A program made the position numbers and the translations under genes. Shown in pieces: positions 1 through 64,000 of a stretch of 64,000 bases of DNA. How positions within the stretch are numbered: the stretch's first letter is position 1; every line of letters starts with the position of its first letter. The stretch covers positions 124,001 to 188,000 of the forward strand of contig NZ_FRAU01000006.1 in assembly GCF_900142415.1 (NCBI RefSeq). The letters are read 5' to 3'. Under the pieces are notes generated by a model. The model did no database searches. It worked only from the letters and a program-made list of their open reading frames with translations, and was not told the origin of the DNA. The stretch is from Rhodothermus profundi (lineage in GTDB: Bacteria; Bacteroidota; Rhodothermia; Rhodothermales; Rhodothermaceae).

Positions 1-540
1 ATTGCTTTCGACGAACGCGTACATACGTTGCTCCCTCCCAAAAGCAAACCAGGGTACCTGCATACGCTGCTGGCTCATCTGGAACAGCTGGTGCACCAGA
101 AGCCTGCCGAAATGCGACGCACGGCGGTGGCCTCCGTGCTGCATGAAGTGGCCGAACGCATCCACCGCCGATCGCTGGTGGTGCTGATTACAGACCTGTT
201 CGACAACCGGTCCGCTCACGACGAACTGCTGCGCGCCCTGCGCCATCTCCGGCATCGTGGACACGAAGTGCTGGTTTTCCACGTGTTAGAAGGGGATGCT
301 GAGCGACGCTTTGCCCTGCCCGACCGTCCATTACGCCTTTTCGATGTGGAAACAGGCGAAGAGCTGACGCTGCATCCCGCGCAATTCCGTGAAGCCTATG
401 TACGGGCGCTGCAGACGTTTACCGAACAATTTCGCCGGCGCTGCCTGGAACACCGCATCGATTTTATCGAGCTGGATACCGGTCAGCCCTACGACGTCGC
501 CTTGCTGGCTTATCTGAACAAACGCCAGCGACTGGGCTAA
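1..540 (+). CDS. DUF58 family protein, C-terminal part
   Basis: This is an open frame from the first base of the window to a TAA at 538-540, so the N-terminus lies outside. The visible 179 residues include 'LVVLITDLFDN', the buried strand with acidic turn typical of the von Willebrand A-like fold at the end of DUF58 proteins, followed by 'GHEVLVFHVLEGDAE' and 'DFIELDTGQPYDVAL'. DUF58 proteins commonly sit beside MoxR-type AAA ATPases; any such partner would lie upstream of this window. Their biochemical role is unsettled. The next gene starts about 80 bases downstream on the same strand. The family call is from the pattern of the C-terminal half only. Confidence 0.75.
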   Translation: MAFDERVHTLLPPKSKPGYLHTLLAHLEQLVHQKPAEMRRTAVASVLHEVAERIHRRSLVVLITDLFDNRSAHDELLRALRHLRHRGHEVLVFHVLEGDAERRFALPDRPLRLFDVETGEELTLHPAQFREAYVRALQTFTEQFRRRCLEHRIDFIELDTGQPYDVALLAYLNKRQRLG

Positions 541-621
541 GTGCAGTGCATCGGTATCAGGGTAATGCTATCTTTAGGAGTACGCTCCACGCGCTCACGT
601 AAACGTTCACAGCCAGTCATC

Positions 622-2358
622 ATGCGACGACCGTTACTCGTAATCTACTGGATGCTGTGGGCCAGTTGGCCCTTCCTGCTTCAGGCGCAGAGTCCGCGCC
701 CTGTTTCGACACCTACCGTGTTCGACAATCCGGTCCTGGTGCAACGGTACCAGGCCACAATTACGCCCCAGGACCTGGCGGCCCACCTGTTTATGGTGGC
801 GTCCGATTACTTTGAAGGCCGCGAAACTACAACACGGGGCCAGAAATTGGCTGCCTACTATCTGGCAAGCCAGTACCGCAAACTGGGACTTAAGCCTGCC
901 GGCACCCAGCAGGCAACGCACCCTTATGCCCCGGAAGCCTATTTTCAGCCTTTTACGGTCTACGGTCAGCGCCTGCAGGAAGCCCACTTTGTTGCGCTGC
1001 AAGGCACCGATACCCTCGTCACGTTAACCTTTGGCCCAGAACAGGTCAGTTCTGAGGGTTATCTGTGGTTCGGAACCCACCCTGAAAGCACCGGCGATCT
1101 GGTCTTTGGCGGCTATGGCATTGCCGATGCAGAGCTAGGCTACGACGACTACGCCGCCCTGGCAGCCGACAGCATTGAACTAACCGGCCGCTGGCTCATG
1201 ATTCTCGCCGATGAACCCATGGCGAATGATTCGACCAGCTTGATTACAGCAGATGGCCGTCTCTCCCGCTGGACAACCCAGCCGTTTCTCAAGTTGCGAC
1301 AGGCGCTGCAGGCAGGCGTAGCCGGGATCATTCTCGTCGGAGACCGTTCCCTGCGGGAAACCGTTTCGCTGGCTGAGCGCGCCCGGCGAGCTGCGCTTCG
1401 GACGCGCCATCGCGTAGGTCGCCTCTCGCTCACACCACCGCAACGCAGTGGATTCCAGTTCCCTCCGATCTGGGTAGTCAGCAGCCGCATAGCCGACGCG
1501 TTGCTTGCCCCGAGCGGACACACCATTGCGGCATTGCAACAACAGATTGACACTCATCGCCAGCCTGTCGTCTTTGCCGTACCCGAGGTTACCATTCAGG
1601 CCCGGCTCCTGCAAGAAACCTTTCAGGCCCAAACGGAAAACGTGCTGGCGCTCATCGAAGGCGCCGACTCGCTGCTAAAAAACGAGGTGGTAATCCTTTC
1701 AGCACACTACGACCACGTAGGCACCGATCCAACGGCCGAAGGGGACGGCATCTACAACGGAGCGGACGACGATGGATCGGGCACCGTTGCCCTGCTGGAA
1801 ATCGCCGAAGCCTTCATGCAGGCCGTGCGCGACGGGTACCCACCCCGTCGCTCGATTCTGTTTCTGCATGTCTCCGGTGAAGAAAAAGGCCTGTTAGGAT
1901 CTGCGTATTACACCGATCAGGAACCAGTTTTTCCGCTTGAAAAGACCGTCACCAACCTGAACATCGATATGATCGGTCGCCACGATCCCACCCGCAACGG
2001 CGATGCTAACTATGTGTACATCATAGGTTCACACCTGATCTCCCAGGAATTGCATGAAATCAACGTGCGCGTAAACGAAATCACCGGTGTCCATCTCGCA
2101 CTTGACGAACGTTTCAATAGCAAAGATGACCCGAACCGATTCTATGCGCGTTCAGACCACTGGAACTTCGGGAAGCACGGCATCCCGTTCATTTTCTTCT
2201 TCACAGGCACGCACGAAGACTATCACGGCGTAGATGATGAGCCGCATAAAATTGACTATGACCGCATGGCACGAATTGTCCGACTCATCTTTGGCACCGC
2301 CTGGCAGGTAGCCAATCAGGACAACCGGCCAGCAGTAACCGGCACCGGCTTTAACTGA
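622..2358 (+). CDS. Secreted M28 family zinc aminopeptidase with PA-like insert
   Basis: 578 residues from ATG 622; the frame is open further up to GTG 541, but ATG 622 gives a proper signal peptide (MRRPLLVIYW..LLQAQ). A protease-associated-like region fills roughly residues 150-330. The peptidase domain follows, with the metal ligands of family M28 visible: 'HYDHVG' near residue 362, 'NGADDDGSGT', the catalytic acid in 'SGEEKGLLGS', 'NIDMIGR' and 'HEDYHGVDD' near the end. Members cleave N-terminal residues from peptides outside the cytoplasm using two zinc ions. It is followed after 15 bases by an M20D amidohydrolase, so the pair may help in peptide scavenging (inference). Confidence 0.9.
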   Translation: MRRPLLVIYWMLWASWPFLLQAQSPRPVSTPTVFDNPVLVQRYQATITPQDLAAHLFMVASDYFEGRETTTRGQKLAAYYLASQYRKLGLKPAGTQQATHPYAPEAYFQPFTVYGQRLQEAHFVALQGTDTLVTLTFGPEQVSSEGYLWFGTHPESTGDLVFGGYGIADAELGYDDYAALAADSIELTGRWLMILADEPMANDSTSLITADGRLSRWTTQPFLKLRQALQAGVAGIILVGDRSLRETVSLAERARRAALRTRHRVGRLSLTPPQRSGFQFPPIWVVSSRIADALLAPSGHTIAALQQQIDTHRQPVVFAVPEVTIQARLLQETFQAQTENVLALIEGADSLLKNEVVILSAHYDHVGTDPTAEGDGIYNGADDDGSGTVALLEIAEAFMQAVRDGYPPRRSILFLHVSGEEKGLLGSAYYTDQEPVFPLEKTVTNLNIDMIGRHDPTRNGDANYVYIIGSHLISQELHEINVRVNEITGVHLALDERFNSKDDPNRFYARSDHWNFGKHGIPFIFFFTGTHEDYHGVDDEPHKIDYDRMARIVRLIFGTAWQVANQDNRPAVTGTGFN

Positions 2359-2373
2359 GAAAGGACCGTAGGT

Positions 2374-3576
2374 ATGCTCCGCGAAATCCAGGCACTGAGC
2401 GAAACATTCTTCCCCGAAGTGGTCCGGCTGCGCCGGATTCTTCATGCTAACCCGGAGCTTGCCTTTGAAGAGTACGAGACCGCCCGACTGGTAACCGAAA
2501 CACTGCAGCCGCTGGGATTGGAAATTCAAACCGGTGTGGCCCGGACAGGCGTTGTTGCTACGCTGCACGGCGCCGAAGCGGGTCCGACCATTCTGCTGCG
2601 CGCCGACATGGATGCGCTGCCTATCCACGAAGAAAACGACTTTGATTTTCGCTCGCGCCATCCCGGCAAAATGCACGCCTGCGGGCATGACGCGCATACG
2701 GCCTCGCTTCTGGGAACAGCCATGATCCTGGCACGCCTGCGCGACCGGCTACGCGGCCACGTACGCCTGGTCTTTCAACCCAGTGAGGAAAAGCTTCCCG
2801 GAGGCGCCCAGGCCATGATCCAGGAAGGCGTGCTGGAGGCGTCCAATGGCGTGCCTGCTCCTTCTGCCGTCTTCGCCCAACACGTACAGCCGGATCTGCC
2901 GGTAGGAACGATCGGCGTGCGCCCGGGCATGTATATGGCCTCCGCAGATGAACTCTACATCACGATCCGGACCGACGGCGGCCACGCAGCAGCTCCCCAC
3001 CGACAACAGGCCGATGGCGTACTGGTAGCTGCGCACATCATCATGGCGCTGCAATCGGTCGTCAGCCGCAACGCGCCACCGGACGTGCCAACCGTGCTCT
3101 CCATCGGACGCGTGCTGGCTGAAGGGGCTACGAATGTGTTGCCCCCGACCGTCCGGATGGAGGGCACATTTCGCGCAATGGATGAAGACTGGCGGTTCCG
3201 CGCCCATGCGCTCATCCGACGCATTGTCGAACAGACGGCCCGCGCCTTTGGCGCTGAAGCCGATGTGGAAATCGCGGTGGGCTATCCCGCCCTCTACAAT
3301 CATGAGCAGCCCACGGCCCTGGTGCGCAAAGCAGCTTGCGAATACGTAGGCCCCGACCGGGTCGTACTGCTTGATCCCTGGTTTGCTAGCGAGGATTTTG
3401 CCTACTTTCTGAAAGAACGGCCGGGCTGCTTTTACCGCATTGGCACAGGCAATCCGGACAAAGGCATTGTGCACGGCCTGCATACGCCGCGCTTCACCAT
3501 CGACGAAGAAGCGCTGCGCATCGCTCCAGGCTTCATGGCTTACCTCGCCTGGCGCTACTTGCAATCAGCCCCATGA
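2374..3576 (+). CDS. M20D family amidohydrolase (N-acyl amino acid / hippurate hydrolase type)
   Basis: 400 residues, the usual length of the M20D family that hydrolyses N-acyl amino acids, with no signal peptide, so probably cytoplasmic. Visible landmarks are the N-terminal 'RRILHANPELAFEEYET', the metal-binding 'ACGHDAHTASLLGTA', the catalytic glutamates in 'FQPSEEKLPGGA', and the late metal-ligand histidine in 'GIVHGLHTPRFTIDEEAL'. The dimerisation domain lies about residues 185-300. It begins 15 bases after the M28 peptidase and its stop overlaps the next start (ATGA at 3573-3576), so the three genes are probably co-transcribed and coupled. The exact acyl substrate cannot be told from sequence. 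Confidence 0.9.
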   Translation: MLREIQALSETFFPEVVRLRRILHANPELAFEEYETARLVTETLQPLGLEIQTGVARTGVVATLHGAEAGPTILLRADMDALPIHEENDFDFRSRHPGKMHACGHDAHTASLLGTAMILARLRDRLRGHVRLVFQPSEEKLPGGAQAMIQEGVLEASNGVPAPSAVFAQHVQPDLPVGTIGVRPGMYMASADELYITIRTDGGHAAAPHRQQADGVLVAAHIIMALQSVVSRNAPPDVPTVLSIGRVLAEGATNVLPPTVRMEGTFRAMDEDWRFRAHALIRRIVEQTARAFGAEADVEIAVGYPALYNHEQPTALVRKAACEYVGPDRVVLLDPWFASEDFAYFLKERPGCFYRIGTGNPDKGIVHGLHTPRFTIDEEALRIAPGFMAYLAWRYLQSAP

Positions 3577-4268
3577 CAACCTCCTATGACTTTCCTCCGT
3601 TTCTGGGATTTCGTCCCCAGGCACTGGATTTTCTGCGCGCGCTGAAACAGCATAACCGCCGCGACTGGTTCAAGCCGCGCAAAACGGTTTACGAAGATGA
3701 GGTGCGCTGGCCCATGCAGTGCCTGGTGGCGGAAGTGGATCGTGAACTAAAACGCCGAGGTCTTCCCCTGCGCGGCGACCCGGCACAGGGGCTGTTTCGC
3801 ATTTACCGGGACACTCGCTTCTCCAGAGATAAGCGTCCCTACAAAACGCACATAGGCGCTGTCCTCTCGCGCACAGGCACCCGTCGGGATCTCGGCGTGG
3901 TGTACATTCACGTAGAACCTGGCGCCTCGTTTCTGGGAGCTGGCTTCTGGAAGCCGGATGCGGCATTCCTGCGCCGATGGCGACGCCGCATGCTGCAGGA
4001 AACCGAGCTATTCCTGGAAATCGTTCGTCAACTGCAAGCGCATGACCTGACGCCGGAGACCGATGCCGTGCTCAAGCGCATGCCGCGGGGCTTTGAAGAG
4101 GCAGCCCACACGCCAGTAGCTGAGTACCTGCGCTGGCGTTCGTTCCTGGTATCTCAAGACATACCCGATGAAGCCGTACTGCGCCCTGACTTCACCTACA
4201 CCATCGTGCGCTTTACCGAACAGGTGCTTTCGCTGCTGAAATTTGGATGGGACGCTGCGGACATCTGA
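3573..4268 (+). CDS. DUF2461 family protein
   Basis: 231 residues, matching the usual size of the DUF2461/TIGR02453 family of uncharacterised bacterial proteins. Typical features seen are the opening 'FPPFLGFRPQALDFL', 'HNRRDWFKPRK', the central 'FRIYRDTRFSRDKRPYK' and 'THIGAVLSR'. No signal peptide or membrane segment is seen. Its start overlaps the upstream amidohydrolase stop by four bases (ATGA) and its 3' end overlaps the lipoprotein gene by 22 bases. Biochemical function is unknown for the family. Confidence 0.85.
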   Translation: MTTSYDFPPFLGFRPQALDFLRALKQHNRRDWFKPRKTVYEDEVRWPMQCLVAEVDRELKRRGLPLRGDPAQGLFRIYRDTRFSRDKRPYKTHIGAVLSRTGTRRDLGVVYIHVEPGASFLGAGFWKPDAAFLRRWRRRMLQETELFLEIVRQLQAHDLTPETDAVLKRMPRGFEEAAHTPVAEYLRWRSFLVSQDIPDEAVLRPDFTYTIVRFTEQVLSLLKFGWDAADI

Positions 4269-4807
4269 TCGTGCTTCTGAGTATGCTACTAGCAGGCTGT
4301 GGGGGCAGCCGGGAACTCATCATGGCTCCCCCCCGTCCGGCCGCTCTGGCCCTGCCTGACACGACTGTCTTTCCTGCCCGCCTGACGCTTACTCTCAGCG
4401 CGAATACGCCGCTTCCCCTGCCGTTTCAAACGCTCACGGTAACGATCCATCTGATCGCTCTGCAACGCGCAGATGGCTACCGCCAGCCGCTTGTTTTTGC
4501 CCGACGAACGGTAACGTTCACCAGAACGGCCGCGCAGCAATGGACGCTGCTCGAAGCAGCTCCCATTCCGCCGGGCCGCTATGATACGCTATGGGTGCAT
4601 CTTTCAGAAGTGGCGGTCCGCTTTGGCCCCAATGCCGGAGGCAGCCTCACAGCTCCCACCGATACGCTGGCATTTCCTGTCACCCTGGAACTGCGTCCCG
4701 CTCTTTCCTATGCGTACCACCTGCGCTTCGACTGGCAACACTCTTTGCAGGCCAAACCCGAATGTCGCTGGCGCTTCACGCCTCGGCTTTCTCTTGAAAT
4801 GCATTGA
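4247..4807 (+). CDS. Hypothetical lipoprotein
   Basis: 186 residues. The N-terminus MGRCGHLIVLLSMLLAGCGG is a lipoprotein signal with the lipobox LAGC, so the mature protein should begin with a lipidated Cys at residue 18. The rest looks all-beta ('LTLTLSANTPLPLPFQTLTV', 'YDTLWVHLSEVAVRFG') and suggests a domain like the DUF4382 proteins, but this is weak. It starts inside the end of the DUF2461 gene (22-base overlap), so translation is probably coupled. Function unknown. Confidence 0.7.
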   Translation: MGRCGHLIVLLSMLLAGCGGSRELIMAPPRPAALALPDTTVFPARLTLTLSANTPLPLPFQTLTVTIHLIALQRADGYRQPLVFARRTVTFTRTAAQQWTLLEAAPIPPGRYDTLWVHLSEVAVRFGPNAGGSLTAPTDTLAFPVTLELRPALSYAYHLRFDWQHSLQAKPECRWRFTPRLSLEMH

Positions 4808-5228
4808 GACTTCAGCCCTGAACTTCGGAACGTGCGCCTTCCCGTGCCCTCTCAATACGAGTAAGCTGTCCAACGGCCCGCAGGCCTTGGGCGGCCCAGT
4901 TGCAGCACTCCGAGTTACGCAGATCCCGGCTGAGAACAGCACGCTGCGCATCTGGCGCAGCGTTATCCATACCTGGAAGGGGCGCCCATTTCATCCCTAC
5001 AGCTCCTCTGCGTCCTGCGCTTCCAGTAGCTCTGCGTTAACGGGCTCGCACCAGCCCGTGTTGTAACCTTGACGTATCAAGGGCAGGTCCTTCCCAGATT
5101 GCGCTGCTTCAACATGCTTCCTCAATGTGTCCCAGGCCGCCTTCGGCCTCAAGATCAAATGTTTGGGCCGTCGCCTGACCGAATGCAAATGAGCATGCAC
5201 TTTTCTGGAGGCATTCCCGTTGTTTCAT
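4808..5228. other. Intergenic region with decayed coding traces
   Basis: About 420 bases between the plus-strand lipoprotein and the terminator of the minus-strand NifU-domain gene. Only short overlapping frames are open and none has a convincing start and length. A minus-strand frame at 4812-4994 reads like a piece of a transposase and is listed separately. A short inverted repeat (CGGGCT at 5041-5046, AGCCCG at 5053-5058) has no T-run and is not called a terminator. Confidence 0.5.
4812..4994 (-). pseudogene. Possible ISAs1-type transposase fragment
   Basis: A 60-codon minus-strand frame reads '..VLSRDLRNSECCNWAAQ', then 'GLRAVGQLTRIERAREG' and 'ARSEVQ' before a stop. By eye this resembles the stretch of ISAs1-family transposases that runs '..W.GL..L.RVER.R' just before the conserved tyrosine-rich strand. 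That strand and everything after it are missing, and the upstream part is not open in this frame. No terminal inverted repeats were found. If correct it is a small remnant of a lost insertion sequence; a chance frame is quite possible. Confidence 0.25.
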
Positions 5229-5256
5229 AAAAAAAGCCCTGATCAAAGCCAGGGCT
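5229..5256 (-). terminator. Rho-independent terminator of the nfu-mrp run
   Basis: On the minus strand AGCCCTG and CAGGGCT form a 7-bp stem (5235-5241 with 5250-5256) around an 8-base loop, followed by a run of six T at 5234-5229. It lies 25 bases past the stop of the NifU-domain gene and ends the minus-strand transcript. Confidence 0.85.
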
Positions 5257-5280
5257 CTTCTCTTTGCCTCTCCGCAGGGA

Positions 5281-5571
5281 TCAACTTGCAGCTTGCACCG
5301 CTTCGACCCGAGTAATTTCGGGAACGGCACGTTTGAGCACCTGCTCAATGCCAGCCCGAAGCGTCATCAAGCTCATCGGACAGGTGCCGCAGGCTCCCAG
5401 CAGCTCCAACTCGACGACGTAATCTTCCGTGACGTTCAACAGCCGCACCGATCCCCCATCGGTCATCAGATAGGGCCGAATCATATCCAGCGCTTCCTCA
5501 ATGCGCCGATGGAGCTCAGGATCATCGGGGGCCAGCGGACCTGAACTGCGGGTCGTTTTCGTATCGGCCAT
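5281..5571 (-). CDS. NifU C-terminal domain (Nfu-type) iron-sulfur protein
   Basis: 96 residues from ATG 5571 (MADTKTT..); the frame stays open to a TTG at 5607, but GAGG lies about 14 bases before ATG 5571. The protein is a single NifU-like domain: 'RIEEALDMIRPYLMTDGG', then 'GACGTCPMS', whose CxxC binds or transfers a 4Fe-4S cluster, and 'LRAGIEQVLKRAVPEI'. Nfu proteins carry clusters to target enzymes in the cytoplasm. The gene lies 66 bases downstream of mrp on the same strand, which fits a shared role in iron-sulfur assembly, and is followed by the terminator at 5229-5256. Confidence 0.9.
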   Translation of the reverse strand: MADTKTTRSSGPLAPDDPELHRRIEEALDMIRPYLMTDGGSVRLLNVTEDYVVELELLGACGTCPMSLMTLRAGIEQVLKRAVPEITRVEAVQAAS

Positions 5572-5637
5572 GACGCGCACACTTGCCTCGTTTACTTTGT
5601 TAAGCAAAAACCCCTTAGCCGACGAATTGTTGCCGGT

Positions 5638-6741
5638 TTAGCGGTAGAGGATTTCAATCCGTTGGGTAGGGGGCTGCTCGGCGTTGCGCAGGTTAACCTG
5701 CTCCACCACTTGTTCAGCCAGCCGGAAAAACGCCTGCGCTGAAGGGCTTTCTGGCTCGGCCAACACAATTGGTTTTCCGGTATCGCCTCCCTCTCGCACT
5801 GCTTCTTCGATAGGGATTTCGCCGAGAAACGGGACGTCCAGTTCCTCGGCCAGCCGACGGGCTCCCCCTCGTCCGAAGAGGTAGTATTTACGATCCGGGA
5901 GATCTGGCGGAGAAAAGTACGCCATGTTTTCCACAATGCCCAGGACAGGCACCTGCACGTTGCGAAACATAGCCACCCCTTTGCGGGCATCGGCTAGCGC
6001 CACCGGCTGCGGTGTCGAGACGATGAGGGCTCCGGTCAGTGCAATTGACTGGACAATTGTCAGCGGCACGTCGCCCGTTCCCGGCGGGAGATCAAGAATC
6101 AGATAGTCCAGCGTTCCCCAATCCGCTTCGCCCAGGAATTGCCGCAGCGCTTTCGCGACCATCGGGCCCCGCCAGATGACCGCCTGCTCAGGGTTAACAA
6201 TGAATCCCATGGAGAGCAGGCGCACGTTGTGCCGCACCAATGGTACGATTTTGCGCTGCTCATTAACACGCGGCTTTTCCTCTCGCACGCCAAACATGGT
6301 AGGCACCGATGGCCCATAAATGTCGGCGTCGAGCAGTCCTACGTCATATCCACGCGCCGCCAGCGCCACGGCCAGATTAACCGCCACTGTACTCTTGCCC
6401 ACACCGCCTTTCCCTGAAGCCACCGCAACAAAGTTCAGCACTCCTTCGGGCTGCACCGACGGCATGGGGCCGCCTCCCTGCACTTCCAGCCCGATCATTT
6501 CGGTGTCGGTCTCAATCTGCACGGCCAGATCTGTACCGAAGGCCTCCTGCAACAATTCTCGACACTGCTCAGGCGCCTGGCGAGCAAATAGGGTATCCGG
6601 CCGTTTGAAAACCAACGTGAAGGCTACGCGGCCCTCTTCGACCCGGAGGTTGCGCACCATCTTGAGCCGAACAATATCGCGGCCACGCTCTGGCTCAATG
6701 ACGCGTGCCAGTACATGCAGCACTTCCTGCGGAGTGGGCAT
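5638..6741 (-). CDS. mrp: Mrp/ApbC family iron-sulfur cluster carrier ATPase
   Basis: 367 residues, the usual length. The N-terminal ~90 residues form a MIP18/DUF59 domain ('QEVLHVLARVIEPERGRDI'). The deviant Walker A motif 'SGKGGVGKSTVAVNLA' is near residue 112, followed by 'LLDADIYGPSVPTMFG' and 'LDYLILDLPPGTGD'. These ATPases bind 4Fe-4S clusters and pass them to apoproteins. In the C-terminal part 'ENMAYFSPPDLPDRKYYLFG' stands where many relatives have a cluster-binding CxxC, so that pair is absent here. Gene order (mrp then Nfu) supports the role. The upstream gene is a Ppx/GppA phosphatase 67 bases away. Confidence 0.92.
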   Translation of the reverse strand: MPTPQEVLHVLARVIEPERGRDIVRLKMVRNLRVEEGRVAFTLVFKRPDTLFARQAPEQCRELLQEAFGTDLAVQIETDTEMIGLEVQGGGPMPSVQPEGVLNFVAVASGKGGVGKSTVAVNLAVALAARGYDVGLLDADIYGPSVPTMFGVREEKPRVNEQRKIVPLVRHNVRLLSMGFIVNPEQAVIWRGPMVAKALRQFLGEADWGTLDYLILDLPPGTGDVPLTIVQSIALTGALIVSTPQPVALADARKGVAMFRNVQVPVLGIVENMAYFSPPDLPDRKYYLFGRGGARRLAEELDVPFLGEIPIEEAVREGGDTGKPIVLAEPESPSAQAFFRLAEQVVEQVNLRNAEQPPTQRIEILYR

Positions 6742-6808
6742 AACGCGTACGTTTCAGCTTGCCTGTAGTTGTGCGGTTGGGACCGTCGCCTGTGCGAATT
6801 GTTCCATT

Positions 6809-7732
6809 TCAGCAACGGGGCAGATGACGTAAGATCAGGCCATGTCGTAATCCGAAGGGGCTCACCCGGCAGAGGCGCCACCTGCCCCACGTCATAATTT
6901 CGTGCAATAGCAAAGCGCCCATAGGTAGCACGTCGGCGCGGCCGGCCAGTAGCTCGGGCCAGAGTGCCCGCACGGCTGCTGCGGACATCTTCAGCAGGCG
7001 ATCGCGCCAGGTAGCTACCGCATCGTACGTCAACGCTACAGATGACTCAACGGGAAAACTACGCGTCTCCAGAGCCGCCAGCGACACGCAGGTACCAGCT
7101 ACGCCTACCAGCGCATAATGCGTTGCCGCGCGTGGCAATCGCACCGCCGCCAGCGCTTCCCGAATCTGGTGCTGCGCCTGCATAATGGCCTCAGGCGACG
7201 GGGGCAGCGAGGCAAACCAACGTTCTGTCAGACGCACCGTACCCAGCGGCAAACTACGCGCAAACCCGACGGTAACCGTACCATCGGGCTGGCGTGCTCC
7301 CCCCACCAGCTCGGTTGATCCCCCGCCAATATCCACCACCAGACAGGGTCCATGGGGCATGCCGGGCGCCGCCAGCGCCCCCTGCAGACTCCAGTAGGCC
7401 TCTTCCTCTCCACTGATGATCTCCGCTGCCACGCCCAGCACCTCCCGAACGATCCGGACCACTTCCTGCGCATTGCGCGCCTCCCGCGTAGCGCTGGTCG
7501 CTGCCACCCAACACGCCTTGACGCCATAGGCCCGCAATCGCTCCCGATAAGCCTCCAGCGTGCGGCGCAACCGCATCAGTGCAGCTGGACCAATCATACC
7601 GGTGCGCTCTAGCCCTTCGCCCAGCCGCACGAATTGCTCGGCTTCATAGCAGGGGCGGAGCTGTCCATCAATTACCTCCGCAATAAGGAGCAGGGCAGTA
7701 TTGGTCCCCAGATCAATTGCTGCCAGACGCAC
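6809..7732 (-). CDS. Ppx/GppA family phosphatase (exopolyphosphatase type)
   Basis: 307 residues, the length of the short single-domain Ppx/GppA members that lack the HD extension. It belongs to the actin/hexokinase ATPase fold: phosphate-1 loop 'AAIDLGTNTALLLIAE' at the very start, 'SGEEEAYWSLQGAL' near residue 105, and phosphate-2 loop 'VVDIGGGSTELVGG' near 130. Such enzymes release phosphate from polyphosphate or from pppGpp; the two activities cannot be separated by sequence here. It begins 4 bases after the prmA stop on the minus strand, so the two are probably co-translated. Confidence 0.9.
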   Translation of the reverse strand: MRLAAIDLGTNTALLLIAEVIDGQLRPCYEAEQFVRLGEGLERTGMIGPAALMRLRRTLEAYRERLRAYGVKACWVAATSATREARNAQEVVRIVREVLGVAAEIISGEEEAYWSLQGALAAPGMPHGPCLVVDIGGGSTELVGGARQPDGTVTVGFARSLPLGTVRLTERWFASLPPSPEAIMQAQHQIREALAAVRLPRAATHYALVGVAGTCVSLAALETRSFPVESSVALTYDAVATWRDRLLKMSAAAVRALWPELLAGRADVLPMGALLLHEIMTWGRWRLCRVSPFGLRHGLILRHLPRC

Positions 7733-7736
7733 CGCT

Positions 7737-8594
7737 TCAGACCATTCGTTTCAACATAACCGCCCACCAGGCATTTTCCGTAGCCTCATGGACAGGCGCC
7801 AGGTCTTGCGCGGCTGCTGCTTCCAGCATCAGCTCACGTTCTTCGCGAAGCAATCCAGAAAGCACTACGTAGCCCCCGAGGCGCACTTTCTCCCGAAAAG
7901 CTGGCAACAGTTCGCAAAGTACGCGCCGGTGAATATTGGCCAGAATTAGATCAAAATTGCGCTCAGGCACCACCTCGATAGAACCGCGCCGGAACTCGAC
8001 CCGGCCGGCTACGCCATTGCGCGCAAAATTTTCCTGCGCGTTTTCGGCTGCCCAGGGATCAATGTCGAAGGCAATGGCCGAGCCGGCTCCCAGCTTCAGG
8101 GCCGCAATGGTCAGGATGCCCGTACCCGTTCCCGCGTCAAGTACCCGGGCGTCTGGATCCACGCATTCAGGTAACATTTGCAATACAAGACGCGTGCTTT
8201 CATGGTACCCCGTGCCAAAACTCATCTTTGGATCAATCTCCAGCACGATATGCGCGGCGTAAGCCTCGGGCACGGCATGCCAGCTCGGCTTGATCAGGAA
8301 CGGCCCAACAGCAATAGGTTGCAGTTGCGATTCCCACCGAGCATTCCAATTTTCTGGTTTGATGGTGCGTACGGCGATTTCGTCGGGCAATCCCTGGCGG
8401 CGCAGCAGTTCGCGCACTGCTTCCCGAACGGCTGCCCGCCACTGCGGAGCCGGCATGTAAGCTTTCAGATGATCTGGCTCTTCCCAGAATGCTTCGAAGC
8501 CCAGCGCGTCCAGTTGAATAACCAGGGGGTCGTGAAGCTGCTCAGGGACAGGCAGTACCACTTCAATGGTTGGCTCATAGATCGAGACGCTCAA
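7737..8594 (-). CDS. prmA: Ribosomal protein L11 methyltransferase
   Basis: About 285 residues if translation starts at TTG 8594 (..SVSIYEPTIEVVLPVPEQ). A longer frame to 8654 would overlap the upstream gene by 80 bases and seems less likely. PrmA adds methyl groups from S-adenosylmethionine to ribosomal protein L11. Seen are the N-terminal ferredoxin-like region and the SAM-binding Rossmann domain with 'MSFGTGYHESTRLVLQML', 'VLDAGTGTGILTIAALKLGA' near residue 155, and the NPPY-position motif 'DLILANIHRRVL'. It overlaps the end of the repeat protein gene by about 20 bases. The start codon is the uncertain part. Confidence 0.9.
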   Translation of the reverse strand: MSVSIYEPTIEVVLPVPEQLHDPLVIQLDALGFEAFWEEPDHLKAYMPAPQWRAAVREAVRELLRRQGLPDEIAVRTIKPENWNARWESQLQPIAVGPFLIKPSWHAVPEAYAAHIVLEIDPKMSFGTGYHESTRLVLQMLPECVDPDARVLDAGTGTGILTIAALKLGAGSAIAFDIDPWAAENAQENFARNGVAGRVEFRRGSIEVVPERNFDLILANIHRRVLCELLPAFREKVRLGGYVVLSGLLREERELMLEAAAAQDLAPVHEATENAWWAVMLKRMV

Positions 8595-10311
8595 TCCGGA
8601 GTCCCCAGGCCTGGGGCTCTTCGGGTTCGGGATATTCGAACTGACCATAGGCATGCGAAAAATCGGTCCGAAAGTGCGCCGTGTATGATCCGGGTGGCAG
8701 CGTCAGCGTCGTATCCGCCAGCCGATTGCGGGCGTCTCCTCCGGCAGGGCGGGTGTGCTCCCAGGTCATTTCCCAGACGATCTCACCGGTGCCGGCGCGT
8801 TCAATCCATCCGTAATCATACCGGCCACTGATCGATAATTCTCCAACTGCCCGAATGCGCAGCCGCGTGGGCCTGGTTAAGGTAAACGCCTGAACGCGAT
8901 GTTCGTTGTTCCCAACACGGGTTAAGTCGACCAGTACCCGGCCACCTGACTGAGAAGCTTCCGGTATGGGCTCCTGTTCAGCTACTGGAGGGACTGTCGG
9001 CATCAGAATGTGCTGTTGTTGCTGGGGACTCAGGACAAACAGCGTGACCCCCCAGCGCCCGGGATGCTCGGGGCGTCCGTTGCGCCAGTCTCCATAGGCG
9101 TGCGAGTTATCCGTGCGATAATGCAGCGTGTAGCGACCGGGTGCCAGCCTTAGCGCAGCAATCTCCAGCCGATTGTTGGGATGGCCGCCGGCCGGCACGG
9201 AACGGCTTCGAGCCATTTCCCAGACGATTACGCCGGTGCTGTCGGTCAGCCAGGCATAGTCGTAGCGTCGATTCCGCGTGCCCAGCTCTCCCAGCGCGTA
9301 GAGTAGCACCGCCGTGGTATCCGTTACTTCAAAGCCAACCGCGCGATTTTCGTTGTTTCCCACAGCGGTCAATTGAAGCACTGGTTGCAGGTCGGTCCAG
9401 GGATCCACAAGCGTCACACTTGTATCTTCGGGGTGCAACCGCCAGAGGGTTATGCCCCAGGCAGCGGGATCATACGGTGGGTTGCGTCGCCAGTTGCCAA
9501 AGGCATGCGCGGCATCCGTCTGGAACCAGACGCGATACAGCCCGGGGGCCAGACTTAACGTGTCGCGCACCTGGCGATTGCCTATCCAGCCACCAGCGGG
9601 CTGGCTCTGCGCATGCGTCATTTCCCAGACACGTTGCCCCTCAGGAAGCCGCTCAATCCATCCGTAGTCGGCCGGATTCGGATCGAACTCTCCCACCGCA
9701 TAGAGTCGCACTCGTGCAGGTTGCCGAACATGCAGCAGCGCCATGCGGGCGGTAGCCGAAGGCATAGGAGCCGCTGTCCAGAGCAGTGCAGGGCCGTCCG
9801 GTGCCTGGAGTTGACCGTCTTCCAGCCAGAGCAAAGCAGCTTCGTCCAGCACCCAGAAGCGTAGCGTCCACTCTTGGCGGCTCCGCGTCCAGGGCGGCCT
9901 AGGCGTCAGCCACGTCCAGAAGCCGGTTCGAGGTGGCACATTACCCTGCGTAGTAAAGAAAACCTCATAGCGACCGGGTGCCAACTGAAGCGTATCACGC
10001 ACCCGGAAACGAAGCGATCTGGTTCCAGGCGGCGGTTGCATCTTCCAGACAACGCGACGATCCGACGCGCGCAGGAGCCATCCATACGCCGCAAGCGCGC
10101 CATCTGAGCGGGCCCCGACGCCTTCCAACAGAAGCCGAACCGGACGTTCGATCACCAGTGTTCGATGGTAGAGCATGCCCGGTGCCATGTCGGAAAACAC
10201 AACAACTTCCCCTGCAGGCAACTCCTGTCGCTGGCAGGCGCGAAGGCCTACCAGCAGCATCAGCAGCATCAGCACCGCAAGCTGCCAGCGTATCAGGGTC
10301 GTGCGCGACAT
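8575..10311 (-). CDS. Exported protein with four copies of a ~110-residue beta module
   Basis: 578 residues; not recognised as a named family. The N-terminus (MSRTTLIRWQLAVLMLLMLL then VGLRACQRQ) is a signal peptide, perhaps a lipoprotein signal ending LRAC. Four related modules follow at about residues 35-125, 189-300, 316-430 and 462-575. Each reads roughly: 'VGE..DYGWIE....VWEM', 'PAGG..NR...TL.LAPG.Y', 'RTD.SHAYG.W' and 'P..WGITL..L'. The first is the most divergent and lacks the SHAYG block. Invariant Trp, Gly and aromatic residues suggest a beta-sandwich sensor or adhesion module. It leads the minus-strand run prmA-ppx-mrp-nfu. A stretch rich in Q, P and E at about 435-455 links modules 3 and 4. 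Confidence 0.75.
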   Translation of the reverse strand: MSRTTLIRWQLAVLMLLMLLVGLRACQRQELPAGEVVVFSDMAPGMLYHRTLVIERPVRLLLEGVGARSDGALAAYGWLLRASDRRVVWKMQPPPGTRSLRFRVRDTLQLAPGRYEVFFTTQGNVPPRTGFWTWLTPRPPWTRSRQEWTLRFWVLDEAALLWLEDGQLQAPDGPALLWTAAPMPSATARMALLHVRQPARVRLYAVGEFDPNPADYGWIERLPEGQRVWEMTHAQSQPAGGWIGNRQVRDTLSLAPGLYRVWFQTDAAHAFGNWRRNPPYDPAAWGITLWRLHPEDTSVTLVDPWTDLQPVLQLTAVGNNENRAVGFEVTDTTAVLLYALGELGTRNRRYDYAWLTDSTGVIVWEMARSRSVPAGGHPNNRLEIAALRLAPGRYTLHYRTDNSHAYGDWRNGRPEHPGRWGVTLFVLSPQQQQHILMPTVPPVAEQEPIPEASQSGGRVLVDLTRVGNNEHRVQAFTLTRPTRLRIRAVGELSISGRYDYGWIERAGTGEIVWEMTWEHTRPAGGDARNRLADTTLTLPPGSYTAHFRTDFSHAYGQFEYPEPEEPQAWGLRIERLDL

Positions 10312-10520
10312 GGCAGGGCCTTTACCGGTCTGGGCTCCGGAGTACGCGCGCTAACGCGTAAAAGTTACAGGATGGCATACGCGCTCCGCCATCCTATCCG
10401 TTGTATTCTTCAAAACGAAGAAGCGTAACAAACGCCCGCCTTTTTCAGTATGATGCAAGCAGCTACGTACAGGCGGGCCTTCCGCTGGCTTTCCAGAGCT
10501 ACGGATTTTATCAGGGTTGC

Positions 10521-12767
10521 ATGGTACGCAATGTAATGTTTCCCTCACTGCAGCAGACGGAAATGCTGCTTCAGCAACGGCGCACCCGCCTGTCGCTGCT
10601 GCTGCCCTTCTTTGGCACCGGTTACATTCTGTCGGTCATCTTCCATTTGCTGATATGGAAATCGGGGACGCCTCCGTCAACGTGGGTACGGCTCCTTTAC
10701 TATGACGGACTCATTTTGCTCACCTATGGCGCCCTCTGGCTGCTGCTCTGGGGCGAGACGCATCAGCGCGGTGCAGCACCCACCCGCATCTTCTGGAGCC
10801 TGGCTGTTGCCTCCCTGCTCTTTCTGGGAGTCGGTTATCTGGTATTGCGCATCGGTCGCCCTTCTGACGATTTAGCGCTGCCTGCTCAGGTAACAGGGTT
10901 TGCCTATGAGACAGGCGTGCCGCTCACATGGGCGGTTGTTGTGCAAATGAACGTGCTGGCGCTGTTTGAGGCACTGCTGGCTTTCTGGTTGCTGTTGCAA
11001 CTGCGGGGTCTGGTGCTGTTTAAACGCACGCGGCAGAGCGAGCGAAGCTGGCGCTGGATGCTGGGGAGCATGGCTTTCTCTGCCCTGCTCGTTGACCTGC
11101 TTCAGCCCGGAGAATTTGTGCTGGCTTTACTGCTCAGCCTGCCGGTCGGGCTTATGCTCCGCAATGCTTTTCGCGTTTCCTGGATTCTGTATCTCACGTT
11201 CCGGCAGAAACTGGTGAACCTGGGGCTGACGGTACTGGCCACGCTTGTCCTTTCGGGCACGCTGGCCTTCACCAGCGGACCGGCTCATGAGTACGTCTGG
11301 CACTACAGTCCTGCGCTGAGTAGCTTTGTGAATTTAAGTCTGGCCTTCGGCATTCTTTATCTGGTCACTTCTTTTCTGTCGCTGCTCTTTCACCTGCCGA
11401 CAACGAGCGACTTTCAGCGCAAGGTAGATGAGCTGGCAGCGCTGCATGCCCTGATGCAATTGGTCAGCCAGGTGTTCGACGTAACCCGGCTTACCGAAAC
11501 CATTGTTCGGCTTCCCGTCGATGCCGGCGTAGCCCGAGCCGCCTGGCTTGCGCTGCCTGACTTTCAGAAGACGTTTCGGCCGCGAATTGTAGCGGCTTAT
11601 AACCTGCCCGACGGCCAGTCACCCGAGACGCTTGTAGATGTCGAGGCGCTCTACCAGGAAGTAGCCATGCGCCGGCAGTTTCTACTGCTGGAGCAGGCGC
11701 TGACCGATCATCGAGTGCGCGCTCAACCGCAGCATGGCATCGGTAGCCTGCTGGCGGTTCCGCTGATTGCGCGCAACGAGTTGCTGGGCGTCCTGTTTGT
11801 CACGCGTGAGGTAGCCTACGGTTTTGAACAGGATGACGTAGAAGCCATTACAGTGTTTGCCGCGCAGGCAGCGCTTGCCCTTGACAATGCCCGGCTGCTG
11901 AATGAACGCCTGGAAAAAGAACGCCTGGCGCGCGAATTGGCCATCGCCCGCGACGTGCAGCGTCGTCTTCTGCCCCAGCGGTTGCCTCGTCTCCCCGGGT
12001 TGCAGATCGTGGCCGCCAGCATCTCCGCCCAGGAAGTTGGCGGTGATTACTACGATTTGCTGCCCATCGACACCCACCGGCTGGCCTTCATCGTGGCTGA
12101 TGTTGCCGGCAAAGGAACCTCTGCGGCTTTTTACATGGCCGAACTGCAGGGCATCTTCCGGGCGCTGAGTCCGCTCAACCCCGATCCCGCCGCTTTTCTC
12201 GTGCAGGCCAACCAGGCACTTTTTGGAACGCTGGAACGCAAAGCCTTTATCTCGGCCGTCTATGGTATTTTTGACGTCCAGCACGGCACGCTTTCGCTGG
12301 CCCGCGCGGGGCATCTGCCGCCTATTTTGCTGCGTCCGCACGAACCGCCGCGCCTGCTGCGGCTTCAGGGGTTGGGATTGGGGCTAGATCGGGGCGAACT
12401 TTTTCGCCGAACGCTGGAGACGTGCACGCTGTCGCTGCAAGCAGGCGACCGCCTGCTGCTGTACACAGATGGACTGATTGAAAGCCGCAACGACCGCGGC
12501 GAATCCTTTGGCTATACCCGCCTCCTTCAATCCCTTGAAACGCATGCGCTGACGCCTATCGACCAATTGCATCGCCATCTGCTTGACACGTTGCAGCAGT
12601 TTACCGGCCGCCCCACCTACGACGATGACCTGACCCTTGTTATCTTCCAGTGGCAAGAGGTGCCGGCAGCCCAGAACAGACGGGATCGCCAGGCTCCTCA
12701 GCCCCAACCCGCTAGCCTACCCATGCGTTCTTCCCAACCTTCGCAGCATTCGCAACAAACGCCATGA
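10521..12767 (+). CDS. RsbU-like PP2C phosphatase with membrane and GAF domains
   Basis: 748 residues from ATG 10521; the frame extends to 10401 but the added residues look non-coding. The N-terminal ~300 residues hold about eight hydrophobic segments. A GAF-like domain spans about 311-460, ending in a helix 'LNERLEKERLARELAIARDV'. The SpoIIE/PP2C phosphatase domain (about 470-705) shows the metal-binding motifs 'VGGDYYDLL', 'VADVAGKGTSAAF', 'ARAGHLPPILLRP', 'LLLYTDGLIESRN' and 'TYDDDLTLVIF'. Such enzymes dephosphorylate STAS-domain anti-anti-sigma factors. Its stop overlaps the start of exactly such a gene (ATGA, 12764-12767). A low-complexity Gln/Pro/Ser tail of ~45 residues ends it. Confidence 0.9.
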   Translation: MVRNVMFPSLQQTEMLLQQRRTRLSLLLPFFGTGYILSVIFHLLIWKSGTPPSTWVRLLYYDGLILLTYGALWLLLWGETHQRGAAPTRIFWSLAVASLLFLGVGYLVLRIGRPSDDLALPAQVTGFAYETGVPLTWAVVVQMNVLALFEALLAFWLLLQLRGLVLFKRTRQSERSWRWMLGSMAFSALLVDLLQPGEFVLALLLSLPVGLMLRNAFRVSWILYLTFRQKLVNLGLTVLATLVLSGTLAFTSGPAHEYVWHYSPALSSFVNLSLAFGILYLVTSFLSLLFHLPTTSDFQRKVDELAALHALMQLVSQVFDVTRLTETIVRLPVDAGVARAAWLALPDFQKTFRPRIVAAYNLPDGQSPETLVDVEALYQEVAMRRQFLLLEQALTDHRVRAQPQHGIGSLLAVPLIARNELLGVLFVTREVAYGFEQDDVEAITVFAAQAALALDNARLLNERLEKERLARELAIARDVQRRLLPQRLPRLPGLQIVAASISAQEVGGDYYDLLPIDTHRLAFIVADVAGKGTSAAFYMAELQGIFRALSPLNPDPAAFLVQANQALFGTLERKAFISAVYGIFDVQHGTLSLARAGHLPPILLRPHEPPRLLRLQGLGLGLDRGELFRRTLETCTLSLQAGDRLLLYTDGLIESRNDRGESFGYTRLLQSLETHALTPIDQLHRHLLDTLQQFTGRPTYDDDLTLVIFQWQEVPAAQNRRDRQAPQPQPASLPMRSSQPSQHSQQTP

Positions 12768-13138
12768 GCAACTTTTCCGTAGGATTCCGACAGCACAATA
12801 GCGTACAGATTCTGGATCTACAGGGTGAACTTGACGCACATACCGCCCCCGAGCTGGAGGCAGCTTTGCAGCAGTGCCTCCAAAAAGGCCACTACCAGAT
12901 TCTGGTGAATGGCCGCCACCTGGATTACATCTCCAGTGCTGGACTGGGTGTGTTCATGGCTTATATCGAGGAAATCCGAGAAAAGGGAGGCGATCTGAAA
13001 ATTGCCGAGCTTAAACCCAGCGTGTACAACGTGTTCGATTTACTGGGTTTTCCGCTGCTTTTCGATATTGTGCCGTCCGAAGAGGAAGCGCTGGCGCGCT
13101 TTGCTCGTGGAGAACGTCCGACGCTGCCCTCCTCATAA
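12764..13138 (+). CDS. STAS-domain anti-anti-sigma factor (RsbV/SpoIIAA type)
   Basis: 124 residues, a single STAS domain. 'LQGELDAHTAPELEAAL' is the opening strand-helix, and 'HLDYISSAGLGVFMAYIEEI' holds the Ser that RsbW-type kinases phosphorylate in this family. In partner switching the unphosphorylated STAS protein traps the kinase and frees its target. It is translationally coupled to the upstream phosphatase by a 4-base overlap and is followed 16 bases later by the kinase gene. The partner sigma factor is not next to it and may act elsewhere in the genome. Confidence 0.93.
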   Translation: MSNFSVGFRQHNSVQILDLQGELDAHTAPELEAALQQCLQKGHYQILVNGRHLDYISSAGLGVFMAYIEEIREKGGDLKIAELKPSVYNVFDLLGFPLLFDIVPSEEEALARFARGERPTLPSS

Positions 13139-13154
13139 GCGACTGGAGCAAGCC

Positions 13155-13610
13155 GTGAGCCGCGCCCTTTACACCCTACGTATTCCCAGTGCAACGCGCT
13201 ATCTGCAAACGGTTCGGCGCTTTGTGGAGCGGCACGCCCGTGCGGCCGGCCTCTCAGAAGAGGCGATTGAGCAGCTGAAACTAGCGGTGGACGAAGCCTG
13301 CACCAATATCATCAAACATGCCTACAAAGGGCGTCCGGATCGCCCTATTGATATAGCTGTTCTGATTGAACCCGACCGTTTCATTGTACGCATTCGCGAT
13401 CAGGGCGAGGCGTTCGATCCTGCCCATTACCGGGCCCCGGACTTACCTACCCTCATTCGGCAACGCCAGGGAGGAGGACTGGGCGTACGCCTGATCCGTC
13501 AGCTGATGGATGAGGTAACCTACCAAAGCCGGGGGGCATATAACGAAGTGCGTCTCATCAAATACCTGGCGTCTTCCGGCACAGCCCTTCCGCCTTCTGC
13601 GAGCGCCTGA
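13155..13610 (+). CDS. RsbW-like serine kinase / anti-sigma factor (HATPase_c)
   Basis: 151 residues from GTG 13155, which has GGAG six bases upstream; the frame is open further up but would overlap the STAS gene deeply. It is a lone GHKL ATPase domain: N-box 'LAVDEACTNIIKHAYKG', G1 box 'IRDQGEAFDP', and G2-like 'GGGLGVRLIRQLMDEVTY'. Proteins of this kind phosphorylate the STAS partner and often bind a sigma factor. With the phosphatase and STAS genes it forms a complete signalling switch. It ends 2 bases from the convergent ubiE stop. Confidence 0.92.
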   Translation: MSRALYTLRIPSATRYLQTVRRFVERHARAAGLSEEAIEQLKLAVDEACTNIIKHAYKGRPDRPIDIAVLIEPDRFIVRIRDQGEAFDPAHYRAPDLPTLIRQRQGGGLGVRLIRQLMDEVTYQSRGAYNEVRLIKYLASSGTALPPSASA

Positions 13611-13612
13611 GC

Positions 13613-14350
13613 TTATCGCCGTCCTCGGTAAAGCGAGGCAATGCCGAAGGTCAGCGGTTTCCACAGCAGCTCCTGAAAGCCGACGCTTGCCATGCGTTGC
13701 AGGAAATCGGGCCCATCCGGAAATGCCTCAACGGACGCCGGCAAATAGCGGTATGCTCCCTCATCACGCGACAACCAGGCGCCGATGCGCGGCAGCACAT
13801 GGTGCGCATACCACCGGTAGAGCGTCCGAATAATGGGCGTGCGCGGATGGCTGAATTCGAGTACTACCAGCACACCTCCTGGTCGGAGCACCCGGTAGCT
13901 TTCGCGAAGTCCGCGCTCTAAGTTTTCAAAGTTACGCACGCCAAAGGCTACCAGCACCGCATCGAACTGAGCATCGGAGAAGGGAAGCTTTTCGGCATCG
14001 CCTTTGCGCAGGATTACGCGATCGTTCAGCCCCAGCCGCGCTATTTTTTCCTGCCCGATCTGCAACATTGTTTCGGCAATGTCCACGCCGACCACGCGCT
14101 CAACAGGCAGGCGTCGCGCTACCTCAATGGCCAGATCTGCCGTGCCGGTGGCTACATCCAGCACACGTCGCGGCTGCTCCGGTGCAATCAAATCGACCGC
14201 TTGCCGGCGCCAGCGCTGATCAATACCTGCGCTCAAAATGCGGTTGAGCAAGTCATAGCGCGGCGCGATGGCGTCAAACATGGCCGCCACCTGCCGCTTT
14301 TTGCCCGCCGCCTCTCCAACAGGCGGATAGTGCTTACGACGACGCGGCAT
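13613..14350 (-). CDS. ubiE: Demethylmenaquinone / ubiquinone methyltransferase
   Basis: 245 residues, normal for UbiE/MenG. It catalyses the SAM-dependent C-methylation in quinone synthesis, most likely menaquinone in this lineage. Landmarks are 'VAAMFDAIAPRYDLLNRILS', 'VLDVATGTADLAIEVAR' (SAM site, near residue 63), 'DAVLVAFGVRNFENLERGL' and 'SYRVLRPGGVLVVLEFSHP'. It starts at ATG 14350, whose A overlaps the last base of the pfkA stop codon, so the two genes are closely coupled on the minus strand. Confidence 0.93.
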   Translation of the reverse strand: MPRRRKHYPPVGEAAGKKRQVAAMFDAIAPRYDLLNRILSAGIDQRWRRQAVDLIAPEQPRRVLDVATGTADLAIEVARRLPVERVVGVDIAETMLQIGQEKIARLGLNDRVILRKGDAEKLPFSDAQFDAVLVAFGVRNFENLERGLRESYRVLRPGGVLVVLEFSHPRTPIIRTLYRWYAHHVLPRIGAWLSRDEGAYRYLPASVEAFPDGPDFLQRMASVGFQELLWKPLTFGIASLYRGRR

Positions 14351-15333
14351 CAGCCCAGCAACTGGGTCAGTTTGAGCAGCTCGTAGTCAATCGTCTTTTT
14401 GCGGCTGTAGACGTGCTTGAGCGGCGTCAGCTTAATCTCTCCGTTAACCACGCCCACCATCACGTTCGCATGGCCCTGCAACAACGCTTCAACGGCCGCA
14501 GCGCCCAGACGACTGGCCAGCACCCGATCGCGTGCGGTAGGCGATCCGCCACGCTGCGTATGTCCCAGAATACATACCCGCAGATCAATGCGCGCGAATG
14601 CCGGATCCTGCCGGAGATCCTGAGCAATCTGGGTTGCCCCGCCGTGCTCGTCCCCTTCAGCTACCACCACGATGGACGAACGTGACTGGGCCGACATAAG
14701 CGAAAGAATGCGCTCTTTGATTTCCTCAATGTCCGTGAACGTTTCCGGGATCAGAACCATCTCGGCGCCACTGCCAATCCCACAGTTGAGCGCAATAAAA
14801 CCAGCATCCCGCCCCATCACCTCAACCAGAAACAGCCGGTCGTGCGCGTCGGCCGTATCCCGAATACGGTCGATGTTCTGAATCGCCGTATTCATAGCAG
14901 TATCAAAGCCAATGGTCTCGTCCGTACCAAACAGATCATTGTCGATCGTGCCCGGGCACCCGACAATTGGGATGCGATGCTCCTCATAGAAGACCGCTGC
15001 CCCCCGAAACGTCCCGTCTCCTCCGATGGCCACCAGGGCATCAATACCCGCCTGGCGAAGCTGCTCTGCCGCTTTTGCACGCCCTTCGGGCGTCATAAAC
15101 TCCTTGGAGCGAGCACTTTTCAGGATAGTCCCCCCGAGCTGCAAGATGTTCGACACCGAACGTCCGTCCATCTCCACAAAGTCGCCCTCAATCATGCCTG
15201 CATAGCCCCGCCGAATGCCAAAAACCTCCAGATCATGGGCAAGGGCTGTACGCACCACGGCCCGAATGCAAGCGTTCATGCCGGGGGCGTCCCCGCCACT
15301 GGTAAAGACGCCGATGCGTCGAATCTCTTCCAT
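14350..15333 (-). CDS. pfkA: 6-phosphofructokinase (ATP type)
   Basis: 327 residues from ATG 15333 (MEEIRRIGVFTSGGDA); eleven further codons are open upstream. This is the glycolytic enzyme that phosphorylates fructose 6-phosphate. Diagnostic sites: 'GVFTSGGDAPGMNACI' (ATP loop), 'ALVAIGGDGTFRGA', the catalytic 'GTIDNDLFGTDETIGFDTA', 'FLVEVMGRDAGFIAL', 'VVAEGDEHGG' and 'LGHTQRGGSPTARDR'. The Gly after GGDG-x (GGDGTFRGA rather than GGDDSY) supports use of ATP rather than pyrophosphate. Length and motifs are those of bacterial PfkA. Confidence 0.95.
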   Translation of the reverse strand: MEEIRRIGVFTSGGDAPGMNACIRAVVRTALAHDLEVFGIRRGYAGMIEGDFVEMDGRSVSNILQLGGTILKSARSKEFMTPEGRAKAAEQLRQAGIDALVAIGGDGTFRGAAVFYEEHRIPIVGCPGTIDNDLFGTDETIGFDTAMNTAIQNIDRIRDTADAHDRLFLVEVMGRDAGFIALNCGIGSGAEMVLIPETFTDIEEIKERILSLMSAQSRSSIVVVAEGDEHGGATQIAQDLRQDPAFARIDLRVCILGHTQRGGSPTARDRVLASRLGAAAVEALLQGHANVMVGVVNGEIKLTPLKHVYSRKKTIDYELLKLTQLLG

Positions 15334-15381
15334 ATGTCTACCGTTTCGTTTGGCCTCGTGGGGCAACCCGCAGCGCCTGCC

Positions 15382-16215
15382 TTACCGGCGACGCGGATCA
15401 AGTGGACGCGCCACGACAATGCCCACCTGGGCAGGGTTGTTCTGGGCATATATTTGAAGATCCGGCGAAACCCTGACCCCGCCCTGCGGCGATGCATGCA
15501 GCAACCCGCGCCGTCCATCAGCGCCTACGTAAACCAGCCCGACATGCACGACGTCCAGCGTCGGCTCACGGGCCACAAACGCGACGATGTCGCCCGGCTG
15601 CAAGTGCTGGGCAATGCGCCGTATTTGATGGCGGGGTATGACAAAGCGTTCCCGGATGCTCAGGGCTATCTCGACGTCTCGAATGCACTGCCAGGTGCTG
15701 TCGTCTGCCAGGCGCGGATAGAGGGTCCGATGGGTACTCATAAAGGTAATGCGCCGGCGCATCGGGCGGCCGCCCAGCGCCTGGGTGATGTCGCGCACCC
15801 AGCCGCGCCGCGCATTGTCGTCAATCCAGTCGGTAAAATAGTGAAGCCGACTGCAATAGCCACGCCGCTGGCCATCTCGATAACGCAACCGTTCCACGCG
15901 CCGCTGGAAGCCTTCCCATGTCGTGTCGCCCATCACGACACCCTGGGCCAGCGCCAGCACGCTTTCCACAAACAATACGCAATCAAATCGATCCAGAGGC
16001 GTCTGCAGCGACTCGCTCGGCGTCTCATCCAGCAAACCGGTAACGTAGGGCGTTCCCTGGAGCTGAAGCCCCAGTGTCTGCATCACCTCACCCAGCGGTC
16101 GGTTCGCTAACTGCTTCTGGCGAGCCACCTGCATCAGTTCAAGAAAACGGGCCTGCCCGACCGAATCTGGTCCGGCCACCAGCAACCCCCCGATCAGTAT
16201 CGCCATCCAATTCAT
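15382..16215 (-). CDS. DUF1460 family, NlpC/P60-like amidase
   Basis: 277 residues with a short N-terminal hydrophobic segment (MNWMAILIGGLLVAG) that may be a signal peptide. The body matches the DUF1460 family of papain-like fold N-acetylmuramoyl-L-alanine amidases: 'DRFDCVLFVESVLAL' carries the expected catalytic Cys near residue 98, 'YCSRLHYFTDWI' follows, and 'GDIVAFVAREPTLDVVHVG' has the probable catalytic His. The likely substrate is cell-wall peptidoglycan or its fragments in the periplasm. The gene's start overlaps the aat stop by four bases. Confidence 0.85.
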   Translation of the reverse strand: MNWMAILIGGLLVAGPDSVGQARFLELMQVARQKQLANRPLGEVMQTLGLQLQGTPYVTGLLDETPSESLQTPLDRFDCVLFVESVLALAQGVVMGDTTWEGFQRRVERLRYRDGQRRGYCSRLHYFTDWIDDNARRGWVRDITQALGGRPMRRRITFMSTHRTLYPRLADDSTWQCIRDVEIALSIRERFVIPRHQIRRIAQHLQPGDIVAFVAREPTLDVVHVGLVYVGADGRRGLLHASPQGGVRVSPDLQIYAQNNPAQVGIVVARPLDPRRR

Positions 16216-16805
16216 GATGACAAGTTACGAACATCGGGCGCCCAGTGCACGGGCAACGCAATGGCCGCAGCCAACAACTGTTCAAAAACCGTGCGGGGAA
16301 TTTCCTCCGCTCCAAATTGCTGAAAATGGGGCGTCAACATCTGAATGTCCAGCAGACGAAAGCCCTGCCGGCGCAAGTGCGCTACCAGATGGACCAGGGC
16401 CACTTTAGAGGCTTCTGAGACGCGGTGAAACATAGACTCTCCAAAAAATGCCCCGCCGATACTTACGCCAAACAGCCCCCCAACAAGCTGCCCCGCCTGC
16501 CAGCATTCAACGCTATGGGCATGCCCCCTCCGGTAAAGCGCCCGGTACATCTCCTGCAGTTCCGGAACAATCCAAGTAGCTGGACGCGCTGCGCAGGCAC
16601 GCACCACCTCGTCAAAAGCCTGATCGAATGTTACCGCAAAGACCCCGCGCCGCACCAAGCGGGCCAGATTTCGCGGCACGTGAAACCGCTCCAGAGGCAA
16701 AATGGCCCGGGGATCTGGCGCATACCAGTGCACCTGACCGGTCACAGGATCCGGCATCGGAAAATAGCCTCGCTGGTACATTTCTAGAGCAGATCTTTCA
16801 TCCAT
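16212..16805 (-). CDS. aat: Leucyl/phenylalanyl-tRNA-protein transferase
   Basis: 197 residues, a little shorter than the E. coli enzyme. Aat moves Leu or Phe from tRNA to proteins with N-terminal Arg or Lys, marking them for ClpAP under the N-end rule. Signature stretches are 'YQRGYFPMPDP', 'VHWYAPDPRAILPLE', 'GHAHSVECWQAGQLVGGLFG', 'GAFFGESMFHRVSEASK' and 'FRLLDIQMLTPHFQQFGA'. It is the first gene of the minus-strand run aat-DUF1460, opposite the large secreted protein gene; a 143-base divergent promoter region separates them. Confidence 0.95.
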   Translation of the reverse strand: MDERSALEMYQRGYFPMPDPVTGQVHWYAPDPRAILPLERFHVPRNLARLVRRGVFAVTFDQAFDEVVRACAARPATWIVPELQEMYRALYRRGHAHSVECWQAGQLVGGLFGVSIGGAFFGESMFHRVSEASKVALVHLVAHLRRQGFRLLDIQMLTPHFQQFGAEEIPRTVFEQLLAAAIALPVHWAPDVRNLSS

Positions 16806-16948
16806 CGGATATACTGCGATTGTTCAGGCAGGAAACTTTTTATTTCTTTGTTACAACGACAAATTTCTATTTTTAAACCTTATACTTTTTCTTAAAGTAG
16901 TATCTCCGTATATTGAGCCCCGAAATTAAAGCGCAACGGAGCAACCGA

Positions 16949-19666
16949 ATGAGGCGCGTCATGAAACGGATAGGATTTCTGTTGGGACTCTGGTGGGTTT
17001 CGCTCGTCCAGGCCCAGGATCTCCAGGTGGTCTCGGTATCGCCCGCTCATGGATCTGCAGGAGTTGCTCTTAACACGCCCGTCACTATCACGTTCAATAA
17101 GGCGATCACGCTGGACAGCCTGGCGATTTTGCCGCTGGACACCACCCTCCAGGCACAACTGACTGACCCTTCACGCATCTCGCTCAGCGTCGATGGTAAA
17201 ACGCTTACGTTGAACGTCACCCACGAAGCGAATCGCGACTATACGTGGGTCGTACATTATGCTAAAGCAACCGACGGAAGCCGGCTGGCTAAACGCGTAA
17301 CGTTTTACTACACGACTGCCTCCAGCGCAGGCCCTCATACTATCAGCGGACAAATCGTAGAAAGTGGCACCGCCAGCCAGGCTGCTCCGCTTCGTCTCCC
17401 TGCTTTGCGGGCCGTACCTGTCGCAGCAACGTCTGCGCCGCCTCATGCAAGGGCATCGGTATCTGCTGCGGTTGAAGGTACAGCGCTTCCTGCGTTGCCC
17501 ACGTCCCTACCGCCTACCACGCAGGCCAACCATCTGGGCAATTGGTATGTGGCGCTGTTTTCTACCCCGACTCCGGAGGACGAGATGCCCGTTCGGCTGG
17601 CCGTTACCAATCCGGACGGCAGCTTTTCTATTGATTATGTGCGGCCGGGCACGTACTATCTGTGGGCCTATCTGTTTGGTCCGGACGCCCGCTTTGAAAT
17701 TCCCAGAGGTTTTGGAACCTATGATGCCAATGGCGATGGTGCCGCCGATGCGCTGAACGTCACAGGCAACCTGTCTAACCTGACGGTTCCCGTAGTATTT
17801 CTCGGGGCTACGCGCGTCAGCCAGGCCGCTTCTGTAGCCCAGGCAGTTTTTCCCCAGGCTGCCTCGGATGCGCAGATTGTGTTTATCGTAGGCAATCCGG
17901 ATAACAATGGTCGGTCGCTTTTCTGGTATTTTGTGGCCTATTCCGCCCAGCAGCAAAAGGCCTACAGCCTGACGGTTACGTCCAACATTCCGCTTGGCTC
18001 TCCGCAGGAGCTCCGTTCGCCTGCGCCCTATGACCAGATGAGTCCGATCAATCTTCAGTCCATGAAGGATTCCGATGTGATTCTGAATGCATTTCTGACG
18101 CGTTTTCCGATTACTGGTGATCCCGATTACCGCCAGATGATGGCCGGCCAGTTGTATCCCTTCCTGGTCGCTAACGATATGATCCATCCCGATTTCTTCC
18201 CCCTATCCAGCACCACGGTCTTCTGGCTGATTCTGGAGGGCCGTCGGCTGCCATCGCCCCTGCAGGGCACCGCGGACTACAGTGGCGCCTATGATCTATC
18301 CACAGGCACCGAACTGCTAACCACGCAGCCACTCACCGCTTTTCGAGCGCTCCAGATTGCCTCCACATGGCTGGCTCCCTCCAAGCAGACGCAGCAAGCC
18401 GACGGCGTGGTGAGCTTCTCGAGCAGCTTCTTCAACCCGTACGATGGTACGGCGAGCACCTGGACCATCAATGCGTTTGCCGGCGGCCTGGCCCTCCAGC
18501 TAACGCTTACCGACAGCCTGCTTTTGCGCGTTGACACGCTCAACCAGCAGGACTGGGCTACGATGCCCAAGATTCCGTTCCCACAGATTGTTGATTCAGA
18601 TCAAGCCGCCGATACAGCCCGAGCCAACAACGCGGCTACTTTTCTCAGCAGCCGCCGCGGTCCTGTCTTTGCCAGCATGGAAGGAGGCTTTCTGGGTCCC
18701 GTGTACAATCTGAACGTGGACCCGAGCACTCCGCTATATGGTCTGTTTCTTTTCGAAGCCGGGGCGCAGGCCGCCAAGCGTACGCCGTTGCAGCCTGCCC
18801 AGGCTACGGCCCGTTATTTCGTCCACATGCAAACCGGCGCTTTTATTGGCAGCTCGGTGCAACTGCCCCATACAGCTCGGGCCCGGTTACAGGCTGTTCA
18901 GGATTCAGCCAAGGCCCGTTCCCAGCAGGCTGAACTAAAGCGCATCTGGAGCCAGTCGGTAGGTCCGCTGGGCGTTGCGCTCGACTGGAAGTACGACTAT
19001 TACGTGCCAGGAGACAGCGCCCAGCTAGAAGTTACGGCCACCCCGGGCCAGATTACCGTGGCGCGCCATCAGCCGCCTGAGATTGCTCTTGCTGGATGGC
19101 CTACGCTACCTGAACCTTTCATTGACTCAGACCGGGCCATGAGCACGGCCATGGCGAACGGTGGCAGCCAGTTCATGGCCGCCCATCCCCAGGCAATGAT
19201 TTTCATGGAAGGCCGGGCCATGCCCGATCGCTATCCGCACTTGAGCGACCGGTACATCTGGGAGGTCCGCTTTCTGGCGCCAGCCGCGCAAGGAAAAGCA
19301 CCGGGGCTGACAGCGCAACAAGACTCCCTTATCGTCCTCATCGACATGCAAACGGGAGAGGTATTGCCGCTGACGGTCAGCAACGAGCCGCTGCCAGACA
19401 TCGCAGTGCTGCGCCTGGACGGGGTCTATCCCAACCCGGCTTCCCGCCAGGTCTTTGTGGTGCTGCAGGTGCCGCAGCCGGAACGCCTGCGCCTGACGGT
19501 TTATAACCTGCTCGGTCAGGAAGTGGCGCGTCTGCTGGACGGACCAGTGCCCGCCGGCACGCATCGCATTCGCTGGTCGGTTACCCATCTGCCGGCAGGC
19601 CTGTACCTCCTGCGGCTGGAAGGCAGCCAGCGCACGGACACGCGCTCTCTGGTTATTACCCATTAA
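16949..19666 (+). CDS. Large secreted protein with Big_5 domain and T9SS-type C-terminal tail
   Basis: 905 residues from ATG 16949, with CGGAG nine bases upstream. Signal peptide: MRRVMKRIGFLLGLWW..QAQ. Residues ~20-125 look like an SbsA Ig-like (Big_5) domain ('VVSVSPAHGSAGVALNTPVT', 'NKAIT'). The middle is unrecognised. Two related modules begin near residues 549 and 726 with 'DSDQAADTARAN' and 'DSDRAMSTAMAN', each continuing to 'F.SMEG' and ending at 'MQTG'. The last ~78 residues, from 'VYPNPASRQVF' through 'VYNLLGQEVARLLDG' to 'HLPAGLYLLRLEG', are a typical type IX secretion sorting domain, so the protein is probably exported and surface-attached. A TATATTG box at 16909 may be part of its promoter. 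A strong terminator follows. Confidence 0.88.
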   Translation: MRRVMKRIGFLLGLWWVSLVQAQDLQVVSVSPAHGSAGVALNTPVTITFNKAITLDSLAILPLDTTLQAQLTDPSRISLSVDGKTLTLNVTHEANRDYTWVVHYAKATDGSRLAKRVTFYYTTASSAGPHTISGQIVESGTASQAAPLRLPALRAVPVAATSAPPHARASVSAAVEGTALPALPTSLPPTTQANHLGNWYVALFSTPTPEDEMPVRLAVTNPDGSFSIDYVRPGTYYLWAYLFGPDARFEIPRGFGTYDANGDGAADALNVTGNLSNLTVPVVFLGATRVSQAASVAQAVFPQAASDAQIVFIVGNPDNNGRSLFWYFVAYSAQQQKAYSLTVTSNIPLGSPQELRSPAPYDQMSPINLQSMKDSDVILNAFLTRFPITGDPDYRQMMAGQLYPFLVANDMIHPDFFPLSSTTVFWLILEGRRLPSPLQGTADYSGAYDLSTGTELLTTQPLTAFRALQIASTWLAPSKQTQQADGVVSFSSSFFNPYDGTASTWTINAFAGGLALQLTLTDSLLLRVDTLNQQDWATMPKIPFPQIVDSDQAADTARANNAATFLSSRRGPVFASMEGGFLGPVYNLNVDPSTPLYGLFLFEAGAQAAKRTPLQPAQATARYFVHMQTGAFIGSSVQLPHTARARLQAVQDSAKARSQQAELKRIWSQSVGPLGVALDWKYDYYVPGDSAQLEVTATPGQITVARHQPPEIALAGWPTLPEPFIDSDRAMSTAMANGGSQFMAAHPQAMIFMEGRAMPDRYPHLSDRYIWEVRFLAPAAQGKAPGLTAQQDSLIVLIDMQTGEVLPLTVSNEPLPDIAVLRLDGVYPNPASRQVFVVLQVPQPERLRLTVYNLLGQEVARLLDGPVPAGTHRIRWSVTHLPAGLYLLRLEGSQRTDTRSLVITH

Positions 19667-19690
19667 CCTGCATCCCTTGCTTCAACCGCT

Positions 19691-19735
19691 GCAAGCGGCC
19701 TGGAAGTCATGCTATTCCGGGCCGCTTGCTTTTTT
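19691..19735 (+). terminator. Rho-independent terminator after the T9SS-tailed protein
   Basis: GCAAGCGGCC (19691-19700) pairs with GGCCGCTTGC (19720-19729) as a 10-bp stem around a 19-base loop, followed directly by six T. It lies 25 bases past the stop of the secreted protein. Confidence 0.9.
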
Positions 19736-19822
19736 ACTGAAACCCGGTAACCGGCCGGTGCATTCACTTCTGTCCGGGATCACGGTATTAGAGCCGGATT
19801 GGGGTTCAATTTTACCCTTTCC

Positions 19823-20956
19823 ATGGGACTTCTGATTTTTTACCTGGCGCTGGCTCTGGGCGTCTCGTTTCTGTGCTCCATTATGGAGGCCGTTCTACTT
19901 AGCGTGACGCCCTCCTATGTGGCGGCCCACCGGCATACCACAACCGGCCGCCTTCTTCAACGGCTCAAGCAAGACATCGACCGTCCGCTGGCAGCCATCC
20001 TGAGCTTGAACACCATCGCCCACACAGCCGGTGTTGCCGGCGTAGGCGCCCAGGCTATCAAGGTGTTTGGCGACGCTTACTTAGGCCTGATTTCAGGGGG
20101 GCTGACGCTCATGATCCTGATCTTTTCGGAGATCATCCCTAAAACCGTCGGTGCTCTTTACTGGCGGACTCTGGCCCCACCAGTCGCTCCCCTTCTGATC
20201 GGGTTGATCTGGTTGCTGTATCCTTTCGTCTTGCTTTCAGAAGCGATTACCCGCCTGCTGGCCCGCGAGCGCAAGACGCCGTCCGTCAGCCGCGAAGAGC
20301 TGGCGGCGCTGGCCGAGCTGGGACGCCAACAGGGCGTGTTTGAACAGGAGGAGCTACGTATCCTGAAAAATCTGTTGCGTTTTCACGCATTGCGGGCCAA
20401 AGACATCATGACCCCTCGCACGGTTATTTTTGCCCTTCCAGAAGACCTGACCATTCATGACGTGCTGCGCCGCCATCCAGAGCTTCGCTTTTCACGCATT
20501 CCTATCTACCAGAAAACGCGAGATCACATCACGGGTTACGTGTTAAAAGATGAGATTCTGCTGTATGCGGCTCGCGGTAAAGGAGAGTTGCCCCTGCATC
20601 GCCTGCGCCGTGAGATCCTGGTTGTGCCAGAGAACCTGCCGCTGCCTGAGTTGTTCGAGCGCATGCTGAACCGTCTGGAACACATAGCCCTCGTAATCGA
20701 CGAATACGGCGGCACGGCAGGCATCGTAACGCTGGAAGACGTGGTCGAAACGTTACTGGGCCTTGAAATTGTAGACGAGGTGGACTCAACGCGCGACATG
20801 CAGGAGTTGGCGCGCCAGCAATGGCAGCGCCGGGCCGCCCGGCTGGGTCTGCTGCCCGAATCGGGGGCCGACGCATCGTCTGACGCAATGGCTCATGAGC
20901 GCGAAGCGGCCGTGCGCCTGGGACTGACGGGTGGTCCTCCCCATCCGAATCGCTAA
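19823..20956 (+). CDS. CNNM/CorC-type membrane protein with CBS domains
   Basis: 377 residues from ATG 19823; an upstream TTG at 19799 is also in frame. The N-terminal ~150 residues are a DUF21 (CNNM) membrane domain with four hydrophobic segments, including 'FLCSIMEAVLLSVTPSYVA' and 'SEIIPKTVGALYWR'. A CBS pair follows ('LRAKDIMTPRTVIFALPED', 'VIDEYGGTAGIVTLEDVVE'). Proteins of this type are linked to magnesium or cobalt transport. The CorC_HlyC domain that ends many members is missing, and the protein finishes with a ~50-residue charged tail. Three bases separate it from mpl. Confidence 0.9.
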   Translation: MGLLIFYLALALGVSFLCSIMEAVLLSVTPSYVAAHRHTTTGRLLQRLKQDIDRPLAAILSLNTIAHTAGVAGVGAQAIKVFGDAYLGLISGGLTLMILIFSEIIPKTVGALYWRTLAPPVAPLLIGLIWLLYPFVLLSEAITRLLARERKTPSVSREELAALAELGRQQGVFEQEELRILKNLLRFHALRAKDIMTPRTVIFALPEDLTIHDVLRRHPELRFSRIPIYQKTRDHITGYVLKDEILLYAARGKGELPLHRLRREILVVPENLPLPELFERMLNRLEHIALVIDEYGGTAGIVTLEDVVETLLGLEIVDEVDSTRDMQELARQQWQRRAARLGLLPESGADASSDAMAHEREAAVRLGLTGGPPHPNR

Positions 20957-20959
20957 CCT

Positions 20960-22477
20960 ATGAAACGGCTGGAAGATTATCCCGACGCGCATCTGCGCCG
21001 GTTTGAGCGGCCTCCTTTGCCGCCTCCTACTTCCGTGCGCACCGTGTACTTGATTGGCATCTGCGGCACGGGTATGGGGACGCTGGCCCTGTTGCTTCGG
21101 GAAGCAGGATACCAGGTTAGCGGCAGCGATGCGGCTGCTTACCCGCCCATGAGCACGCTCTTGCACCGCCACGGCATTTCGTTTTATACCGGCTTTGATC
21201 CGGCTCACTTAGAGCCGCCGCCCGATCTGGTCGTGGTAGGCAATGCCTGCACGCCAACGCATCCCGAAGCAGCGGCTGCGCGCGAGCGTCGGCTGCCGCA
21301 ATGCGCTATGCCTGAAGCCCTGTCCCACTTCTTTCTCCAGAACCGACAGCCGGTCGTTGTAGCCGGCACGCATGGCAAAACGACCACAGCAGGCCTGCTG
21401 GCGCACGTGCTCAGCCAGGCCGGGATGGATCCGGGCTACTTCATCGGCGGCGTGATGATTGGTTCCGAAACGAGCGGCCGTATTGGCTCAGGCCCCTGGT
21501 TCGTAGTTGAAGGCGATGAGTATGACAGCGCTTATTTTGACAAACGTCCGAAATTTCTGCACTATCGCCCTCGCGCGGTTCTGCTCACCTCCATCGAGTT
21601 TGACCACGCCGACCTGTACGACGATCTCGACGATTACCGCGAGGCTTTTGAACAACTGGTCGCCCTCTTACCGTTCGACGGATTGCTGATAGCGCACAGC
21701 GACGATCCAACCGTCCGCCAGGTTACCCGCACCGCCTACAGTCGCGTCCGGACATATGGTCTGCACACGCGCTGCAACGTAACCGTAGGCCAGGTATATC
21801 CCACTCCTGAAGGCCAGCATTTTACGCTGGTTGTCGATGGCCAAGAGCTGGGCCGCTTCTTTTTGCCCTTAAGCGGTCGCCACAACCTGCGTAATGCGCT
21901 GGCTGTATGCGCTTTTGGATTGCAGATAGGTCTGACGCCAGAGCAGCTACGCAAGGGCCTCGCCAGCTTTCCGGGCATGAAGCGCCGCCTGGAGGTCCGA
22001 GGAGAAGCGGGTGGCGTGCTCGTAGTCGATGATTTTGCCCATCACCCAACGGCCGTGCGGGAGACGCTGCGCGCTGCGCGCCAGCGTTGGCCTGATCGCC
22101 GCCTGGTCGCCATCTTTGAACCGCGCTCTAACTCAAGCCGACGCCGACGCTTTGAGCAAGCGTATATGGAAGCGTTTGACGATGCCGACGAGGTATGGCT
22201 CAGCACGCCACCGTTTCGGCACAACGATCACCCAGAAGATTTCTTCAGCCCGGAAGCTGTTGCGGCCGGCATTCGGAGCCGGGGCATTCCGGCTCACATA
22301 GCAGAAGGGGCCCACGTATTGTTGCCTTTATTGCTGGAAGCGCTTCGTCCCGGCGACGTCGCGCTGATCATGAGCAACGGGCCCTTCGGCAATCTGCACG
22401 AACGCCTGCTGCAGGCGCTCACCCAACAAACCACCTCGGAAGCATCCCGGCGTGCCCATGACCCGCTTTCCGCGTAA
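20960..22477 (+). CDS. mpl: UDP-N-acetylmuramate:L-Ala-gamma-D-Glu-meso-DAP ligase
   Basis: 505 residues, within the range of Mpl. The enzyme joins recycled murein tripeptide to UDP-MurNAc during peptidoglycan recycling. Visible are the N-terminal UDP-binding 'LIGICGTGMGTLALLLREAG', 'GSDAAAYPPMSTLLHRHG', the ATP loop 'VAGTHGKTTTAGLLAHVL', 'VVEGDEYDSAYFDKRPKF', 'IEFDHADLYDDLDDY' and, in the last domain, 'VVDDFAHHPTAVRETL'. The 'GSDAAAYPPMST' stretch favours Mpl over MurC. Its 3' end overlaps the next gene by about 20 bases. Confidence 0.93.
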   Translation: MKRLEDYPDAHLRRFERPPLPPPTSVRTVYLIGICGTGMGTLALLLREAGYQVSGSDAAAYPPMSTLLHRHGISFYTGFDPAHLEPPPDLVVVGNACTPTHPEAAAARERRLPQCAMPEALSHFFLQNRQPVVVAGTHGKTTTAGLLAHVLSQAGMDPGYFIGGVMIGSETSGRIGSGPWFVVEGDEYDSAYFDKRPKFLHYRPRAVLLTSIEFDHADLYDDLDDYREAFEQLVALLPFDGLLIAHSDDPTVRQVTRTAYSRVRTYGLHTRCNVTVGQVYPTPEGQHFTLVVDGQELGRFFLPLSGRHNLRNALAVCAFGLQIGLTPEQLRKGLASFPGMKRRLEVRGEAGGVLVVDDFAHHPTAVRETLRAARQRWPDRRLVAIFEPRSNSSRRRRFEQAYMEAFDDADEVWLSTPPFRHNDHPEDFFSPEAVAAGIRSRGIPAHIAEGAHVLLPLLLEALRPGDVALIMSNGPFGNLHERLLQALTQQTTSEASRRAHDPLSA

Positions 22478-23267
22478 ACTGACCGACGCCCGCGGCCGCA
22501 CCATTCACCTTACGACGCCTCCCCAACGCATCGTTTCGCTTGTGCCCAGCATAACGGAACTGCTGGCAGCCCTTGGCCTCGACCATGCCGTCGTAGGCCT
22601 GACCCGCTTCTGCGTCCGCCCTCCCGACTGGAAACGCCGCAAAACCATCGTCGGTGGCACCAAACAGATTAACCTGGAGCGGCTACTGAGCCTGCAGCCT
22701 GATCTGGTCCTTGCCAACCTGGAAGAGAACACGCGTGCTATCGTCGAGATGCTGGACCCGCACGTACCGGTCTTTGTCACCTACGTGCGTACCCTGGACG
22801 AAGCCCTGCACATGATCCGACAGGTTGGTTCCCTGACAGACACCGAAGCAACCGCCGAAACCCTGGCCGCCACGATTGCCCAGCGCTTTGCCACCCTGCC
22901 TGCCTATCCGTCTCTGCGGACCCTGTACTTGATCTGGCGTGATCCCTGGATGAGCATTGGTGGGGATACCTTCATCCACGACATGCTTCGCCGTGGGGGC
23001 TTTGCCAACGTGTGTGCCCACCAGACGCGCTACCCGACGCTCACGCCCGAAGCAATTCGCACTTTGCACCCCGAAGTCGTCCTGCTCAGCAGCGAGCCTT
23101 ATCCCTTCAGAGAAGCCCACCTTGAAGAACTGCGTCCGCTGTGCCCCCACGCCACATTTCTACTGGTTGATGGCCAGCCCTTTTCCTGGTATGGAGCACG
23201 TCTGCTGGAAACGCCCGCCTATCTGCAGCAGCTACGAAGGCAACTGCTGTCCCTCTTGCCATCTTGA
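22458..23267 (+). CDS. BtuF-like helical-backbone metal-cofactor receptor, no signal peptide
   Basis: 269 residues from ATG 22458 (a GTG at 22452 is also possible). It has the fold of periplasmic binding proteins for vitamin B12 or iron chelates: 'PQRIVSLVPSITELLAALG', 'VVGLTRFCVRPPDW', 'LVLANLEENTRAIVEML', 'LIWRDPWMSIGGDTFIHDML' and 'EVVLLSSEPYPFREAH'. No signal peptide or lipobox precedes 'DARGRTIHLTTPPQRIVSL', so as written it would stay in the cytoplasm. No ABC permease or ATPase gene adjoins it. It overlaps the end of mpl and the start region of the dipeptidase frame. Confidence 0.82.
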   Translation: MTRFPRKLTDARGRTIHLTTPPQRIVSLVPSITELLAALGLDHAVVGLTRFCVRPPDWKRRKTIVGGTKQINLERLLSLQPDLVLANLEENTRAIVEMLDPHVPVFVTYVRTLDEALHMIRQVGSLTDTEATAETLAATIAQRFATLPAYPSLRTLYLIWRDPWMSIGGDTFIHDMLRRGGFANVCAHQTRYPTLTPEAIRTLHPEVVLLSSEPYPFREAHLEELRPLCPHATFLLVDGQPFSWYGARLLETPAYLQQLRRQLLSLLPS

Positions 23268-23317
23268 ATAAGAATGGCTATCCTTCGAGCAATTCCAGAA
23301 TTGGTCTTTCAGGCACC

Positions 23318-24526
23318 ATGATGCGCACTTTCCTGCTGATGTTTATTCTGGCCAGCTTACTGGCTGCCTGCCAGAGCGAAGCGGACCGGCACTATGAGCG
23401 GGCGCGTCAGCTTACGCAGCGATTTATCCTCATCGATGGCCACATCGACGTGCCCTACCGCCTGCGTCAGTTTCCAGAGGACATTACGCGGCGCACTGAG
23501 CTGGGCGACTTTGACTACGTTCGCGCGCGCGCCGGCGGCCTGGACGCGCCGTTCTTTTCGATTTATCTGCCTGCTGAACTACAGGACACGCCCGGCGCCT
23601 CCAAGGCACTGGCCGATTCGCTCATCGATATGGTGGAGGCGCTGGTTCGCCAGGCCCCTGACAAGTTTATGCTGGCCCGCTCGCCGGACGACGTGCGTCG
23701 CGCCCACAGGGAAGGACGCATCGCCCTGCTCATGGGGATGGAGAATGGATCCGGCCTGGAGGGCGACCTGCGCAACGTAGCCTACTTTTACGAACGCGGC
23801 ATTCGGTACATTACGCTCACGCACGCCCGGGTCAACCAGCTCTCCGATAGCTCTTACGACACAACACGCGTCTGGAACGGGCTCAGCCCATTTGGGGAGC
23901 AGGTCGTTGACGAAATGAATCGACTCGGTATGCTTATCGATATCTCGCACGTCTCCGATAGTGCCTTCTACGACGTGCTGCGCCGCACCAAAGCCCCTGT
24001 GATTGCGTCGCACTCATCAGCGCGGCATTTCACGCCCGGCTGGGAGCGCAACATGAGCGACGAGATGATCCGGGCCCTGGCCGCTAACGGTGGGGTCATA
24101 ATGATTAACTTTGGCTCCTCCTTTTTGCGTAGCGAATATCAGACCAGGGGCGACTCGCTGCGCCAGCAGCTCCGAGCAGAACTGGAAGCCCAGGGTCTTG
24201 CCCCCGACTCGCCAGAAGGGCGCCGCTGGATGGCCCGGCAGCGCAAGCAGCACCCCATCGGCACGGTGGCCGACGTTGCCGATCACATTGACCATGTTGT
24301 GCAGCTTGTAGGTGTCGATCACGTAGGACTGGGCTCCGACTTCGACGGTGTTTTTGCCCTTCCGGAAGGCCTGCAAGACGTATCAATGTATCCCAACCTG
24401 GTCGCTGAACTGCTGCGGCGCGGCTACAGCGAGGCAGATATTGAAAAAATCCTGGGCGGCAATCTGCTGCGCGTCTGGGAAACGGTTGAAGCCGTCGCTG
24501 CGGAGCTGCAGCAGGCACATCCCTAG
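23318..24526 (+). CDS. M19 family membrane dipeptidase, lipoprotein
   Basis: 402 residues from ATG 23318. The N-terminus MMRTFLLMFILASLLAACQS is a lipoprotein signal (LAAC lipobox). The zinc dipeptidase landmarks of family M19 are present: 'DGHIDVPYRL' (HxD), 'MGMENGSGLEG' (bridging Glu), 'LTHARVNQLSDSSYD', 'ISHVSDSAFYD', 'ASHSSARHF' and 'GLGSDFDGVFALP'. It hydrolyses dipeptides, probably in the periplasm. It ends by overlapping the convergent EpsG-like gene by four bases (24523-24526). Confidence 0.93.
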   Translation: MMRTFLLMFILASLLAACQSEADRHYERARQLTQRFILIDGHIDVPYRLRQFPEDITRRTELGDFDYVRARAGGLDAPFFSIYLPAELQDTPGASKALADSLIDMVEALVRQAPDKFMLARSPDDVRRAHREGRIALLMGMENGSGLEGDLRNVAYFYERGIRYITLTHARVNQLSDSSYDTTRVWNGLSPFGEQVVDEMNRLGMLIDISHVSDSAFYDVLRRTKAPVIASHSSARHFTPGWERNMSDEMIRALAANGGVIMINFGSSFLRSEYQTRGDSLRQQLRAELEAQGLAPDSPEGRRWMARQRKQHPIGTVADVADHIDHVVQLVGVDHVGLGSDFDGVFALPEGLQDVSMYPNLVAELLRRGYSEADIEKILGGNLLRVWETVEAVAAELQQAHP

Positions 24527-25560
24527 CGTGCAAATAGTGTATGGTAGGGTAAAAACGGAGAAGGCGACCAGAAGCTCTCATAGAGCATATATCGATACAT
24601 GCCGATCGCACCGCCCAGACCGGCCAGGAGCAGGGCTCCTTTAAAGGTTCGGTCCATGGGCTCCTGAATGCGCCTGTAGGCTCGCAACATGGCTATCGGA
24701 ATTAACAGATTGACCATGTCCAGCAAACGAGGGGTCACATAAATCCCTAACCCGAAGAAAAAGATCATAAAAAATAGCGAACTGTAGATAATTCTTTTTT
24801 TCTGGGTAGCCGGAATGCTCGACAGAAAAACACCGGTTAACAGGACAAGTCCTAACATAATGCGAGATATTCCAGAAAATAAGCTGGGCGCCTCCAGACG
24901 AGCGTATACAGCAAGTTTGGCCAAAAAGTAATTCTCATTAAGCACAACCAGTACGACCATCACAACAAACAATAGTATCATCCACATTATACTTCTTCTA
25001 TCCTTTGATTCTATTTTATATTCCTGATTAAACCATAGATAGAATAGAGAGAAAATCATAGAGTAATGAAACATAACAGACAGTCCGCCTAGCAACATTG
25101 CAGACAGGGTTCTCCCTCTTCTGTCTTCCTGCAGCGCAAGAAGTAAAATAGAGAAAGCGATTCCTACTCGAATAACATTCATACTAAAATTGTAAAAAAA
25201 CAAAGGCATAAAAAAAGACATCAGAAAAAATAATTCATCCTCATCTGACCGGTATATATACAGCATCAAAACAACGGCCAGAACCCCTGAAAAAGCTCTG
25301 ACTGTCAATACAGGATCTTGGGTAATCGCATTAAAAATATACATCAAGATCCAGAAGGCCGGCTCAATTCCTGACCAGGCTTCTGATCGAGTAGCTAAGC
25401 GCTCGTATACGGCCGTATCTGTCCCTACAGAACCGCGAAGAACAGCCACCAGACTTAGCAAGAGGGTAACACCAATTGCGAGCGGGCGTAGCTGCTTACG
25501 CAGAAAGAAACTGATTGCATGATAATAATAAATAGACAGCCATCCAATCAGATAAATCAT
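24523..25560 (-). CDS. EpsG-like polytopic membrane protein (polysaccharide polymerase type)
   Basis: 345 residues with about ten hydrophobic segments. The pattern 'RGSVGTDTAVYERLA' after two membrane helices, then 'FNAITQDPV', 'FFYNFSMNVIRVGIAFSILL' and 'MFHYSMIF', is typical of EpsG/Wzy-like proteins that polymerise or export repeat units of surface polysaccharide. The DNA here is markedly more AT-rich than the flanks, with many AAT, ATA and AAA codons, which suggests acquisition from elsewhere. The start overlaps the glycosyltransferase stop by four bases, so these two are one unit. Confidence 0.8.
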   Translation of the reverse strand: MIYLIGWLSIYYYHAISFFLRKQLRPLAIGVTLLLSLVAVLRGSVGTDTAVYERLATRSEAWSGIEPAFWILMYIFNAITQDPVLTVRAFSGVLAVVLMLYIYRSDEDELFFLMSFFMPLFFYNFSMNVIRVGIAFSILLLALQEDRRGRTLSAMLLGGLSVMFHYSMIFSLFYLWFNQEYKIESKDRRSIMWMILLFVVMVVLVVLNENYFLAKLAVYARLEAPSLFSGISRIMLGLVLLTGVFLSSIPATQKKRIIYSSLFFMIFFFGLGIYVTPRLLDMVNLLIPIAMLRAYRRIQEPMDRTFKGALLLAGLGGAIGMYRYMLYESFWSPSPFLPYHTLFAR

Positions 25561-26711
25561 CTGTCCTTACGGGCACTTTTTGCAAAAACCTCCTGATATA
25601 CCTGCTCGGTATCCGTCAACATATGATCCAGTGTAAAGTATGCTTTGTAGCGCTTTCTCCCTGCCTGTCCCATAGATTGCCGCATCGCAGGATGTACCAT
25701 CAGGGTTTGCAAACAAGCGCGTAGTGCCGCGACATTCCCCCGAGGAAAAAGCAGCCCAGTTTCTCCATGCTGCACACTTTCGCGCACCCCTGAAACGTCT
25801 GCGGCCACGACTGGCAATGCTGCCCGCATGGCTTCTAAAATGGAAAGGGGAAATCCTTCATAGTTCGAAGCCAGTACGAAAATATGAGCACGTGCTAGCC
25901 GCTCCGCTACGTTCCGGTGCTCGCCCAGAAAATACACACGGTCGTTGAGCTGAAGCTGCCTTGTTAGCTGCTCACAGGCAGGCCGCAACGGTCCGTCGCC
26001 GATAAACTCCAGTTGCCAGGGCAATGTCCGCAAGCCTGCTAGCGCCCGCAGGACAAGGGCATGATCTTTCTGCGGACTAAACCGGGCCACCATGATCAAA
26101 CGCACCGCCTTTCCCTGCTGCACCTGCGGACAGGCCAGCAAGTGATCGGGCACATCGGGAATGCCGTTATAAACCGTGACCAGCCGATCCGGTGCAGCAA
26201 TACGATACCGCAAGGCAAGCTGACGATCATACTCGGATACCGTAATGATCTTGTCGGCAAAAGGAGCCGCCACCCGCTCCGCCCAACGAAACAGCCAGCG
26301 CTGCCGGGACGGAACGCCCTCTGTAAAGGCCCACCCATGCGCGGTAAAGATAACCGGAATGCCCAGGCTGCGGGCAACAAGGCGTCCTATCCATCCTGCC
26401 TTCGACGAATGCGTGGAAACCAGATCCGGCTGCAACCTTCGCAAAAGATGCCGTAATGCGAGCAAGCATCGCGCATCCCGCCACGGGTGAATGGCGCGCT
26501 GCAGAAAGGGTACCTGTTTGTAGGGAATGCCCTCCGCCTGCACCAGCTCTGCAAACGAGCCCCTCTGTCCTCCCAGAATTGTGATTCGGTATCCCTTCGC
26601 CCGAAACCCCCTGGCCAGATCCAGAACATGCATCTGAGCGCCTCCCAGCTCATCTGCCCGCGTAATCAAGTAAACGATATGTAAGGGTCGCTTCGTCTGA
26701 CTCACCGGCAT
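25557..26711 (-). CDS. Family 4 (GT-B) glycosyltransferase
   Basis: About 384 residues from ATG 26711 (MPVSQTKRPLHIVYLITR); the frame stays open to 26792 with another ATG at 26765. GT4 features: 'ADELGGAQMHVLDLARGF' near the start, 'VSTHSSKAGWIGRLVARS', 'VIFTAHGWAF', 'VMVARFSPQKDHALVLRAL', 'LEFIGDGPLRPACEQL', and the nucleotide-sugar site 'EGFPLSILEAMRAALPVVA' then 'GVRESVQHGETGLLF'. It should add a sugar to a lipid-linked polysaccharide precursor on the inner membrane face. It is coupled to the EpsG-like gene by a four-base overlap. Confidence 0.9.
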   Translation of the reverse strand: MPVSQTKRPLHIVYLITRADELGGAQMHVLDLARGFRAKGYRITILGGQRGSFAELVQAEGIPYKQVPFLQRAIHPWRDARCLLALRHLLRRLQPDLVSTHSSKAGWIGRLVARSLGIPVIFTAHGWAFTEGVPSRQRWLFRWAERVAAPFADKIITVSEYDRQLALRYRIAAPDRLVTVYNGIPDVPDHLLACPQVQQGKAVRLIMVARFSPQKDHALVLRALAGLRTLPWQLEFIGDGPLRPACEQLTRQLQLNDRVYFLGEHRNVAERLARAHIFVLASNYEGFPLSILEAMRAALPVVAADVSGVRESVQHGETGLLFPRGNVAALRACLQTLMVHPAMRQSMGQAGRKRYKAYFTLDHMLTDTEQVYQEVFAKSARKDR

Positions 26712-26900
26712 CGACAGGCACGCGATGGCACGCTTTCTTAAAATATACGCTCCCTGCCGGGCCATACGCGCCTCCTCAAGGTGGTTTAACATTCAGGCGC
26801 GTGCAGCGCATCCTTTCTTAAAGAGCCAATTCCACTGAAGCGGACGAGCTGCTACCTGCCCGGGGATCTTTTCGGAAAACAGCCTTCACGGTAACGCACC

Positions 26901-27053
26901 TTACCCCTTCGCAAACCGCTCATAAAGCATGCCTCCGAACTGCCACTGCGCTCGCGTAGCGCACAGCCAGCCTAAACCCGGACGCCCTGCCCTCTCTTCA
27001 GAACAGCGGTAGCTGAAGGAACCAGATTCGGGCCAGTGTAACGGGAAAATCAT
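26901..27053 (-). CDS. Possible small ORF between flippase and glycosyltransferase
   Basis: A 50-codon frame opens with ATG 27053, only 5 bases after the flippase stop, and ends with TAA 26903-26901. It reads 'MIFPLHWPESGSFSYRCSEE', 'RAGRPGLGWLCATRAQWQ', 'FGGMLYERFAKG', with a Trp- and Gly-rich composition that looks more protein-like than random. No family is recognised and no Shine-Dalgarno sequence beyond the flippase end is evident. It may be a short coupled gene or a fragment left from a deleted glycosyltransferase-cluster gene. The rest of the 26712-27057 gap shows nothing else. Confidence 0.3.
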   Translation of the reverse strand: MIFPLHWPESGSFSYRCSEERAGRPGLGWLCATRAQWQFGGMLYERFAKG

Positions 27054-27057
27054 TATC

Positions 27058-28464
27058 CTATATTCTCAAACGGATATTACGACAGATCCTTGTAAAATCT
27101 TCCTTTAACAGAATAGCGAGCAGGACGCCATACATGCCTATCCCGACAATTCCGGCGCCTATCCATCCCATAGAAGCCTTCAGGACTCCGATGGTAATCC
27201 CCATGCCAATCCCTGCCATGCTGATCCCCAGCCCCTTTTTCAGGCCCCAGGGGATGGGAAGCACGGTACGTCCCCACCAGATACTTAAAAGCAAAGCAAT
27301 GCCGCAGGATACAACGGTAGCCCAGGCGGCCCCAATGATGCCCACCCGGGGAATCCATAGCAAATTCAATCCGATGTTGACCAGAGCTCCCCACAGAACA
27401 CTTCGGAGCTGTCCCATGGTACGCTGCCCTAAATGAAAGGCGAGGTCGGCATGATACACCCGCATTCCGTCAAGCAACGTCCCTACAGCAACCCAGGCTA
27501 TGATCGCGCTGGCTGCCTGAAATGCTTCCCCCAGCACCAGGCTGGCAATTGCATCGCGCAGTAAGACCAGACCTACCGTCGCAGGAACAGCGATGATTAA
27601 AAGAAGCTGCGCATTCCGACTCAGATAGGTATACGCAACGGGTTTCCCCTCCTGCTCCCATGCTTTCACGATTAAGGGATAAACTGCCAGGTACACAATG
27701 TGCATGAGCAGAATGACAGGCTGATAGGCCAGATCATACCCTGCCGCATAAATCCCGGCATGGGCTTCATCTAAGAGCCAGGCAATCAAGAATCGGTCGG
27801 AGGCAACGATAATCAGGTTGAACGCCAGGCTACCGGCCACCGGAAGGCCATAACGCAACAGCAAACGCAACCGTCTGGTATCCAGACGAATCGGGATCAC
27901 CCGCCAGTGCTGATAGGCGAAGACAATCCCGATTCCTACCATGCTAACGACCAGGCCCCATAATGGGCCGTAGGCCTCCAGGCCGCTCAGAATGAACAGG
28001 GTCCCCAGACCTAACGCTCCCACGCTACGGGCTCCCATTGCCCAGCCATAGGCCTGCGTCTGAAGTCGCGCGCGCAGCAGCTCCGCATTGAGCTCAAACC
28101 AGGCCTGTGCCCAGAGCAAAAGCACCCCCACCCCCATCAGACTGCGCCACCGCGCATCGGCAACCAGGCCAGCCGCTGCACCACCCAGGCTGCCCACAAG
28201 GAACATCAGCGCCAGATAGCTCCACCCAATTGTGCCCAGCAACCCCTCTTCTTGCCCTTGATGAGCTGGCAGATAACGCACCAGAGCAAAGCGAAGCCAC
28301 TGAAAACAGACGAGATTCAGCACATTAACGCCGGCAATAACCAGGACATAGTACCCATAGGCTTCAGGCGTCAGCAGTCGCGTATAAACTGCTACCGCTA
28401 AGAAATTCACCAGCGCCGGTACCCCCCGGGCTACCAGATAACGCAGGCTATAGCGCAGGATCAT
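27058..28464 (-). CDS. Oligosaccharide flippase (Wzx/MurJ-like MOP superfamily)
   Basis: 468 residues with about 12-14 hydrophobic segments along the whole length, no signal peptide. Opening 'YSLRYLVARGVPALVNFLAV' and 'TRLLTPEAYGYYVLVIAGVN' are typical of polysaccharide biosynthesis flippases of the MOP superfamily, which turn lipid-linked sugar units across the inner membrane. Together with the downstream glycosyltransferase and EpsG-like polymerase it forms a compact surface-polysaccharide locus. Base composition is closer to the chromosome average than the EpsG-like gene. Confidence 0.88.
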   Translation of the reverse strand: MILRYSLRYLVARGVPALVNFLAVAVYTRLLTPEAYGYYVLVIAGVNVLNLVCFQWLRFALVRYLPAHQGQEEGLLGTIGWSYLALMFLVGSLGGAAAGLVADARWRSLMGVGVLLLWAQAWFELNAELLRARLQTQAYGWAMGARSVGALGLGTLFILSGLEAYGPLWGLVVSMVGIGIVFAYQHWRVIPIRLDTRRLRLLLRYGLPVAGSLAFNLIIVASDRFLIAWLLDEAHAGIYAAGYDLAYQPVILLMHIVYLAVYPLIVKAWEQEGKPVAYTYLSRNAQLLLIIAVPATVGLVLLRDAIASLVLGEAFQAASAIIAWVAVGTLLDGMRVYHADLAFHLGQRTMGQLRSVLWGALVNIGLNLLWIPRVGIIGAAWATVVSCGIALLLSIWWGRTVLPIPWGLKKGLGISMAGIGMGITIGVLKASMGWIGAGIVGIGMYGVLLAILLKEDFTRICRNIRLRI

Positions 28465-28539
28465 GCATCACGCGCGATTGGCCCCGCCCTTTCCAAGACG
28501 AGCAGCCCAACGTTGGACCTGCCGGGAAAGTTCTTGCAG

Positions 28540-28579
28540 AAAAAACACAAAGGCGTCTGGCCGCCCTCCAGACGCCTTT
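28540..28579 (-). terminator. Rho-independent terminator after nicotinamidase
   Basis: AAAGGCGTCTGG (28549-28560) and CCAGACGCCTTT (28568-28579) make a perfect 12-bp stem with a 7-base loop. On the minus strand the stem is followed by TTGTGTTTTTTC. It lies 23 bases past the nicotinamidase stop. Confidence 0.88.
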
Positions 28580-28601
28580 GCGCTCGTGCGTATGGAAAAA
28601 C

Positions 28602-29234
28602 TTATCCTACGGGTTCAGCCTGACGGATAACTTCCTCCGAAGTGATCAGATGCACACCGGCCGCCCTCATTTCCTCCCAGGCGCGCGCCAGTGAGCCGTT
28701 TGTATCAATCCCTCGCGTCGCGTCGGTTACCACGTACACTTCAAAGCCCAGCCGACGCGCATCCAACGCCGACCATTTCACGCAGAAATCGGCGGCCAGT
28801 CCGACCACATAAAGCGTCGTAATGCCCCGCTCCTTTAAGTAGCCAGCCAGCCCGGTAGGCGTCTTTTTATCGTTTTCGTAAAAAGCCGAATACGAATCGA
28901 TTTCTTTCCGAAAGCCCTTTCGAATAATAAGCTGGGTGCGCGTCGTATCCAGCTCCGGATGAAACGCAGCCCCTGAGGTCCCCTGCACGCAGTGGTCCGG
29001 CCAGAGCACCTGCTCTCCGTAGCTGAGCTGGATCGTTTCAAACGGCTGCTTGCCAGGATGCGCCGAGGCAAATGACCAGTGTCCTGCCGGATGCCAATCC
29101 TGCGTCTGAATTACGTTTTCAAAATACGGAATCAGCCGGTTGATGACCGGAACGACTGCATCGCCTTCGGGCACCGGCAACGCCCCTCCCGGGCAAAAAT
29201 CATTCTGCACATCTACAATCAGCAGCGCCTTCAT
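28602..29234 (-). CDS. pncA: Nicotinamidase
   Basis: 210 residues from ATG 29234, which has GGGGGAG just upstream; the frame is open for 39 more codons. The isochorismatase-fold enzyme converts nicotinamide to nicotinate for NAD salvage. Catalytic residues are visible: Asp in 'LIVDVQNDFCPGGALPVPEG', Lys in 'LIIRKGFRKEIDSYSAFYEN' and Cys in 'VVGLAADFCVKWSALDAR'. The cis-peptide 'VGLAAD' and metal-site residues 'DWHPAGHWSFA' also fit. It is transcribed alone, divergent from the aldehyde dehydrogenase, and ends at a strong terminator. Confidence 0.94.
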   Translation of the reverse strand: MKALLIVDVQNDFCPGGALPVPEGDAVVPVINRLIPYFENVIQTQDWHPAGHWSFASAHPGKQPFETIQLSYGEQVLWPDHCVQGTSGAAFHPELDTTRTQLIIRKGFRKEIDSYSAFYENDKKTPTGLAGYLKERGITTLYVVGLAADFCVKWSALDARRLGFEVYVVTDATRGIDTNGSLARAWEEMRAAGVHLITSEEVIRQAEPVG

Positions 29235-29389
29235 GGCTCCCCCGAGCGTCTGGTGAACGGTTTCCGCCTCTTCCAAACAAGCGAAGCAGACCGGCCAAAA
29301 GTTCCAGGGATGTTCCAGGGGCTTGACCCATGTTTCAAAAACGTATACCATTGGTTTAAATACAGTCTACAACCCACACCCCGACAACG

Positions 29390-30838
29390 ATGACGCCCCA
29401 TCCGTCCGCCATGCCCTGCACTCCGGAGCTGGCCCGCACCATGGCCGAAGTGTTTGAGCGCCAGCGGCAGCACCACGCCGTAGTTCGCAACCGCACCGTA
29501 CGTGAACGGCGCCGCCAGCTTATTCGCCTGCGTGAAGCGGTGCTGGACCATCGCGAAACCATCCGGACAGCCCTGTGGGCCGATTTTCGCAAGCCGCCCC
29601 TGGAAGTAGATCTGACGGAAATCGCCCCGGTTGTTACCGAAGCCCGTTACGTGGCTCGTCACCTGGCTCAGTGGATGCGGCCGAAACGCGTAAGTTCGAC
29701 GCTGACGCACCTGGGCACCCGGGCAGAGATTCGCTATGAACCCAAAGGGGTTGTGCTTATCCTGTCGCCCTGGAATTATCCCTTCACGCTAACGCTCGCT
29801 CCCCTGATCACTGCCATCGCAGCGGGCAACTGCGTAATCGTCAAACCCTCAGAGTTAGCCCCCAACAGTGCCCGTACTATCCGACGCATTCTCGAAGAGG
29901 TGTTCGAGCCAGAAGAGGTAGCGGTCTTCGAAGGCGACCACACCGTAGCCGAAGCCCTGCTGGAGCTACCCTTCAACCACATCTTTTTCACCGGTAGCCC
30001 CCGCGTGGGCCGTCTCGTCATGGAGGCTGCCGCGCGCCATCTGGCCTCTGTTACCTTAGAGCTAGGAGGTAAATCGCCCACCATCGTCGATGAAACGGCC
30101 GACGTTGACCAGGCTGCCGAAAAGATTGCCTGGGGCAAATTCACCAATGGGGGCCAGACCTGCATTGCCCCCGACTATGTACTGGTGCACCGTAAACTGC
30201 ACGACGCCCTGGTTGATGCGCTGCGGGAGCAGATTGTAACCTTTTATGGACCAGATCCGGAAACCTGGCACCAGAACAACAGCTACGCCCATATCGTCAA
30301 CGACCGCCACTATGAACGGCTGCGTCACCTGTACGAAGACGCCCTGGCCCGCGGCGCACAGGACGTTGTGGGCGGCCCCTGGCGGGCAGAAGATCGTTTT
30401 GTACCGCCTACCGTGCTGACGCACGTGCCTGACGAAGCGGCAATCATGCAGGAAGAAATCTTTGGCCCGCTGCTTCCTATCCAGACCTTTGACCACTTAG
30501 AGGAAGCCCTGGCAGCAATCAATCGCCGCCCCACGCCGCTGGCACTGTACGTATTTGCCCGGGACGAACAGCGCACGCAGTATGTGCTAAACCATACCTC
30601 AGCCGGTGGCGGATGCGTCAACGATACGCTGCTCCACTTTAACCATCCCAGTCTGCCCTTTGGTGGCATCGGCCAGAGCGGGGTCGGGAAAGCCTATCGC
30701 TACCACGGCTTTCTGGCTTTCTCCAACGAACGGCCTGTGGTCTACCGTCGGTTCGAGTTTCCCCTGCTCCGCCGATTCTACCCACCGTATGGTGAACAAG
30801 CCCTGCGCTTGCTAAACCGATTCCTGCCGTTTTTCTGA
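29390..30838 (+). CDS. Aldehyde dehydrogenase, ALDH3-like
   Basis: 482 residues, the short form typical of class 3 and fatty aldehyde dehydrogenases. Seen are 'LILSPWNYPFTLTLAPLITA', the NAD-site 'FFTGSPRVGRLVMEAAARHL', the general base Glu in 'VTLELGGKSPTIVDE', the nucleophilic Cys in 'NGGQTCIAPDYVLVH', and 'MQEEIFGPLLPIQTFD'. The C-terminus 'HPSLPFGGIGQSGVGKAYR' and 'YPPYGEQALRLLNRFLPFF' is like ALDH3. It oxidises aldehydes to acids with NAD(P). It is a single plus-strand gene ending 9 bases from the convergent M42 peptidase stop. Confidence 0.92.
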   Translation: MTPHPSAMPCTPELARTMAEVFERQRQHHAVVRNRTVRERRRQLIRLREAVLDHRETIRTALWADFRKPPLEVDLTEIAPVVTEARYVARHLAQWMRPKRVSSTLTHLGTRAEIRYEPKGVVLILSPWNYPFTLTLAPLITAIAAGNCVIVKPSELAPNSARTIRRILEEVFEPEEVAVFEGDHTVAEALLELPFNHIFFTGSPRVGRLVMEAAARHLASVTLELGGKSPTIVDETADVDQAAEKIAWGKFTNGGQTCIAPDYVLVHRKLHDALVDALREQIVTFYGPDPETWHQNNSYAHIVNDRHYERLRHLYEDALARGAQDVVGGPWRAEDRFVPPTVLTHVPDEAAIMQEEIFGPLLPIQTFDHLEEALAAINRRPTPLALYVFARDEQRTQYVLNHTSAGGGCVNDTLLHFNHPSLPFGGIGQSGVGKAYRYHGFLAFSNERPVVYRRFEFPLLRRFYPPYGEQALRLLNRFLPFF

Positions 30839-30847
30839 GCAAGGGGG

Positions 30848-31921
30848 TCAATCTATAAGCGGAGTTTGGAATCGATCACCGGGTTTCAGACTTTGCACAA
30901 AAGCCACAAGCAGACGAACCGTGTGCGCTATGTCATCCAGATCCACCATCTCAACCGGTGAGTGCATGTAACGAAGCGGCACCGACACCAACGCGCAAGG
31001 GATGCCGCCACGCGTGGCAAAAATGTCATCCGCATCGGTACCCGTGCGCCGCGACGATGCTTCATGCTGCACCGGGATGCCTTCGGCTTTCGCCACCGCC
31101 AACAGCCGCTCCACCAACATCGGATGATTAGCCGTGCCATGAGTTAGAACAGGCCCTTTCCCTAACCGAATGAGCCCATGACGCCGAACGTCAATCCCGG
31201 GCGTATCGGTCGCGTGCGTAACCTCCAGCACCAGGGCCGCATCTGGATGCAACCGGTAGGCCACCATGCGTGCTCCATAGCCTCCAATCTCTTCCTGCAC
31301 GGCGTTGACCGCATAGACTGTGGCGACCGGTGGCTTTTCGGCCAGCGCAGCCAGCACCTGCGCCAGAATGAAGCCGCCCAGCCGGTTGTCGAGCGCCCGC
31401 CCCACCAGCCGTCGTCCCTGCAGTCGAAACGGCGCGTCGGCCAGCACAACAGGATGCCCTACCCGAATGCCCAGCGCCGCTACTTCTTCCCGGCTCTGCG
31501 CTCCCACATCAACGAATAGCTCATGCCACTCCGGCACTTTCTCGTCTTTGGGGTCGCGTAAATGAATGGCCGTATGCCCCAGCACCCCGTCCACCGGTCC
31601 TTTGCTGCCCAGCACCTGCACTCGACGTGCCCGGGCTAATGCTCGGTCCGCTCCACCAATAGGCGCAATGTGTAAAAATCCCTCCTCGGAAATATGCTGC
31701 ACGATAAAGCCCACTTCATCAGCATGCGCTTCCAGCATCAATCGAGGCGCATCAGCCCGTCCACGTTTGATTGCCCAGACCGTGCCATAACTGTCCTGCG
31801 CCACCTCATCGACCCAGGGCTTCACGTGCGCCACCCACGTTTGCTGCAAAGCCTGCTCAAAACCCGAAGGACTAGGCGTTTCCAGCAGCTTCAGCAGAAA
31901 AACTTCGTTTTTTGCGTTCAT
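30848..31921 (-). CDS. M42 family aminopeptidase
   Basis: 357 residues, the usual size of M42 (TET-like) glutamyl or deblocking aminopeptidases, which form dodecameric shells in the cytoplasm. Two-metal site and catalytic residues: 'MLEAHADEVGFIV', 'GRALDNRLGGFIL', 'AVNAVQEEIGGYGARM' (catalytic Glu pair), 'LVLEVTHATDTPG', and 'MHSPVEMVDLDDIAHTVRLL' near the end. No signal peptide. It is followed upstream by a 94-base divergent gap to the first response regulator. Confidence 0.93.
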   Translation of the reverse strand: MNAKNEVFLLKLLETPSPSGFEQALQQTWVAHVKPWVDEVAQDSYGTVWAIKRGRADAPRLMLEAHADEVGFIVQHISEEGFLHIAPIGGADRALARARRVQVLGSKGPVDGVLGHTAIHLRDPKDEKVPEWHELFVDVGAQSREEVAALGIRVGHPVVLADAPFRLQGRRLVGRALDNRLGGFILAQVLAALAEKPPVATVYAVNAVQEEIGGYGARMVAYRLHPDAALVLEVTHATDTPGIDVRRHGLIRLGKGPVLTHGTANHPMLVERLLAVAKAEGIPVQHEASSRRTGTDADDIFATRGGIPCALVSVPLRYMHSPVEMVDLDDIAHTVRLLVAFVQSLKPGDRFQTPLID

Positions 31922-32015
31922 GGCATTATTTCCCTACGTAGAAAGTTGACAGTGCCCCTTTCAGTTGCTAATCTCTGAGAAGCGTTCCTGGTACATCAAG
32001 CGCGCTCAAAGCACC

Positions 32016-32726
32016 ATGGCCGAATCAACGCCCACCTACCACATGTTGATCGTTGAAGACGATGCAGATGTCGCGCAGGCCCTGCAGGACTTTTTCGAGC
32101 TGCAAGGTTACCGGGTCACGCACGCGCCTGAAGGCAACAAGGCGCTGGAACTCCTCACCAATGCCCATCGCTTCGACGTCGTACTGCTTGATGTAATGCT
32201 TCCCGACCGCAGCGGCTTTGAAGTGTTGCAGGAAATGCGCCAGCGTGGTCTGGAAACGCCGGTGCTGGTACTTACCGGCCGCGGCGAGCGGGAGCAAGTT
32301 CTCCAGGGGTTCGACTTAGGCGCCGATGACTACATCGTCAAGCCGTTTGATCCCGACGAAGTAGCCGCCCGCGTGCGCGCCATTTTACAGCGCACGCAGC
32401 CCCCGGATCGCGCCCCCATGCAAATCTATCGCATCGGCGACGTAGAGATCAACTTCAGCACCCACGAAGCCTATCGAGGCGCTGAGCGCATCAACTTCAC
32501 GGCCATGGAGCTGAACGTGCTACGCTACCTGATTCACCACCGGGGGGAGGTCGTTACCCGCGAGCAGCTGCTGCGCGACGTGTGGCACATTGCCGGGGAT
32601 GTTGAAACGCGAACTATTGACCGCCATATTGCTTCGATTCGAAAGAAAATCGAGCCAGATCTGCGCCAACCCCGCTACATTGAAACGGTTTACGGGAAGG
32701 GCTACCGCCTCCGAGCCGATGATTAA
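32016..32726 (+). CDS. OmpR-family response regulator
   Basis: 236 residues from ATG 32016. Receiver domain: acidic pocket 'LIVEDDADVAQAL', phospho-acceptor Asp in 'VVLLDVMLPDRSGFEVL', Thr in 'VLVLTGRG' and Lys in 'YIVKPFDPDEV'. A winged-helix DNA-binding domain follows ('LNVLRYLIHHRGEVVTREQL', 'IDRHIASIRKKI', 'RYIETVYGKGYRL'). No histidine kinase lies next to it. Its TAA overlaps that of the convergent regulator by three bases inside TTAA (32723-32726), and both proteins have 236 residues. Confidence 0.93.
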   Translation: MAESTPTYHMLIVEDDADVAQALQDFFELQGYRVTHAPEGNKALELLTNAHRFDVVLLDVMLPDRSGFEVLQEMRQRGLETPVLVLTGRGEREQVLQGFDLGADDYIVKPFDPDEVAARVRAILQRTQPPDRAPMQIYRIGDVEINFSTHEAYRGAERINFTAMELNVLRYLIHHRGEVVTREQLLRDVWHIAGDVETRTIDRHIASIRKKIEPDLRQPRYIETVYGKGYRLRADD

Positions 32727-33433
32727 TCCACGAACTCGCCCCCAACCAACCGATAGCCAATACCATAGACGCTCTGAATCGGCCAGCTTGCTTCATCCTC
32801 GCCGTCCATGATCTTACGCAGCGCATTGATGTGGCGGTCAATCGTGCGCGTCTGGACCGTGGGCGGAAGTTGCCAGACTTCACGCAGCAGTTGTTCACGC
32901 GTAACCGTACGACCGCGGTGTAAGATCAGATAGCGGAGCAGCCGAAATTCCATGTCGGTTAGCGATACAGGCTGGCCGTCCCGCGTCACTGTCCCCTCCA
33001 CCAGATCGACTTCCAGTCCCCCTACGCGGAAACGTCGTTTCTCAGGCTGCGGCTGTCGTCGCGAGCGGCGCAGGATGGCTTCAACACGTGCCAGCAGTTC
33101 CTCCGGCGCAAAGGGCTTGGTCACATAGTCATCCGCGCCTAACTCAAAACCTTTCAGCCGGTGCTCTCGATCGTCCAACCCTGTCAGCATCAGCACAGGC
33201 GTCAGCACCCCATCCTCTTCGCGTAGCTCTCGGAGCACCTCAAAGCCGTCACGTCCCGGCAGGCGCGCGTCAAGAAGGATCAGATCGTAGCCGGGCACTG
33301 TGATGGCTTTCTCTCGCCCTTCTTCTCCGGTGGCTACCGCATCTACTTCATAACCCGCCGATTCCAGGCATAGTACCAGCGCCTCCCGCACTTCTGCCTC
33401 ATCCTCTATAATCAACAGACGTGCGTTTTTCAT
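32723..33433 (-). CDS. OmpR-family response regulator (convergent paralogue)
   Basis: 236 residues. Receiver: 'LLIIEDEAEVREAL', phospho-acceptor Asp in 'LILLDARLPGRDGFEVLREL', 'MLTGLDDREH' and Lys in 'YVTKPFAPEELLARVEAIL'. Winged helix: 'FRLLRYLILHRGRTVTREQL', 'RTIDRHINALRKI' and 'IQSVYGIGYRLVGG'. It is clearly related to the regulator at 32016-32726 along its whole length, so the two look like an inverted duplication that has diverged. It also lacks a neighbouring kinase. Upstream, 47 bases separate it from mnmA on the same strand. Confidence 0.93.
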   Translation of the reverse strand: MKNARLLIIEDEAEVREALVLCLESAGYEVDAVATGEEGREKAITVPGYDLILLDARLPGRDGFEVLRELREEDGVLTPVLMLTGLDDREHRLKGFELGADDYVTKPFAPEELLARVEAILRRSRRQPQPEKRRFRVGGLEVDLVEGTVTRDGQPVSLTDMEFRLLRYLILHRGRTVTREQLLREVWQLPPTVQTRTIDRHINALRKIMDGEDEASWPIQSVYGIGYRLVGGEFVD

Positions 33434-33480
33434 AATAAACCAGAGGGTTTTTTCAGAAATCTACGATATGAGAGGCTTTC

Positions 33481-34629
33481 CTACAACAAGCGCCTGTCGG
33501 CCGCTCCAGCAGCAGTCGTTTCATCCTCTAGCACTTCGTAAATCCAGCCGCCTGCCAGCACGTCATCGCCTTCATACAGCACCACCGCCTGACCGGGCGT
33601 AATGGCTGGCCGGGGTTCCGCAAAGGCTACGTGCAGCGCATCCTCCTCTTGCCAGACCAGACAGGGGGCTCCTTCATCCTTGTACCGGATTTTACCAACG
33701 GCTGGCCGCTCTTCTCGCAGGTCAGGATACTTGATCAGGTTGATCTGCCGGGCTACCAGCCGCTGCCGCAGCAGCTCTTCACGGGGCCCCACCGTGATGG
33801 TATTGGTCGCGGGATCAATGTGGGTCACATAGACCGGATAGCCAAGCGCCAACCCGAGCCCATGCCGCTGCCCGATCGTGTAGAACGGATAGCCCTGGTG
33901 CGTGCCCACCACGGTACCATCCTTAAGCACAAACTTGCCCGGCCCTACCTTCTGGTCCAGGTCAGGCACGCGCTGGCGCAGAAAACGGCGATAGTCATTA
34001 TCCGGGATAAAACAGATCTCATAAGAATCCGGCTTGTGAGCCAGTCGCTCAAAGCCCATTTCGGCCGCCATACGCCGGATTTCCGGCTTGGTGTAGTCGC
34101 CCAGCGGCAACAGCGTGCGCGCCAGGTGTTCCTGGGCGATGCCCCAGAGCACATAGCTCTGATCCTTGTTAAGATCCCGCCCGCGGGAGATGACGTAGCG
34201 GCCCAGCGCTTCGTCGTAGCGAATGCGAGCGTAGTGGCCTGTTGCAATATAGTCGCACCCCAGCTGATCGGCTCGTCGCAACAGAGCTGCCCACTTGATA
34301 TGCGTATTGCATAGAATGCAGGGATTAGGGGTGCGACCAGCCAGGTACTCGTCCGTGAACCGTTCAATTACCCAATCGCCAAACTCCTCCCGAATGTCCA
34401 CGATAAAGTGTGGGAACCCCAGCCGTACGGCTACCGCGCGGGCATCATTCATCGACTCCAGCGAGCAGCATCCCACCTCCTTGCCGGTACGCACCCCACT
34501 GGACGTGTAATCCCACGTTTTCATGGTGATGCCCACCACCTCGTAGCCCTGCTCATGCAGCAGCGCTGCCGTGACGGACGAATCCACGCCGCCACTCATC
34601 GCCACCAGTACCCGTCCGTGCCGGCTCAT
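33481..34629 (-). CDS. mnmA: tRNA-specific 2-thiouridylase
   Basis: 382 residues. MnmA thiolates U34 in the wobble position of Lys, Glu and Gln tRNAs. Sites seen: PP-loop 'VAMSGGVDSSVTAALL', the catalytic Cys in 'RTPNPCILCNTHIKW', 'LGCDYIATGHYARI', the second Cys in 'EICFIPDNDYRRFL', and 'HQGYPFYTIGQRHGLGLALG'. The C-terminal beta domains are complete ('AITPGQAVVLYEGDDVLAGG'). It is upstream of the second response regulator on the minus strand. Confidence 0.96.
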   Translation of the reverse strand: MSRHGRVLVAMSGGVDSSVTAALLHEQGYEVVGITMKTWDYTSSGVRTGKEVGCCSLESMNDARAVAVRLGFPHFIVDIREEFGDWVIERFTDEYLAGRTPNPCILCNTHIKWAALLRRADQLGCDYIATGHYARIRYDEALGRYVISRGRDLNKDQSYVLWGIAQEHLARTLLPLGDYTKPEIRRMAAEMGFERLAHKPDSYEICFIPDNDYRRFLRQRVPDLDQKVGPGKFVLKDGTVVGTHQGYPFYTIGQRHGLGLALGYPVYVTHIDPATNTITVGPREELLRQRLVARQINLIKYPDLREERPAVGKIRYKDEGAPCLVWQEEDALHVAFAEPRPAITPGQAVVLYEGDDVLAGGWIYEVLEDETTAAGAADRRLL

Positions 34630-34704
34630 AACTGTTTATGTATGCTTATTTTTCTGGCATGCGCGGCGGTTGTACGGCGAGCGCCTGGCCCCGTTCCGCT
34701 CCCT

Positions 34705-35520
34705 TCAAAGCAGGTGCTTCGACCGTCCTCCGTCCACCGGGAAAGCTACGCCGGTAATGTAACTGGCCCGGGCACTGGCCAGAAAAGCCGCCGCCGCTGC
34801 AAACTCGTGCGGCTCGCCAATGCGCTTCAGCGCGGCCTGCTCGGCCCAGCTTGCCTCAATCTCTTCAATAGGGCGACCGGTGCGCTGGTGCTGCACCTGC
34901 GCCAGCTCCTGCAACCGCTCCGTGCGCGTGTAGCCTGGAAGCAGGGTGTTAACCGTAATTCCCTCAGGTCCCAGCTCCTCAGCCAGACTTTTCGCAAACC
35001 CCTGCACGCCAGCGCGCGCCGCGTTCGACAGATACAGATTCGGGATCGGCTGCTTGGCCGAAATAGAAGTAATCATCAGAATGCGGGCCAGTCCGTTCGG
35101 CTCACGTGCTGCTCGACGTAGATGCGGCAGCGCATGGCGGCAGAGGTTGATCGTGCTGAGCAGGTTTAACTCCAGGGCTGCTCGCCAGTCATCGGCGGTA
35201 AAATCCCCAACGTAGCCTGCCGGAGGCCCCCCAGCGTTCGTCACCAGAATGTTCAGGCCGTTCCACCGGTCAACGACCTGTTCCATCATGCGCACAATTT
35301 GTGCTTCATCCGTCACGTCGCACACCAGCGGCAGCACGCGATCCTCGGCGATATGAGCTGCTTCCACAATGCGTTGCGCCGCGGCCTGAATGCGCGCCGC
35401 CGAACGGGAACAGATGGCCACCCGGCATCCTTCACGCGCCAGTTCCAGCGCCGCAGCCCAACCAAGTCCGCTGCTGGCGCCCGCTACTAGCGCAATGCGA
35501 TCCTGCAATCCCAGGTCCAT
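34705..35520 (-). CDS. SDR-family oxidoreductase with altered active site
   Basis: 271 residues of short-chain dehydrogenase/reductase fold: 'ALVAGASSGLGWAAALELA' (cofactor loop), 'LVCDVTDE', 'LVTNAGGPPAG' (NAG motif), 'ITSISAKQPIPNLYLSNAAR', 'LPGYTRTERL' and 'VAFPVDGG' at the end. The usual catalytic YxxxK is not intact: the Tyr is followed by LSNA, so the Lys position is Ala. A 3-oxoacyl-ACP reductase-like subgroup with degenerate active sites exists, and this may belong to it. Substrate unknown. Confidence 0.88.
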   Translation of the reverse strand: MDLGLQDRIALVAGASSGLGWAAALELAREGCRVAICSRSAARIQAAAQRIVEAAHIAEDRVLPLVCDVTDEAQIVRMMEQVVDRWNGLNILVTNAGGPPAGYVGDFTADDWRAALELNLLSTINLCRHALPHLRRAAREPNGLARILMITSISAKQPIPNLYLSNAARAGVQGFAKSLAEELGPEGITVNTLLPGYTRTERLQELAQVQHQRTGRPIEEIEASWAEQAALKRIGEPHEFAAAAAFLASARASYITGVAFPVDGGRSKHLL

Positions 35521-35619
35521 AACGTCCTTAGCGGATTCTTCGTTTGAAGTTCAATAGCTTCATTTTGCAAGTTAATAAAGGCAGAGATTATTCAAGGAAC
35601 TATCGACGGAATATTCACC

Positions 35620-36018
35620 GTGCCTGAGCGTACGATCATCAAAACACCGCGTGCCCCGGCGGCCATTGGTCCTTACAGTCAGGCTGTACTTGTAGGCGAC
35701 ACGCTCTACTGCTCGGGGCAAATTGCCATTGATCCGAAGACCGGTAGCCTGATTACGGACAGCATCGAACGGGAAACGGAACAGGTATTAGAAAATCTGG
35801 GAGCTGTGCTGCGGGCGGCCGGCATGGACTACAAGGATGTGGTGCGCTGCACCGTCTATCTCGTTGACATCAATGACTACGCGCAGGTAAATGAGGTGTA
35901 TGCGCGTTACTTTAATGAATCGCCGCCGGCCCGTGTGGCGGTGCAGGTGGCCGCTTTGCCGCGAGGAGCCCGGGTCGAGATCTCCTGCATTGCCGTTCGT
36001 CAGACACCTTCAACCTGA
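35620..36018 (+). CDS. ridA: RidA/YjgF family imine deaminase
   Basis: 132 residues from GTG 35620; the first codons MPERTIIKTPRAPAAIGPYS match the family N-terminus closely. RidA hydrolyses reactive enamine/imine intermediates formed by PLP enzymes. Family markers: 'IGPYSQAVLVGDTLYCSGQI', 'ENLGAVLRAAGMDYKDVV', 'TVYLVDINDYAQVNEVYARY' and 'PPARVAVQVAALPRGARVEI' with the conserved Arg that binds the substrate carboxylate. It overlaps the convergent lipoprotein gene by 19 bases. Confidence 0.93.
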   Translation: MPERTIIKTPRAPAAIGPYSQAVLVGDTLYCSGQIAIDPKTGSLITDSIERETEQVLENLGAVLRAAGMDYKDVVRCTVYLVDINDYAQVNEVYARYFNESPPARVAVQVAALPRGARVEISCIAVRQTPST

Positions 36019-36545
36019 ACGCGCAACGTCAGCCGCACTTCGTAAATGTAGTGCTCATCAGGAGCTGGTTGCAGCGGTACCAGGTGCAGTTTGGCGCCGA
36101 AAGCCGCTTTTTTCACAAAAGCGGCGACGTCTGTACCGCTGCGAGGGGCCAGGGAGGCTGTTTCATCGTCAGGAAACCCGGCCCGTCCCGCTACTTCCAG
36201 ATCATTCAATCCTGGAGCAGTCAGCAGCACCCGGGCCTCACTGAGTACCTCTGACAGGTCTGTCAGAAGCGGCTGAATGCGCTCTATGGCAGCAGCCGTC
36301 ACCGTCGCTGCTACCACTTCACTCTTGGTGTAGCCTCCTCGCTGCTGAAGGGCAGGAGCCAGATCTACGGTGTTGACTGCAATGATTGTGGCGGGCTGAC
36401 CGTCGGTCAGGGCGTTGCCGTTGATTTCAAATCGAAAAGACACCTCAATTTCAGGCAACGTCAGTCGTTCAGTACCCGCTGCCTCGCAACCGGAAAGCAT
36501 CAGCACAAGCAGCGCCAGCCCCCACCATCGCCGGTTTTTATACAT
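36000..36545 (-). CDS. Hypothetical lipoprotein
   Basis: 181 residues. The N-terminus MYKNRRWWGLALLVLMLSGC has a lipobox (LSGC). The mature part has an N-terminal beta stretch ('EIEVSFRFEINGNALTDG'), a helical middle ('VVAATVTAAAIERIQPLLTD') and a beta end ('YIYEVRLTLRVQVEGV'). No family recognised. Its 3' end overlaps ridA by 19 bases on the opposite strand; it begins 6 bases after the apt stop. Confidence 0.7.
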   Translation of the reverse strand: MYKNRRWWGLALLVLMLSGCEAAGTERLTLPEIEVSFRFEINGNALTDGQPATIIAVNTVDLAPALQQRGGYTKSEVVAATVTAAAIERIQPLLTDLSEVLSEARVLLTAPGLNDLEVAGRAGFPDDETASLAPRSGTDVAAFVKKAAFGAKLHLVPLQPAPDEHYIYEVRLTLRVQVEGV

Positions 36546-36551
36546 GGCGGT

Positions 36552-37085
36552 TTAGAGTTGGAGTACCGTATGTATGGGCACGTGCGCCGGCAGGCGCTTG
36601 CGTCCCTGCAAGGCGGTTAGTTCGATCAGAAACGCACACCCGACCACCTGTCCGCCAGCCCGTTCAACGAGGCGGACAGTCGCTTCGGCCGTTCCCCCTG
36701 TAGCAATCACGTCATCATGGATCAGCACGCGATCTCCCGGCTTAATGGCATCCACGTGCATTTCAATCGTATCCGTGCCATATTCCAACTGATACGTCTC
36801 GGCAAGGGTCTGATAAGGCAGTTTGCCTTTTTTGCGCACCGGCACAAACCCCGCCTCCAGGTGATGCGCCAGCATCCCGCCCAGAATAAATCCCCGGGAT
36901 TCAATGCCTACCACCTTGGTAATTGCTTCCTCCTGAAACGGTGCCAGTAAGGCATCGATCGCCAGCCGAAGCAACTCAGGATGCCCCAGCACGGGAGTAA
37001 TATCCTTGAATTGAATGCCTGGTTCGGGAAAATCCGGAACGGTGCGAATCGCCTGTTTGAGCGCTTCCAGGGCTGTTTCGTTCAT
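36552..37085 (-). CDS. apt: Adenine phosphoribosyltransferase
   Basis: 177 residues from ATG 37085 (MNETALEALKQAIRTVPDFP); longer upstream frame looks non-coding. Apt makes AMP from adenine and PRPP. Seen are 'GIQFKDITPVLGHPELLRL', 'VGIESRGFILGGMLAHHLEA', 'FVPVRKKGKLPYQTL', the PRPP loop 'VLIHDDVIATGGTAEATVRL' and 'GCAFLIELTALQGRKRL'. All are normal for the family. It lies between the amidase gene (31 bases upstream) and the lipoprotein on the minus strand. Confidence 0.95.
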   Translation of the reverse strand: MNETALEALKQAIRTVPDFPEPGIQFKDITPVLGHPELLRLAIDALLAPFQEEAITKVVGIESRGFILGGMLAHHLEAGFVPVRKKGKLPYQTLAETYQLEYGTDTIEMHVDAIKPGDRVLIHDDVIATGGTAEATVRLVERAGGQVVGCAFLIELTALQGRKRLPAHVPIHTVLQL

Positions 37086-37116
37086 GTTTGTCCTCGGATA
37101 GCCTTGCTCCATGCAG

Positions 37117-38322
37117 TTAGCGCGCGGCTGGGAACGCCGGTTCCCGTTCGTAGTGTTCCTTGAACGTGCGAGCCGCCCGGAAAATAGCACTGGCCATATA
37201 GGCCTGGCCCTGTTTGCTTTTGAGAAAGGCGGCCTCTTTCGGATTGGTCAGAAACCCCAGCTCTACCAGAATGGCCGGCATCGAAGCGCTCCAGAGCACG
37301 TAGAAACCGGCCTGCTTGACCCCGCGATTCACGCGACCCACCCGCCGGGCAAATTGCTCCTGCACCAGCATGGCCAGCTTTTCACTTTTACGCAGATAGG
37401 CGCTCTGGGCCAGCGTCATCAAAATCAGCTCCTGTTCGGTGAAATGATCATACTGCGATGGATCTTCCTCCAGGCGAACTACACTGTTTTCCCGTTCCAT
37501 CACGCGGCGGGCCGCCTCTGTTTTGTGCAGTCCCAGAAAGTACGTTTCCGCACCATGCACGCGGCGATTGCCGGGCAAAGCGTTGCAGTGCAGCGAGATA
37601 AACAGTTTCCCTCCCGCTTCGTTGGCAATACGCCCTCGTTCGCGCAGTCCCACAAAGCGATCATCTTTGCGGGTGTAAACAACCCGCACCCCCAGCAATC
37701 GCTCCAGGTATTCCCCCAGCTTCAGCGCAACGGCCAGCGTCACGTCTTTTTCCCGCACGCCGTTGGCGACGGCTCCCGGATCTTTCCCGCCATGTCCGGG
37801 ATCAATCACAATTGTATCCAGATGCCATCGATCTGCTACTCGGGGCGACGCTGTCGGCTGCTTATTGAGCGCGACCGTACGCGCCTGCGCTGGCTGCGGC
37901 AGCCTGCCTCCCTCGGCGATGGTTGGATCTGTCTGAACCACCGTCAATCCAACGAGAATATCGGTCGAGAAGCGGTCTCGATAGGCTGCCGCCTTTACTG
38001 TCACCCGTTCGTCCAGCTCAAACTGAAAAATGAGATGGCCGTCTCGCGGCTCAATCGTGTAGGCGCGCACAGGCCCCTGCGGCGGATCGTGCTGCAAATC
38101 AGGGGCTGGCTCGGTATAGTACAGGACAAACTGAAGACGATGGGCATCGAGCCATTCGGGTTCCTGGTAGGCACCTACGTGAGCTGTGGTGTGAATGCGA
38201 ATGACGTAGCCGCTCTGATCCGCGCGAGGAGCAAACGAAACGCGTGTTACCCGGGGTAGCGCATGGGCCCACGCGCTCTCCCAGAAGCACCCGATCAGCA
38301 ACAGTAGCAGTGCCGCCCGCAT
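37117..38322 (-). CDS. N-acetylmuramoyl-L-alanine amidase (Amidase_3)
   Basis: 401 residues from ATG 38322; signal peptide MRAALLLLLIGCFWESAWA. A beta-rich N-terminal region (about 25-130) may be an AMIN-like targeting domain. The zinc amidase domain begins near residue 175: 'TIVIDPGHGGKDPGA' (first His), 'REKDVTLAVALKLGEYL' (Glu), 'LFISLHCNAL' (second His) and 'AILVELGFLTNPKEAAFL' (catalytic Glu). It cuts the bond between MurNAc and the peptide stem in the periplasm. Frame open upstream to 38499 but without protein-like signal. Confidence 0.92.
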   Translation of the reverse strand: MRAALLLLLIGCFWESAWAHALPRVTRVSFAPRADQSGYVIRIHTTAHVGAYQEPEWLDAHRLQFVLYYTEPAPDLQHDPPQGPVRAYTIEPRDGHLIFQFELDERVTVKAAAYRDRFSTDILVGLTVVQTDPTIAEGGRLPQPAQARTVALNKQPTASPRVADRWHLDTIVIDPGHGGKDPGAVANGVREKDVTLAVALKLGEYLERLLGVRVVYTRKDDRFVGLRERGRIANEAGGKLFISLHCNALPGNRRVHGAETYFLGLHKTEAARRVMERENSVVRLEEDPSQYDHFTEQELILMTLAQSAYLRKSEKLAMLVQEQFARRVGRVNRGVKQAGFYVLWSASMPAILVELGFLTNPKEAAFLKSKQGQAYMASAIFRAARTFKEHYEREPAFPAAR

Positions 38323-38495
38323 GGTCGATACCGGTTCAATCCGCCCCGATCTGCTGCAAGCTCCGTACCGCCTTTCAAACCGGGCGTTTTTTACACGTTC
38401 AGACAGACGAAGCCGGAAGGAAAGGTACGACACTGCCGGCCTTTTTGCCAGTGGCTCGTAGCACCCGATGTTTCTCAGGCGGCATGCATGTGCAC

Positions 38496-39305
38496 TCAAC
38501 GCGACGAAATCGATGATTTCTGAGACCGGCGCAACATGTAGATCAGTATGCCCGCACCCGGGCCCGGAACCAACAGAATAAAAAGCACGAAACTCAGAAT
38601 CAAATCAAGGCTTCGTAATTCTAACAGAGGAGGACGGTAATAGGCTGAAGTCGAACGCATTGCGAAAAAGAACCCGATCAGAAACAGCACACCGACAATG
38701 CCTTCTAACAACCCCACAAGTTGAAATAACTGCCGCTTTGTAAGCGCTCGCTGCCGTAACCGATGAAGCAGCATAAGCACGCCCAGTTGGAAGAGCAATC
38801 CTACCCCGACCGGTAAAAGAAGAAAGATTCGCTCTCTGGCAAAGAGCAACAGTGCGCCTAAAGCCACCAGTAGCAGCCCTGTTAACAGAAGATTCAAACG
38901 TAGTAAACCGGAATGGAACCGAATCAATTCGGTCCCTCTTTCAACGGGCGTTTCTGTTTCTTTTGCCGTCGCCTCGGATTTAACGGGCAGCAACAGCAGC
39001 GTGAACGTCCCCACAAACCAGAATAACCGATAGTACCAGGGGAAAGCCCAGAAATCATTTTTTATCAGTGCAAAATTGACAAAATATATGATAAAAATAA
39101 TTCCAGTTATAAAAGCTATATCTATTTTAAATTTTTTTCTACAAAAAGATTTATGCATACCAGTTACATTTTGTATAACAAGCAGGCTAAGAATCCACTC
39201 AATATGATCTGAGCTAAAACCATATTCAAAAACAAATTTGAATATCAGTATATATAGAGAGTGAAACATAATATTGATAATCTTATATACCTTAAAAGAA
39301 ACCAT
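38496..39305 (-). CDS. Hypothetical polytopic membrane protein
   Basis: 269 residues with about eight hydrophobic segments and no recognised family. Residues 1-85 ('MVSFKVYKIINIMFHSLYI', 'KIDIAFITGIIFIIYFVNF') are encoded by very AT-rich DNA (39,060-39,305), while the remainder (from about 'FWAFPWYYRLFWFVG') has ordinary composition ('LLRLNLLLTGLLLVALGALL', 'LFQLGVLMLLHRLRQRALTK'). The C-terminus is a charged RRSQKSSISSR. The break suggests a fusion of foreign and resident DNA, or that the true start lies further in. Function unknown. Confidence 0.6.
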   Translation of the reverse strand: MVSFKVYKIINIMFHSLYILIFKFVFEYGFSSDHIEWILSLLVIQNVTGMHKSFCRKKFKIDIAFITGIIFIIYFVNFALIKNDFWAFPWYYRLFWFVGTFTLLLLPVKSEATAKETETPVERGTELIRFHSGLLRLNLLLTGLLLVALGALLLFARERIFLLLPVGVGLLFQLGVLMLLHRLRQRALTKRQLFQLVGLLEGIVGVLFLIGFFFAMRSTSAYYRPPLLELRSLDLILSFVLFILLVPGPGAGILIYMLRRSQKSSISSR

Positions 39306-39391
39306 AGCTCAATTCAAATCACCATATCGTTTGACACATTCCATTACTTGCAGCATGGTACTGGCACAACAATGGCCCATTAGTTTCCCGT
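39306..39391. other. Short AT-rich spacer next to a gene remnant
   Basis: Part of the 449-base stretch (39306-39754) between the membrane protein gene and the coiled-coil protein gene. This part holds no open frame. The remainder is filled by the start-less frame at 39392-39730 and an AT-rich segment near 39690-39720 (TATATATTCTCAAAGTTTTA on the minus strand) that could be a promoter. Confidence 0.4.
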
Positions 39392-39730
39392 TCACAAATA
39401 CCGGAACACAGGAGCTTCCACCGCCTCTGCCGCCTCCTTAAGCCATTGCTGTTGGATCGAATCATTGCGCAGCGCCCGGGCCATGTGACGTTGTATTGAC
39501 AAGTAGGTATCTCGGATCCATCGCTGCAGAAGCGTGTCCGCCATGAGCTTCTTCAACACCTGTTGTTCATTTTCACTCAGTAGAATCGGCGTATTTTCTG
39601 GGATAGCCCGGGCAATCGCCAGAGAATCCGTAGCAGCGACCGACCCGCCTTCTTCAGCATCGAGTTGTGCATTATTGAAGTGAACGGCAGAAAGATAAAA
39701 CTTTGAGAATATATAGCTTTTGCAGCCCCC
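39392..39730 (-). pseudogene. Start-less small gene or 5'-truncated remnant
   Basis: A minus-strand frame is open from 39730 to TGA 39394-39392 and reads like real protein: 'FYLSAVHFNNAQLDAEEGGS', 'VAATDSLAIARAIPENTP', 'ILLSENEQQVLKKLMADTLL', 'QRWIRDTYLSIQRHMARAL', 'RNDSIQQQWLKEAAEAVEAP', 'VFRYL'. It lacks any ATG until late; a TGA at 39733-39731 closes it upstream. It is in the same frame as the coiled-coil gene that ends at 39755, after two stops. It may use an unusual start, have lost its 5' end, or carry a sequencing frameshift (a shifted frame offers ATG with MHNSMLKKAGRSLLRILWRL). It follows the sigma/anti-sigma run on the same strand. Confidence 0.4.
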
Positions 39731-39754
39731 TCAAGAAATGCTTCCCTGCTTTTC

Positions 39755-40636
39755 TCACCGTTGCCCGCCCAGCAGCTCGCGCAGGCGCTGTTCGATGATC
39801 CGGCGGCGGTAGCGTTCGCGTTCGTTCAGGCGCTCCCGGAGCAGGCGAAGCTGACGTTCGAGCTGGGCAATTTCCCGCCGTCGGTTCTGCTGCTTGCGTT
39901 CAAAGGTCTCTTCCAGCTGCCGGCGCAGCTCGGCAATAGCTGCTTCACGATCTGGTCCTTCCGGCATCTGGCGAATCCGAAGCGCCTGGCGCTGCAGCTC
40001 TTGCTCCCAGGTCCATTCTTCCACAAGCCGACGGGCCAGCTCGGCATCCTGCCGCTGCATGTGCATCAGATAGGTCTCCCACTCCAGTCGCGGCAGCAAA
40101 CGTACCTGTCTCGAAAGCGCAGCCGCCTGTCGCCGAATCGTTTCCAGACGCTGCTCCAGCTCTGAGGTGCGGACCTGCCGCCAGTGTTCGACGCTTTGAT
40201 AGACCCGCTCGGCTTCCTCCTGCAGCGCCCGGGCCTGCTTGATCAGCTCAGCCATGAGCGCTTCCATCCGATCCGTTGTATCTTCAAAGGATGAAATTGC
40301 CGGAATAAAAATCTCCTGATCCAGAAGTTCTGTGGGATGGACCGGCACAATGCGGCTACCTCGAACCTGAAAGAATCGTCCGTTCAGTGAAAAAATGGGA
40401 CTTTCTTCGCCGTAAAATTGCAACTGCAACGTAAGCCCCGGGGAAAGGTCTAGCTGGCGCGTCTGATACGTCAGGGTAACCCGTCGCCCATCCAACCAGA
40501 TCTGCCCATCTCGGATTTCAAGCGTACGCTGGGCCTGCACGCTGCCTGCGCCCAGGCTCAGCAGCAACCCGATGCACAGGCTCCACCCAAGCAGTCTGCG
40601 ACCGTTCATAGCTCCCTTCACCGGGTTTTCAATCAT
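39755..40636 (-). CDS. Secreted coiled-coil protein of the sigma factor operon
   Basis: 293 residues from ATG 40636, which overlaps the upstream stop (ATGATTGA); ATG 40609 (MNGRRLLGWSLCIGLLLSLG) is an alternative start. A signal peptide ends near 'VQAQ'. A short beta region ('TLEIRDGQIWLDGRRVTLTY') is followed by a long, highly charged helical region (about residues 115-293) rich in Arg, Glu and Gln ('LERQLRLLRERLNERERYRR'), predicted as coiled coil. It is the third gene of the sigma / anti-sigma-like run and might be an envelope sensor or structural factor (inference). No family recognised. Confidence 0.75.
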   Translation of the reverse strand: MIENPVKGAMNGRRLLGWSLCIGLLLSLGAGSVQAQRTLEIRDGQIWLDGRRVTLTYQTRQLDLSPGLTLQLQFYGEESPIFSLNGRFFQVRGSRIVPVHPTELLDQEIFIPAISSFEDTTDRMEALMAELIKQARALQEEAERVYQSVEHWRQVRTSELEQRLETIRRQAAALSRQVRLLPRLEWETYLMHMQRQDAELARRLVEEWTWEQELQRQALRIRQMPEGPDREAAIAELRRQLEETFERKQQNRRREIAQLERQLRLLRERLNERERYRRRIIEQRLRELLGGQR

Positions 40637-41288
40637 AGCGTCGAGCAGCAGGAATCAGCCCCGGACGGCCATTGCCTGTCGGCCATGCTTCCAGCGGCAA
40701 CGCGGGTCCCCACCGAGCCGGCGTACTTCGAGCTTCCAGCAGTTGAAGCTGCCGATAGACCTGCTGCACGGCCGCCCGGTCATCCCATCGAAGCACCAGG
40801 GTAGCCCTTGGCGTTGCTTCAGCACCAGCCACGGAAGAAACCTGTGCAATGAGCGAAAGCCAGCCATGCGCGTCGACCGGCTCGGGGGCCGTGGACGCCT
40901 GCTCGGCCACTACCACTCCCGTGCGCGTAACGGGCTTGTACGGCCCGAACCAGTGCCAGAGCGCACCTATCAGCAGCATCAACGTTCCGATGGACACCCC
41001 CCAGCGCCACCGACGCCGGGCTAGCCGCCGCGCGCGCCGATCGGCCCCCCCCGGACGCGCAGCAGCCGCCACGATCCGGTCGATCACTGTCGGATCGGGC
41101 CGATGGCGCGGCCGCGCATCCAGCCATGCCTTTACCTCCTGCAGCGTCTGCCATTCATCTGCCAGCTCCGGATCTGCTTCGGGCGCTCTACCATTCGGTA
41201 AGGCCTCGCCGTAAAGCAAGCGGACCAGATACAACCGCCTGTCGTCCATCGCGCCCGGTACTTCCTGGTGGGGTAGCCGTCTGCTCAT
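40629..41288 (-). CDS. Single-pass membrane anti-sigma-like protein
   Basis: 219 residues. The cytoplasmic part (1-~95) is rich in Arg and acidic residues ('YLVRLLYGEALPNGR', 'ADEWQTLQEVKAWLDARPRH'). One membrane helix follows at about 96-113 ('WGVSIGTLMLLIGALWHWF'), then a ~100-residue outer domain ('ATLVLRWDDRAAVQQVYRQL'). No zinc-binding HxxxCxxC is seen. Position directly behind an ECF sigma gene with a four-base overlap (ATGA, 41285-41288) is the main argument for an anti-sigma role. Confidence 0.65.
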   Translation of the reverse strand: MSRRLPHQEVPGAMDDRRLYLVRLLYGEALPNGRAPEADPELADEWQTLQEVKAWLDARPRHRPDPTVIDRIVAAAARPGGADRRARRLARRRWRWGVSIGTLMLLIGALWHWFGPYKPVTRTGVVVAEQASTAPEPVDAHGWLSLIAQVSSVAGAEATPRATLVLRWDDRAAVQQVYRQLQLLEARSTPARWGPALPLEAWPTGNGRPGLIPAARRYD

Positions 41289-41881
41289 TCCGAAGCCGGT
41301 TGGTTTTGCATGTGATGCATCATTTTGCGCAGGTTGATCAGCGCGTAGCGCATGCGTCCCAGCGCCGTATTGATCGAGACGCCGGTCAGTTCAGCGATCT
41401 CCCGGAAGGTTAGCTCGGCCTCCTGACGCAGGAGCAGCACTTCACGCTGCTCAGGCGGCAGCCGCTCAATGCAGGCGGTCAGCTGCGCCTGCAGTTCAGC
41501 TTCCTCCAACGCCTCGTCGGCACCTGGCGCGTCGTCTGCCAGTCGATCCCAGAACGAAATCCCTTCTTCCCCATTCTCCGGGGGCACATCCTGCCATTTT
41601 CTTCGGCTGCGCAAGTAGTCGAGCGCTGCGTTACGCGCAATGCGCAGCACCCAGGCCAGCCAGCGCCCCTGCTGCGTGTAGGAAGCCCGTTCCTGCCGCA
41701 GCGCCGCCAGCACGCGCAGGAATGTTTCCTGAAACAGATCGCTGGCCACTTCGGGGTCGCGCACCATTCCCAGTAAATAGCCGTAAATGCGTTCCTGGTG
41801 GCGTTCAACCAGTTGGCGGAACGCCTGCGCGTCGCCCCGCTCCAGGTAGGCCGCGACCAGTTGATCGTCGGTGGGGTGCAT
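41285..41881 (-). CDS. ECF sigma factor
   Basis: 198 residues from ATG 41881, with AGGGA upstream; the frame extends to 41944. Region 2: 'QLVAAYLERGDAQAFRQLVE', 'YGYLLGMVRDPEVASDLFQE' and 'WLAWVLRIARNAALDYLRSR'. Region 4: 'IERLPPEQREVLLLRQEAEL', 'TFREIAELTGVSINTALGRM'. It should direct RNA polymerase to a stress or envelope regulon. It heads a minus-strand run with the membrane protein that probably restrains it. The divergent metY gene starts 152 bases away. Confidence 0.92.
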   Translation of the reverse strand: MHPTDDQLVAAYLERGDAQAFRQLVERHQERIYGYLLGMVRDPEVASDLFQETFLRVLAALRQERASYTQQGRWLAWVLRIARNAALDYLRSRRKWQDVPPENGEEGISFWDRLADDAPGADEALEEAELQAQLTACIERLPPEQREVLLLRQEAELTFREIAELTGVSINTALGRMRYALINLRKMMHHMQNQPASE

Positions 41882-42032
41882 CCAATCGGTTCCCTTCCGG
41901 AAGACTACCTGCGCAGACACTTCCTTAACGAAGAATCCTGACATTTTATTGCCTGCCCCGCCGCGGGTTCGCGAAACCCGAAAAACGCCCTGGGGTTAGT
42001 GCTACGCTCATAAAGATGGAACGCATCCAGCA

Positions 42033-43364
42033 ATGGTGGAACGCTCGACCCCGGCTCCGCAAGCGCGCCCCAACGGTCAGACCGGCCGCACCTTTGGCTT
42101 TGAAACGCGCATGCTGCATGCGGGGCATATTCCTGACGCCGTCACGGGCGCCCGTGCCGTACCTATTTACCAGACTACCTCCTACGTCTTCGACGACGTA
42201 GACTACGCAGCCCAGCTTTTCGAGCTCAAGCAGTATGGCAACATCTACACGCGCATCAACAATCCCACCACCGCGGTCTTTGAGGAGCGCATGGCCTCGC
42301 TCGAAAATGGAACCGGCGCGGTGGCCACCGCCAGTGGCATGGCCGCGCAGTTCCTGACGTTCATGACGCTCTTACAGCCTGGCGATGAGATCGTCGCCTC
42401 CCAGCACCTCTATGGCGGAACGAAAACCCAGCTCACCCATACCCTCCAGAAACTGGGCGTAACGGTACATTTTGTTGATCCAACAGACTTCGACGCCTGG
42501 GAGGCGGCCATTACGCCCCGCACCCGCGCGCTCTATGGAGAGACTATCGGCAATCCGCAGGGCAGCATCCTGGACATTGAACGCCTGGCCGAACTGGCCC
42601 ACGCCCATCGCATTCCGCTGATCGTGGACAATACCTTTGCGACGCCGTACCTGTGCCGTCCGATCGAATGGGGCGCCGACATCGTCGTGCATTCGGCCAC
42701 CAAATTTATCGGGGGGCATGGCAACTCCATTGGGGGCGTGGTTATCGAAGCCGGCACGTTCGACTACCGCCATTTTCCTACCATTGCGGACCCCTCTCCC
42801 TCCTACCACGGCCTGCGCTTTTACGACACGTTCGGCCACCACGGCTTTCTGATGAAACTGCGCGCCGAGACGCTCCGCGACGTGGGCGCCTGCCTTTCTC
42901 CTTTTAATGCCTTCCTGCTCATCCAGGGACTGGAAACCCTCTCCATCCGCATGGAGCGGCATGTGGCAAACGCCCGCGCCATTGCCGAATTCCTGCACGA
43001 TCACCCCAGAGTCGCCTGGGTCGCCTACGCCGGTCTCCCCGACAGTCCCTACTACGAACTCGCCCAGAAGTACACGCCGCTAGGACCCGGGGCTGTTTTT
43101 ACGTTCGGGCTCAAGTACGGCGCCGAAGGACCGCGGGCAGCAGGTAAGAAGTTTATCGAGTCGCTACAGCTTTTCTCTCATCTGGCCAACGTAGGCGACG
43201 TGCGAAGCCTGGTCATTCATCCGGCCACTACCACGCATCAGCAGCTTTCTGACGAAGAACTGGAAGCTGCGGGTATCAAGCCCGAGATGATCCGTCTGTC
43301 CATTGGACTGGAAACCCTGGAGGACCTGTTATGGGACCTGGATCAGGCCCTGCATGCGATCTGA
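42033..43364 (+). CDS. metY: O-acetylhomoserine sulfhydrylase
   Basis: 443 residues, the length of MetY rather than the shorter MetB/MetC. This PLP enzyme makes homocysteine from O-acetylhomoserine and sulfide. Seen: 'FETRMLHAGHIPDAVTGARA', 'PIYQTTSYVF', 'YTRINNPTTAVFEERMASLE', 'TASGMAAQFL', 'PLIVDNTFATPYLCRPIEWG' and the PLP Lys in 'VVHSATKFIGGHGNSIGGVV'. The C-terminal 'NVGDVRSLVIHPATTTHQQL' and 'IRLSIGLETLEDLLWDLDQA' are typical. No homoserine acetyltransferase gene is adjacent. It overlaps the CoA-binding protein gene by 34 bases. Confidence 0.94.
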   Translation: MVERSTPAPQARPNGQTGRTFGFETRMLHAGHIPDAVTGARAVPIYQTTSYVFDDVDYAAQLFELKQYGNIYTRINNPTTAVFEERMASLENGTGAVATASGMAAQFLTFMTLLQPGDEIVASQHLYGGTKTQLTHTLQKLGVTVHFVDPTDFDAWEAAITPRTRALYGETIGNPQGSILDIERLAELAHAHRIPLIVDNTFATPYLCRPIEWGADIVVHSATKFIGGHGNSIGGVVIEAGTFDYRHFPTIADPSPSYHGLRFYDTFGHHGFLMKLRAETLRDVGACLSPFNAFLLIQGLETLSIRMERHVANARAIAEFLHDHPRVAWVAYAGLPDSPYYELAQKYTPLGPGAVFTFGLKYGAEGPRAAGKKFIESLQLFSHLANVGDVRSLVIHPATTTHQQLSDEELEAAGIKPEMIRLSIGLETLEDLLWDLDQALHAI

Positions 43365-43870
43365 CACTGAACTCCATCCTGCCACCAGCGCTTCGGGAAA
43401 AGTACCAGCACCCGGCCGTTATCCGTAAGGTGCTGGCCGAATCCCGCACCATTGCCATCGTCGGCCTTTCAGCCGACCGGCAGAAGGCCAGTCATTTTGT
43501 GGCCACCTATCTGCAATATGCCGGCTACCGAATTATTCCGGTGAATCCGCACGCTCAGGAGATCCTGGGTGAGCGTACCTATCCGGATCTGCGGAGCATT
43601 CCAGAGCCGGTCGATGTGGTCGACGTGTTCCGTCCGGCGCATGAATGCCCCGAATATGCCCGGCAGGCCGTGGAAATCGGCGCCCGTACGCTCTGGCTCC
43701 AGCTACGCATCGTCAGCCTTGAAGCTGCCCAGATTGCAGAAGCCGGGGGACTACAGGTGGTAATGGACCGCTGCATCAAGATGGAGCACGGTCGCTACAA
43801 CGGTAGCATGCACTGGGTGGGTATGAACACCGGCATCATTACGGCGCGCCGCGCTCGCCGCTGGTTTTAA
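43331..43870 (+). CDS. CoA-binding domain protein
   Basis: 179 residues from ATG 43331, inside the end of metY. The body is a lone CoA-binding (Rossmann) domain: 'TIAIVGLSADRQKASHFVAT', 'GYRIIPVNPHAQEILGERTY', 'VDVVDVFRPAHECPEYARQA' and 'GGLQVVMDRCIKMEH'. Related small proteins are found beside sulfhydrylase genes in some bacteria, and overlap with metY here suggests a role in sulfur amino acid metabolism (inference). The C-terminal ~35 residues ('YNGSMHWVGMNTGIITARRA') extend the core. It overlaps the convergent radA by four bases. Confidence 0.87.
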   Translation: MGPGSGPACDLTLNSILPPALREKYQHPAVIRKVLAESRTIAIVGLSADRQKASHFVATYLQYAGYRIIPVNPHAQEILGERTYPDLRSIPEPVDVVDVFRPAHECPEYARQAVEIGARTLWLQLRIVSLEAAQIAEAGGLQVVMDRCIKMEHGRYNGSMHWVGMNTGIITARRARRWF

Positions 43871-45228
43871 AGCACATAGTCCAGCGCCTCGTGCAACGAG
43901 CGCACCCCGACCACCTCCAGGCCGTCGGGACGCAGGAGTCCTTTCAGGTGATGGGCCGGTACCAGAGCCTGCCGAAAGCCCAGCCGGGCCGCTTCGCGGA
44001 GCCGAACGTCGAGCTGTCCGACGCCGCGAATTTCTCCGCCCAGCCCGACTTCGCCGATCAGCACGGTGCCCGTATCGGCCGGGATGTCCCGAAAGGACGA
44101 AGCAACCGCCACCAGCACACCCAGATCAGCCGCCGGCTCTTCCAACCGCAATCCCCCCACGACGTTTACGAACACGTCATGCGCCGCCAGACGCAGCCCC
44201 TCTCGCTTTTCTAGAACCGCCAGCAGCATCTGCAGCCGCCGGTAGTCAAAGCCCGTCGCATTGCGCTGCGGCGTTCCGTATGCGGTCGGTGTCACCAGCG
44301 CCTGGATTTCGACAAGCACCGGTCGCGTGCCTTCGAGCGTGCAGACTACCGTGGAACCACTGGTGCCGTAGCGCCGCTCCGACAGAAACAGCTCGCTGGG
44401 ATTATCAACGGCACGCAGGCCGGTTTCGTGCATCTCGAACACGCCAATTTCATGGGTGGCCCCGAAGCGGTTTTTGACCGCCCGCAAAATGCGATAGGCG
44501 TGATGGCGATCCCCCTCAAAATAAAGCACCGTATCGACCATGTGCTCCAGCACGCGCGGTCCGGCAATGGCGCCTTCTTTGGTAACGTGCCCGACCAGAA
44601 AAACCGGAACATGCGTGGTTTTTGCATAATGCATGAGCAACGCGGCACTTTCGCGCACCTGGCTGACCGAACCCGGTGCGCTTTCCAGCTCAGGCCGGTA
44701 AACCGTCTGAATCGAATCGATCACGAGCACCTCGGGCTTCGCCCGGCGCGCAGCCTCCAGAATCGCTTCCAGGTTGGTCTCGGCCAGGAGCAGAAGGTTT
44801 TCCCCTTCTATGCCCAGGCGCCGAGCACGCAGCCGCACCTGACGAACCGACTCTTCGCCTGTCACGTAGAGCACCCGGCGATCGGGAAGGTAGCGGGCAA
44901 GTTCAGTCATCAGCGTGCTTTTGCCAATGCCCGGATCACCCGCCAGCAAGATGAGCGAGCCCGGCACAATGCCCCCGCCCAGGACCCGGTCCAGCTCGGC
45001 CACGCCGGTTACCAGCCGCGCCTCCTCGTCTAACGGAACAGCCGATAGCGGGACGGGATCAGCACTCGGTGCCTCTGCCCTGCGCTGCGGCACGCGTGCC
45101 CTCACGGGCCTTGGTCGCGCTTCCTCCACCAGCGTATTCCATCCGCCACAATCCGGACAACGCCCCATCCAACGCGGTGCTTCGTAGCCGCAGGCCTGAC
45201 AGACGTATCGGCTCGATGAACGCGCCAT
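43867..45228 (-). CDS. radA: DNA repair ATPase RadA
   Basis: 453 residues from ATG 45228. An N-terminal zinc finger ('YVCQACGYEAPRWMGRCPDC') leads into a RecA-like ATPase with Walker A 'LLAGDPGIGKSTLMTELA' near residue 96 and the RadA-specific 'VKNRFGATHEIGVFEM' near 253. A Lon-like C-terminal domain follows ('HDVFVNVVGGLRLEEPAADL', 'IGEVGLGGEIRGV'). RadA helps branch migration during recombinational repair. It converges with the CoA-binding protein gene (four-base overlap) and diverges from the MlaE-like gene. Confidence 0.96.
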   Translation of the reverse strand: MARSSSRYVCQACGYEAPRWMGRCPDCGGWNTLVEEARPRPVRARVPQRRAEAPSADPVPLSAVPLDEEARLVTGVAELDRVLGGGIVPGSLILLAGDPGIGKSTLMTELARYLPDRRVLYVTGEESVRQVRLRARRLGIEGENLLLLAETNLEAILEAARRAKPEVLVIDSIQTVYRPELESAPGSVSQVRESAALLMHYAKTTHVPVFLVGHVTKEGAIAGPRVLEHMVDTVLYFEGDRHHAYRILRAVKNRFGATHEIGVFEMHETGLRAVDNPSELFLSERRYGTSGSTVVCTLEGTRPVLVEIQALVTPTAYGTPQRNATGFDYRRLQMLLAVLEKREGLRLAAHDVFVNVVGGLRLEEPAADLGVLVAVASSFRDIPADTGTVLIGEVGLGGEIRGVGQLDVRLREAARLGFRQALVPAHHLKGLLRPDGLEVVGVRSLHEALDYVL

Positions 45229-45352
45229 GAGATTTGTCTCCGTCTGAAACCCTGTTTTACTCCTCGTGTTACGTTCGCTCGATAGCAGGCGGCTTTTTTC
45301 CTGCACGGAAGCTCTGCTTGCTCACGCGTACAGGCTGGCGAAGTTGCGTTCC

Positions 45353-46114
45353 ATGCAAAAGTCACTGTCACAGTTTTTACTGCCCTTTCGGGCACTGGGC
45401 CAGTACACGCTGCTGCTTGTCCACGCGTTCTCGGCCCTGGGAGAGTTCAAAACGTATCGAAAGAACCTGTTCGATCAGATGGTGCGTATCGGGGTTGATT
45501 CAATCCCGATTGTAGCGATGGCCGCCGCGTTCTCCGGCGCCGTGATGACCGTGCAGACCGCCTACCAGCTTGTATCGCCGTTCATTCCTAAGTCTGTGAT
45601 TGGCGCAGTGGTCGCCCCTTCCATGATTCTGGAGCTGGCGGTAGTCGTCACGGGTTTTATCCTGGCAGGTCGGGTGGGTGCCCGCATAGCCGCTGAGCTG
45701 GGCACCATGCGCGTCACCGAGCAGATCGACGCGCTCGAAGCCATGGGCCTGAACTCGGTCAGTTATCTGGTCGTCCCGCGTGTGCTGGCTGGCATGATCA
45801 TGGTGCCAGTGCTCTACGTGATAGCCAGTTTCATCGGCATAGCTTCAGGCATTCTGGTAGCCAACCTGGGGGGCTTTCTCTCGACCGGCGAATTCCTCCA
45901 GGGCGCCCGGCAGTTTTTCAAGCCGTTTGATCCCATCTTTGGCGTTATCAAAGCCTTCGTGTTCGGCTTCGTGATTACGTCCATCTCCTGCTACAAAGGC
46001 TACTTTACCCAGGGTGGAGCTGAGGGAGTCGGACGGAGCACTACGCAGGCAGCCGTCCTGAGCTGCGTGTATATTCTGGTAGCGGATCTGGTCCTGGCCG
46101 TTCTACTGCTATAA
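45353..46114 (+). CDS. MlaE-type lipid ABC transporter permease
   Basis: 253 residues from ATG 45353 (MQKSLSQFLLPFRALGQYTL). About five to six membrane segments and the MlaE/DUF140 signature: 'DSIPIVAMAAAFSGAVMTVQ', 'AVVVTGFILAGRVGARIAAE' and 'LGTMRVTEQIDALEAMGLN'. It should form the inner-membrane channel of a phospholipid transport complex with the next two genes, MlaF-like ATPase and MlaD-like MCE protein. No MlaC or MlaB homologue is adjacent, as is common outside proteobacteria. Confidence 0.93.
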   Translation: MQKSLSQFLLPFRALGQYTLLLVHAFSALGEFKTYRKNLFDQMVRIGVDSIPIVAMAAAFSGAVMTVQTAYQLVSPFIPKSVIGAVVAPSMILELAVVVTGFILAGRVGARIAAELGTMRVTEQIDALEAMGLNSVSYLVVPRVLAGMIMVPVLYVIASFIGIASGILVANLGGFLSTGEFLQGARQFFKPFDPIFGVIKAFVFGFVITSISCYKGYFTQGGAEGVGRSTTQAAVLSCVYILVADLVLAVLLL

Positions 46115-46118
46115 CCCG

Positions 46119-46877
46119 ATGATTCAGGTCGAACATCTCTACAAGAGCTTTGATGGACGCCCCGTCCTGGTAGACGTCTCGCTGGAAATTCGCGATGGCG
46201 AGACGCTGGCTATCATCGGCCGCTCGGGTTCGGGCAAGAGCGTCTTGATGAAGCACCTGATCGGTCTGTTGAAACCCGACCGGGGACGCGTGCTGGTCGA
46301 TGGCGTAGACATTCACGCCATCTCTTATGAAGAATTGCGCCGGATTCGCCGGCAGTTTGGCGTGCTCTTCCAGAGCGGCGCGCTGTTCGACTCAATGAAT
46401 GCGTTCGAAAACGTAGCCTTCCCGCTGCGCACGTTTACCAATCTCTCGGAAGCAGCGATCCGCCGTCGCGTGCAGGAGTGCCTGGAGCTGGTCCAATTGC
46501 CGGACGTGGGGCCCAAGATGCCTGACGAACTCTCAGGCGGCATGAAAAAACGTGTGGCGCTGGCGCGCGCCATTGCCCTGGAGCCACGCTACATTATCTA
46601 CGACGAGCCAACTACTGGCCTCGACCCGGAGACGGCCAATGCTATTGACGAGCTGATTCGCGACCTGAATCACCGGCTCAACGTTACCGGCATCGTCGTT
46701 ACGCACGACATGCATTCGGTGCTTTCGGTAGCCGACCGCGTGGCCTTCCTGTATCAGGGCCGTATGCACTGGGTAGGTACCATCGAGGCATTGCATCGCA
46801 GCAACGACCCGACACTGCTTGCCTTTGTGAAAGCCAGCGAGTACCAGATTGGTCAACCGATTTCTCGCAGCACATGA
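46119..46877 (+). CDS. MlaF-type ABC transporter ATPase
   Basis: 252 residues, a complete ABC ATPase: Walker A 'IGRSGSGKSVLMKHLIG', Q-loop 'RRQFGVLFQSGALFDSMNAF', signature 'DELSGGMKKRVALARAIALE', Walker B 'YIIYDEPTTGLDPETANAI' and H-loop 'GIVVTHDMHSVLSVADRVAF'. The 'LFQSGALFDS' and 'GGMKKRVALARA' forms are typical of the Mkl/MlaF group that energises MCE transporters. Four bases separate it from the permease, and its stop overlaps the start of the MCE gene (ATGA). Confidence 0.95.
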   Translation: MIQVEHLYKSFDGRPVLVDVSLEIRDGETLAIIGRSGSGKSVLMKHLIGLLKPDRGRVLVDGVDIHAISYEELRRIRRQFGVLFQSGALFDSMNAFENVAFPLRTFTNLSEAAIRRRVQECLELVQLPDVGPKMPDELSGGMKKRVALARAIALEPRYIIYDEPTTGLDPETANAIDELIRDLNHRLNVTGIVVTHDMHSVLSVADRVAFLYQGRMHWVGTIEALHRSNDPTLLAFVKASEYQIGQPISRST

Positions 46878-47815
46878 ACGCACTGATGACCCATCGCAAC
46901 GAAGTCAAAGTGGGCGTGGCCCTGGTTGCGGCTGCGCTGATCCTGTTTTTCGGAACCCGCTTCCTGCTCAATCTGCCCCTTTTTGAGCGAACCGCCACTT
47001 ATGAAACGCTCCTGCCAGACGCCGGAGGCCTGGTCGATGGCAGCCTGGTACGGCTAAAAGGGGTGGTCGTCGGACGCGTCACGGAAGTGCACTACGATCC
47101 GCAGCACGGCATGGCACGCGTGCGGTTTCAAATTCACGGCGGCGTGCCGCTTCCAGAAGGATCGTACACGCGCATTTCCGGCCTGGCGATGTTTGGCAAC
47201 GTGGAAATGGAAATCGTGCCCGGCCCTCCCGGCAATCCGCCCCTGAAGCCGGGCAGCCAGCTCCCGGGCCATCTCGATGGTGGCCTGGCAGCCGTGGCCG
47301 AAGAAGTTCCTGCCGTGCTGCAACAACTGAACACGCTGCTGGAACGCTTCGATACGGTAGCGGAAGCCGCAGCCACGCAGCTCAGCACGCCGGGCAGCGA
47401 CCTGCGTCTGACACTCCAGGCCCTCCGCCAGAGTAGCCAGACCCTGGCAGCGCTGCTCCAGCGTGAACAACAACACATCGCCCGCACGCTGGAAAACCTG
47501 GCCACTACCTCCGACCAGCTTCGCGAAGCCGCTACCCCTACCGCTGACTCCATCCAGGCCGCCGCCGCCCAGCTCCGCCACCTGCTACGCCGCCTGGAAG
47601 CCAGCACTGCCTCGCTGGAGCAGGCCACAGCCTCACTCGACCGCATTCTGGCGCACATCGCCCGTGGCGAAGGCACGCTCGGCCGTCTGATCTATGACGA
47701 GACGCTCTACTGGAAGCTCGACACCACACTGACCGGCCTGAACCGCATTCTGCGCGACTTTGAGGCCAACCCCGGCCGTTACCTGCGCGAACTACGGCTG
47801 ATCGACGTGTTCTAA
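46874..47815 (+). CDS. MlaD/MCE-domain lipid-binding protein
   Basis: 313 residues. One N-terminal membrane anchor ('VALVAAALILFFGTRFLLNL') and then an MCE domain at about 38-120 ('LLPDAGGLVDGSLVRLKGVV', 'VGRVTEVHYDPQ', 'YTRISGLAMFGNVEMEIV'). The rest (125-313) is a long helical region with repeated Leu/Gln/Ala patterns ('TLQALRQSSQTLAALLQREQ', 'QLRHLLRRLEASTASLEQ'). Proteins of this kind hexamerise and bind lipid in the periplasm. It completes the three-gene MlaEFD-like operon. Confidence 0.94.
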   Translation: MNALMTHRNEVKVGVALVAAALILFFGTRFLLNLPLFERTATYETLLPDAGGLVDGSLVRLKGVVVGRVTEVHYDPQHGMARVRFQIHGGVPLPEGSYTRISGLAMFGNVEMEIVPGPPGNPPLKPGSQLPGHLDGGLAAVAEEVPAVLQQLNTLLERFDTVAEAAATQLSTPGSDLRLTLQALRQSSQTLAALLQREQQHIARTLENLATTSDQLREAATPTADSIQAAAAQLRHLLRRLEASTASLEQATASLDRILAHIARGEGTLGRLIYDETLYWKLDTTLTGLNRILRDFEANPGRYLRELRLIDVF

Positions 47816-47888
47816 CCCGCTTGCACCCAAACGCGCCATGCCGTTTCTTTAAGGCAGAAGATCTTCCGAACCGCTTTCGGAAACGAGC

Positions 47889-48752
47889 ATGGCGCTCACG
47901 CGTCGGCAGGCACTGCGCAGGCTGGCCGGAGCAGCCGCCCTGACCACCATGGGCGCGCCGCTGGTGCTTCCCGCTCGCCAACGCCCTCCGCTTAAAGGAC
48001 GCATCCGGCACTCTGTCTGCAAATGGTGCTATCCGAACCTGAGCGTGGAAGCCCTGGCAGCGGCCGGTGTCAAGATGGGCCTGCAATCCATTGAACTGCT
48101 GGACCCGCCCGACTGGCCGCGCCTTCGGCCGTACGGACTTATCTGCGCCATGGGCAACGGCCCCTCGCGCATCACCGAAGGGTTCAACCGCCTCGAAAAT
48201 CACGCCTGGCTGGTGCCGCAATTCAAAAAGCGCATCGAAGAAGCCGCCGAAGCCGGGGTCCCCAACCTGATCTGCTTCTCCGGAAACCGCAACGGAATGG
48301 ACGACGAAGAGGGGCTGGAAAACTGCGTGATCGGCCTCAAACAGATCCTGCCCACGGCTGAGAAATACGGCGTCACGATCTGTATGGAGCTGCTTAACAG
48401 CAAGATTGACCATCCCGACTACATGTGCGACCGCACCGAATGGGGCGTGCGGCTTGTGCAACGCCTGGGCTCAGAGCGCTTCAAGCTGCTCTATGACATC
48501 TACCACATGCAGATCATGGAAGGAGACATCATCCGCACCATTCAGAACTCCATCGAATACATTGCCCACTTCCACACCGCCGGTGTACCGGGACGCCACG
48601 AAATTGACGACTCCCAGGAGCTCTACTACCCGGCCATCATGCGGGCCATTGCCGCGACAGGATTCGACGGGTTTGTGGCGCAGGAGTTTATCCCTACGGC
48701 CGACGATCCCCTGGAATCCCTCCGCCATGCCATTGCCATCTGTGACGTGTAA
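47889..48752 (+). CDS. Tat-exported hydroxypyruvate isomerase-like TIM barrel protein
   Basis: 287 residues. The start 'MALTRRQALRRLAGAAALTT' has a twin Arg followed by a hydrophobic stretch, so Tat export is likely. The rest is an AP endonuclease family 2 / hydroxypyruvate isomerase barrel: 'FNRLENHAWLVPQFKKRIEE', 'NLICFSGNRNGMDDEEGLEN', metal-binding Glu in 'VTICMELLNSK', 'LLYDIYHMQIMEGDIIRTI', 'IAHFHTAGVPGRHEIDD' and Glu in 'GFVAQEFIPT'. True substrate unknown. An inverted repeat TTCCGAA/TTCGGAA ends six bases before the start. Confidence 0.88.
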   Translation: MALTRRQALRRLAGAAALTTMGAPLVLPARQRPPLKGRIRHSVCKWCYPNLSVEALAAAGVKMGLQSIELLDPPDWPRLRPYGLICAMGNGPSRITEGFNRLENHAWLVPQFKKRIEEAAEAGVPNLICFSGNRNGMDDEEGLENCVIGLKQILPTAEKYGVTICMELLNSKIDHPDYMCDRTEWGVRLVQRLGSERFKLLYDIYHMQIMEGDIIRTIQNSIEYIAHFHTAGVPGRHEIDDSQELYYPAIMRAIAATGFDGFVAQEFIPTADDPLESLRHAIAICDV

Positions 48753-48767
48753 GCCGATGAATCAGCC

Positions 48768-49334
48768 ATGCCCACCTACGAAGACGCCCTGAAGCTCTTT
48801 CACGAATGGACGCAGTCTGAAAACCTGCGTCGTCACGGCTATGCGGTCGAGGCCGCCATGGCGTATTATGCCCGCCACTTTGGCGAAGATGAAACGCTCT
48901 GGCGCATGACCGGTCTGCTTCACGACCTGGACTACGAGCGGCATCCAACCCCCGAGGAGCATCCGTACGTGGGCGTGCGCGTGCTGCGCGAGCTGGGCTA
49001 CCCCGAAGAAATGCTGGAGGCCATCCTGGGTCACGCCGACTACACGGGCACGCCACGCCGGACGCTGCTGGCCCGAACGTTGTTCGCGGTCGATGAACTG
49101 GCGGGCTTTATTACGGCCGTAGCGTACGTGCGCCCTACCCGGCTTGAAGGCCTGACCGTCAAGTCGGTCAAGAAAAAGCTCAAGGACAAAGCCTTTGCCG
49201 CTGGCGTCAGCCGCGAAGACATCCGACGAGGCGCCGAGGAGCTGGGACTGCCGCTGGAGGAACACATCGCGCATGTGATTGCCGGTATGCAGGCCGAAGC
49301 CGAGCGCCTGGGCCTGGCTGCTTCCCCGGCCTGA
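48768..49334 (+). CDS. HD-domain metal-dependent phosphohydrolase
   Basis: 188 residues, a single HD domain. The metal-binding pattern is H in 'ENLRRHGYAVEAAMAYYARH', HD in 'WRMTGLLHDLDYERHPTPEE', H in 'EEHPYVGVRVLRELGY' and D further on ('LFAVDELAGFITAVAYVRP'). This form ('LRRHGYAVEAAM', 'HADYTGTPR') is widespread in thermophiles and is usually annotated only as HDIG/HD family. Cytoplasmic; substrate unknown. It lies 15 bases after the Tat-exported barrel gene. Confidence 0.88.
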   Translation: MPTYEDALKLFHEWTQSENLRRHGYAVEAAMAYYARHFGEDETLWRMTGLLHDLDYERHPTPEEHPYVGVRVLRELGYPEEMLEAILGHADYTGTPRRTLLARTLFAVDELAGFITAVAYVRPTRLEGLTVKSVKKKLKDKAFAAGVSREDIRRGAEELGLPLEEHIAHVIAGMQAEAERLGLAASPA

Positions 49335-49692
49335 ACTACTCCTCCTGCAGGCGAAGGTCCACGCCGCGACATCTTCCGCCCCGGTCCCTGTAGACCGACC
49401 GGGGATATATCCATTTTTTCGAAAAAAGCGCTGTTCTGCCACGTTGTCCCATAGACCGAGCCGCTCCAGAGGCTTGCCAAGGTGGATATGCTACTTAGCA
49501 GGCCCGTGCGAGCGGCAACCCGGCCTATGGGTCGCGAACAGCTCCTCTAAAAGAAGATGGGGGTGAAGACGGCTGCTGCGCTCTGGTTTCCGGGGAATCC
49601 TGCGCTGTCGGGGCAGTTTTTCTCAAACAGGAAGCCCCTCTTCGATAGGTCCGGAGGAGGTCTGCTCGTAGGAGACCGAGTTATGCACTTCC
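49335..49692. other. Gene-poor stretch with no supported gene
   Basis: About 360 bases. Frames are open across it in several phases but none has protein-like composition or a convincing start, and codon usage does not resemble the flanking genes. No repeats or terminators were seen. It may hold the promoter of the small ORF at 49693. Confidence 0.4.
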
Positions 49693-49818
49693 ATGGTCTA
49701 TCAGACCGCTACCGAATGCGTTTTGATCATAATCCGCACAGATTCCCAAACCGGCGAAATAACAGACGCCGAAATCTATACCGGAACAGGCACAGGGCCC
49801 GGCTGCCGTCCCGACTAA
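49693..49818 (+). CDS. Possible small peptide gene upstream of the broken propeller
   Basis: A 41-codon frame from ATG 49693 to TAA 49816-49818 reads 'MVYQTATECVLIIIRTDSQT', 'GEITDAEIYTGTGTGPGCRP' then D. It contains a hydrophobic strand and a Gly/Thr-rich end with a late Cys. GGAG lies about 20 bases before the ATG, which is far. The sequence looks more protein-like than the overlapping long plus-strand frame. Small Cys-containing peptides are known beside six-bladed propeller genes in Bacteroidota; that association here is only a suggestion. It could also be the remaining end of a longer gene. Confidence 0.35.
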   Translation: MVYQTATECVLIIIRTDSQTGEITDAEIYTGTGTGPGCRPD

Positions 49819-49819
49819 T

Positions 49820-49861
49820 CCTGACGCTCACGCTGAGTAGCCTGACACTCACGCTGAGTAG
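49820..49861 (+). repeat. Tandem 21-bp duplication
   Basis: The 21-base unit at 49820-49840 is repeated at 49841-49861 with one change (CTGACG versus CTGACA). It sits between the small ORF and the decayed propeller gene. Confidence 0.85.
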
Positions 49862-50460
49862 TACCGTCGACTTGATAGGAGTCTCGAAGGTGCGGGGCCA
49901 GAACATGCTGCGGCTGCCCCTGGACCTTGTCCTGCCAGGCCATCTTTTTGTCCGCGTGGTATCGGTAGCCATGGATCGCCATCAGCACCTCCTGGTGGCC
50001 GATGCCGGCGCTTACTACGTGCCACGCTTTAGCGCGCGGGGCGCACCGATCGACACGCTGGGCCAACGGGGCAACGGCCCCGGCAAATTTCAGCCCCTGA
50101 CGCGCATTGCCTGTCCGCCTGAAGGTGACTGGCTGTTCGTGCTGGAAGAACTGTCCCGTCGCATGCATCGCTGGCACCTGGATCCCGGTCCCTGCCACGT
50201 GGACACCCGAGTCCTTTCATTCCCACGCGCCGCCTTTTTCTTGTTGCGACCCGAAAGCCAGGGCGGGCGCGTGCAGCACCCGTCGCCTATCGGGGCACAG
50301 CAAGTCCTTGAGGCTGCTACCGCCTGGATCCCGGTCTTTACATGTTCGACACGCGCTGGAAGCTTCCCTTTCCGGCCGATCGACGGGTTCAGCAGCGGCG
50401 CCCTCCTCGCCTATCGGTTGCAAGTTCTACCGCCTGTCGATCAGTCGTCTCCTGAGCCTT
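49862..50460 (+). pseudogene. Decayed NHL / six-bladed beta-propeller protein gene
   Basis: The plus frame reads 'GQNMLRLPLDLVLPGHLFVR', 'VVSVAMDRHQHLLVADAGAY', 'RGAPIDTLGQRGNGPGKFQP', 'LTRIACPPEGDWLFVLEELS' and 'RRMHRWHLDPG', the repeating pattern of six-bladed beta-propeller (NHL-like) proteins of Bacteroidota. After about 50230 the frame loses this character, and near 50325 protein-like sequence resumes in another frame ('RLDPGLYMFDTRWKLPFPAD'). There is no plausible start with a signal peptide. So only about one and a half blades remain, with at least one frameshift. It runs toward the convergent metallophosphoesterase gene. Confidence 0.6.
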
Positions 50461-50466
50461 GTTCTG

Positions 50467-51231
50467 TCATCGAAGATTCCCAAATGCCACCGTTTTCTCC
50501 CGCGTGTCGATCACCGCATAATCCCCTGCGGCCAGTGAGCCGGGATAGACCACGAGGGTATTTCCCAGGTGCACCTTTTCCTTACGTCCTTCTACCCCGG
50601 CACACACCACAAAATGCGGATCGTAGGTCTTGATCAGATGCGCCACCGCGGCCGGTCCACTCCGATCGGCCGGTTCGTCCAGTTTGTCGGCCGGGGCCGT
50701 ATAGAACAACAGGATCCGAGGCGCATCCAGATGCCGCAGAAAGTCCAGCGAAAAAATCGCTTCCCAGCCCGGATAGCGCAGGAAAAACTCATGATCCCGC
50801 GCTTCCACGGTGATTTCGCCACCGAATCCTGCCACCATGTAGCGCCCTCCCAGCGGCGCAAAACTGCGGTGCACCAGGTGGATATGCGGCGTCACAATCT
50901 CACTGTTGAAGGCCGCCTGCAGGAAAAAGCGCTCCGGCGCGTCGTTACGGCCCGGAATTACATAGACCGGCACTCCGATTGTGTTCAGGCGCCGGAAAAA
51001 CGCGAGCAGCGATTCCGCGTCGTTTTTCCGTTCTTCGACAATCTCGGGACGCGCCCGGTCGGGCAGTCGATGTTCCTGCACTGCCCGCTCCCACTCAGCC
51101 TGACGCGCTTCGGCCTGCAACACGTTGCCGGCAAAGAGCACGGCCTCTATACCGGCGTCGCGAACGACGTCGGGCAGTCGGTCGATATAGTCGAACGCTT
51201 CGCGCAGATCACTTGTCGCCAGTAGTTTCAT
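50467..51231 (-). CDS. Metallophosphoesterase-like protein with lost metal ligands
   Basis: 254 residues from ATG 51231 (MKLLATSDLREAFDYIDRLP). The calcineurin-like order is recognisable: 'LLATSDL', 'EAVLFAGNVLQ', 'VYVIPGRNDAPERFFL', 'YMVAGFGGEITVEARDHEFF', 'ILLFYTAPADKL', 'FVVCAGVEGRKEKVHLGNT' and 'VVYPGSLAAGDYAVID'. Several usual ligands are changed: DxH reads DLR, GD reads GN, GNHD reads GRND, and the late GHxH is not evident. It may bind rather than hydrolyse, or belong to a divergent subfamily. No operon partner. Confidence 0.75.
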   Translation of the reverse strand: MKLLATSDLREAFDYIDRLPDVVRDAGIEAVLFAGNVLQAEARQAEWERAVQEHRLPDRARPEIVEERKNDAESLLAFFRRLNTIGVPVYVIPGRNDAPERFFLQAAFNSEIVTPHIHLVHRSFAPLGGRYMVAGFGGEITVEARDHEFFLRYPGWEAIFSLDFLRHLDAPRILLFYTAPADKLDEPADRSGPAAVAHLIKTYDPHFVVCAGVEGRKEKVHLGNTLVVYPGSLAAGDYAVIDTREKTVAFGNLR

Positions 51232-51883
51232 TGGTGCCTCCAAGTTGGTTTGCGCAGTACCCTTTAAGAGAGCTTTTTCTCCGAAAAACGGTTTCGCATT
51301 AAACGTGACAAGGTGTTAACAATACGACCTCTGGAAGGCATAAACGACCTTCTAGCAGGCACTTTTATAAGTTGTCAGGTTTAGCGCAGAATCTCGTCTG
51401 GCGGCCTCGCTTGCCCCAATGCTTCAGCACCGCCCTTTCTTGTCCCTGTTCGTCAGTAGACGTTCCGAAGCGGCATCTCCTGAAAAGAAACAATGAAAAC
51501 CACATTGCCAGATCTCAATAGCCCTGCGTTTCCCGGATAGGGATGCATTTTGCCCTTGCTCGACTCTCCACCGCGTTATTTTTTTGTTTGGGGTACGGTG
51601 TCAGGTGACCCCTCCGTCACCGGCCGTTCTTCATCGTTGAACTGCTTCTCCAACAAGGCGGAAAGAGCCGTGTCCTGTACAATTTCGCCGGAGTTGTGTC
51701 CATGCAATGTCCGGGAAGCAGGCAGATGCTGTCAACGATGACGCACCTCAGGGAGCGTCCGGGCTGAAAGGGTCACGGCTTTGCCAGCCACTTTTTTATA
51801 CAAGGCACCTATTTAAAAAACTCAAAAATCATCTCAAATTCTCAGATGCACGTTTCGGGACAATAACCCAACCAGCAGGCGCT
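51232..51883. other. Long intergenic region with one minus-strand coding trace
   Basis: About 650 bases between divergent genes. Most shows no open frame with protein-like sequence. On the minus strand 51719-51576 a frame bounded by stops reads 'TLHGHNSGEIVQDTALSALL', 'EKQFNDEERPVTEGSPDT' and 'VPQTKK', which looks like the C-terminus of a lost protein. AT-rich DNA near 51790-51850 (CTTTTTTATACAAGG) may hold the promoter of the downstream lipoprotein gene. Confidence 0.4.
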
Positions 51884-52570
51884 ATGCGGGTACTTTTGCT
51901 GGGATTGCTGATGCTGACGGGTTGTGGCTTGCTGGAACCCGGAAGCAGCAGACACGCCGACTCTTCTACTGCGATTTATGTTGAAGCCACCCTCAACGGT
52001 CAACCCTGGCAGCCTGATTCAGCCATTGGCATACTGGACATACCTTTAGACACAGGTGAACGCCTTTCACATCTTGGACTTCGCTTTGTGATGAACGACT
52101 CCACCCCGGAGCTTCCGTTCTATAAGGCCGTGCTTATGCTGGACCTCTACGAAAAACCGCTTAGGGTCGACACAACCTACTATCTGTTCAACGCTCATCC
52201 CTATTACCGGGAGGCCGTTGCGAACGGTACCTACGCCGAAGAGGAGCTGGGACGCATGGGCCGGCTGAGCGAGCATGACTGGCAAATTTATCTGGGGTCT
52301 TACTGGATTGCGCGAGAAGATTCGCTTCAGAGCTGGGTGCGTTTCAGTCGAATCGACACGGTGCAGACCGAACCGTTCCTGCTGGTTTTCTATGAAGGGG
52401 TGTTTGAGGTAGTCCTGTCTCCCTTTGAGCGAAGCGCAGACTGGAGTCGCTATCCGAACGCTAAGTTACACTTCAGAGGACGTTTTGGCGTGCCTGCTGT
52501 AACGCGGGAATATCTACATCGCTGCGAACGGCAGCGCACCTGCTTGCGCACCCATCTACGTGATGGGTGA
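51884..52570 (+). CDS. Hypothetical lipoprotein
   Basis: 228 residues from ATG 51884; the frame is open to 51707 but the signal MRVLLLGLLMLTGCGL starts here, with lipobox LTGC. The mature protein is beta-rich ('AIYVEATLNGQPWQPDSAIG', 'LSHLGLRFVMNDST', 'DTTYYLFNAHPYYREAVANG', 'QTEPFLLVFYEGVFEVVLSP'), in the manner of small DUF-type envelope lipoproteins of Bacteroidota with a 'NG.PW' motif near the N-terminus. It ends with two Cys in 'HRCERQRTCLRTH'. No family is certain. Confidence 0.7.
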   Translation: MRVLLLGLLMLTGCGLLEPGSSRHADSSTAIYVEATLNGQPWQPDSAIGILDIPLDTGERLSHLGLRFVMNDSTPELPFYKAVLMLDLYEKPLRVDTTYYLFNAHPYYREAVANGTYAEEELGRMGRLSEHDWQIYLGSYWIAREDSLQSWVRFSRIDTVQTEPFLLVFYEGVFEVVLSPFERSADWSRYPNAKLHFRGRFGVPAVTREYLHRCERQRTCLRTHLRDG

Positions 52571-52744
52571 CCCCAACAACCTGCTCTCTCCAACGCTTCC
52601 ATGTATCGCACGCGATCGGATCCTGGTAGCCGACGCGATCTTGCGCGTTATGAAAACAGCATTGCTTTATGGAAGCCGCCCGGCAGGAGAGCAATTCGCT
52701 TTGCTTTTTTTAGCCCTGCTCGGTCTTCTGAACGCCACGCTGTT

Positions 52745-53251
52745 CTACAGCTCACTTTCATCGCGCCAGCGGCGCAAACGCCAGGGCGAAAGCGTATCGG
52801 GCCGCACCAGCAGAAAGTTGACGTTGCCACTGCTTCGAAACGGCGTTCCCTGCTCCAGCGTTACCAGGAGGTTAAACGAGCGCACGACCCGGGCCCGCCG
52901 GCCGCGGTCGAACACTTCCTGGATCAAAATCTGATTCCATTGGAGTTGAATAGCACTTGTTGCCAGAAACAAGCGCCGCGTAGCTTCCAGTTCCTGCGAA
53001 AACCCCCACTGGCGCTCTACCTGGGCATCGTAGTCGTAAAAGACGAACACAAAGGCAGAGTCCAGGAGGGGCTCATAAAGACTGATATCCCGTAACTCAT
53101 AAGCCGCTTTGAAATTCTGGAAAAATCCTTCAATCGTACGGGGATCCCCCATGAGCACGGCGAACGGATCGCCCTCCTCCAGCGCAGGCGCGAACGGATT
53201 ACACCCGCTCAGCCCGACCAACAATCCGCTCAGTACAAACCACCGTACCAT
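52745..53251 (-). CDS. Hypothetical lipoprotein, NTF2/SnoaL-like
   Basis: 168 residues. Signal MVRWFVLSGLLVGLSGCNPF with lipobox LSGC. The rest resembles a cone-shaped NTF2-like fold: an N-terminal helix ('TIEGFFQNFKAAYELRDISL'), 'LDSAFVFVFYDYDAQ', then strands ('RARVVRSFNLLVTLEQGTPF', 'SSGNVNFLLVRPDTLSPWRL'). The final 'WRLRRWRDE' is typical of such domains. It faces the 51884 lipoprotein gene across 174 bases that hold no gene. Function unknown. Confidence 0.7.
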   Translation of the reverse strand: MVRWFVLSGLLVGLSGCNPFAPALEEGDPFAVLMGDPRTIEGFFQNFKAAYELRDISLYEPLLDSAFVFVFYDYDAQVERQWGFSQELEATRRLFLATSAIQLQWNQILIQEVFDRGRRARVVRSFNLLVTLEQGTPFRSSGNVNFLLVRPDTLSPWRLRRWRDESEL

Positions 53252-53350
53252 TGATAGCTACGCTTTGTTAAAAAGTACAACGCCAACGGCTGGAGAAAAA
53301 GTCTGCGGCCTTGTAGATTGCGCCGACGCATAGCCCAGACCAGAAGACCA

Positions 53351-54121
53351 ATGGCGCTAACGATTGATCTGAGCGGACGGGTGGCGCTCGTCACAGGTGC
53401 CAGCCGTGGGATCGGGCAGGCGCTGGCCGAAGGGCTGGCACAGGCCGGTGCAACGGTGGCGGTCCATTACCACCAGAATCGGGAGGCCGCCGAAGCACTT
53501 GCGGCACGCCTGGGCCGTGGAGCCCGTGCTTTCGGGGCAGATCTGAGTGACGTGGCCGCCTGCTGCCAACTCTTTGACGCCGTGCTGGCCACCTATGGCC
53601 GTCTAGACGTCCTCGTCAACAATGCAGGGATTGCGCTGGGTGCCGAGTTGGACGCTCCCCTTGAAGCCTGGGAAGAGGTCTGGGAGCGCACCATGGCCGT
53701 CAATCTCCGCGCTCCGGAGCTGCTCTGTCGCCTGGCGATTCAGCAATTCCTGAAGCAGGGCGGCGGACGCATCATCAACATTGCCTCACGGGCTGCGTTC
53801 CGAGGCGACACGCCTGAATACATGGCCTATGCCGCGTCAAAAGGGGGACTGGTGGCACTGACACGCTCTATCGCCCGCAACCCGCAACTTGGCCGGGCAG
53901 GCATTCGGGCCTTTGTGGTGGCCCCGGGTTTCACGCGCACCGACATGGCCCAGGATTTTATCGACCGCTATGGCCCCGAAATCGCGCTGGGCGATATTGC
54001 CCTGGAGCGGCTAACCGAACCCGAAGACCTGGCTCCTATTGTGGTGCTCCTGGCCAGCGGGCTGGCCGACCATGCTACCGGCTGCACGATCGACGTCAAT
54101 GCAGGAAGTTACGTCCACTGA
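53351..54121 (+). CDS. SDR-family oxidoreductase, FabG-like
   Basis: 256 residues from ATG 53351 (MALTIDLSGRVALVTGASRG). Cofactor loop 'TGASRGIGQALAEGLAQAGA', 'DVLVNNAGIALGAELD', catalytic Ser in 'IINIASRAAF', intact YxxxK in 'MAYAASKGGLVALTRSIARN', and 'VAPGFTRTDMAQDFIDRYGP'. It should reduce or oxidise a keto/hydroxy group with NADP(H) or NAD(H), perhaps a 3-ketoacyl thioester, because tesB follows 21 bases later. That pairing suggests fatty acid metabolism (inference). Confidence 0.92.
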   Translation: MALTIDLSGRVALVTGASRGIGQALAEGLAQAGATVAVHYHQNREAAEALAARLGRGARAFGADLSDVAACCQLFDAVLATYGRLDVLVNNAGIALGAELDAPLEAWEEVWERTMAVNLRAPELLCRLAIQQFLKQGGGRIINIASRAAFRGDTPEYMAYAASKGGLVALTRSIARNPQLGRAGIRAFVVAPGFTRTDMAQDFIDRYGPEIALGDIALERLTEPEDLAPIVVLLASGLADHATGCTIDVNAGSYVH

Positions 54122-54142
54122 ACGCCCAACGCCTCTATTTCC

Positions 54143-55009
54143 ATGAGCGAACCGGTTGATCAGTTGCTCCACCTGCTTAACCTGGAACGCATTGAAGAGA
54201 ATATTTTTCGCGGTCCGAGCCGCGACATTGGCAGTCCTACCGTGTTTGGCGGGCAGGTGCTTGGCCAGGCGCTTCGGGCGGCGGCCTATACCGTGCCTGC
54301 CGAACGGCAGATTCATTCCCTGCATGCGTATTTCATTCTCCCTGGTGATCCTAATGCGCCAATTGTTTACTTAGTGGAACGGCTGCGTGACGGACGGAGC
54401 TTTACCACGCGGCGCGTTACGGCCATTCAGCATGGCCGTCCAATTTTCAACCTATCCGCTTCGTTCCAGATTGACGAAATGGGCGTGGAGCATCAGGACC
54501 CCATGCCCGAGGTGCCCCCTCCTGAAGAACTGCCCTCCGAAGCGGAGCTGCGTCGCCAGTTGGCCGAGCAGGTGCCCGAAGTGCTGCGTCCGTTTTTACT
54601 CCACGAGCGGCCTATTGAGATTCGTCCCGTTGAGCCTGTTCATCTGCTTTTCCCGGAAAAGCGACCGCCCCGCCGTCACGCCTGGATCCGTGCGGCCGGA
54701 ACGCTCCCTCCTAACGACTCGGCCCTGCACCAGAGCGTGCTGGCCTATGCTTCGGATTTTGGCTTTATGGGCACAGCCATGCTGCCACATGGTCTTTCAT
54801 TCCTGCAACCCCACGTGCAGGCGGCCAGCCTGGATCATGCCATGTGGTTCTACCGTCCTTTTCGCGCCGATGAGTGGCTGCTGTTTGCCATGGAAAGTCC
54901 GGTGGCCGCCCGTGCGCGCGGGCTGAACCGCGGGCTGTTTTTCCGGCGCGACGGCACGCTCGTGGCCGCCGTCGTCCAGGAAGGCCTCATGCGCATCCGC
55001 TCCGACTAG
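54143..55009 (+). CDS. tesB: Acyl-CoA thioesterase II
   Basis: 288 residues, full length for TesB with two hotdog domains. Seen: 'RDIGSPTVFGGQVLGQALRA', 'IHSLHAYFILPGDPNAPIVY', 'GRSFTTRRVTAIQHGRPIFN', then 'SALHQSVLAYASDFGFMGTA' with the active-site Asp, 'ASLDHAMWFYRPFRADEWLL', and 'SPVAARARGLNRGLFFRRDG' with the closing Gln in 'VQEGLMRIRSD'. It cleaves acyl-CoA to free acid and CoA. Its last ~145 bases occur again at 56527-56672 as part of a direct repeat. Confidence 0.95.
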   Translation: MSEPVDQLLHLLNLERIEENIFRGPSRDIGSPTVFGGQVLGQALRAAAYTVPAERQIHSLHAYFILPGDPNAPIVYLVERLRDGRSFTTRRVTAIQHGRPIFNLSASFQIDEMGVEHQDPMPEVPPPEELPSEAELRRQLAEQVPEVLRPFLLHERPIEIRPVEPVHLLFPEKRPPRRHAWIRAAGTLPPNDSALHQSVLAYASDFGFMGTAMLPHGLSFLQPHVQAASLDHAMWFYRPFRADEWLLFAMESPVAARARGLNRGLFFRRDGTLVAAVVQEGLMRIRSD

Positions 55010-55015
55010 CCCACC
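54864..55015 (+). repeat. 152-bp direct repeat, left copy (tesB 3' end / recG junction)
   Basis: Covers the last codons of tesB, its TAG stop and six further bases that equal the complement of the last recG codons. Compared by eye with 56527-56678 it shows no gaps and three mismatches (GATGAG versus GACAAG, and GCCGTC versus ACCGTC). Confidence 0.95.
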
Positions 55016-55236
55016 TATCGCCGCACAAACGTACCGCTGTATACCCAGCGTCCAGCCTCCAATCGATATACATATACCCCCGCCGGCCAATCCGCACCAA
55101 CTACTCGCAGCCGATGCCGTCCCGCCTCGTAAAACCGATCCACTGGACGCGCCACTTCCCGCCCCAACACATCAAACACCACGAGCCGCACCCGAACCGC
55201 CTCCGGCAGATCCACCTCCAGCGTGTTGGTTGATGC
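55015..55236 (-). pseudogene. Orphan secretion-tail-like C-terminal segment
   Basis: A minus-strand frame directly after the TAA of the PD40 gene, and in the same frame, reads 'ASTNTLEVDLPEAVRVRLVV', 'FDVLGREVARPVDRFY', 'EAGRHRLRVVGADWPAGVYV', 'YRLEAGRWVYSGTFVRR' and stops. This is the pattern of FlgD-like / type IX secretion C-terminal domains ('V.DVLGREV', 'LPAGVYVYRL'). It has no start of its own. The start-like 'NPASTNT' in such domains usually follows a 'YPNP' turn; here 'LP-stop-ASTNT' is read. So it is either a cut-off tail made silent by the stop or the end of a different protein joined by recombination. Confidence 0.65.
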
Positions 55237-56313
55237 TTATGGTAGCTTCCCACAGAGCAGGCAATCTCGAAGCAACGTGTCCAACGCCGGAAACACCGGC
55301 ACCGAGTCCGGCAACATCGGCCAGAGCACCTCCACGCGATCCTCCTCCAACCAGTACACAAACGGCACATTCCGCGCACCCGGACCCGCCTCCACATCCC
55401 GCAAAAAAACCACCGCCCGACCATCATAACTCCAACGAGGGTTGTGTCCCCCTCGCTCAGTCAACTGCCGCAACACCCGCCCCCGACCATCCAGCAAAAA
55501 AAGCTGCGGCACCCCCTCCACCCGACGCTCCAGCACCACCTCATCCCCCACCGGACTGGGCGCTACCGAAAACGTAAAGGCCTCCTCCGAACCAAAATCC
55601 GTCAACACACGCAACTCCCCCGTCCCAAACTCATAACGCACTACATTCTCCCGATAAACGCCCCCCTCGGCCTGCGGCATGATGCCCACCGCAAACCGAT
55701 CCCGCCCCCCTGGCATCGCAGCCGTCATCGGTGCCACGGGCCCTATCGCCCTCCTGAGCACCAGATCCAGCACATAGGCTCCCCCCCGATAGGGCTGATC
55801 CCGCGGCTCCAACACCACCGACACCAAAAGTCGCCTGCCATCCCGAAACCAGTGCGGAAACGTGGCCGTCGGATGCGACAACAGTAAACTGTCCAGTCCC
55901 GTCCAAACCGCTACCCGACCACTCCCCAAATCCAACGTCACTACATAAGAATCACAACATAGGCTCGGTTCGTAGCTCAACGCCAGCCGCTTTCCATCGG
56001 GGGACCAATCCACACTGCCAATGCCTGCCCCTAAAAAACGTAGCTGCCGACCATCCCGACTGACCAACCAGAGCTGATTGGGCGGATCCAGCCGACCCGG
56101 CGTATACGCCCGGATCAATGCCACCCACCGACCATCAGGCGAAAAACGCAAATTAAACAGACTCTCCGTGCCAGGAAGCGGATCTCCCCCATAATCAAAC
56201 TGCCCGTCCTGATCCGACTCAACAAACGAACACGCCGACACCAACAACACCCCCCAAACCCCCAACCATCCTCCGCTAAGCCAGCCGTATGGCCCCTTCC
56301 CCAATCTCATCAA
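55237..56313 (-). CDS. PD40/TolB-like beta-propeller lipoprotein
   Basis: 358 residues from ATG 56313 as drawn (MMRLGKGPYGWLSGGWLGVW..LVSAC); GGAGG upstream of a TTG at 56262 makes MGVWGVLLVSAC a likely alternative. The lipobox is VSAC. Propeller-like repeats of the WD40/PD40 type are seen: 'FNLRFSPDGRWVALIRAYTP', 'GIGSVDWSPDGKRLALSYEP', 'FPHWFRDGRRLLVSVVLEP' and 'GGHNPRWSYDGRAVVFLRDV'. Such proteins sit on the periplasmic face of the outer membrane. The gene lies alone between two copies of the tesB/recG junction. Two Cys pairs ('PSLCCDSY', 'RDCLLCG') are notable. Confidence 0.82.
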   Translation of the reverse strand: MMRLGKGPYGWLSGGWLGVWGVLLVSACSFVESDQDGQFDYGGDPLPGTESLFNLRFSPDGRWVALIRAYTPGRLDPPNQLWLVSRDGRQLRFLGAGIGSVDWSPDGKRLALSYEPSLCCDSYVVTLDLGSGRVAVWTGLDSLLLSHPTATFPHWFRDGRRLLVSVVLEPRDQPYRGGAYVLDLVLRRAIGPVAPMTAAMPGGRDRFAVGIMPQAEGGVYRENVVRYEFGTGELRVLTDFGSEEAFTFSVAPSPVGDEVVLERRVEGVPQLFLLDGRGRVLRQLTERGGHNPRWSYDGRAVVFLRDVEAGPGARNVPFVYWLEEDRVEVLWPMLPDSVPVFPALDTLLRDCLLCGKLP

Positions 56314-56526
56314 AGAAATGTTGCGTTGGTCCCAGAATCTGAGAAAACTGCTTTGCTGAAATGCCTCCTAAGGCTTCTAGACCTGTGTAAGAAAGAAATT
56401 CCTCTCGGTCAATACCTAAATGTCGCCCCATTGCTGCTTGTTCAACCAGGCCCTTCCCATGCCTCTGCTTCCAACATTGGCATGGAGGCTTACTTGAGCA
56501 AATGCGACAGCCTCCAATGCTACCAT
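56276..56526 (-). pseudogene. Frameshifted remnant upstream of the PD40 gene
   Basis: On the minus strand one frame reads 'MVALEAVAFAQVSLHANVGS' and 'RGMGRAWLNKQQWGDI', then a stop; a second frame continues 'MGRHLGIDREEFLSYTGLEA', 'LGGISAKQFSQILGPTQHFF' and 'DEIGEGAIRLA'. Joined by a one-base shift near 56425 they make a coherent protein of about 80 residues. I do not recognise the family. It ends within the start region of the PD40 gene and begins at the right-hand repeat copy, so it belongs to the inserted block. Confidence 0.4.
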
Positions 56527-56678
56527 GCGCCGACAAGTGGCTGCTGTTTGCCATGGAAAGTCCGGTGGCCGCCCGTGCGCGCGGGCTGAACCGCGGGCTG
56601 TTTTTCCGGCGCGACGGCACGCTCGTGGCCACCGTCGTCCAGGAAGGCCTCATGCGCATCCGCTCCGACTAGCCCACC
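56527..56678 (+). repeat. 152-bp direct repeat, right copy (native tesB/recG junction)
   Basis: Second copy of 54864-55015. It keeps the frame of the TesB C-terminus ('WLLFAMESPVAARARG' to 'VQEGLMRIRSD') without the rest of the gene, and runs into the functional 3' end of recG. The two stop codons overlap within CTAG (56669-56672). Confidence 0.95.
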
Positions 56679-58771
56679 CGGGCGAATCCCAGTGACTGCG
56701 TGGCGTAGAAGCGGTTGTAGTAGGCGCGAAGAGTGGCGTGCTCGGGCGCTTCCAGCTTTGGATCGCGGCGGATCAGTTCAAAGGCGGCCTCGCGTGCTTT
56801 AACCAGAATAGGCTGGTCCTGCGTGATGTCGGCAATTTTCAGGTCTGGCAGCCCACTCTGGCGCGTGCCGAAGAAGTCTCCAGCGCCCCGGAGCTTCAGA
56901 TCCATTTCACTAATCTTGAAGCCATCGTCTGTCTCGGCCATCACCTGCAGGCGCGTTTCCGCTTCGGCCGTACGTCGGTGGTCCACCATCAGAATGCAGT
57001 AGCTCTGCTCGGCGCCGCGTCCGACGCGTCCCCTAAGCTGATGGAGCTGGCTGAGCCCGAAGCGTTCGGCATGTTCAATGATCATGACGGTTGCATTGGG
57101 CACGTCCACCCCTACCTCAATCACCGTGGTAGCTACCAGGATGTCCGTCTCGCCATTTTTGAAGCGTTCCATGGCCTCTTCCTTCTCGTAGGGGAGCATG
57201 CGGCCGTGGATCAGGTCCACCCGATAGGGGCGAAATAGCTCCTTGAGTCGCCGGTAGCCATTTTCTGCATCCTGCAGGTCCATCTTTTCACTTTCCTCGA
57301 CCAGCGGATAGACCACGTAGGCCTGGCGTCCTTGCCGGAGCTGCTCCTTCAGAAAAGCATACACTTCGCCTCGCCGTTTTTCGGAGCGGATCCAGGTAAT
57401 CACCGGTTTGCGACCGGACGGCCGTTCGTCGATAATCGACACGTCCAGATCGCCGTAGAGCGTCATGGCCAGGGAGCGCGGGATCGGCGTGGCCGTCATG
57501 AGCAGCATGTGCGGATTTTCGCCTTTGCTGAACAGTTCAGCCCGTTGCACCACGCCAAAGCGGTGCTGCTCGTCCACAATGGCCAGGCCCAGCCGCTGAA
57601 ACTGCACGCTTTCCTGAATCACCGCATGCGTGCCCACGGCCACATGGGCACGCCCTTCAGCCAGATCGGCCAGGATTTCTTCCCGAAGCGACTTGCGCTG
57701 GCCGCCGAGCAGCAGCCGCACCTCGACTCCCAGCGGATCCAGGTAGCGGCGCATATTCGCGTAGTGCTGTTCGGCCAGGATCTCGGTAGGCACCATAAAC
57801 GCACTCTGGTAGCCATTGTCCACGGCATGCAGAATGGCTGCCATGGCTACCACGGTCTTGCCGCTGCCCACGTCGCCCTGGATGAGCCGGTTCATCTGGA
57901 GGCCTGACATGGTGTCGCGGAGGATATCCTCAAGGGCTCGCTTTTGCGCGCCGGTCAGCTCGAAGGGCAGCACTTCGTTCAGAAAGCGATGGAAGCGCTC
58001 GCCCGGTGGGCCAAAGCGCGGTCCGGCCACTGCCTGCCGGATCTGCTTTGTGCGGGCCAGCATGAGCTGAATAAAGAAAAGCTCTTCAAACTTGAGTCGT
58101 TCACGCGCGCGCGCCAGTTCGGTCTGGCTGCGCGGAAAGTGCACAGCACGCAGCGCCACGCGCCCATCGATTAAGTCGTAGCGGGTGCGAATCCACTCCG
58201 GCAGAATCTCCGGAAGCTTCAGACCATGCTGTTTGAAGAACGTGTACAGGATGCGTCGGAACGTTCGGCTGGTCAGGCCGACCTTCTCAAGGGCTGCCCC
58301 GCCTGGATAGAGCGCAATGATGCGGCCCGTTGCCAGCGCTGCTCCCTCCCCGTCGAGCCGGTCAAAGTCCGGATGCGTCATTGACAACGTATACCCGAAG
58401 CGCTGCACCTTGCCGTGAAAGGCCACCCGGTCGCCGGGCTTGAACGCCTTTGAAACCCATCCCAGGCGGTTAAACCAGACGCACTTTAGCCGGCCGCCGC
58501 TTTCGTCTTCCAGAACCAGTTCAAACCGCTTGCGGCCTTTTCCTTCGACAATCCCTGCTGCGCGCACCGTCCCCACCACCGTTACTGCGCCCATGCGCTC
58601 ATCCAGTCGCCGCAGCGGCACGATCGTCGAGCGGTCCAGGTATCGCCGCGGAAAGTAGTGCAGCAGGTCACGCACCGTATGAACGTCCACCTGGGCTAGC
58701 GCCGCGGCCCGACGCGGCCCAACGCCAGCCAAGTAGCGCACCTCAGTTGCCAGAATATTCAGATCGGCCAC
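56669..58771 (-). CDS. recG: ATP-dependent DNA helicase RecG
   Basis: 700 residues from GTG 58771 (VADLNILATEVRYLAGVGPR); the frame is open to 58948 but the extra part is not RecG-like. The wedge/OB domain is N-terminal ('DLLHYFPRRYLDRSTIV', 'VFNRLGWVSKAFKPGDRVAF' region). Helicase motifs: Walker A 'LIQGDVGSGKTVVAMAAIL' near 295, DEQH box 'AIVDEQHRFGVVQRAELF' near 398, 'LMTATPIPRSLAMTLYGDLD', 'VATTVIEVGVDVPNATVMII' and 'LRGRVGRGAEQSYCIL' near 580. RecG remodels stalled replication forks. Its 3' end abuts the repeat at 56527-56678. Upstream lies a 33-base perfect hairpin. Confidence 0.95.
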   Translation of the reverse strand: MADLNILATEVRYLAGVGPRRAAALAQVDVHTVRDLLHYFPRRYLDRSTIVPLRRLDERMGAVTVVGTVRAAGIVEGKGRKRFELVLEDESGGRLKCVWFNRLGWVSKAFKPGDRVAFHGKVQRFGYTLSMTHPDFDRLDGEGAALATGRIIALYPGGAALEKVGLTSRTFRRILYTFFKQHGLKLPEILPEWIRTRYDLIDGRVALRAVHFPRSQTELARARERLKFEELFFIQLMLARTKQIRQAVAGPRFGPPGERFHRFLNEVLPFELTGAQKRALEDILRDTMSGLQMNRLIQGDVGSGKTVVAMAAILHAVDNGYQSAFMVPTEILAEQHYANMRRYLDPLGVEVRLLLGGQRKSLREEILADLAEGRAHVAVGTHAVIQESVQFQRLGLAIVDEQHRFGVVQRAELFSKGENPHMLLMTATPIPRSLAMTLYGDLDVSIIDERPSGRKPVITWIRSEKRRGEVYAFLKEQLRQGRQAYVVYPLVEESEKMDLQDAENGYRRLKELFRPYRVDLIHGRMLPYEKEEAMERFKNGETDILVATTVIEVGVDVPNATVMIIEHAERFGLSQLHQLRGRVGRGAEQSYCILMVDHRRTAEAETRLQVMAETDDGFKISEMDLKLRGAGDFFGTRQSGLPDLKIADITQDQPILVKAREAAFELIRRDPKLEAPEHATLRAYYNRFYATQSLGFARVG

Positions 58772-58876
58772 GCCAGCTGTTTCGTACGATTGCGCTCTGC
58801 GACAATTTAACGCATTTTTTTGGCCAGCACATCCCTGGCGTTTCGCCCTTTTCCCAACGTTAGATAAACAACAAAG

Positions 58877-58909
58877 CTGCGCGGTCTGTGCATGGCACAG
58901 ACCGCGCAG
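58877..58909. promoter_or_regulatory. Perfect 14-bp inverted repeat in divergent spacer
   Basis: CTGCGCGGTCTGTG (58877-58890) and CACAGACCGCGCAG (58896-58909) flank CATGG. It lies between the start of recG and the small secreted protein gene at 59045. On the minus strand it is followed by CTTTGTTGTTT, so it could act as a weak terminator or leader hairpin upstream of recG; as an operator it is also possible. Function not determined. Confidence 0.55.
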
Positions 58910-59044
58910 GCCTCGAACAACTCTTTTATTTTTCTGATGCTGCTTCAAACGGCAACTTCTCTTCTCGGTGTCCGTAGGCTTTTAAAGATCCAGCTCGTGC
59001 AGTGGGTCTCCGGACTTTTTCTACTCACTAAACGGAGACGTGTT

Positions 59045-59482
59045 ATGTGTGGACGTTTATCGGGACGCGTGCTGATGCTGCTGATCGGCTCGTTGATGCT
59101 AACCGCAACAGTTGTTGCGCAAGACCGCTTCTCAGACAACGATGCCGACTGGTGGCATCGCGTAGCGTTACAGGCAGCGGCAAACGTTGGCAGCGACGAT
59201 GCAGAAATTCAGCAAATCGGCCTTGAGAACTTGATCTTTCTCACCGTTTTTTACCGCGAACAGCTTCCCATGGATTACCTGTTTCAGGCGGTTGTCGCGG
59301 CCTACCAGCAGGCGCCCACGGAAGTGAACCGGACGTTGGCCCGAGCTGCCTTAATCAGCATCGGCACCCCCGCTGCTATAGCTCACCTGCATAGCAATGG
59401 CTCCCGAAGACAGGAGCAACTGGCTCGCGTCGAGCTGATCCGCGTATTGCAGGACCAACGCGCACATGTTAATCAGTTCTAA
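59045..59482 (+). CDS. Small secreted helical protein
   Basis: 145 residues from ATG 59045, with GGAG eight bases upstream; the frame is open to 58892 but that part lacks coding character. Signal peptide MCGRLSGRVLMLLIGSLMLT ending at 'VVAQ'. The mature part is helical ('VALQAAANVGSDDAEIQQIG', 'FQAVVAAYQQAPTEVNRTLA'), reminiscent of HEAT-like repeat arrangement, but too short to assign. It lies alone before the peroxiredoxin gene. Function unknown. Confidence 0.7.
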   Translation: MCGRLSGRVLMLLIGSLMLTATVVAQDRFSDNDADWWHRVALQAAANVGSDDAEIQQIGLENLIFLTVFYREQLPMDYLFQAVVAAYQQAPTEVNRTLARAALISIGTPAAIAHLHSNGSRRQEQLARVELIRVLQDQRAHVNQF

Positions 59483-59620
59483 TCCTAAATTTCGCAACCA
59501 GGTCCTTCCCAGGGGCATAGCATATGCTGTGTCCCTGATTTTATATTGGGGCTAGCCGGAAACTCCGGCCGCTCAAAAGCTTTTTTCCCAAACACGCTAC
59601 CCAATCTTTTCCTGATCACC

Positions 59621-60136
59621 ATGACACCTGTATTGCTGAGCATGCTGCTGTTTTTTGGTTGGAGCAAAGCCGATCGCCCCAAAGTCGGGGATCCGGCACC
59701 CGAATTCGAGGCCCAGGCGACGGGCGGTAAAACGATTCGCTTAAGCGACCTGCGTGGTCAATGGGTCGTGCTCTACTTCTATCCCAAGTCGTTCACGCCG
59801 GGATGCACAGCCGAAGCCTGCACGTTACGAGACGCCTACGAGCAAATCCAATCACTGGATGCTATTATTCTGGGCGTCAGTCTGGACAATCTTGAAACCC
59901 AGGAACGATTCAAAGCCAAGTACAAGCTTCCTTTCGACCTGATCAGTGACGATGACAAGAAGATTGCAAGAGCGTATGGCGTGCTGGGCATCGGCGGGCT
60001 GTATGCCAGACGCGTTACGTTTTTGATCGATCCGGAGGGACGCATAGCCCACATTTTCGAAGAGGTTGATCCGGCGCGCCACGACCACGAGGTGTACGAA
60101 ATGCTCAAGAAACTGCAGGCAACCGCTAAATCCTGA
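59621..60136 (+). CDS. Peroxiredoxin, BCP/AhpC-TSA family
   Basis: 171 residues from ATG 59621. A short N-terminal hydrophobic segment (MTPVLLSMLLFFGWSKA) suggests export or membrane anchoring, which is unusual for BCP. Peroxidatic Cys and resolving Cys are in 'FTPGCTAEACTLRDAYEQIQ', four residues between them as in BCP. 'GDPAPEFEAQATGGKTIRLS', 'WVVLYFYPKSFTPGC', 'LGVSLDNLETQERFKAKYKL' and 'VTFLIDPEGRIAHIFEEVD' complete the thioredoxin fold. It reduces peroxides using thiols. A strong hairpin follows. Confidence 0.92.
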   Translation: MTPVLLSMLLFFGWSKADRPKVGDPAPEFEAQATGGKTIRLSDLRGQWVVLYFYPKSFTPGCTAEACTLRDAYEQIQSLDAIILGVSLDNLETQERFKAKYKLPFDLISDDDKKIARAYGVLGIGGLYARRVTFLIDPEGRIAHIFEEVDPARHDHEVYEMLKKLQATAKS

Positions 60137-60153
60137 TCGGCTTCCGTCCTTTA

Positions 60154-60184
60154 CAGCAAAGCCCCCGGGCCGGGGGCTTTGCTG
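60154..60184. terminator. Hairpin terminator between peroxiredoxin and tRNA
   Basis: CAGCAAAGCCCCCGG and CCGGGGGCTTTGCTG are exact complements around one central base, giving a long GC-rich hairpin. T-runs beside it are short (CTTTGCTGTT on plus, CTTTGCTGTAAAGG on minus). It probably ends both the peroxiredoxin transcript and the tRNA transcript. Confidence 0.75.
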
Positions 60185-60199
60185 TTCTGGGGTTACCGG

Positions 60200-60272
60200 T
60201 GGGCCCGGCAGGATTCGAACCTGCGACCGTCGGATTATGAGTCCGCTGCTCTAACCGCTGAGCTACGGGCCC
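60200..60272 (-). tRNA. tRNA with CAT anticodon (Ile2-type or Met)
   Basis: 73 bases on the minus strand. Acceptor arms GGGCCCG and CGGGCCC pair over seven positions; the D-arm is GTAGCTCAGCGGTTAGAGC and the T-arm loop GGTTCGAATCC is canonical. The anticodon loop CTCATAA carries CAT. The GGGCCC acceptor and overall sequence resemble isoleucine tRNA that is modified to lysidine at C34, but elongator methionine tRNA cannot be ruled out by eye. The 3' end continues ACCG, so the CCA is not fully encoded. Confidence 0.93.
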
Positions 60273-60487
60273 CTTCTGCCGCGGAAAGCAACCGCCAAGG
60301 CGGGCTTCAGGATCCCGTCTTGCGCACTTTCTAAATTTTTAAGCACCGCTCTGGCCGTTGCCTCAAATGCTTCATTTTTTCTTCCAACACACCGGAACCC
60401 CTTTCATTCAACATAATTTTTCAGGCAAGTAAAACAAAGGACAAACTTATTTCATCAACTTGTCTTTTAACCTGTATCAATTGAGCC

Positions 60488-60991
60488 ATGAGCGCGGTAG
60501 AACGTATCGATGAAATCGATGTCCGCATCCTGGAGCTCCTCCAGGAGCACGGGCGCATGAAACGCAACCGCATTGCGGAAGAAGTTGGCCTGTCGGTCCC
60601 TTCCGTCAGCGAGCGCATGCGCAAGCTGGAAGAACGCGGGGTCATTACGGGCTACCATGCGGTGCTGGACCATAAGCGCCTGCATTTCGATATCACGGCC
60701 TTCATTCGCGTGATCGTAGACGGCTCGGAGCACTATCCGGAGTTCATCCGTCGCGCCTGCGCGCTGGACGAAGTGCTGGAGGTGCATTCAATCACCGGAG
60801 AAGGCTCGCACATTCTGAAGGTGCGCACGCGCAACACCACAACGCTAGAACGCCTGCTTTCGCGCATTCAGTCGTGGCCCGGCGTGCACGGCACCATCAC
60901 CAGCATTGTGCTGAGCACCTTCAAGGAAACGCGCCGTCTTCCCGTGGTGCCCACCGAACTGGTCCCCGTCGAAGCCTTTGAAATGCCCTGA
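60488..60991 (+). CDS. Lrp/AsnC family transcriptional regulator
   Basis: 167 residues. The N-terminal helix-turn-helix is 'IDEIDVRILELLQEHGRMKR', 'NRIAEEVGLSVPSVSERMRK' and 'LEERGVITGYHAVLDHKRLH'; the C-terminal RAM/AsnC effector domain is 'ALDEVLEVHSITGEGSHILK' and 'LERLLSRIQSWPGVHGTITS'. Such proteins sense amino acids. It is 27 bases upstream of glnN on the same strand, so it likely controls nitrogen assimilation through this operon (inference). The C-terminus has a ~20-residue extension after 'STFKETRRLP'. Confidence 0.93.
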   Translation: MSAVERIDEIDVRILELLQEHGRMKRNRIAEEVGLSVPSVSERMRKLEERGVITGYHAVLDHKRLHFDITAFIRVIVDGSEHYPEFIRRACALDEVLEVHSITGEGSHILKVRTRNTTTLERLLSRIQSWPGVHGTITSIVLSTFKETRRLPVVPTELVPVEAFEMP

Positions 60992-61018
60992 CCTACGCCC
61001 GCAAACTGATCTACTGCC

Positions 61019-63223
61019 ATGAACAAACTATTGCTCGACTACAATGTGCTGGCGGCGACCAAAACGCGCCAGGCGCTCAACGGGTCGCGCCCCCAGCAAT
61101 CGCAGCCCATGGACATTGAGCGCATCTTCGGCGAGAACGTCTTCTCGCTGGAGGAAATGAAAAACCGGCTGCCTCGGAAGGGTTACGAAAGTCTGCTGGC
61201 TACCATTGAGAAAGGAGAGCCCCTCTCGCCGGAAATAGCCGACACGGTGGCCCTGGCCATGAAAGAATGGGCCATTGAAAAGGGCGCCACGCACTTCACG
61301 CACTGGTTCCAGCCCCTGACCGGCATGACCGCTGAAAAGCACGAAAGCTTCATTACGCCCAATAAAGGGGGCGGAGCCATGGCCGTGTTTTCGGGGCGTG
61401 ATCTGATCCAGGGCGAACCCGACGCTTCCAGCTTTCCCAGCGGCGGCCTGCGCGCTACGTTTGAGGCCCGGGGTTACACGGCCTGGGATCCCACCTCGCC
61501 CGCCTTTATCATGGAAAACCCCAATGGCGCCTACCTGGCCATCCCGACCGCCTTCGCCTCATGGACCGGCGAAGCGCTTGACCACAAAATTCCGCTGTTG
61601 CGCTCCATGCACGCGCTCGACCGACAGGCGCGCCGCGTGCTCCGGCTTTTCGGTGTGAAAAACGTTCAGAAAGTCTATCCTACAGTGGGAAGCGAACAGG
61701 AGTATTTCCTGATCGACGAAGAATTTTATTACCGCCGCCCCGACCTGATCACCTGTGGACGCACGCTCTTCGGCGCGAAACCACCCCGCGGGCAGGAAAT
61801 GGAGGACCACTACTTTGGCTCCATTCCGGAGCGGGTGCTGGCCTTCATGCTGGAGGTGGAAAAAGAACTCTATAAACTGGGCGTGCCCATCAAAACGCGC
61901 CATAACGAAGTCGCACCGAGTCAGTACGAAATTGCTCCCCTCTTTGAAAATGCCAACCTGGCAGCCGATCATCAGCAGCTCATCATGCAAACGCTGAAGA
62001 ACGTGGCGCGGCGCTACGGACTGGTCTGCCTGTTGCACGAAAAGCCCTTTGCCGGGGTCAATGGGTCCGGCAAGCATAACAACTGGTCAATGGCCACCGA
62101 TACGGGCATGAATCTGCTTGACCCGGGCGATAATCCGCACGACAACATGCAGTTCCTGTTCTTCTGCGCCGCCGTCGTACGGGCCGTCCATAAACATCAA
62201 GACCTACTGCGCATCTCTGTGGCCACAGCCGGGAACGACCATCGGCTGGGCGCCAACGAAGCGCCTCCGGCTATCATGAGCGTCTTTCTCGGGGAACAGC
62301 TTGAAGATATCTTCCATCAGCTCGAACAGGGGGGTGTTCGCGGCAGCAAACAGGGAGGGCTGCTGGGCCTGGGCGTGCCGGTGTTGCCGCCACTCCCACG
62401 CCATGCCGGCGACCGTAACCGCACCTCTCCATTTGCTTTTACCGGCAACAAGTTTGAGTTTCGCGCGGTCGGCGCCTCCCAGTCGATTTCGTTCCCGAAC
62501 ACCGTGCTCAACACCATCGTGGCCGATGCGCTCGACGACATGGCCACGATGCTTGAGGAAAAACTGAAAGCGCAGGGTCGGCGCACGAAGCGGGCTTTCG
62601 AAGAGGCTGTGGCCGACGTGCTCCGCACCGTTATCCGGGAAGCGAAGCCCATCATCTTTAACGGGGACAACTACGCCCCTGAATGGCACGCCGAAGCCGA
62701 GCGACGCGGGCTGCTCAACTTGCGCAACACGGTGGAAGCCCTGGAGCATCTGCTCGACGAAAAGAACGTCCAGCTCTTTGAACGTCACGGCGTGCTTAAT
62801 CGGCGGGAGCTGGAAAGTCGCTATGAGATCCTGCTCGACCAGTACACCAAAACGCTCAACATTGAAGCCGAAACGACTGAACACATCGCACGCACCATGA
62901 TCCTGCCAGCCGCGCTGCGGTACCTGCGCGAGCTAACCGAGACGCTCGACGAAGCCAGGGACCTGGACCTGAACGTAGTCGGCGCCCGTGAAACGGCCGA
63001 AGAAGTTGCCGCGCTGATTAACGAGCTGCGCCAGCGCCTCGATGTGCTGATCGCCGTCAATCGAAAGCGGGGCAAAACCCCTGAGGAAAACGCGCGCCAC
63101 AAGTGCTACAATGTCCTGCCAGCGATGCAGGCCGTGCGCGAAGTGGCTGATCGGCTGGAGCGCGTCGTTCCACACGACTACTGGCCCATGCCTACTTACC
63201 GCGAAATCCTCTTCGTGAAATAA
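61019..63223 (+). CDS. glnN: Glutamine synthetase type III
   Basis: 734 residues, the length and organisation of GSIII, found in Bacteroidota and related lineages. It makes glutamine from glutamate, ammonia and ATP in the cytoplasm. Seen: '[20 protein letters not shown]', '[20 protein letters not shown]', '[20 protein letters not shown]' near 224, '[20 protein letters not shown]', '[18 protein letters not shown]' near 347, '[20 protein letters not shown]' near 412, and '[20 protein letters not shown]'. It follows the Lrp/AsnC gene and ends at a strong terminator. Confidence 0.96.
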
Positions 63224-63242
63224 CTGTCGCCGTTGCTTTTTC

Positions 63243-63278
63243 CAGGCCCGCGCGGGATCGGCGCGGGCCTGTTTTTTT
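63243..63278 (+). terminator. Rho-independent terminator after glnN
   Basis: CAGGCCCGCGC (63243-63253) and GCGCGGGCCTG (63261-63271) form an 11-bp stem with loop GGGATCG, then seven T (63272-63278). It lies 19 bases after the glnN stop. Confidence 0.95.
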
Positions 63279-63330
63279 CAAGATCAATCATTACTATCTT
63301 GCCTCCCAGAGGACCGGGATAGCTGGCAAG

Positions 63331-63933
63331 ATGCGCATGTCTTCTTCTCCTTCAGCCTCCAGTGAACAGGACCGGGCCTTTGTGGCTGAGGCGCTGCAGG
63401 GCAACCAGGCCGCCTATCAGGCCTTAATGGACAAGTACCGTCCAGCCCTTCGCCGCCACATTGCCCGCCTGGTCCGAGACCCCCGCGACCTGGACGATCT
63501 CGTCCAGGAAACCTTCATCAAAGCCTTCGCTGCCCTGTCTACCTATTCCACGGAATACGCTTTTTCAACCTGGCTCTACAAAATCGCTACCAACCATGCC
63601 ATTGACTACCTGCGTCGCAAAAAGCTCAAGACCCTGTCGCTGGACGAACCGATCCATACCAAAGAAGGCACGCTGGAACGCGAACTGGCCGATACAACCT
63701 ACTTCCCTGACCGCCATATCGTAGAAGATCAGCGTCGCATGCTGCTGCAAGAAGCCATCAACGCACTGCCTGAAAAATACCGGCGCGTGATCGTGATGCG
63801 GCATCAACAGGAAAAGTCATATGAGGAAATCGCTCAGGAACTGAACCTGCCCCTGGGCACCGTCAAAGCGCATATCTTCCGGGCTCGCCGCCTCCTCTAC
63901 AAATACCTGCGCAGCAAACGAAGCAGCCTTTGA
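63331..63933 (+). CDS. ECF sigma factor
   Basis: 200 residues from ATG 63331. Region 2: 'RAFVAEALQGNQAAYQALMD', 'RDLDDLVQETFIKAFAALST', 'FSTWLYKIATNHAIDYLRRK'. Region 4: 'INALPEKYRRVIVMRHQQEK', 'SYEEIAQELNLPLGTVKAHI'. A ~30-residue linker ('SLDEPIHTKEGTLERELADT') separates them. The charged end 'YLRSKRSSL' is normal. TATCTTGC at 63295-63302 resembles the -7 element of Bacteroidota promoters. No anti-sigma gene is seen before the window ends at 64000. Confidence 0.94.
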   Translation: MRMSSSPSASSEQDRAFVAEALQGNQAAYQALMDKYRPALRRHIARLVRDPRDLDDLVQETFIKAFAALSTYSTEYAFSTWLYKIATNHAIDYLRRKKLKTLSLDEPIHTKEGTLERELADTTYFPDRHIVEDQRRMLLQEAINALPEKYRRVIVMRHQQEKSYEEIAQELNLPLGTVKAHIFRARRLLYKYLRSKRSSL

Positions 63934-64000
63934 ACTTTTTTCGTCCGAATCCCCTCCGTTTGTCCCTAACTTCCAGCGTCCCAAAAGTTGCACGCAGGAA

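Follow-up and report, generated by a model that had tools for sequence, protein, structure and literature searches.

An undescribed tandem module with a near-invariant polar site in a four-module protein of Rhodothermus profundi

We analyzed a stretch of 64,000 nucleotides of Rhodothermus profundi (hereafter the window) in which one protein, P0001, consists of a ~115-residue module in four copies, three canonical and one degenerate. This module represents an undescribed family with a known type of fold. Our preferred reading is that it is a non-catalytic ligand-binding module dependent on a divalent cation and that P0001 is a periplasmic receptor or adaptor, anchored in the inner membrane, next to a SpoIIE-STAS-RsbW switch; we assign this reading as a whole a probability of about 45%. 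We have high confidence in the module family and in where it is placed, moderate confidence in metal-dependent binding by the module and low confidence in the coupling of P0001 to the switch. The module array, its conservation, the predicted fold, the predicted anchor helix, the gene order and the gene fusions are shown here, whereas the cation, the ligand and the coupling to the switch are inferred. The original prediction, made from the sequence of the window, had reported four tandem copies of an undescribed module. To this we add that the family is broad, that its polar site is near-invariant, that SpoIIE-STAS-RsbW genes lie divergent from the gene of P0001 and that single modules occur in fusions.

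The four-module protein and its predicted anchor

The reading frame of P0001 is free of internal stops (Table 1), and its own genome (3.1 Mb) contains a single match to the protein. Pairwise local alignment confirmed that the four modules are related tandem copies: all six pairs scored 7 to 43 s.d. above shuffled sequences (500 shuffles each), with 54/115 identical positions between M3 and M4 and 21/69 in the weakest pair, M1-M3. The motifs initially quoted as invariant hold for M2-M4 but not for M1, in which PAGG..NR and TD.SHA are missing and all that remains is AYGW, VWKM and LAPGRY-like pieces. The first copy is the most divergent, as had been proposed. The accompanying suggestion that it caps the array is consistent with the N-terminal position of the degenerate copy in 78 of the 80 best loci (best 80 of 426 relatives). 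"Non-binding copy" may be a better name for M1, because the polar site described below appears to have been given up specifically in this module.

P0001 had also been described as carrying an export signal. A hydrophobic N-terminal helix is indeed predicted, but inspection favors a signal anchor that stays uncleaved over a signal peptide that is removed, since the helix of residues 3-25 is accompanied by arginines on both sides in the aligned orthologues. We rejected the possibility that P0001 is a lipoprotein: C26 is preceded by L-R-A, and this cysteine is not conserved in the aligned orthologues beyond the genus.

Table 1. Positions of P0001, its parts and its neighbors in the window
Feature	Position	Strand	Evidence or remarks
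NifU-like (nfu)	5281..5607	-	PF01106
Mrp/NUBPL-type ATPase	5638..6741	-	PF10609
Ppx/GppA phosphatase, next in run	6809..7732	-	PF02541
prmA-like methyltransferase	7737..8591	-	PF06325 E 3.6e-55; synteny
Four-module protein P0001	8575..10311	-	578 aa; type A, the form of the order Rhodothermales
Module 4 (M4), aa 460-578	8578..8934	-	Putative site E491, D499, AGG523-525, N529, D550, S552, H553; model pLDDT 96.8
Module 3 (M3), aa 308-426	9034..9390	-	Putative site E342, D351, N380, D401, S403, H404
Module 2 (M2), aa 183-297	9421..9765	-	Putative site E208, D215, AGG239-241, N245, D266, H269
Module 1 (M1), aa 36-155	9847..10206	-	Degenerate: tryptophans retained, polar site gone
Predicted N-terminal membrane-anchor helix, aa 3-25	10237..10305	-	AlphaFold helix; hydrophobic stretch, flanking R in orthologues
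GAF-SpoIIE phosphatase, divergent	10401..12767	+	PF07228 E 1.7e-44, GAF; conserved divergent neighbor
STAS (anti-anti-sigma-like) protein	12764..13138	+	PF01740; synteny
RsbW-like HATPase_c_2 protein	13002..13610	+	PF13581; synteny; listed ORF, true start probably later

The claim that the module is undescribed withstood a search of known families. No Pfam-A or NCBIfam model reached its curated cut-off for P0001, and neither P0001 nor its modules had a significant match among PDB sequences. None of 98 single modules came near the cut-off of a Pfam model, and the same was true of 72 full-length proteins against NCBIfam. Sets of 16 and 98 modules compared with Pfam, NCBIfam and PDB sequences yielded weak or stray matches only; DUF5013, holin, P_ac_wall_RPT, lysozyme inhibitor, DUF6786 and others were set aside as sub-cut-off or stray. 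We recognized no description of the module in the literature covered, from which subscription journals were mostly absent, and four motif strings returned no match.

Distribution of the module and constancy of the array

P0001 was matched in 53 of 60 relatives and in 62 of the 146 genomes of the class; one family (f13) had no match among its 12 genomes listed. A profile of the module identified 66 of 394 genomes of the phylum (in the grouping of the search tool), 13 of 149 in the phylum to which G453, the host of the Thermoanaerobaculaceae locus L110, belongs, and 39 of 40 in Calditrichota, the phylum of G456, which hosts the Caldithrix abyssi locus L136. Across named genomes, 455 pattern stretches led to 426 confirmed relatives, of which we retained the best 80; these are the closest to the query and hence a biased sample. 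The record titles of the relatives include Bacteroidota, Ignavibacteriae, Calditrichaeota, KSB1, Zixiibacteriota, Gemmatimonadetes, Kapaibacterium and Thermoanaerobaculaceae. The module is common to several bacterial phyla and is not a local oddity. The taxonomic spread and linked genes, which the original prediction had proposed to examine, were found to comprise these several phyla and neighbors of the SpoIIE-STAS-RsbW, Omp85 and DUF4097 types. A mobile or phage origin was rejected: relatives were confirmed neither in plasmids nor in viral contigs, where none of the 11 (query P0001) and 9 (query A3) pattern stretches was confirmed as a relative.

Two types of four-module protein were distinguished. 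Type A is the Rhodothermales' own form, with a predicted N-terminal anchor helix; type B is the widespread form, with an apparently cleavable signal peptide in the loci inspected. We compared 27 loci of the order (7 + 20, selected among type-A-bearing genomes). Five loci of the order carry type B. Modules were called canonical at 70 bits or more and degenerate under 70 bits, the latter being mostly M1 and some weak type-A copies. By this rule, three canonical modules and one degenerate module were found in 78 of the best 80 of 426 loci, the two exceptions being L085, with two modules and a frame still open where the contig ends, and L131, with three modules. The same layout was observed in 20/20 Calditrichota loci and in the five type-B loci of the order (5/5). 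Four modules were recognizable in 25 of the 27 type-A loci, and 17 of these present the three-plus-one layout by the 70-bit rule. This constant count rules out a variable repeat array, with two six-module proteins of Calditrichota as exceptions (L212:2809-5442 and L213:2396-4951, each with five canonical modules and one degenerate). In a tree of 178 sampled modules, M2 formed a cluster (33/37 members of one clade, 47 M2 in total), as did the single modules of sensors (12/12 of a clade, 14 in total), and M3 (47/126) and M4 (32/52) were not separated.

Polar site, predicted fold and candidate ligand

We counted residues over the modules of loci L021-L035, L066-L145 and L199-L256, minus the CUB/PPC loci, with identical aligned modules counted once. 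The positions E/D32, D40, N70, D91 and H94 (module-4 numbering) were all present in 378 of the 391 distinct canonical modules, G65 in 391/391 and G66 in 390/391. The 13 exceptions lack one or two site positions, and 12 of them come from type-A loci. All 72 aligned full-length proteins (72/72) have E, D, N, D and H in each of M2, M3 and M4. Among 137 distinct degenerate modules, E32 was retained in 8, D40 in 8, W54 in 137 and W43 in 128. Because degenerate copies rarely retain the two acidic residues and always W54, it is the site, not the framework, that was given up in module 1.

The structure of one module, whose prediction had been suggested from the outset, was modelled with AlphaFold for M4 with 97 other modules. 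M4 was predicted as an eight-strand all-beta sandwich with a mean pLDDT of 96.8, and the model of the whole P0001 has a mean pLDDT of 87.9. At the top of the Foldseek rows, CUB domains (those of MASP and C1r/C1s) are interspersed with PPC/collagen-binding domains and GOLD domains. The best E is 1.2e-3, so that none reaches 0.001, and viral haemagglutinin and esterase sandwiches appear at similar E-values. With VIA-align, Z-scores near 8, which may reflect a common arrangement only, were obtained for PPC 5sv5 (Z 8.4, rmsd 2.9, 89 aligned), Kremen 5fwt (Z 8.0, rmsd 2.6, 91 aligned) and C1s CUB1 1nzi (Z 7.8, rmsd 2.6, 92 aligned); the PPC/collagen-binding rows were the best (Z 8.4 and 8.1) and GOLD reached Z 7.3. 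Eleven matches at E ≤ 0.001 from the fold search with the full-length model were set aside, with TM scores near 0.1. These results weakly suggest that CUB, PPC and GOLD domains are the nearest folds.

Calcium-binding CUB domains (C1s, MASP) serve as extracellular recognition modules, and their size and all-beta sandwich resemble those predicted for the module. M2-M4 of the window present a glutamate, an aspartate 7 to 9 residues on and D.SH after a later strand (D.AH in M2), and a comparable pattern is seen in several CUB sequences, both from the phylum and from solved structures. CUB domains have conserved disulfide cysteines, whereas the consensus of 98 modules and their invariant columns contain none. 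The module further differs from CUB in adding AGG..N and a histidine, in its tandem array with a site-less first copy and in having no sequence-profile match: CUB (PF00431) matched neither P0001 nor, at E ≤ 0.01, any of 98 modules, and a profile-profile link was not significant (hhalign E 0.13, probability 0.45%), although the short, non-significant alignment (E 0.13) pairs both D stretches. The Ca2+ site of C1s CUB1 comprises Glu45, Asp53 (beside Tyr52), Asp98 and Ser100 (PMC4222235), so that its acidic residues follow the same sequence order, E ... (Y)D ... D.S, as those of the module. Given the same site order and the non-significant profile comparison, we describe the module as one that may work like a calcium-binding CUB domain, without calling it one.

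PPC/collagen-binding domains (PF04151, ColG CBD) are accessory to secreted hydrolases, several with Ca2+, and they gave the best VIA-align rows; no profile link emerged, with no Pfam match and an hhalign E of 0.22 against the PPC domains of the phylum. The GOLD domain of p24 proteins is a sandwich of similar size without sequence match to the module, and we know of no acidic site of this kind in it.

We propose, by analogy with calcium-binding CUB domains, that the module would be an all-beta sandwich whose ligand lies outside the cytoplasm and is bound probably through a divalent cation, most likely Ca2+. E, D and D would hold this cation, and H and N would surround it. Histidine is an unusual Ca2+ ligand. 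The three site-bearing modules and the site-less one would together form an ectodomain held at the inner membrane by one N-terminal helix.

Single modules were found in 18 proteins of the retrieved fusion set, ten of which were scanned for domains. Five proteins (L021, L022, L200, L202 and L204) combine a module with Reg_prop, Y_Y_Y and histidine kinase domains, and L205 is an AraC-type hybrid with Reg_prop/Y_Y_Y, kinase, receiver and AraC HTH domains. Two others (L201 and L208) contain Reg_prop, module, Y_Y_Y and SpoIIE phosphatase in one chain. Two PF00144 serine-hydrolase proteins (L215:3504-5654 and L216:2156-4414) bear one module C-terminal of the hydrolase domain. In the sensors, the module sits in the Reg_prop/Y_Y_Y part and is predicted to be extracytoplasmic from this position ahead of the kinase or phosphatase part, a placement that argues for recognition rather than catalysis. 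The typical sensor of this class in Bacteroidota (HTCS) consists of propellers and Y_Y_Y, as described in PMC3243724, and compared with it the module is an extra domain ahead of the output. Sensors would use the module in cis, and the four-module proteins, whether free, anchored or secreted, would use it in trans.

These architectures bear on whether the polar residues could instead form a catalytic center of E, D, D, H and N, with module 1 as a dead copy. Strict conservation (378/391) would fit an enzyme, but the fold searches match this small sandwich chiefly with binding domains, and the module is joined to PF00144 hydrolase domains and to sensors. Modules so placed usually have an accessory binding role, and we consider an enzymatic module very improbable.

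A tentative possibility is that the module is a glycan-binding domain, like the Ca2+-dependent CBM35 and CBM6, with P0001 binding a polysaccharide of the envelope or environment and the sensors responding to oligosaccharides. The single modules in Reg_prop/Y_Y_Y sensors, the L205 hybrid among them, would agree with this, and large sensors of this class respond to oligosaccharides in Bacteroides, according to PMC3243724. CBM35 (2wz8) and CBM6 (2cdp) do appear in the Foldseek rows at E 1e-2, but these rows are weak and far down. W54 and W43 persist in 137/137 and 128/137 site-less copies and thus look structural rather than sugar-stacking. Two enzyme genes recur on the same strand near type-B genes, one for a secreted GH5 cellulase-like protein (6 loci) and one for a glucose/sorbosone dehydrogenase (9 loci), with one cluster member of each scanned, but they lie mostly one or more kilobases off. 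An ECF-type sigma factor is found near type-B genes in 8 loci (one member scanned); none of these three neighbors clearly favors a ligand. The GH5 cellulase-like protein L103:9949-11502 has a T9SS-type sorting tail.

Gene neighborhoods and a possible link to partner switching

The original prediction placed P0001 at the head of a run with prmA, ppx, mrp and nfu, and the Pfam matches of the neighbors agree. If its start is the GTG at 8591, as seems probable, the prmA-like gene shares 17 bases with the 3' end of the module gene. Divergent from the module gene, GAF-SpoIIE, STAS and RsbW-like genes (10401-13610) form a compact partner-switching set, and the N-terminus of the SpoIIE phosphatase is hydrophobic and membrane-like by inspection. 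Among the 27 loci of the order, some of which are cut by contig ends, SpoIIE was found in 22, always on the opposite strand, prmA in 19, ppx in 21 and mrp in 21.

Across the 60 relatives, both the module gene and an orthologous SpoIIE (match >300 bits) were present in 51 genomes, neither in six, the module alone in two (G009 and G041) and SpoIIE alone in one (G034). In G034, the prmA and SpoIIE matches lie ~210 bases apart with no N between them and no module gene in the gap (L257, around 5559-5770), and the locus retains matches to prmA, mrp, SpoIIE, STAS, RsbW, ubiE and pfkA. In G012, the SpoIIE gene is located elsewhere, away from the module gene. The existence of SpoIIE without the module and of the module without orthologous SpoIIE indicates that their coupling is not obligate. 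The six genomes with neither gene all belong to one family (f13), so that the co-loss with SpoIIE comes from this family and is perhaps one event.

P0001 most likely monitors the state of the envelope as a periplasmic receptor or adaptor, and in Rhodothermales it would probably inform the divergent partner switch of membrane SpoIIE phosphatase, STAS and RsbW. The link to the switch draws on the divergent SpoIIE in 22/27 loci, on the presence of both genes in 51 of the 60 relatives and on L201 and L208, which fuse module and SpoIIE. Against this reading, type-B relatives have other neighbors, including the GH5 cellulase-like gene.

The neighbors of type-B genes also include a barrel gene of one BLAST cluster, which adjoins the type-B gene in 16 of the best 80 of 426 loci (module ORF called in 76 of the 80), within 164 bases in 14 cases and overlapping as called in two. 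Six of the seven cluster members scanned match Omp85 (PF01103), and L127 matches DUF5686 only. Among the Calditrichota loci, the barrel gene lies upstream in 11/20, a DUF4097 (Toastrack) gene downstream in 11/20 and both occur in 10/20. P0001 might then be a structural part of the envelope, that is, a periplasmic or outer-membrane-associated spacer or chaperone working with the Omp85-type barrel and Toastrack, in which the metal merely stabilizes the modules. Besides these neighbors, the constant four-module array in 78 of the best 80 of 426 loci and the presence of the module in 39/40 Calditrichota genomes are in line with this alternative. We nonetheless find it doubtful: single modules within sensors favor recognition, and neither Omp85 nor DUF4097 was found among the nine window neighbors scanned.

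Omp85-barrel proteins beside type-B genes include L108:4918-6564 and L069:8318-9796, and that of L108 presents a weak, sub-threshold bactofilin-like stretch ahead of the barrel. With DUF4097 beside the module gene in 11/20 loci, the Calditrichota arrangement recalls the PSP/Lia partners that contain Toastrack. Toastrack has been argued to be intracellular (PMC11237479), and the hydrophobic, signal-like N-terminus that two of the DUF4097 proteins show by inspection (L136:8370-9170 and L088:5666-6466) is at odds with this.

Returning to the receptor reading, a broader version would make the module a Ca2+-dependent recognition domain, so far unnamed, that serves as a main envelope-sensing module of the FCB group. 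It would act in cis within sensor kinases and SpoIIE phosphatases, and in trans as a free receptor of four modules, three of them with a live site and one with a dead site, coupled to the membrane SpoIIE switch in Rhodothermales and to the Omp85 barrel and Toastrack in Calditrichota, where the module is nearly universal. We regard this generalization as unlikely to be correct in full. The domain occurs in 39 of the 40 sampled Calditrichota genomes and under at least six phylum-level names, with a near-invariant site, yet it has no model in the versions of Pfam and NCBIfam searched. Naming it would aid annotation, both of the genes behind the 426 stretches and, in a set of two-component and SpoIIE regulators, of part of the sensory region.

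Elsewhere in the window, one tRNA-Met gene (60198-60272) was the sole tRNA gene found.

Follow-up and report, generated by a model that had tools for sequence, protein, structure and literature searches.

The convergent tesB and recG genes of Rhodothermus profundi (genome G000) are separated by a cassette that carries a PD40 surface-lipoprotein gene and the relic of a secreted-protein gene, and that is bordered on either side by a copy of the tesB 3' end. The best explanation, and in our judgment a probable one, is that an insertion duplicated the tesB end, that the cassette was later transferred between two lineages of the genus, and that the two tesB ends were then homogenized by gene conversion in G000. 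The event is of an ordinary kind, combining gene acquisition, partial duplication and gene conversion, and has left an unusually complete record. It illustrates clearly that a gene may become established between housekeeping genes with no help from a mobile element, and that an old duplicated gene end may pass for a new one because gene conversion refreshes the copies. It also warns against dating an insertion from how closely its repeats agree.

A duplicated gene end at the tesB-recG junction

Positions given below refer to the window, the whole 64,000-nucleotide stretch of DNA that was analysed, which lies in contig 6 of the 3.14-Mb G000 genome. The tesB gene (54143-55009, plus strand) is intact and encodes an acyl-CoA thioesterase II-like protein (Pfam Acyl_CoA_thio, E 1e-42). 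The recG helicase gene occupies 56669-58948 of the minus strand in longest-ORF coordinates and matches the Pfam families RecG_wedge, DEAD and RecG_dom3_C. A 152-bp segment made up of the last 146 bases of tesB, TAG included, and the six bases CCCACC is found twice on the plus strand. Copy 1 (54864-55015) is the functional end of tesB with its stop and the CCCACC, and copy 2 (56527-56678) is a non-functional duplicate that runs into recG, where CCCACC forms recG codons. The stop of recG overlaps the tesB-type stop of copy 2; the tesB TAG and the recG stop share the palindrome CTAG.

The copies are in direct orientation, 1663 bp apart from start to start, and agree at 149 of 152 bases, as the first-pass annotation had reported when it described a direct repeat with three mismatches. 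These fall at 54871, 54872 and 54968, the first two lying at the left edge. The window has no other direct repeat that reaches 60 bp, and a chance origin is excluded since the next-best ungapped match to the 152-mer in 55016-64000 reaches only 64 of 152 bases. The repeat background of G000 was sampled on a 400-kb stretch; besides the tesB pair, a single close direct repeat exceeded 40 bp there, in tandem lepB genes that share an 89-bp patch. The repeat is unlikely to be an artefact of assembly, since its copies are not identical and an independently assembled congener, G003, has both the cassette and a remnant of copy 2. An Rfam search of the region matched no RNA feature.

The orthologous junction was compared in G000 and six congeners, each species being represented by one genome. 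In G001 and G006 the junction is empty and a single tesB end leads straight into recG, which bears out the earlier proposal of an insertion at this place. G003 has a cassette that matches that of G000 in position and orientation and is 83% identical to it at the DNA level; its copy 2 has decayed, about 40 bp being left on the cassette side and 41 bp on the recG side with the middle lost. The left edge of copy 2 reads GACAA in both G000 and G003, as against GAYGA in every functional tesB. Since the two genomes share the boundary between cassette and copy 2, insertion and duplication were one event that predates the separation of the two cassettes. We thus picture a fragment bearing the PD40 lipoprotein gene and a gene for an S8-fold secreted protein that would have inserted at the overlapping stops of tesB and recG; to judge from the empty sites, the insertion left behind the 152-bp duplication of the tesB end. 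Entry probably took place by homology-assisted end-joining or by a single crossover involving a molecule with a tesB end. The first-pass annotation had suggested either a single crossover or an element that regenerates a gene end; homology-based entry, by single crossover or otherwise, would fit the data, and an integrase-type system is not supported.

The junctions of G002, G004 and G005 contain unrelated small genes and have no second tesB end. All three hold a DUF2283 gene (L033:1708-2207, L035:1729-1923 and L036:1339-1551, respectively), preceded in G002 by a DUF4258 gene. Insertion at overlapping convergent stops breaks neither gene, and this would explain why different genes have landed there. 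The overlapping stop codons can be regarded as a permissive landing site where, in a single genus, unrelated genes have settled on at least two occasions. The G004 junction also bears an IS1595-type transposase insertion together with an HNH-like ORF (L035:2107-3662).

Content of the cassette

The DNA between the repeats has no relation to tesB or recG, in keeping with its initial description. Its main gene (55237-56313, minus strand) encodes a PD40/TolB-like beta-propeller lipoprotein of 358 amino acids with the lipobox LVSAC (Pfam PD40, E 6.5e-8; PF07676, 32.8 bits against a cut-off of 20.9). The protein is nearest to the TolB propellers. It is not TolB itself, since it scores 40 bits with the TolB equivalog model, which requires 343. 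A single-sequence AlphaFold model of the protein had a pLDDT of 48, too poor for a fold search, and a scan of a genome-contig collection for named relatives returned generic PD40 proteins only, at 24-41% identity. The ortholog in G003 is 90% identical at the protein level. Upstream of the gene, the non-coding end of the cassette (56314-56526) is 69% identical to its G003 counterpart.

On the other side of the lipoprotein gene lies the relic of a gene for an S8-fold protein secreted by the T9SS (55015-55215, minus strand), of which the C-terminal sorting domain alone remains. This stump of 66 residues shows 63% protein identity to residues 697-775 of a 775-amino-acid protein of G002 and matches TIGR04183 with an E value of 9e-4, below the model cut-off. 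At a G002 locus away from the tesB-recG junction (L038:1214-4622), the same lipoprotein gene is followed by the full-length gene for the 775-residue protein, which combines an S8 subtilase fold with a T9SS C-terminal domain. The usual subtilase Asp and His motifs seem to be absent from this protein in an alignment read by eye, and it may not be an active protease. In the G003 cassette, both ends of the S8-fold gene survive: the one for the signal peptide and the C-terminal part. The lipoprotein gene is intact in all six complete copies and the S8-fold gene in one; G005 lies outside these counts, since its contigs end there. For the lipoprotein gene, dN/dS between G000 and G003 is 0.15. We take this gene to be retained by purifying selection and its partner to have decayed, the S8-fold gene having apparently been largely deleted since the insertion.

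The first-pass annotation had seen no integrase or transposase, and our analysis agrees: neither was found among the ORFs and Pfam matches of the G000 cassette or among the ORFs of the G003 cassette. A transposon or insertion sequence was rejected as the source, as there is no transposase, no inverted repeat marks the cassette ends, and the duplication is 152 bp rather than short. One could also envision a site-specific integrative element of unrecognized type whose attachment site is the 3' end of tesB, rebuilt on entry. A gene 3' end is indeed directly repeated next to an intact target gene, and the same site is filled in two lineages. However, no recombinase is encoded in either cassette, and in G002, G004 and G005 the junction is filled by unrelated genes with no repeat beside them. 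Moreover, PD40 genes elsewhere lack gene-end repeats. In G002 and G004 the lipoprotein gene has two other locations, one beside a gene identified by eye as aldo/keto reductase-like and one beside tRNA-Arg. The search for repeated gene ends beside other PD40 genes that the first-pass annotation had proposed turned up none at the congener loci inspected (L038-L041). We regard such an element as very improbable. In G002, the PD40 copy lies about 270 bp from the tRNA-Arg gene (L039:937-1011), and the situation is similar in G004 (L040:865-939).

Transfer between lineages

At silent sites, the PD40 genes of G000 and G003 differ by 0.312 (95% interval 0.259-0.365), as against 0.52-0.67 for seven flanking genes. 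The silent sites of the PD40 gene are not unusually constrained, since their difference from G002 is 0.58, like that of other genes. All seven alignments examined group G003 with G006 as sisters; four of them lie near the junction, and three are of unlinked loci (rpoB, AKR and one more), where support is 98-100. At silent sites these two genomes differ by 27-46%. Taken together, the silent differences imply that the G000 and G003 cassettes parted around or after the split of G003 from G006, so that the empty site of G006 needs no loss. Reduced divergence of the cassette gene relative to its flanks, together with its absence from the sister G006, is the pattern of horizontal transfer within the genus. 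Most likely, and on the simplest account, the cassette moved between the G000 and G003 lineages after their split, landing at the same junction by way of flanking homology; homologous recombination in the junction or in the repeat would be the probable route. The argument for transfer draws largely on the silent divergence of one gene. No donor-like flank tract is visible in G003 tesB or recG next to the cassette, so any transferred flanks were very short or were overwritten. Each of the seven genomes has members of the ComEC and DprA families, which allows for natural transformation, although the two alone are no proof of competence.

The tesB end of G006 (L037) contains a stretch of about 75 bp, corresponding to window positions 54893-54967, that is 93% identical to G000 and 81% to the sister G003, set between neighbors that are G003-like at 96-100%. 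This G000-like stretch may be a footprint that a lost cassette left behind or, alternatively, a short tract of recombination. The first of these would suit a different history, in which the ancestor shared by G000, G003 and G006 received the cassette in a single insertion, which was inherited vertically and then lost precisely from G006 through recombination between the two tesB ends, the G000 copies being homogenized as in our preferred account. The empty site of G006 bears no scar, which is the expected outcome of recombination between direct repeats. This history is difficult to reconcile with a silent divergence of the PD40 gene about half that of the flanking genes, unexpected unless the cassettes recombined later. 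We consider it unlikely, yet the strongest of the competing explanations.

Age and homogenization of the repeat copies

Substitutions at 55000, 55003 and 55009 are present in both G000 copies and absent from all congeners and from copy 2 of G003. We read them as changes that arose in the G000 lineage and spread between its copies. Each G000 copy is at most 93.4% identical to any congener, and the two are 98% identical to each other. The number of differences to be expected between them was derived from the divergence of the non-coding end of the cassette, which amounts to 31% between G000 and G003, or roughly 15% per lineage. On this basis about 20 differences (about 21-23) would be expected and three are observed (Poisson P ~1e-6 for three or fewer). 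Given the shared G000-only changes and three differences where some 20 were expected, the G000 copies were homogenized after copy 2 arose, probably by gene conversion. Copies that are closer to each other within one genome than to their orthologs, and that share lineage-specific changes, are what concerted evolution by gene conversion produces. In G003, copy 2 lost its middle.

The tandem signal peptidase I (lepB) genes of G000 serve as a control. The 89-bp patch that they share (L166:8183-8271 and 9275-9363) is 98% identical amid diverged surroundings and only 80-87% identical to the congeners, each of which has its own version. The G000 genome is thus subject to gene conversion between direct repeats that lie about 1 kb from each other. 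The homogenization of the tesB ends is probably the work of ordinary DNA repair and not of mobile-element machinery. The first-pass annotation had left the choice between a recent event and homogenization; the second stands. A recent duplication is ruled out by the decayed copy 2 of G003 and by the changes common to both G000 copies.

It is also worth considering that a circle or fragment with tesB-end homology re-entered G000 recently, in which case the near-identical repeats would be the direct product of that single crossover, not of later conversion. Recombination between the copies would be expected to release a 1663-bp circle, comprising the cassette and one tesB end, that could reintegrate through the same homology, and the reduced silent divergence of the PD40 gene from G003 counts in favor of this account. 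Such re-entry, however, requires a donor tesB end that was nearly identical to that of G000 or was overwritten by it, and conversion is active in G000 in any case, as the independent lepB patch demonstrates. We find this account improbable, more so than ancestral insertion followed by loss. A bolder version would make the cassette a mobile unit free of any recombinase. The tesB-end copy would act as its homing arm, the 1.66-kb circle formed by recombination between the copies would re-enter empty tesB-recG junctions of related species, each re-entry would homogenize the repeats anew, and the PD40 lipoprotein would be kept as protection against its S8-fold secreted partner. We give this scheme little credence. 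Insertion, transfer between lineages and conversion remain our preferred sequence of events. The repeats make precise loss of the cassette possible; a function for them would be putative.

Relation to known systems

The order of a complete gene, an insert and a truncated direct duplicate is that of Campbell-type insertion-duplication, which is reversible by recombination between the repeats. An empty site with one copy of the repeat is observed here, as expected of such an event; the differences are that the homology is short (152 bp) and that no donor circle or fragment turned up. Homology-facilitated illegitimate recombination (for example PMC3240628) integrates DNA with homology at one end only and needs no recombinase. 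It is known from transformation and conjugation experiments, whereas here it would be deduced from an old product. Genomic islands moved by tyrosine recombinases restore the 3' end of their target gene and, like the cassette, leave an intact target end and direct repeats at both ends; unlike them, the cassette has no site-specific recombinase and no other element genes. With the concerted evolution of close direct repeats by gene conversion, of which the lepB genes of G000 are an example, the locus shares a short patch kept near-identical amid divergence. The tesB case differs in that one of the two copies duplicates a gene end and is non-coding.
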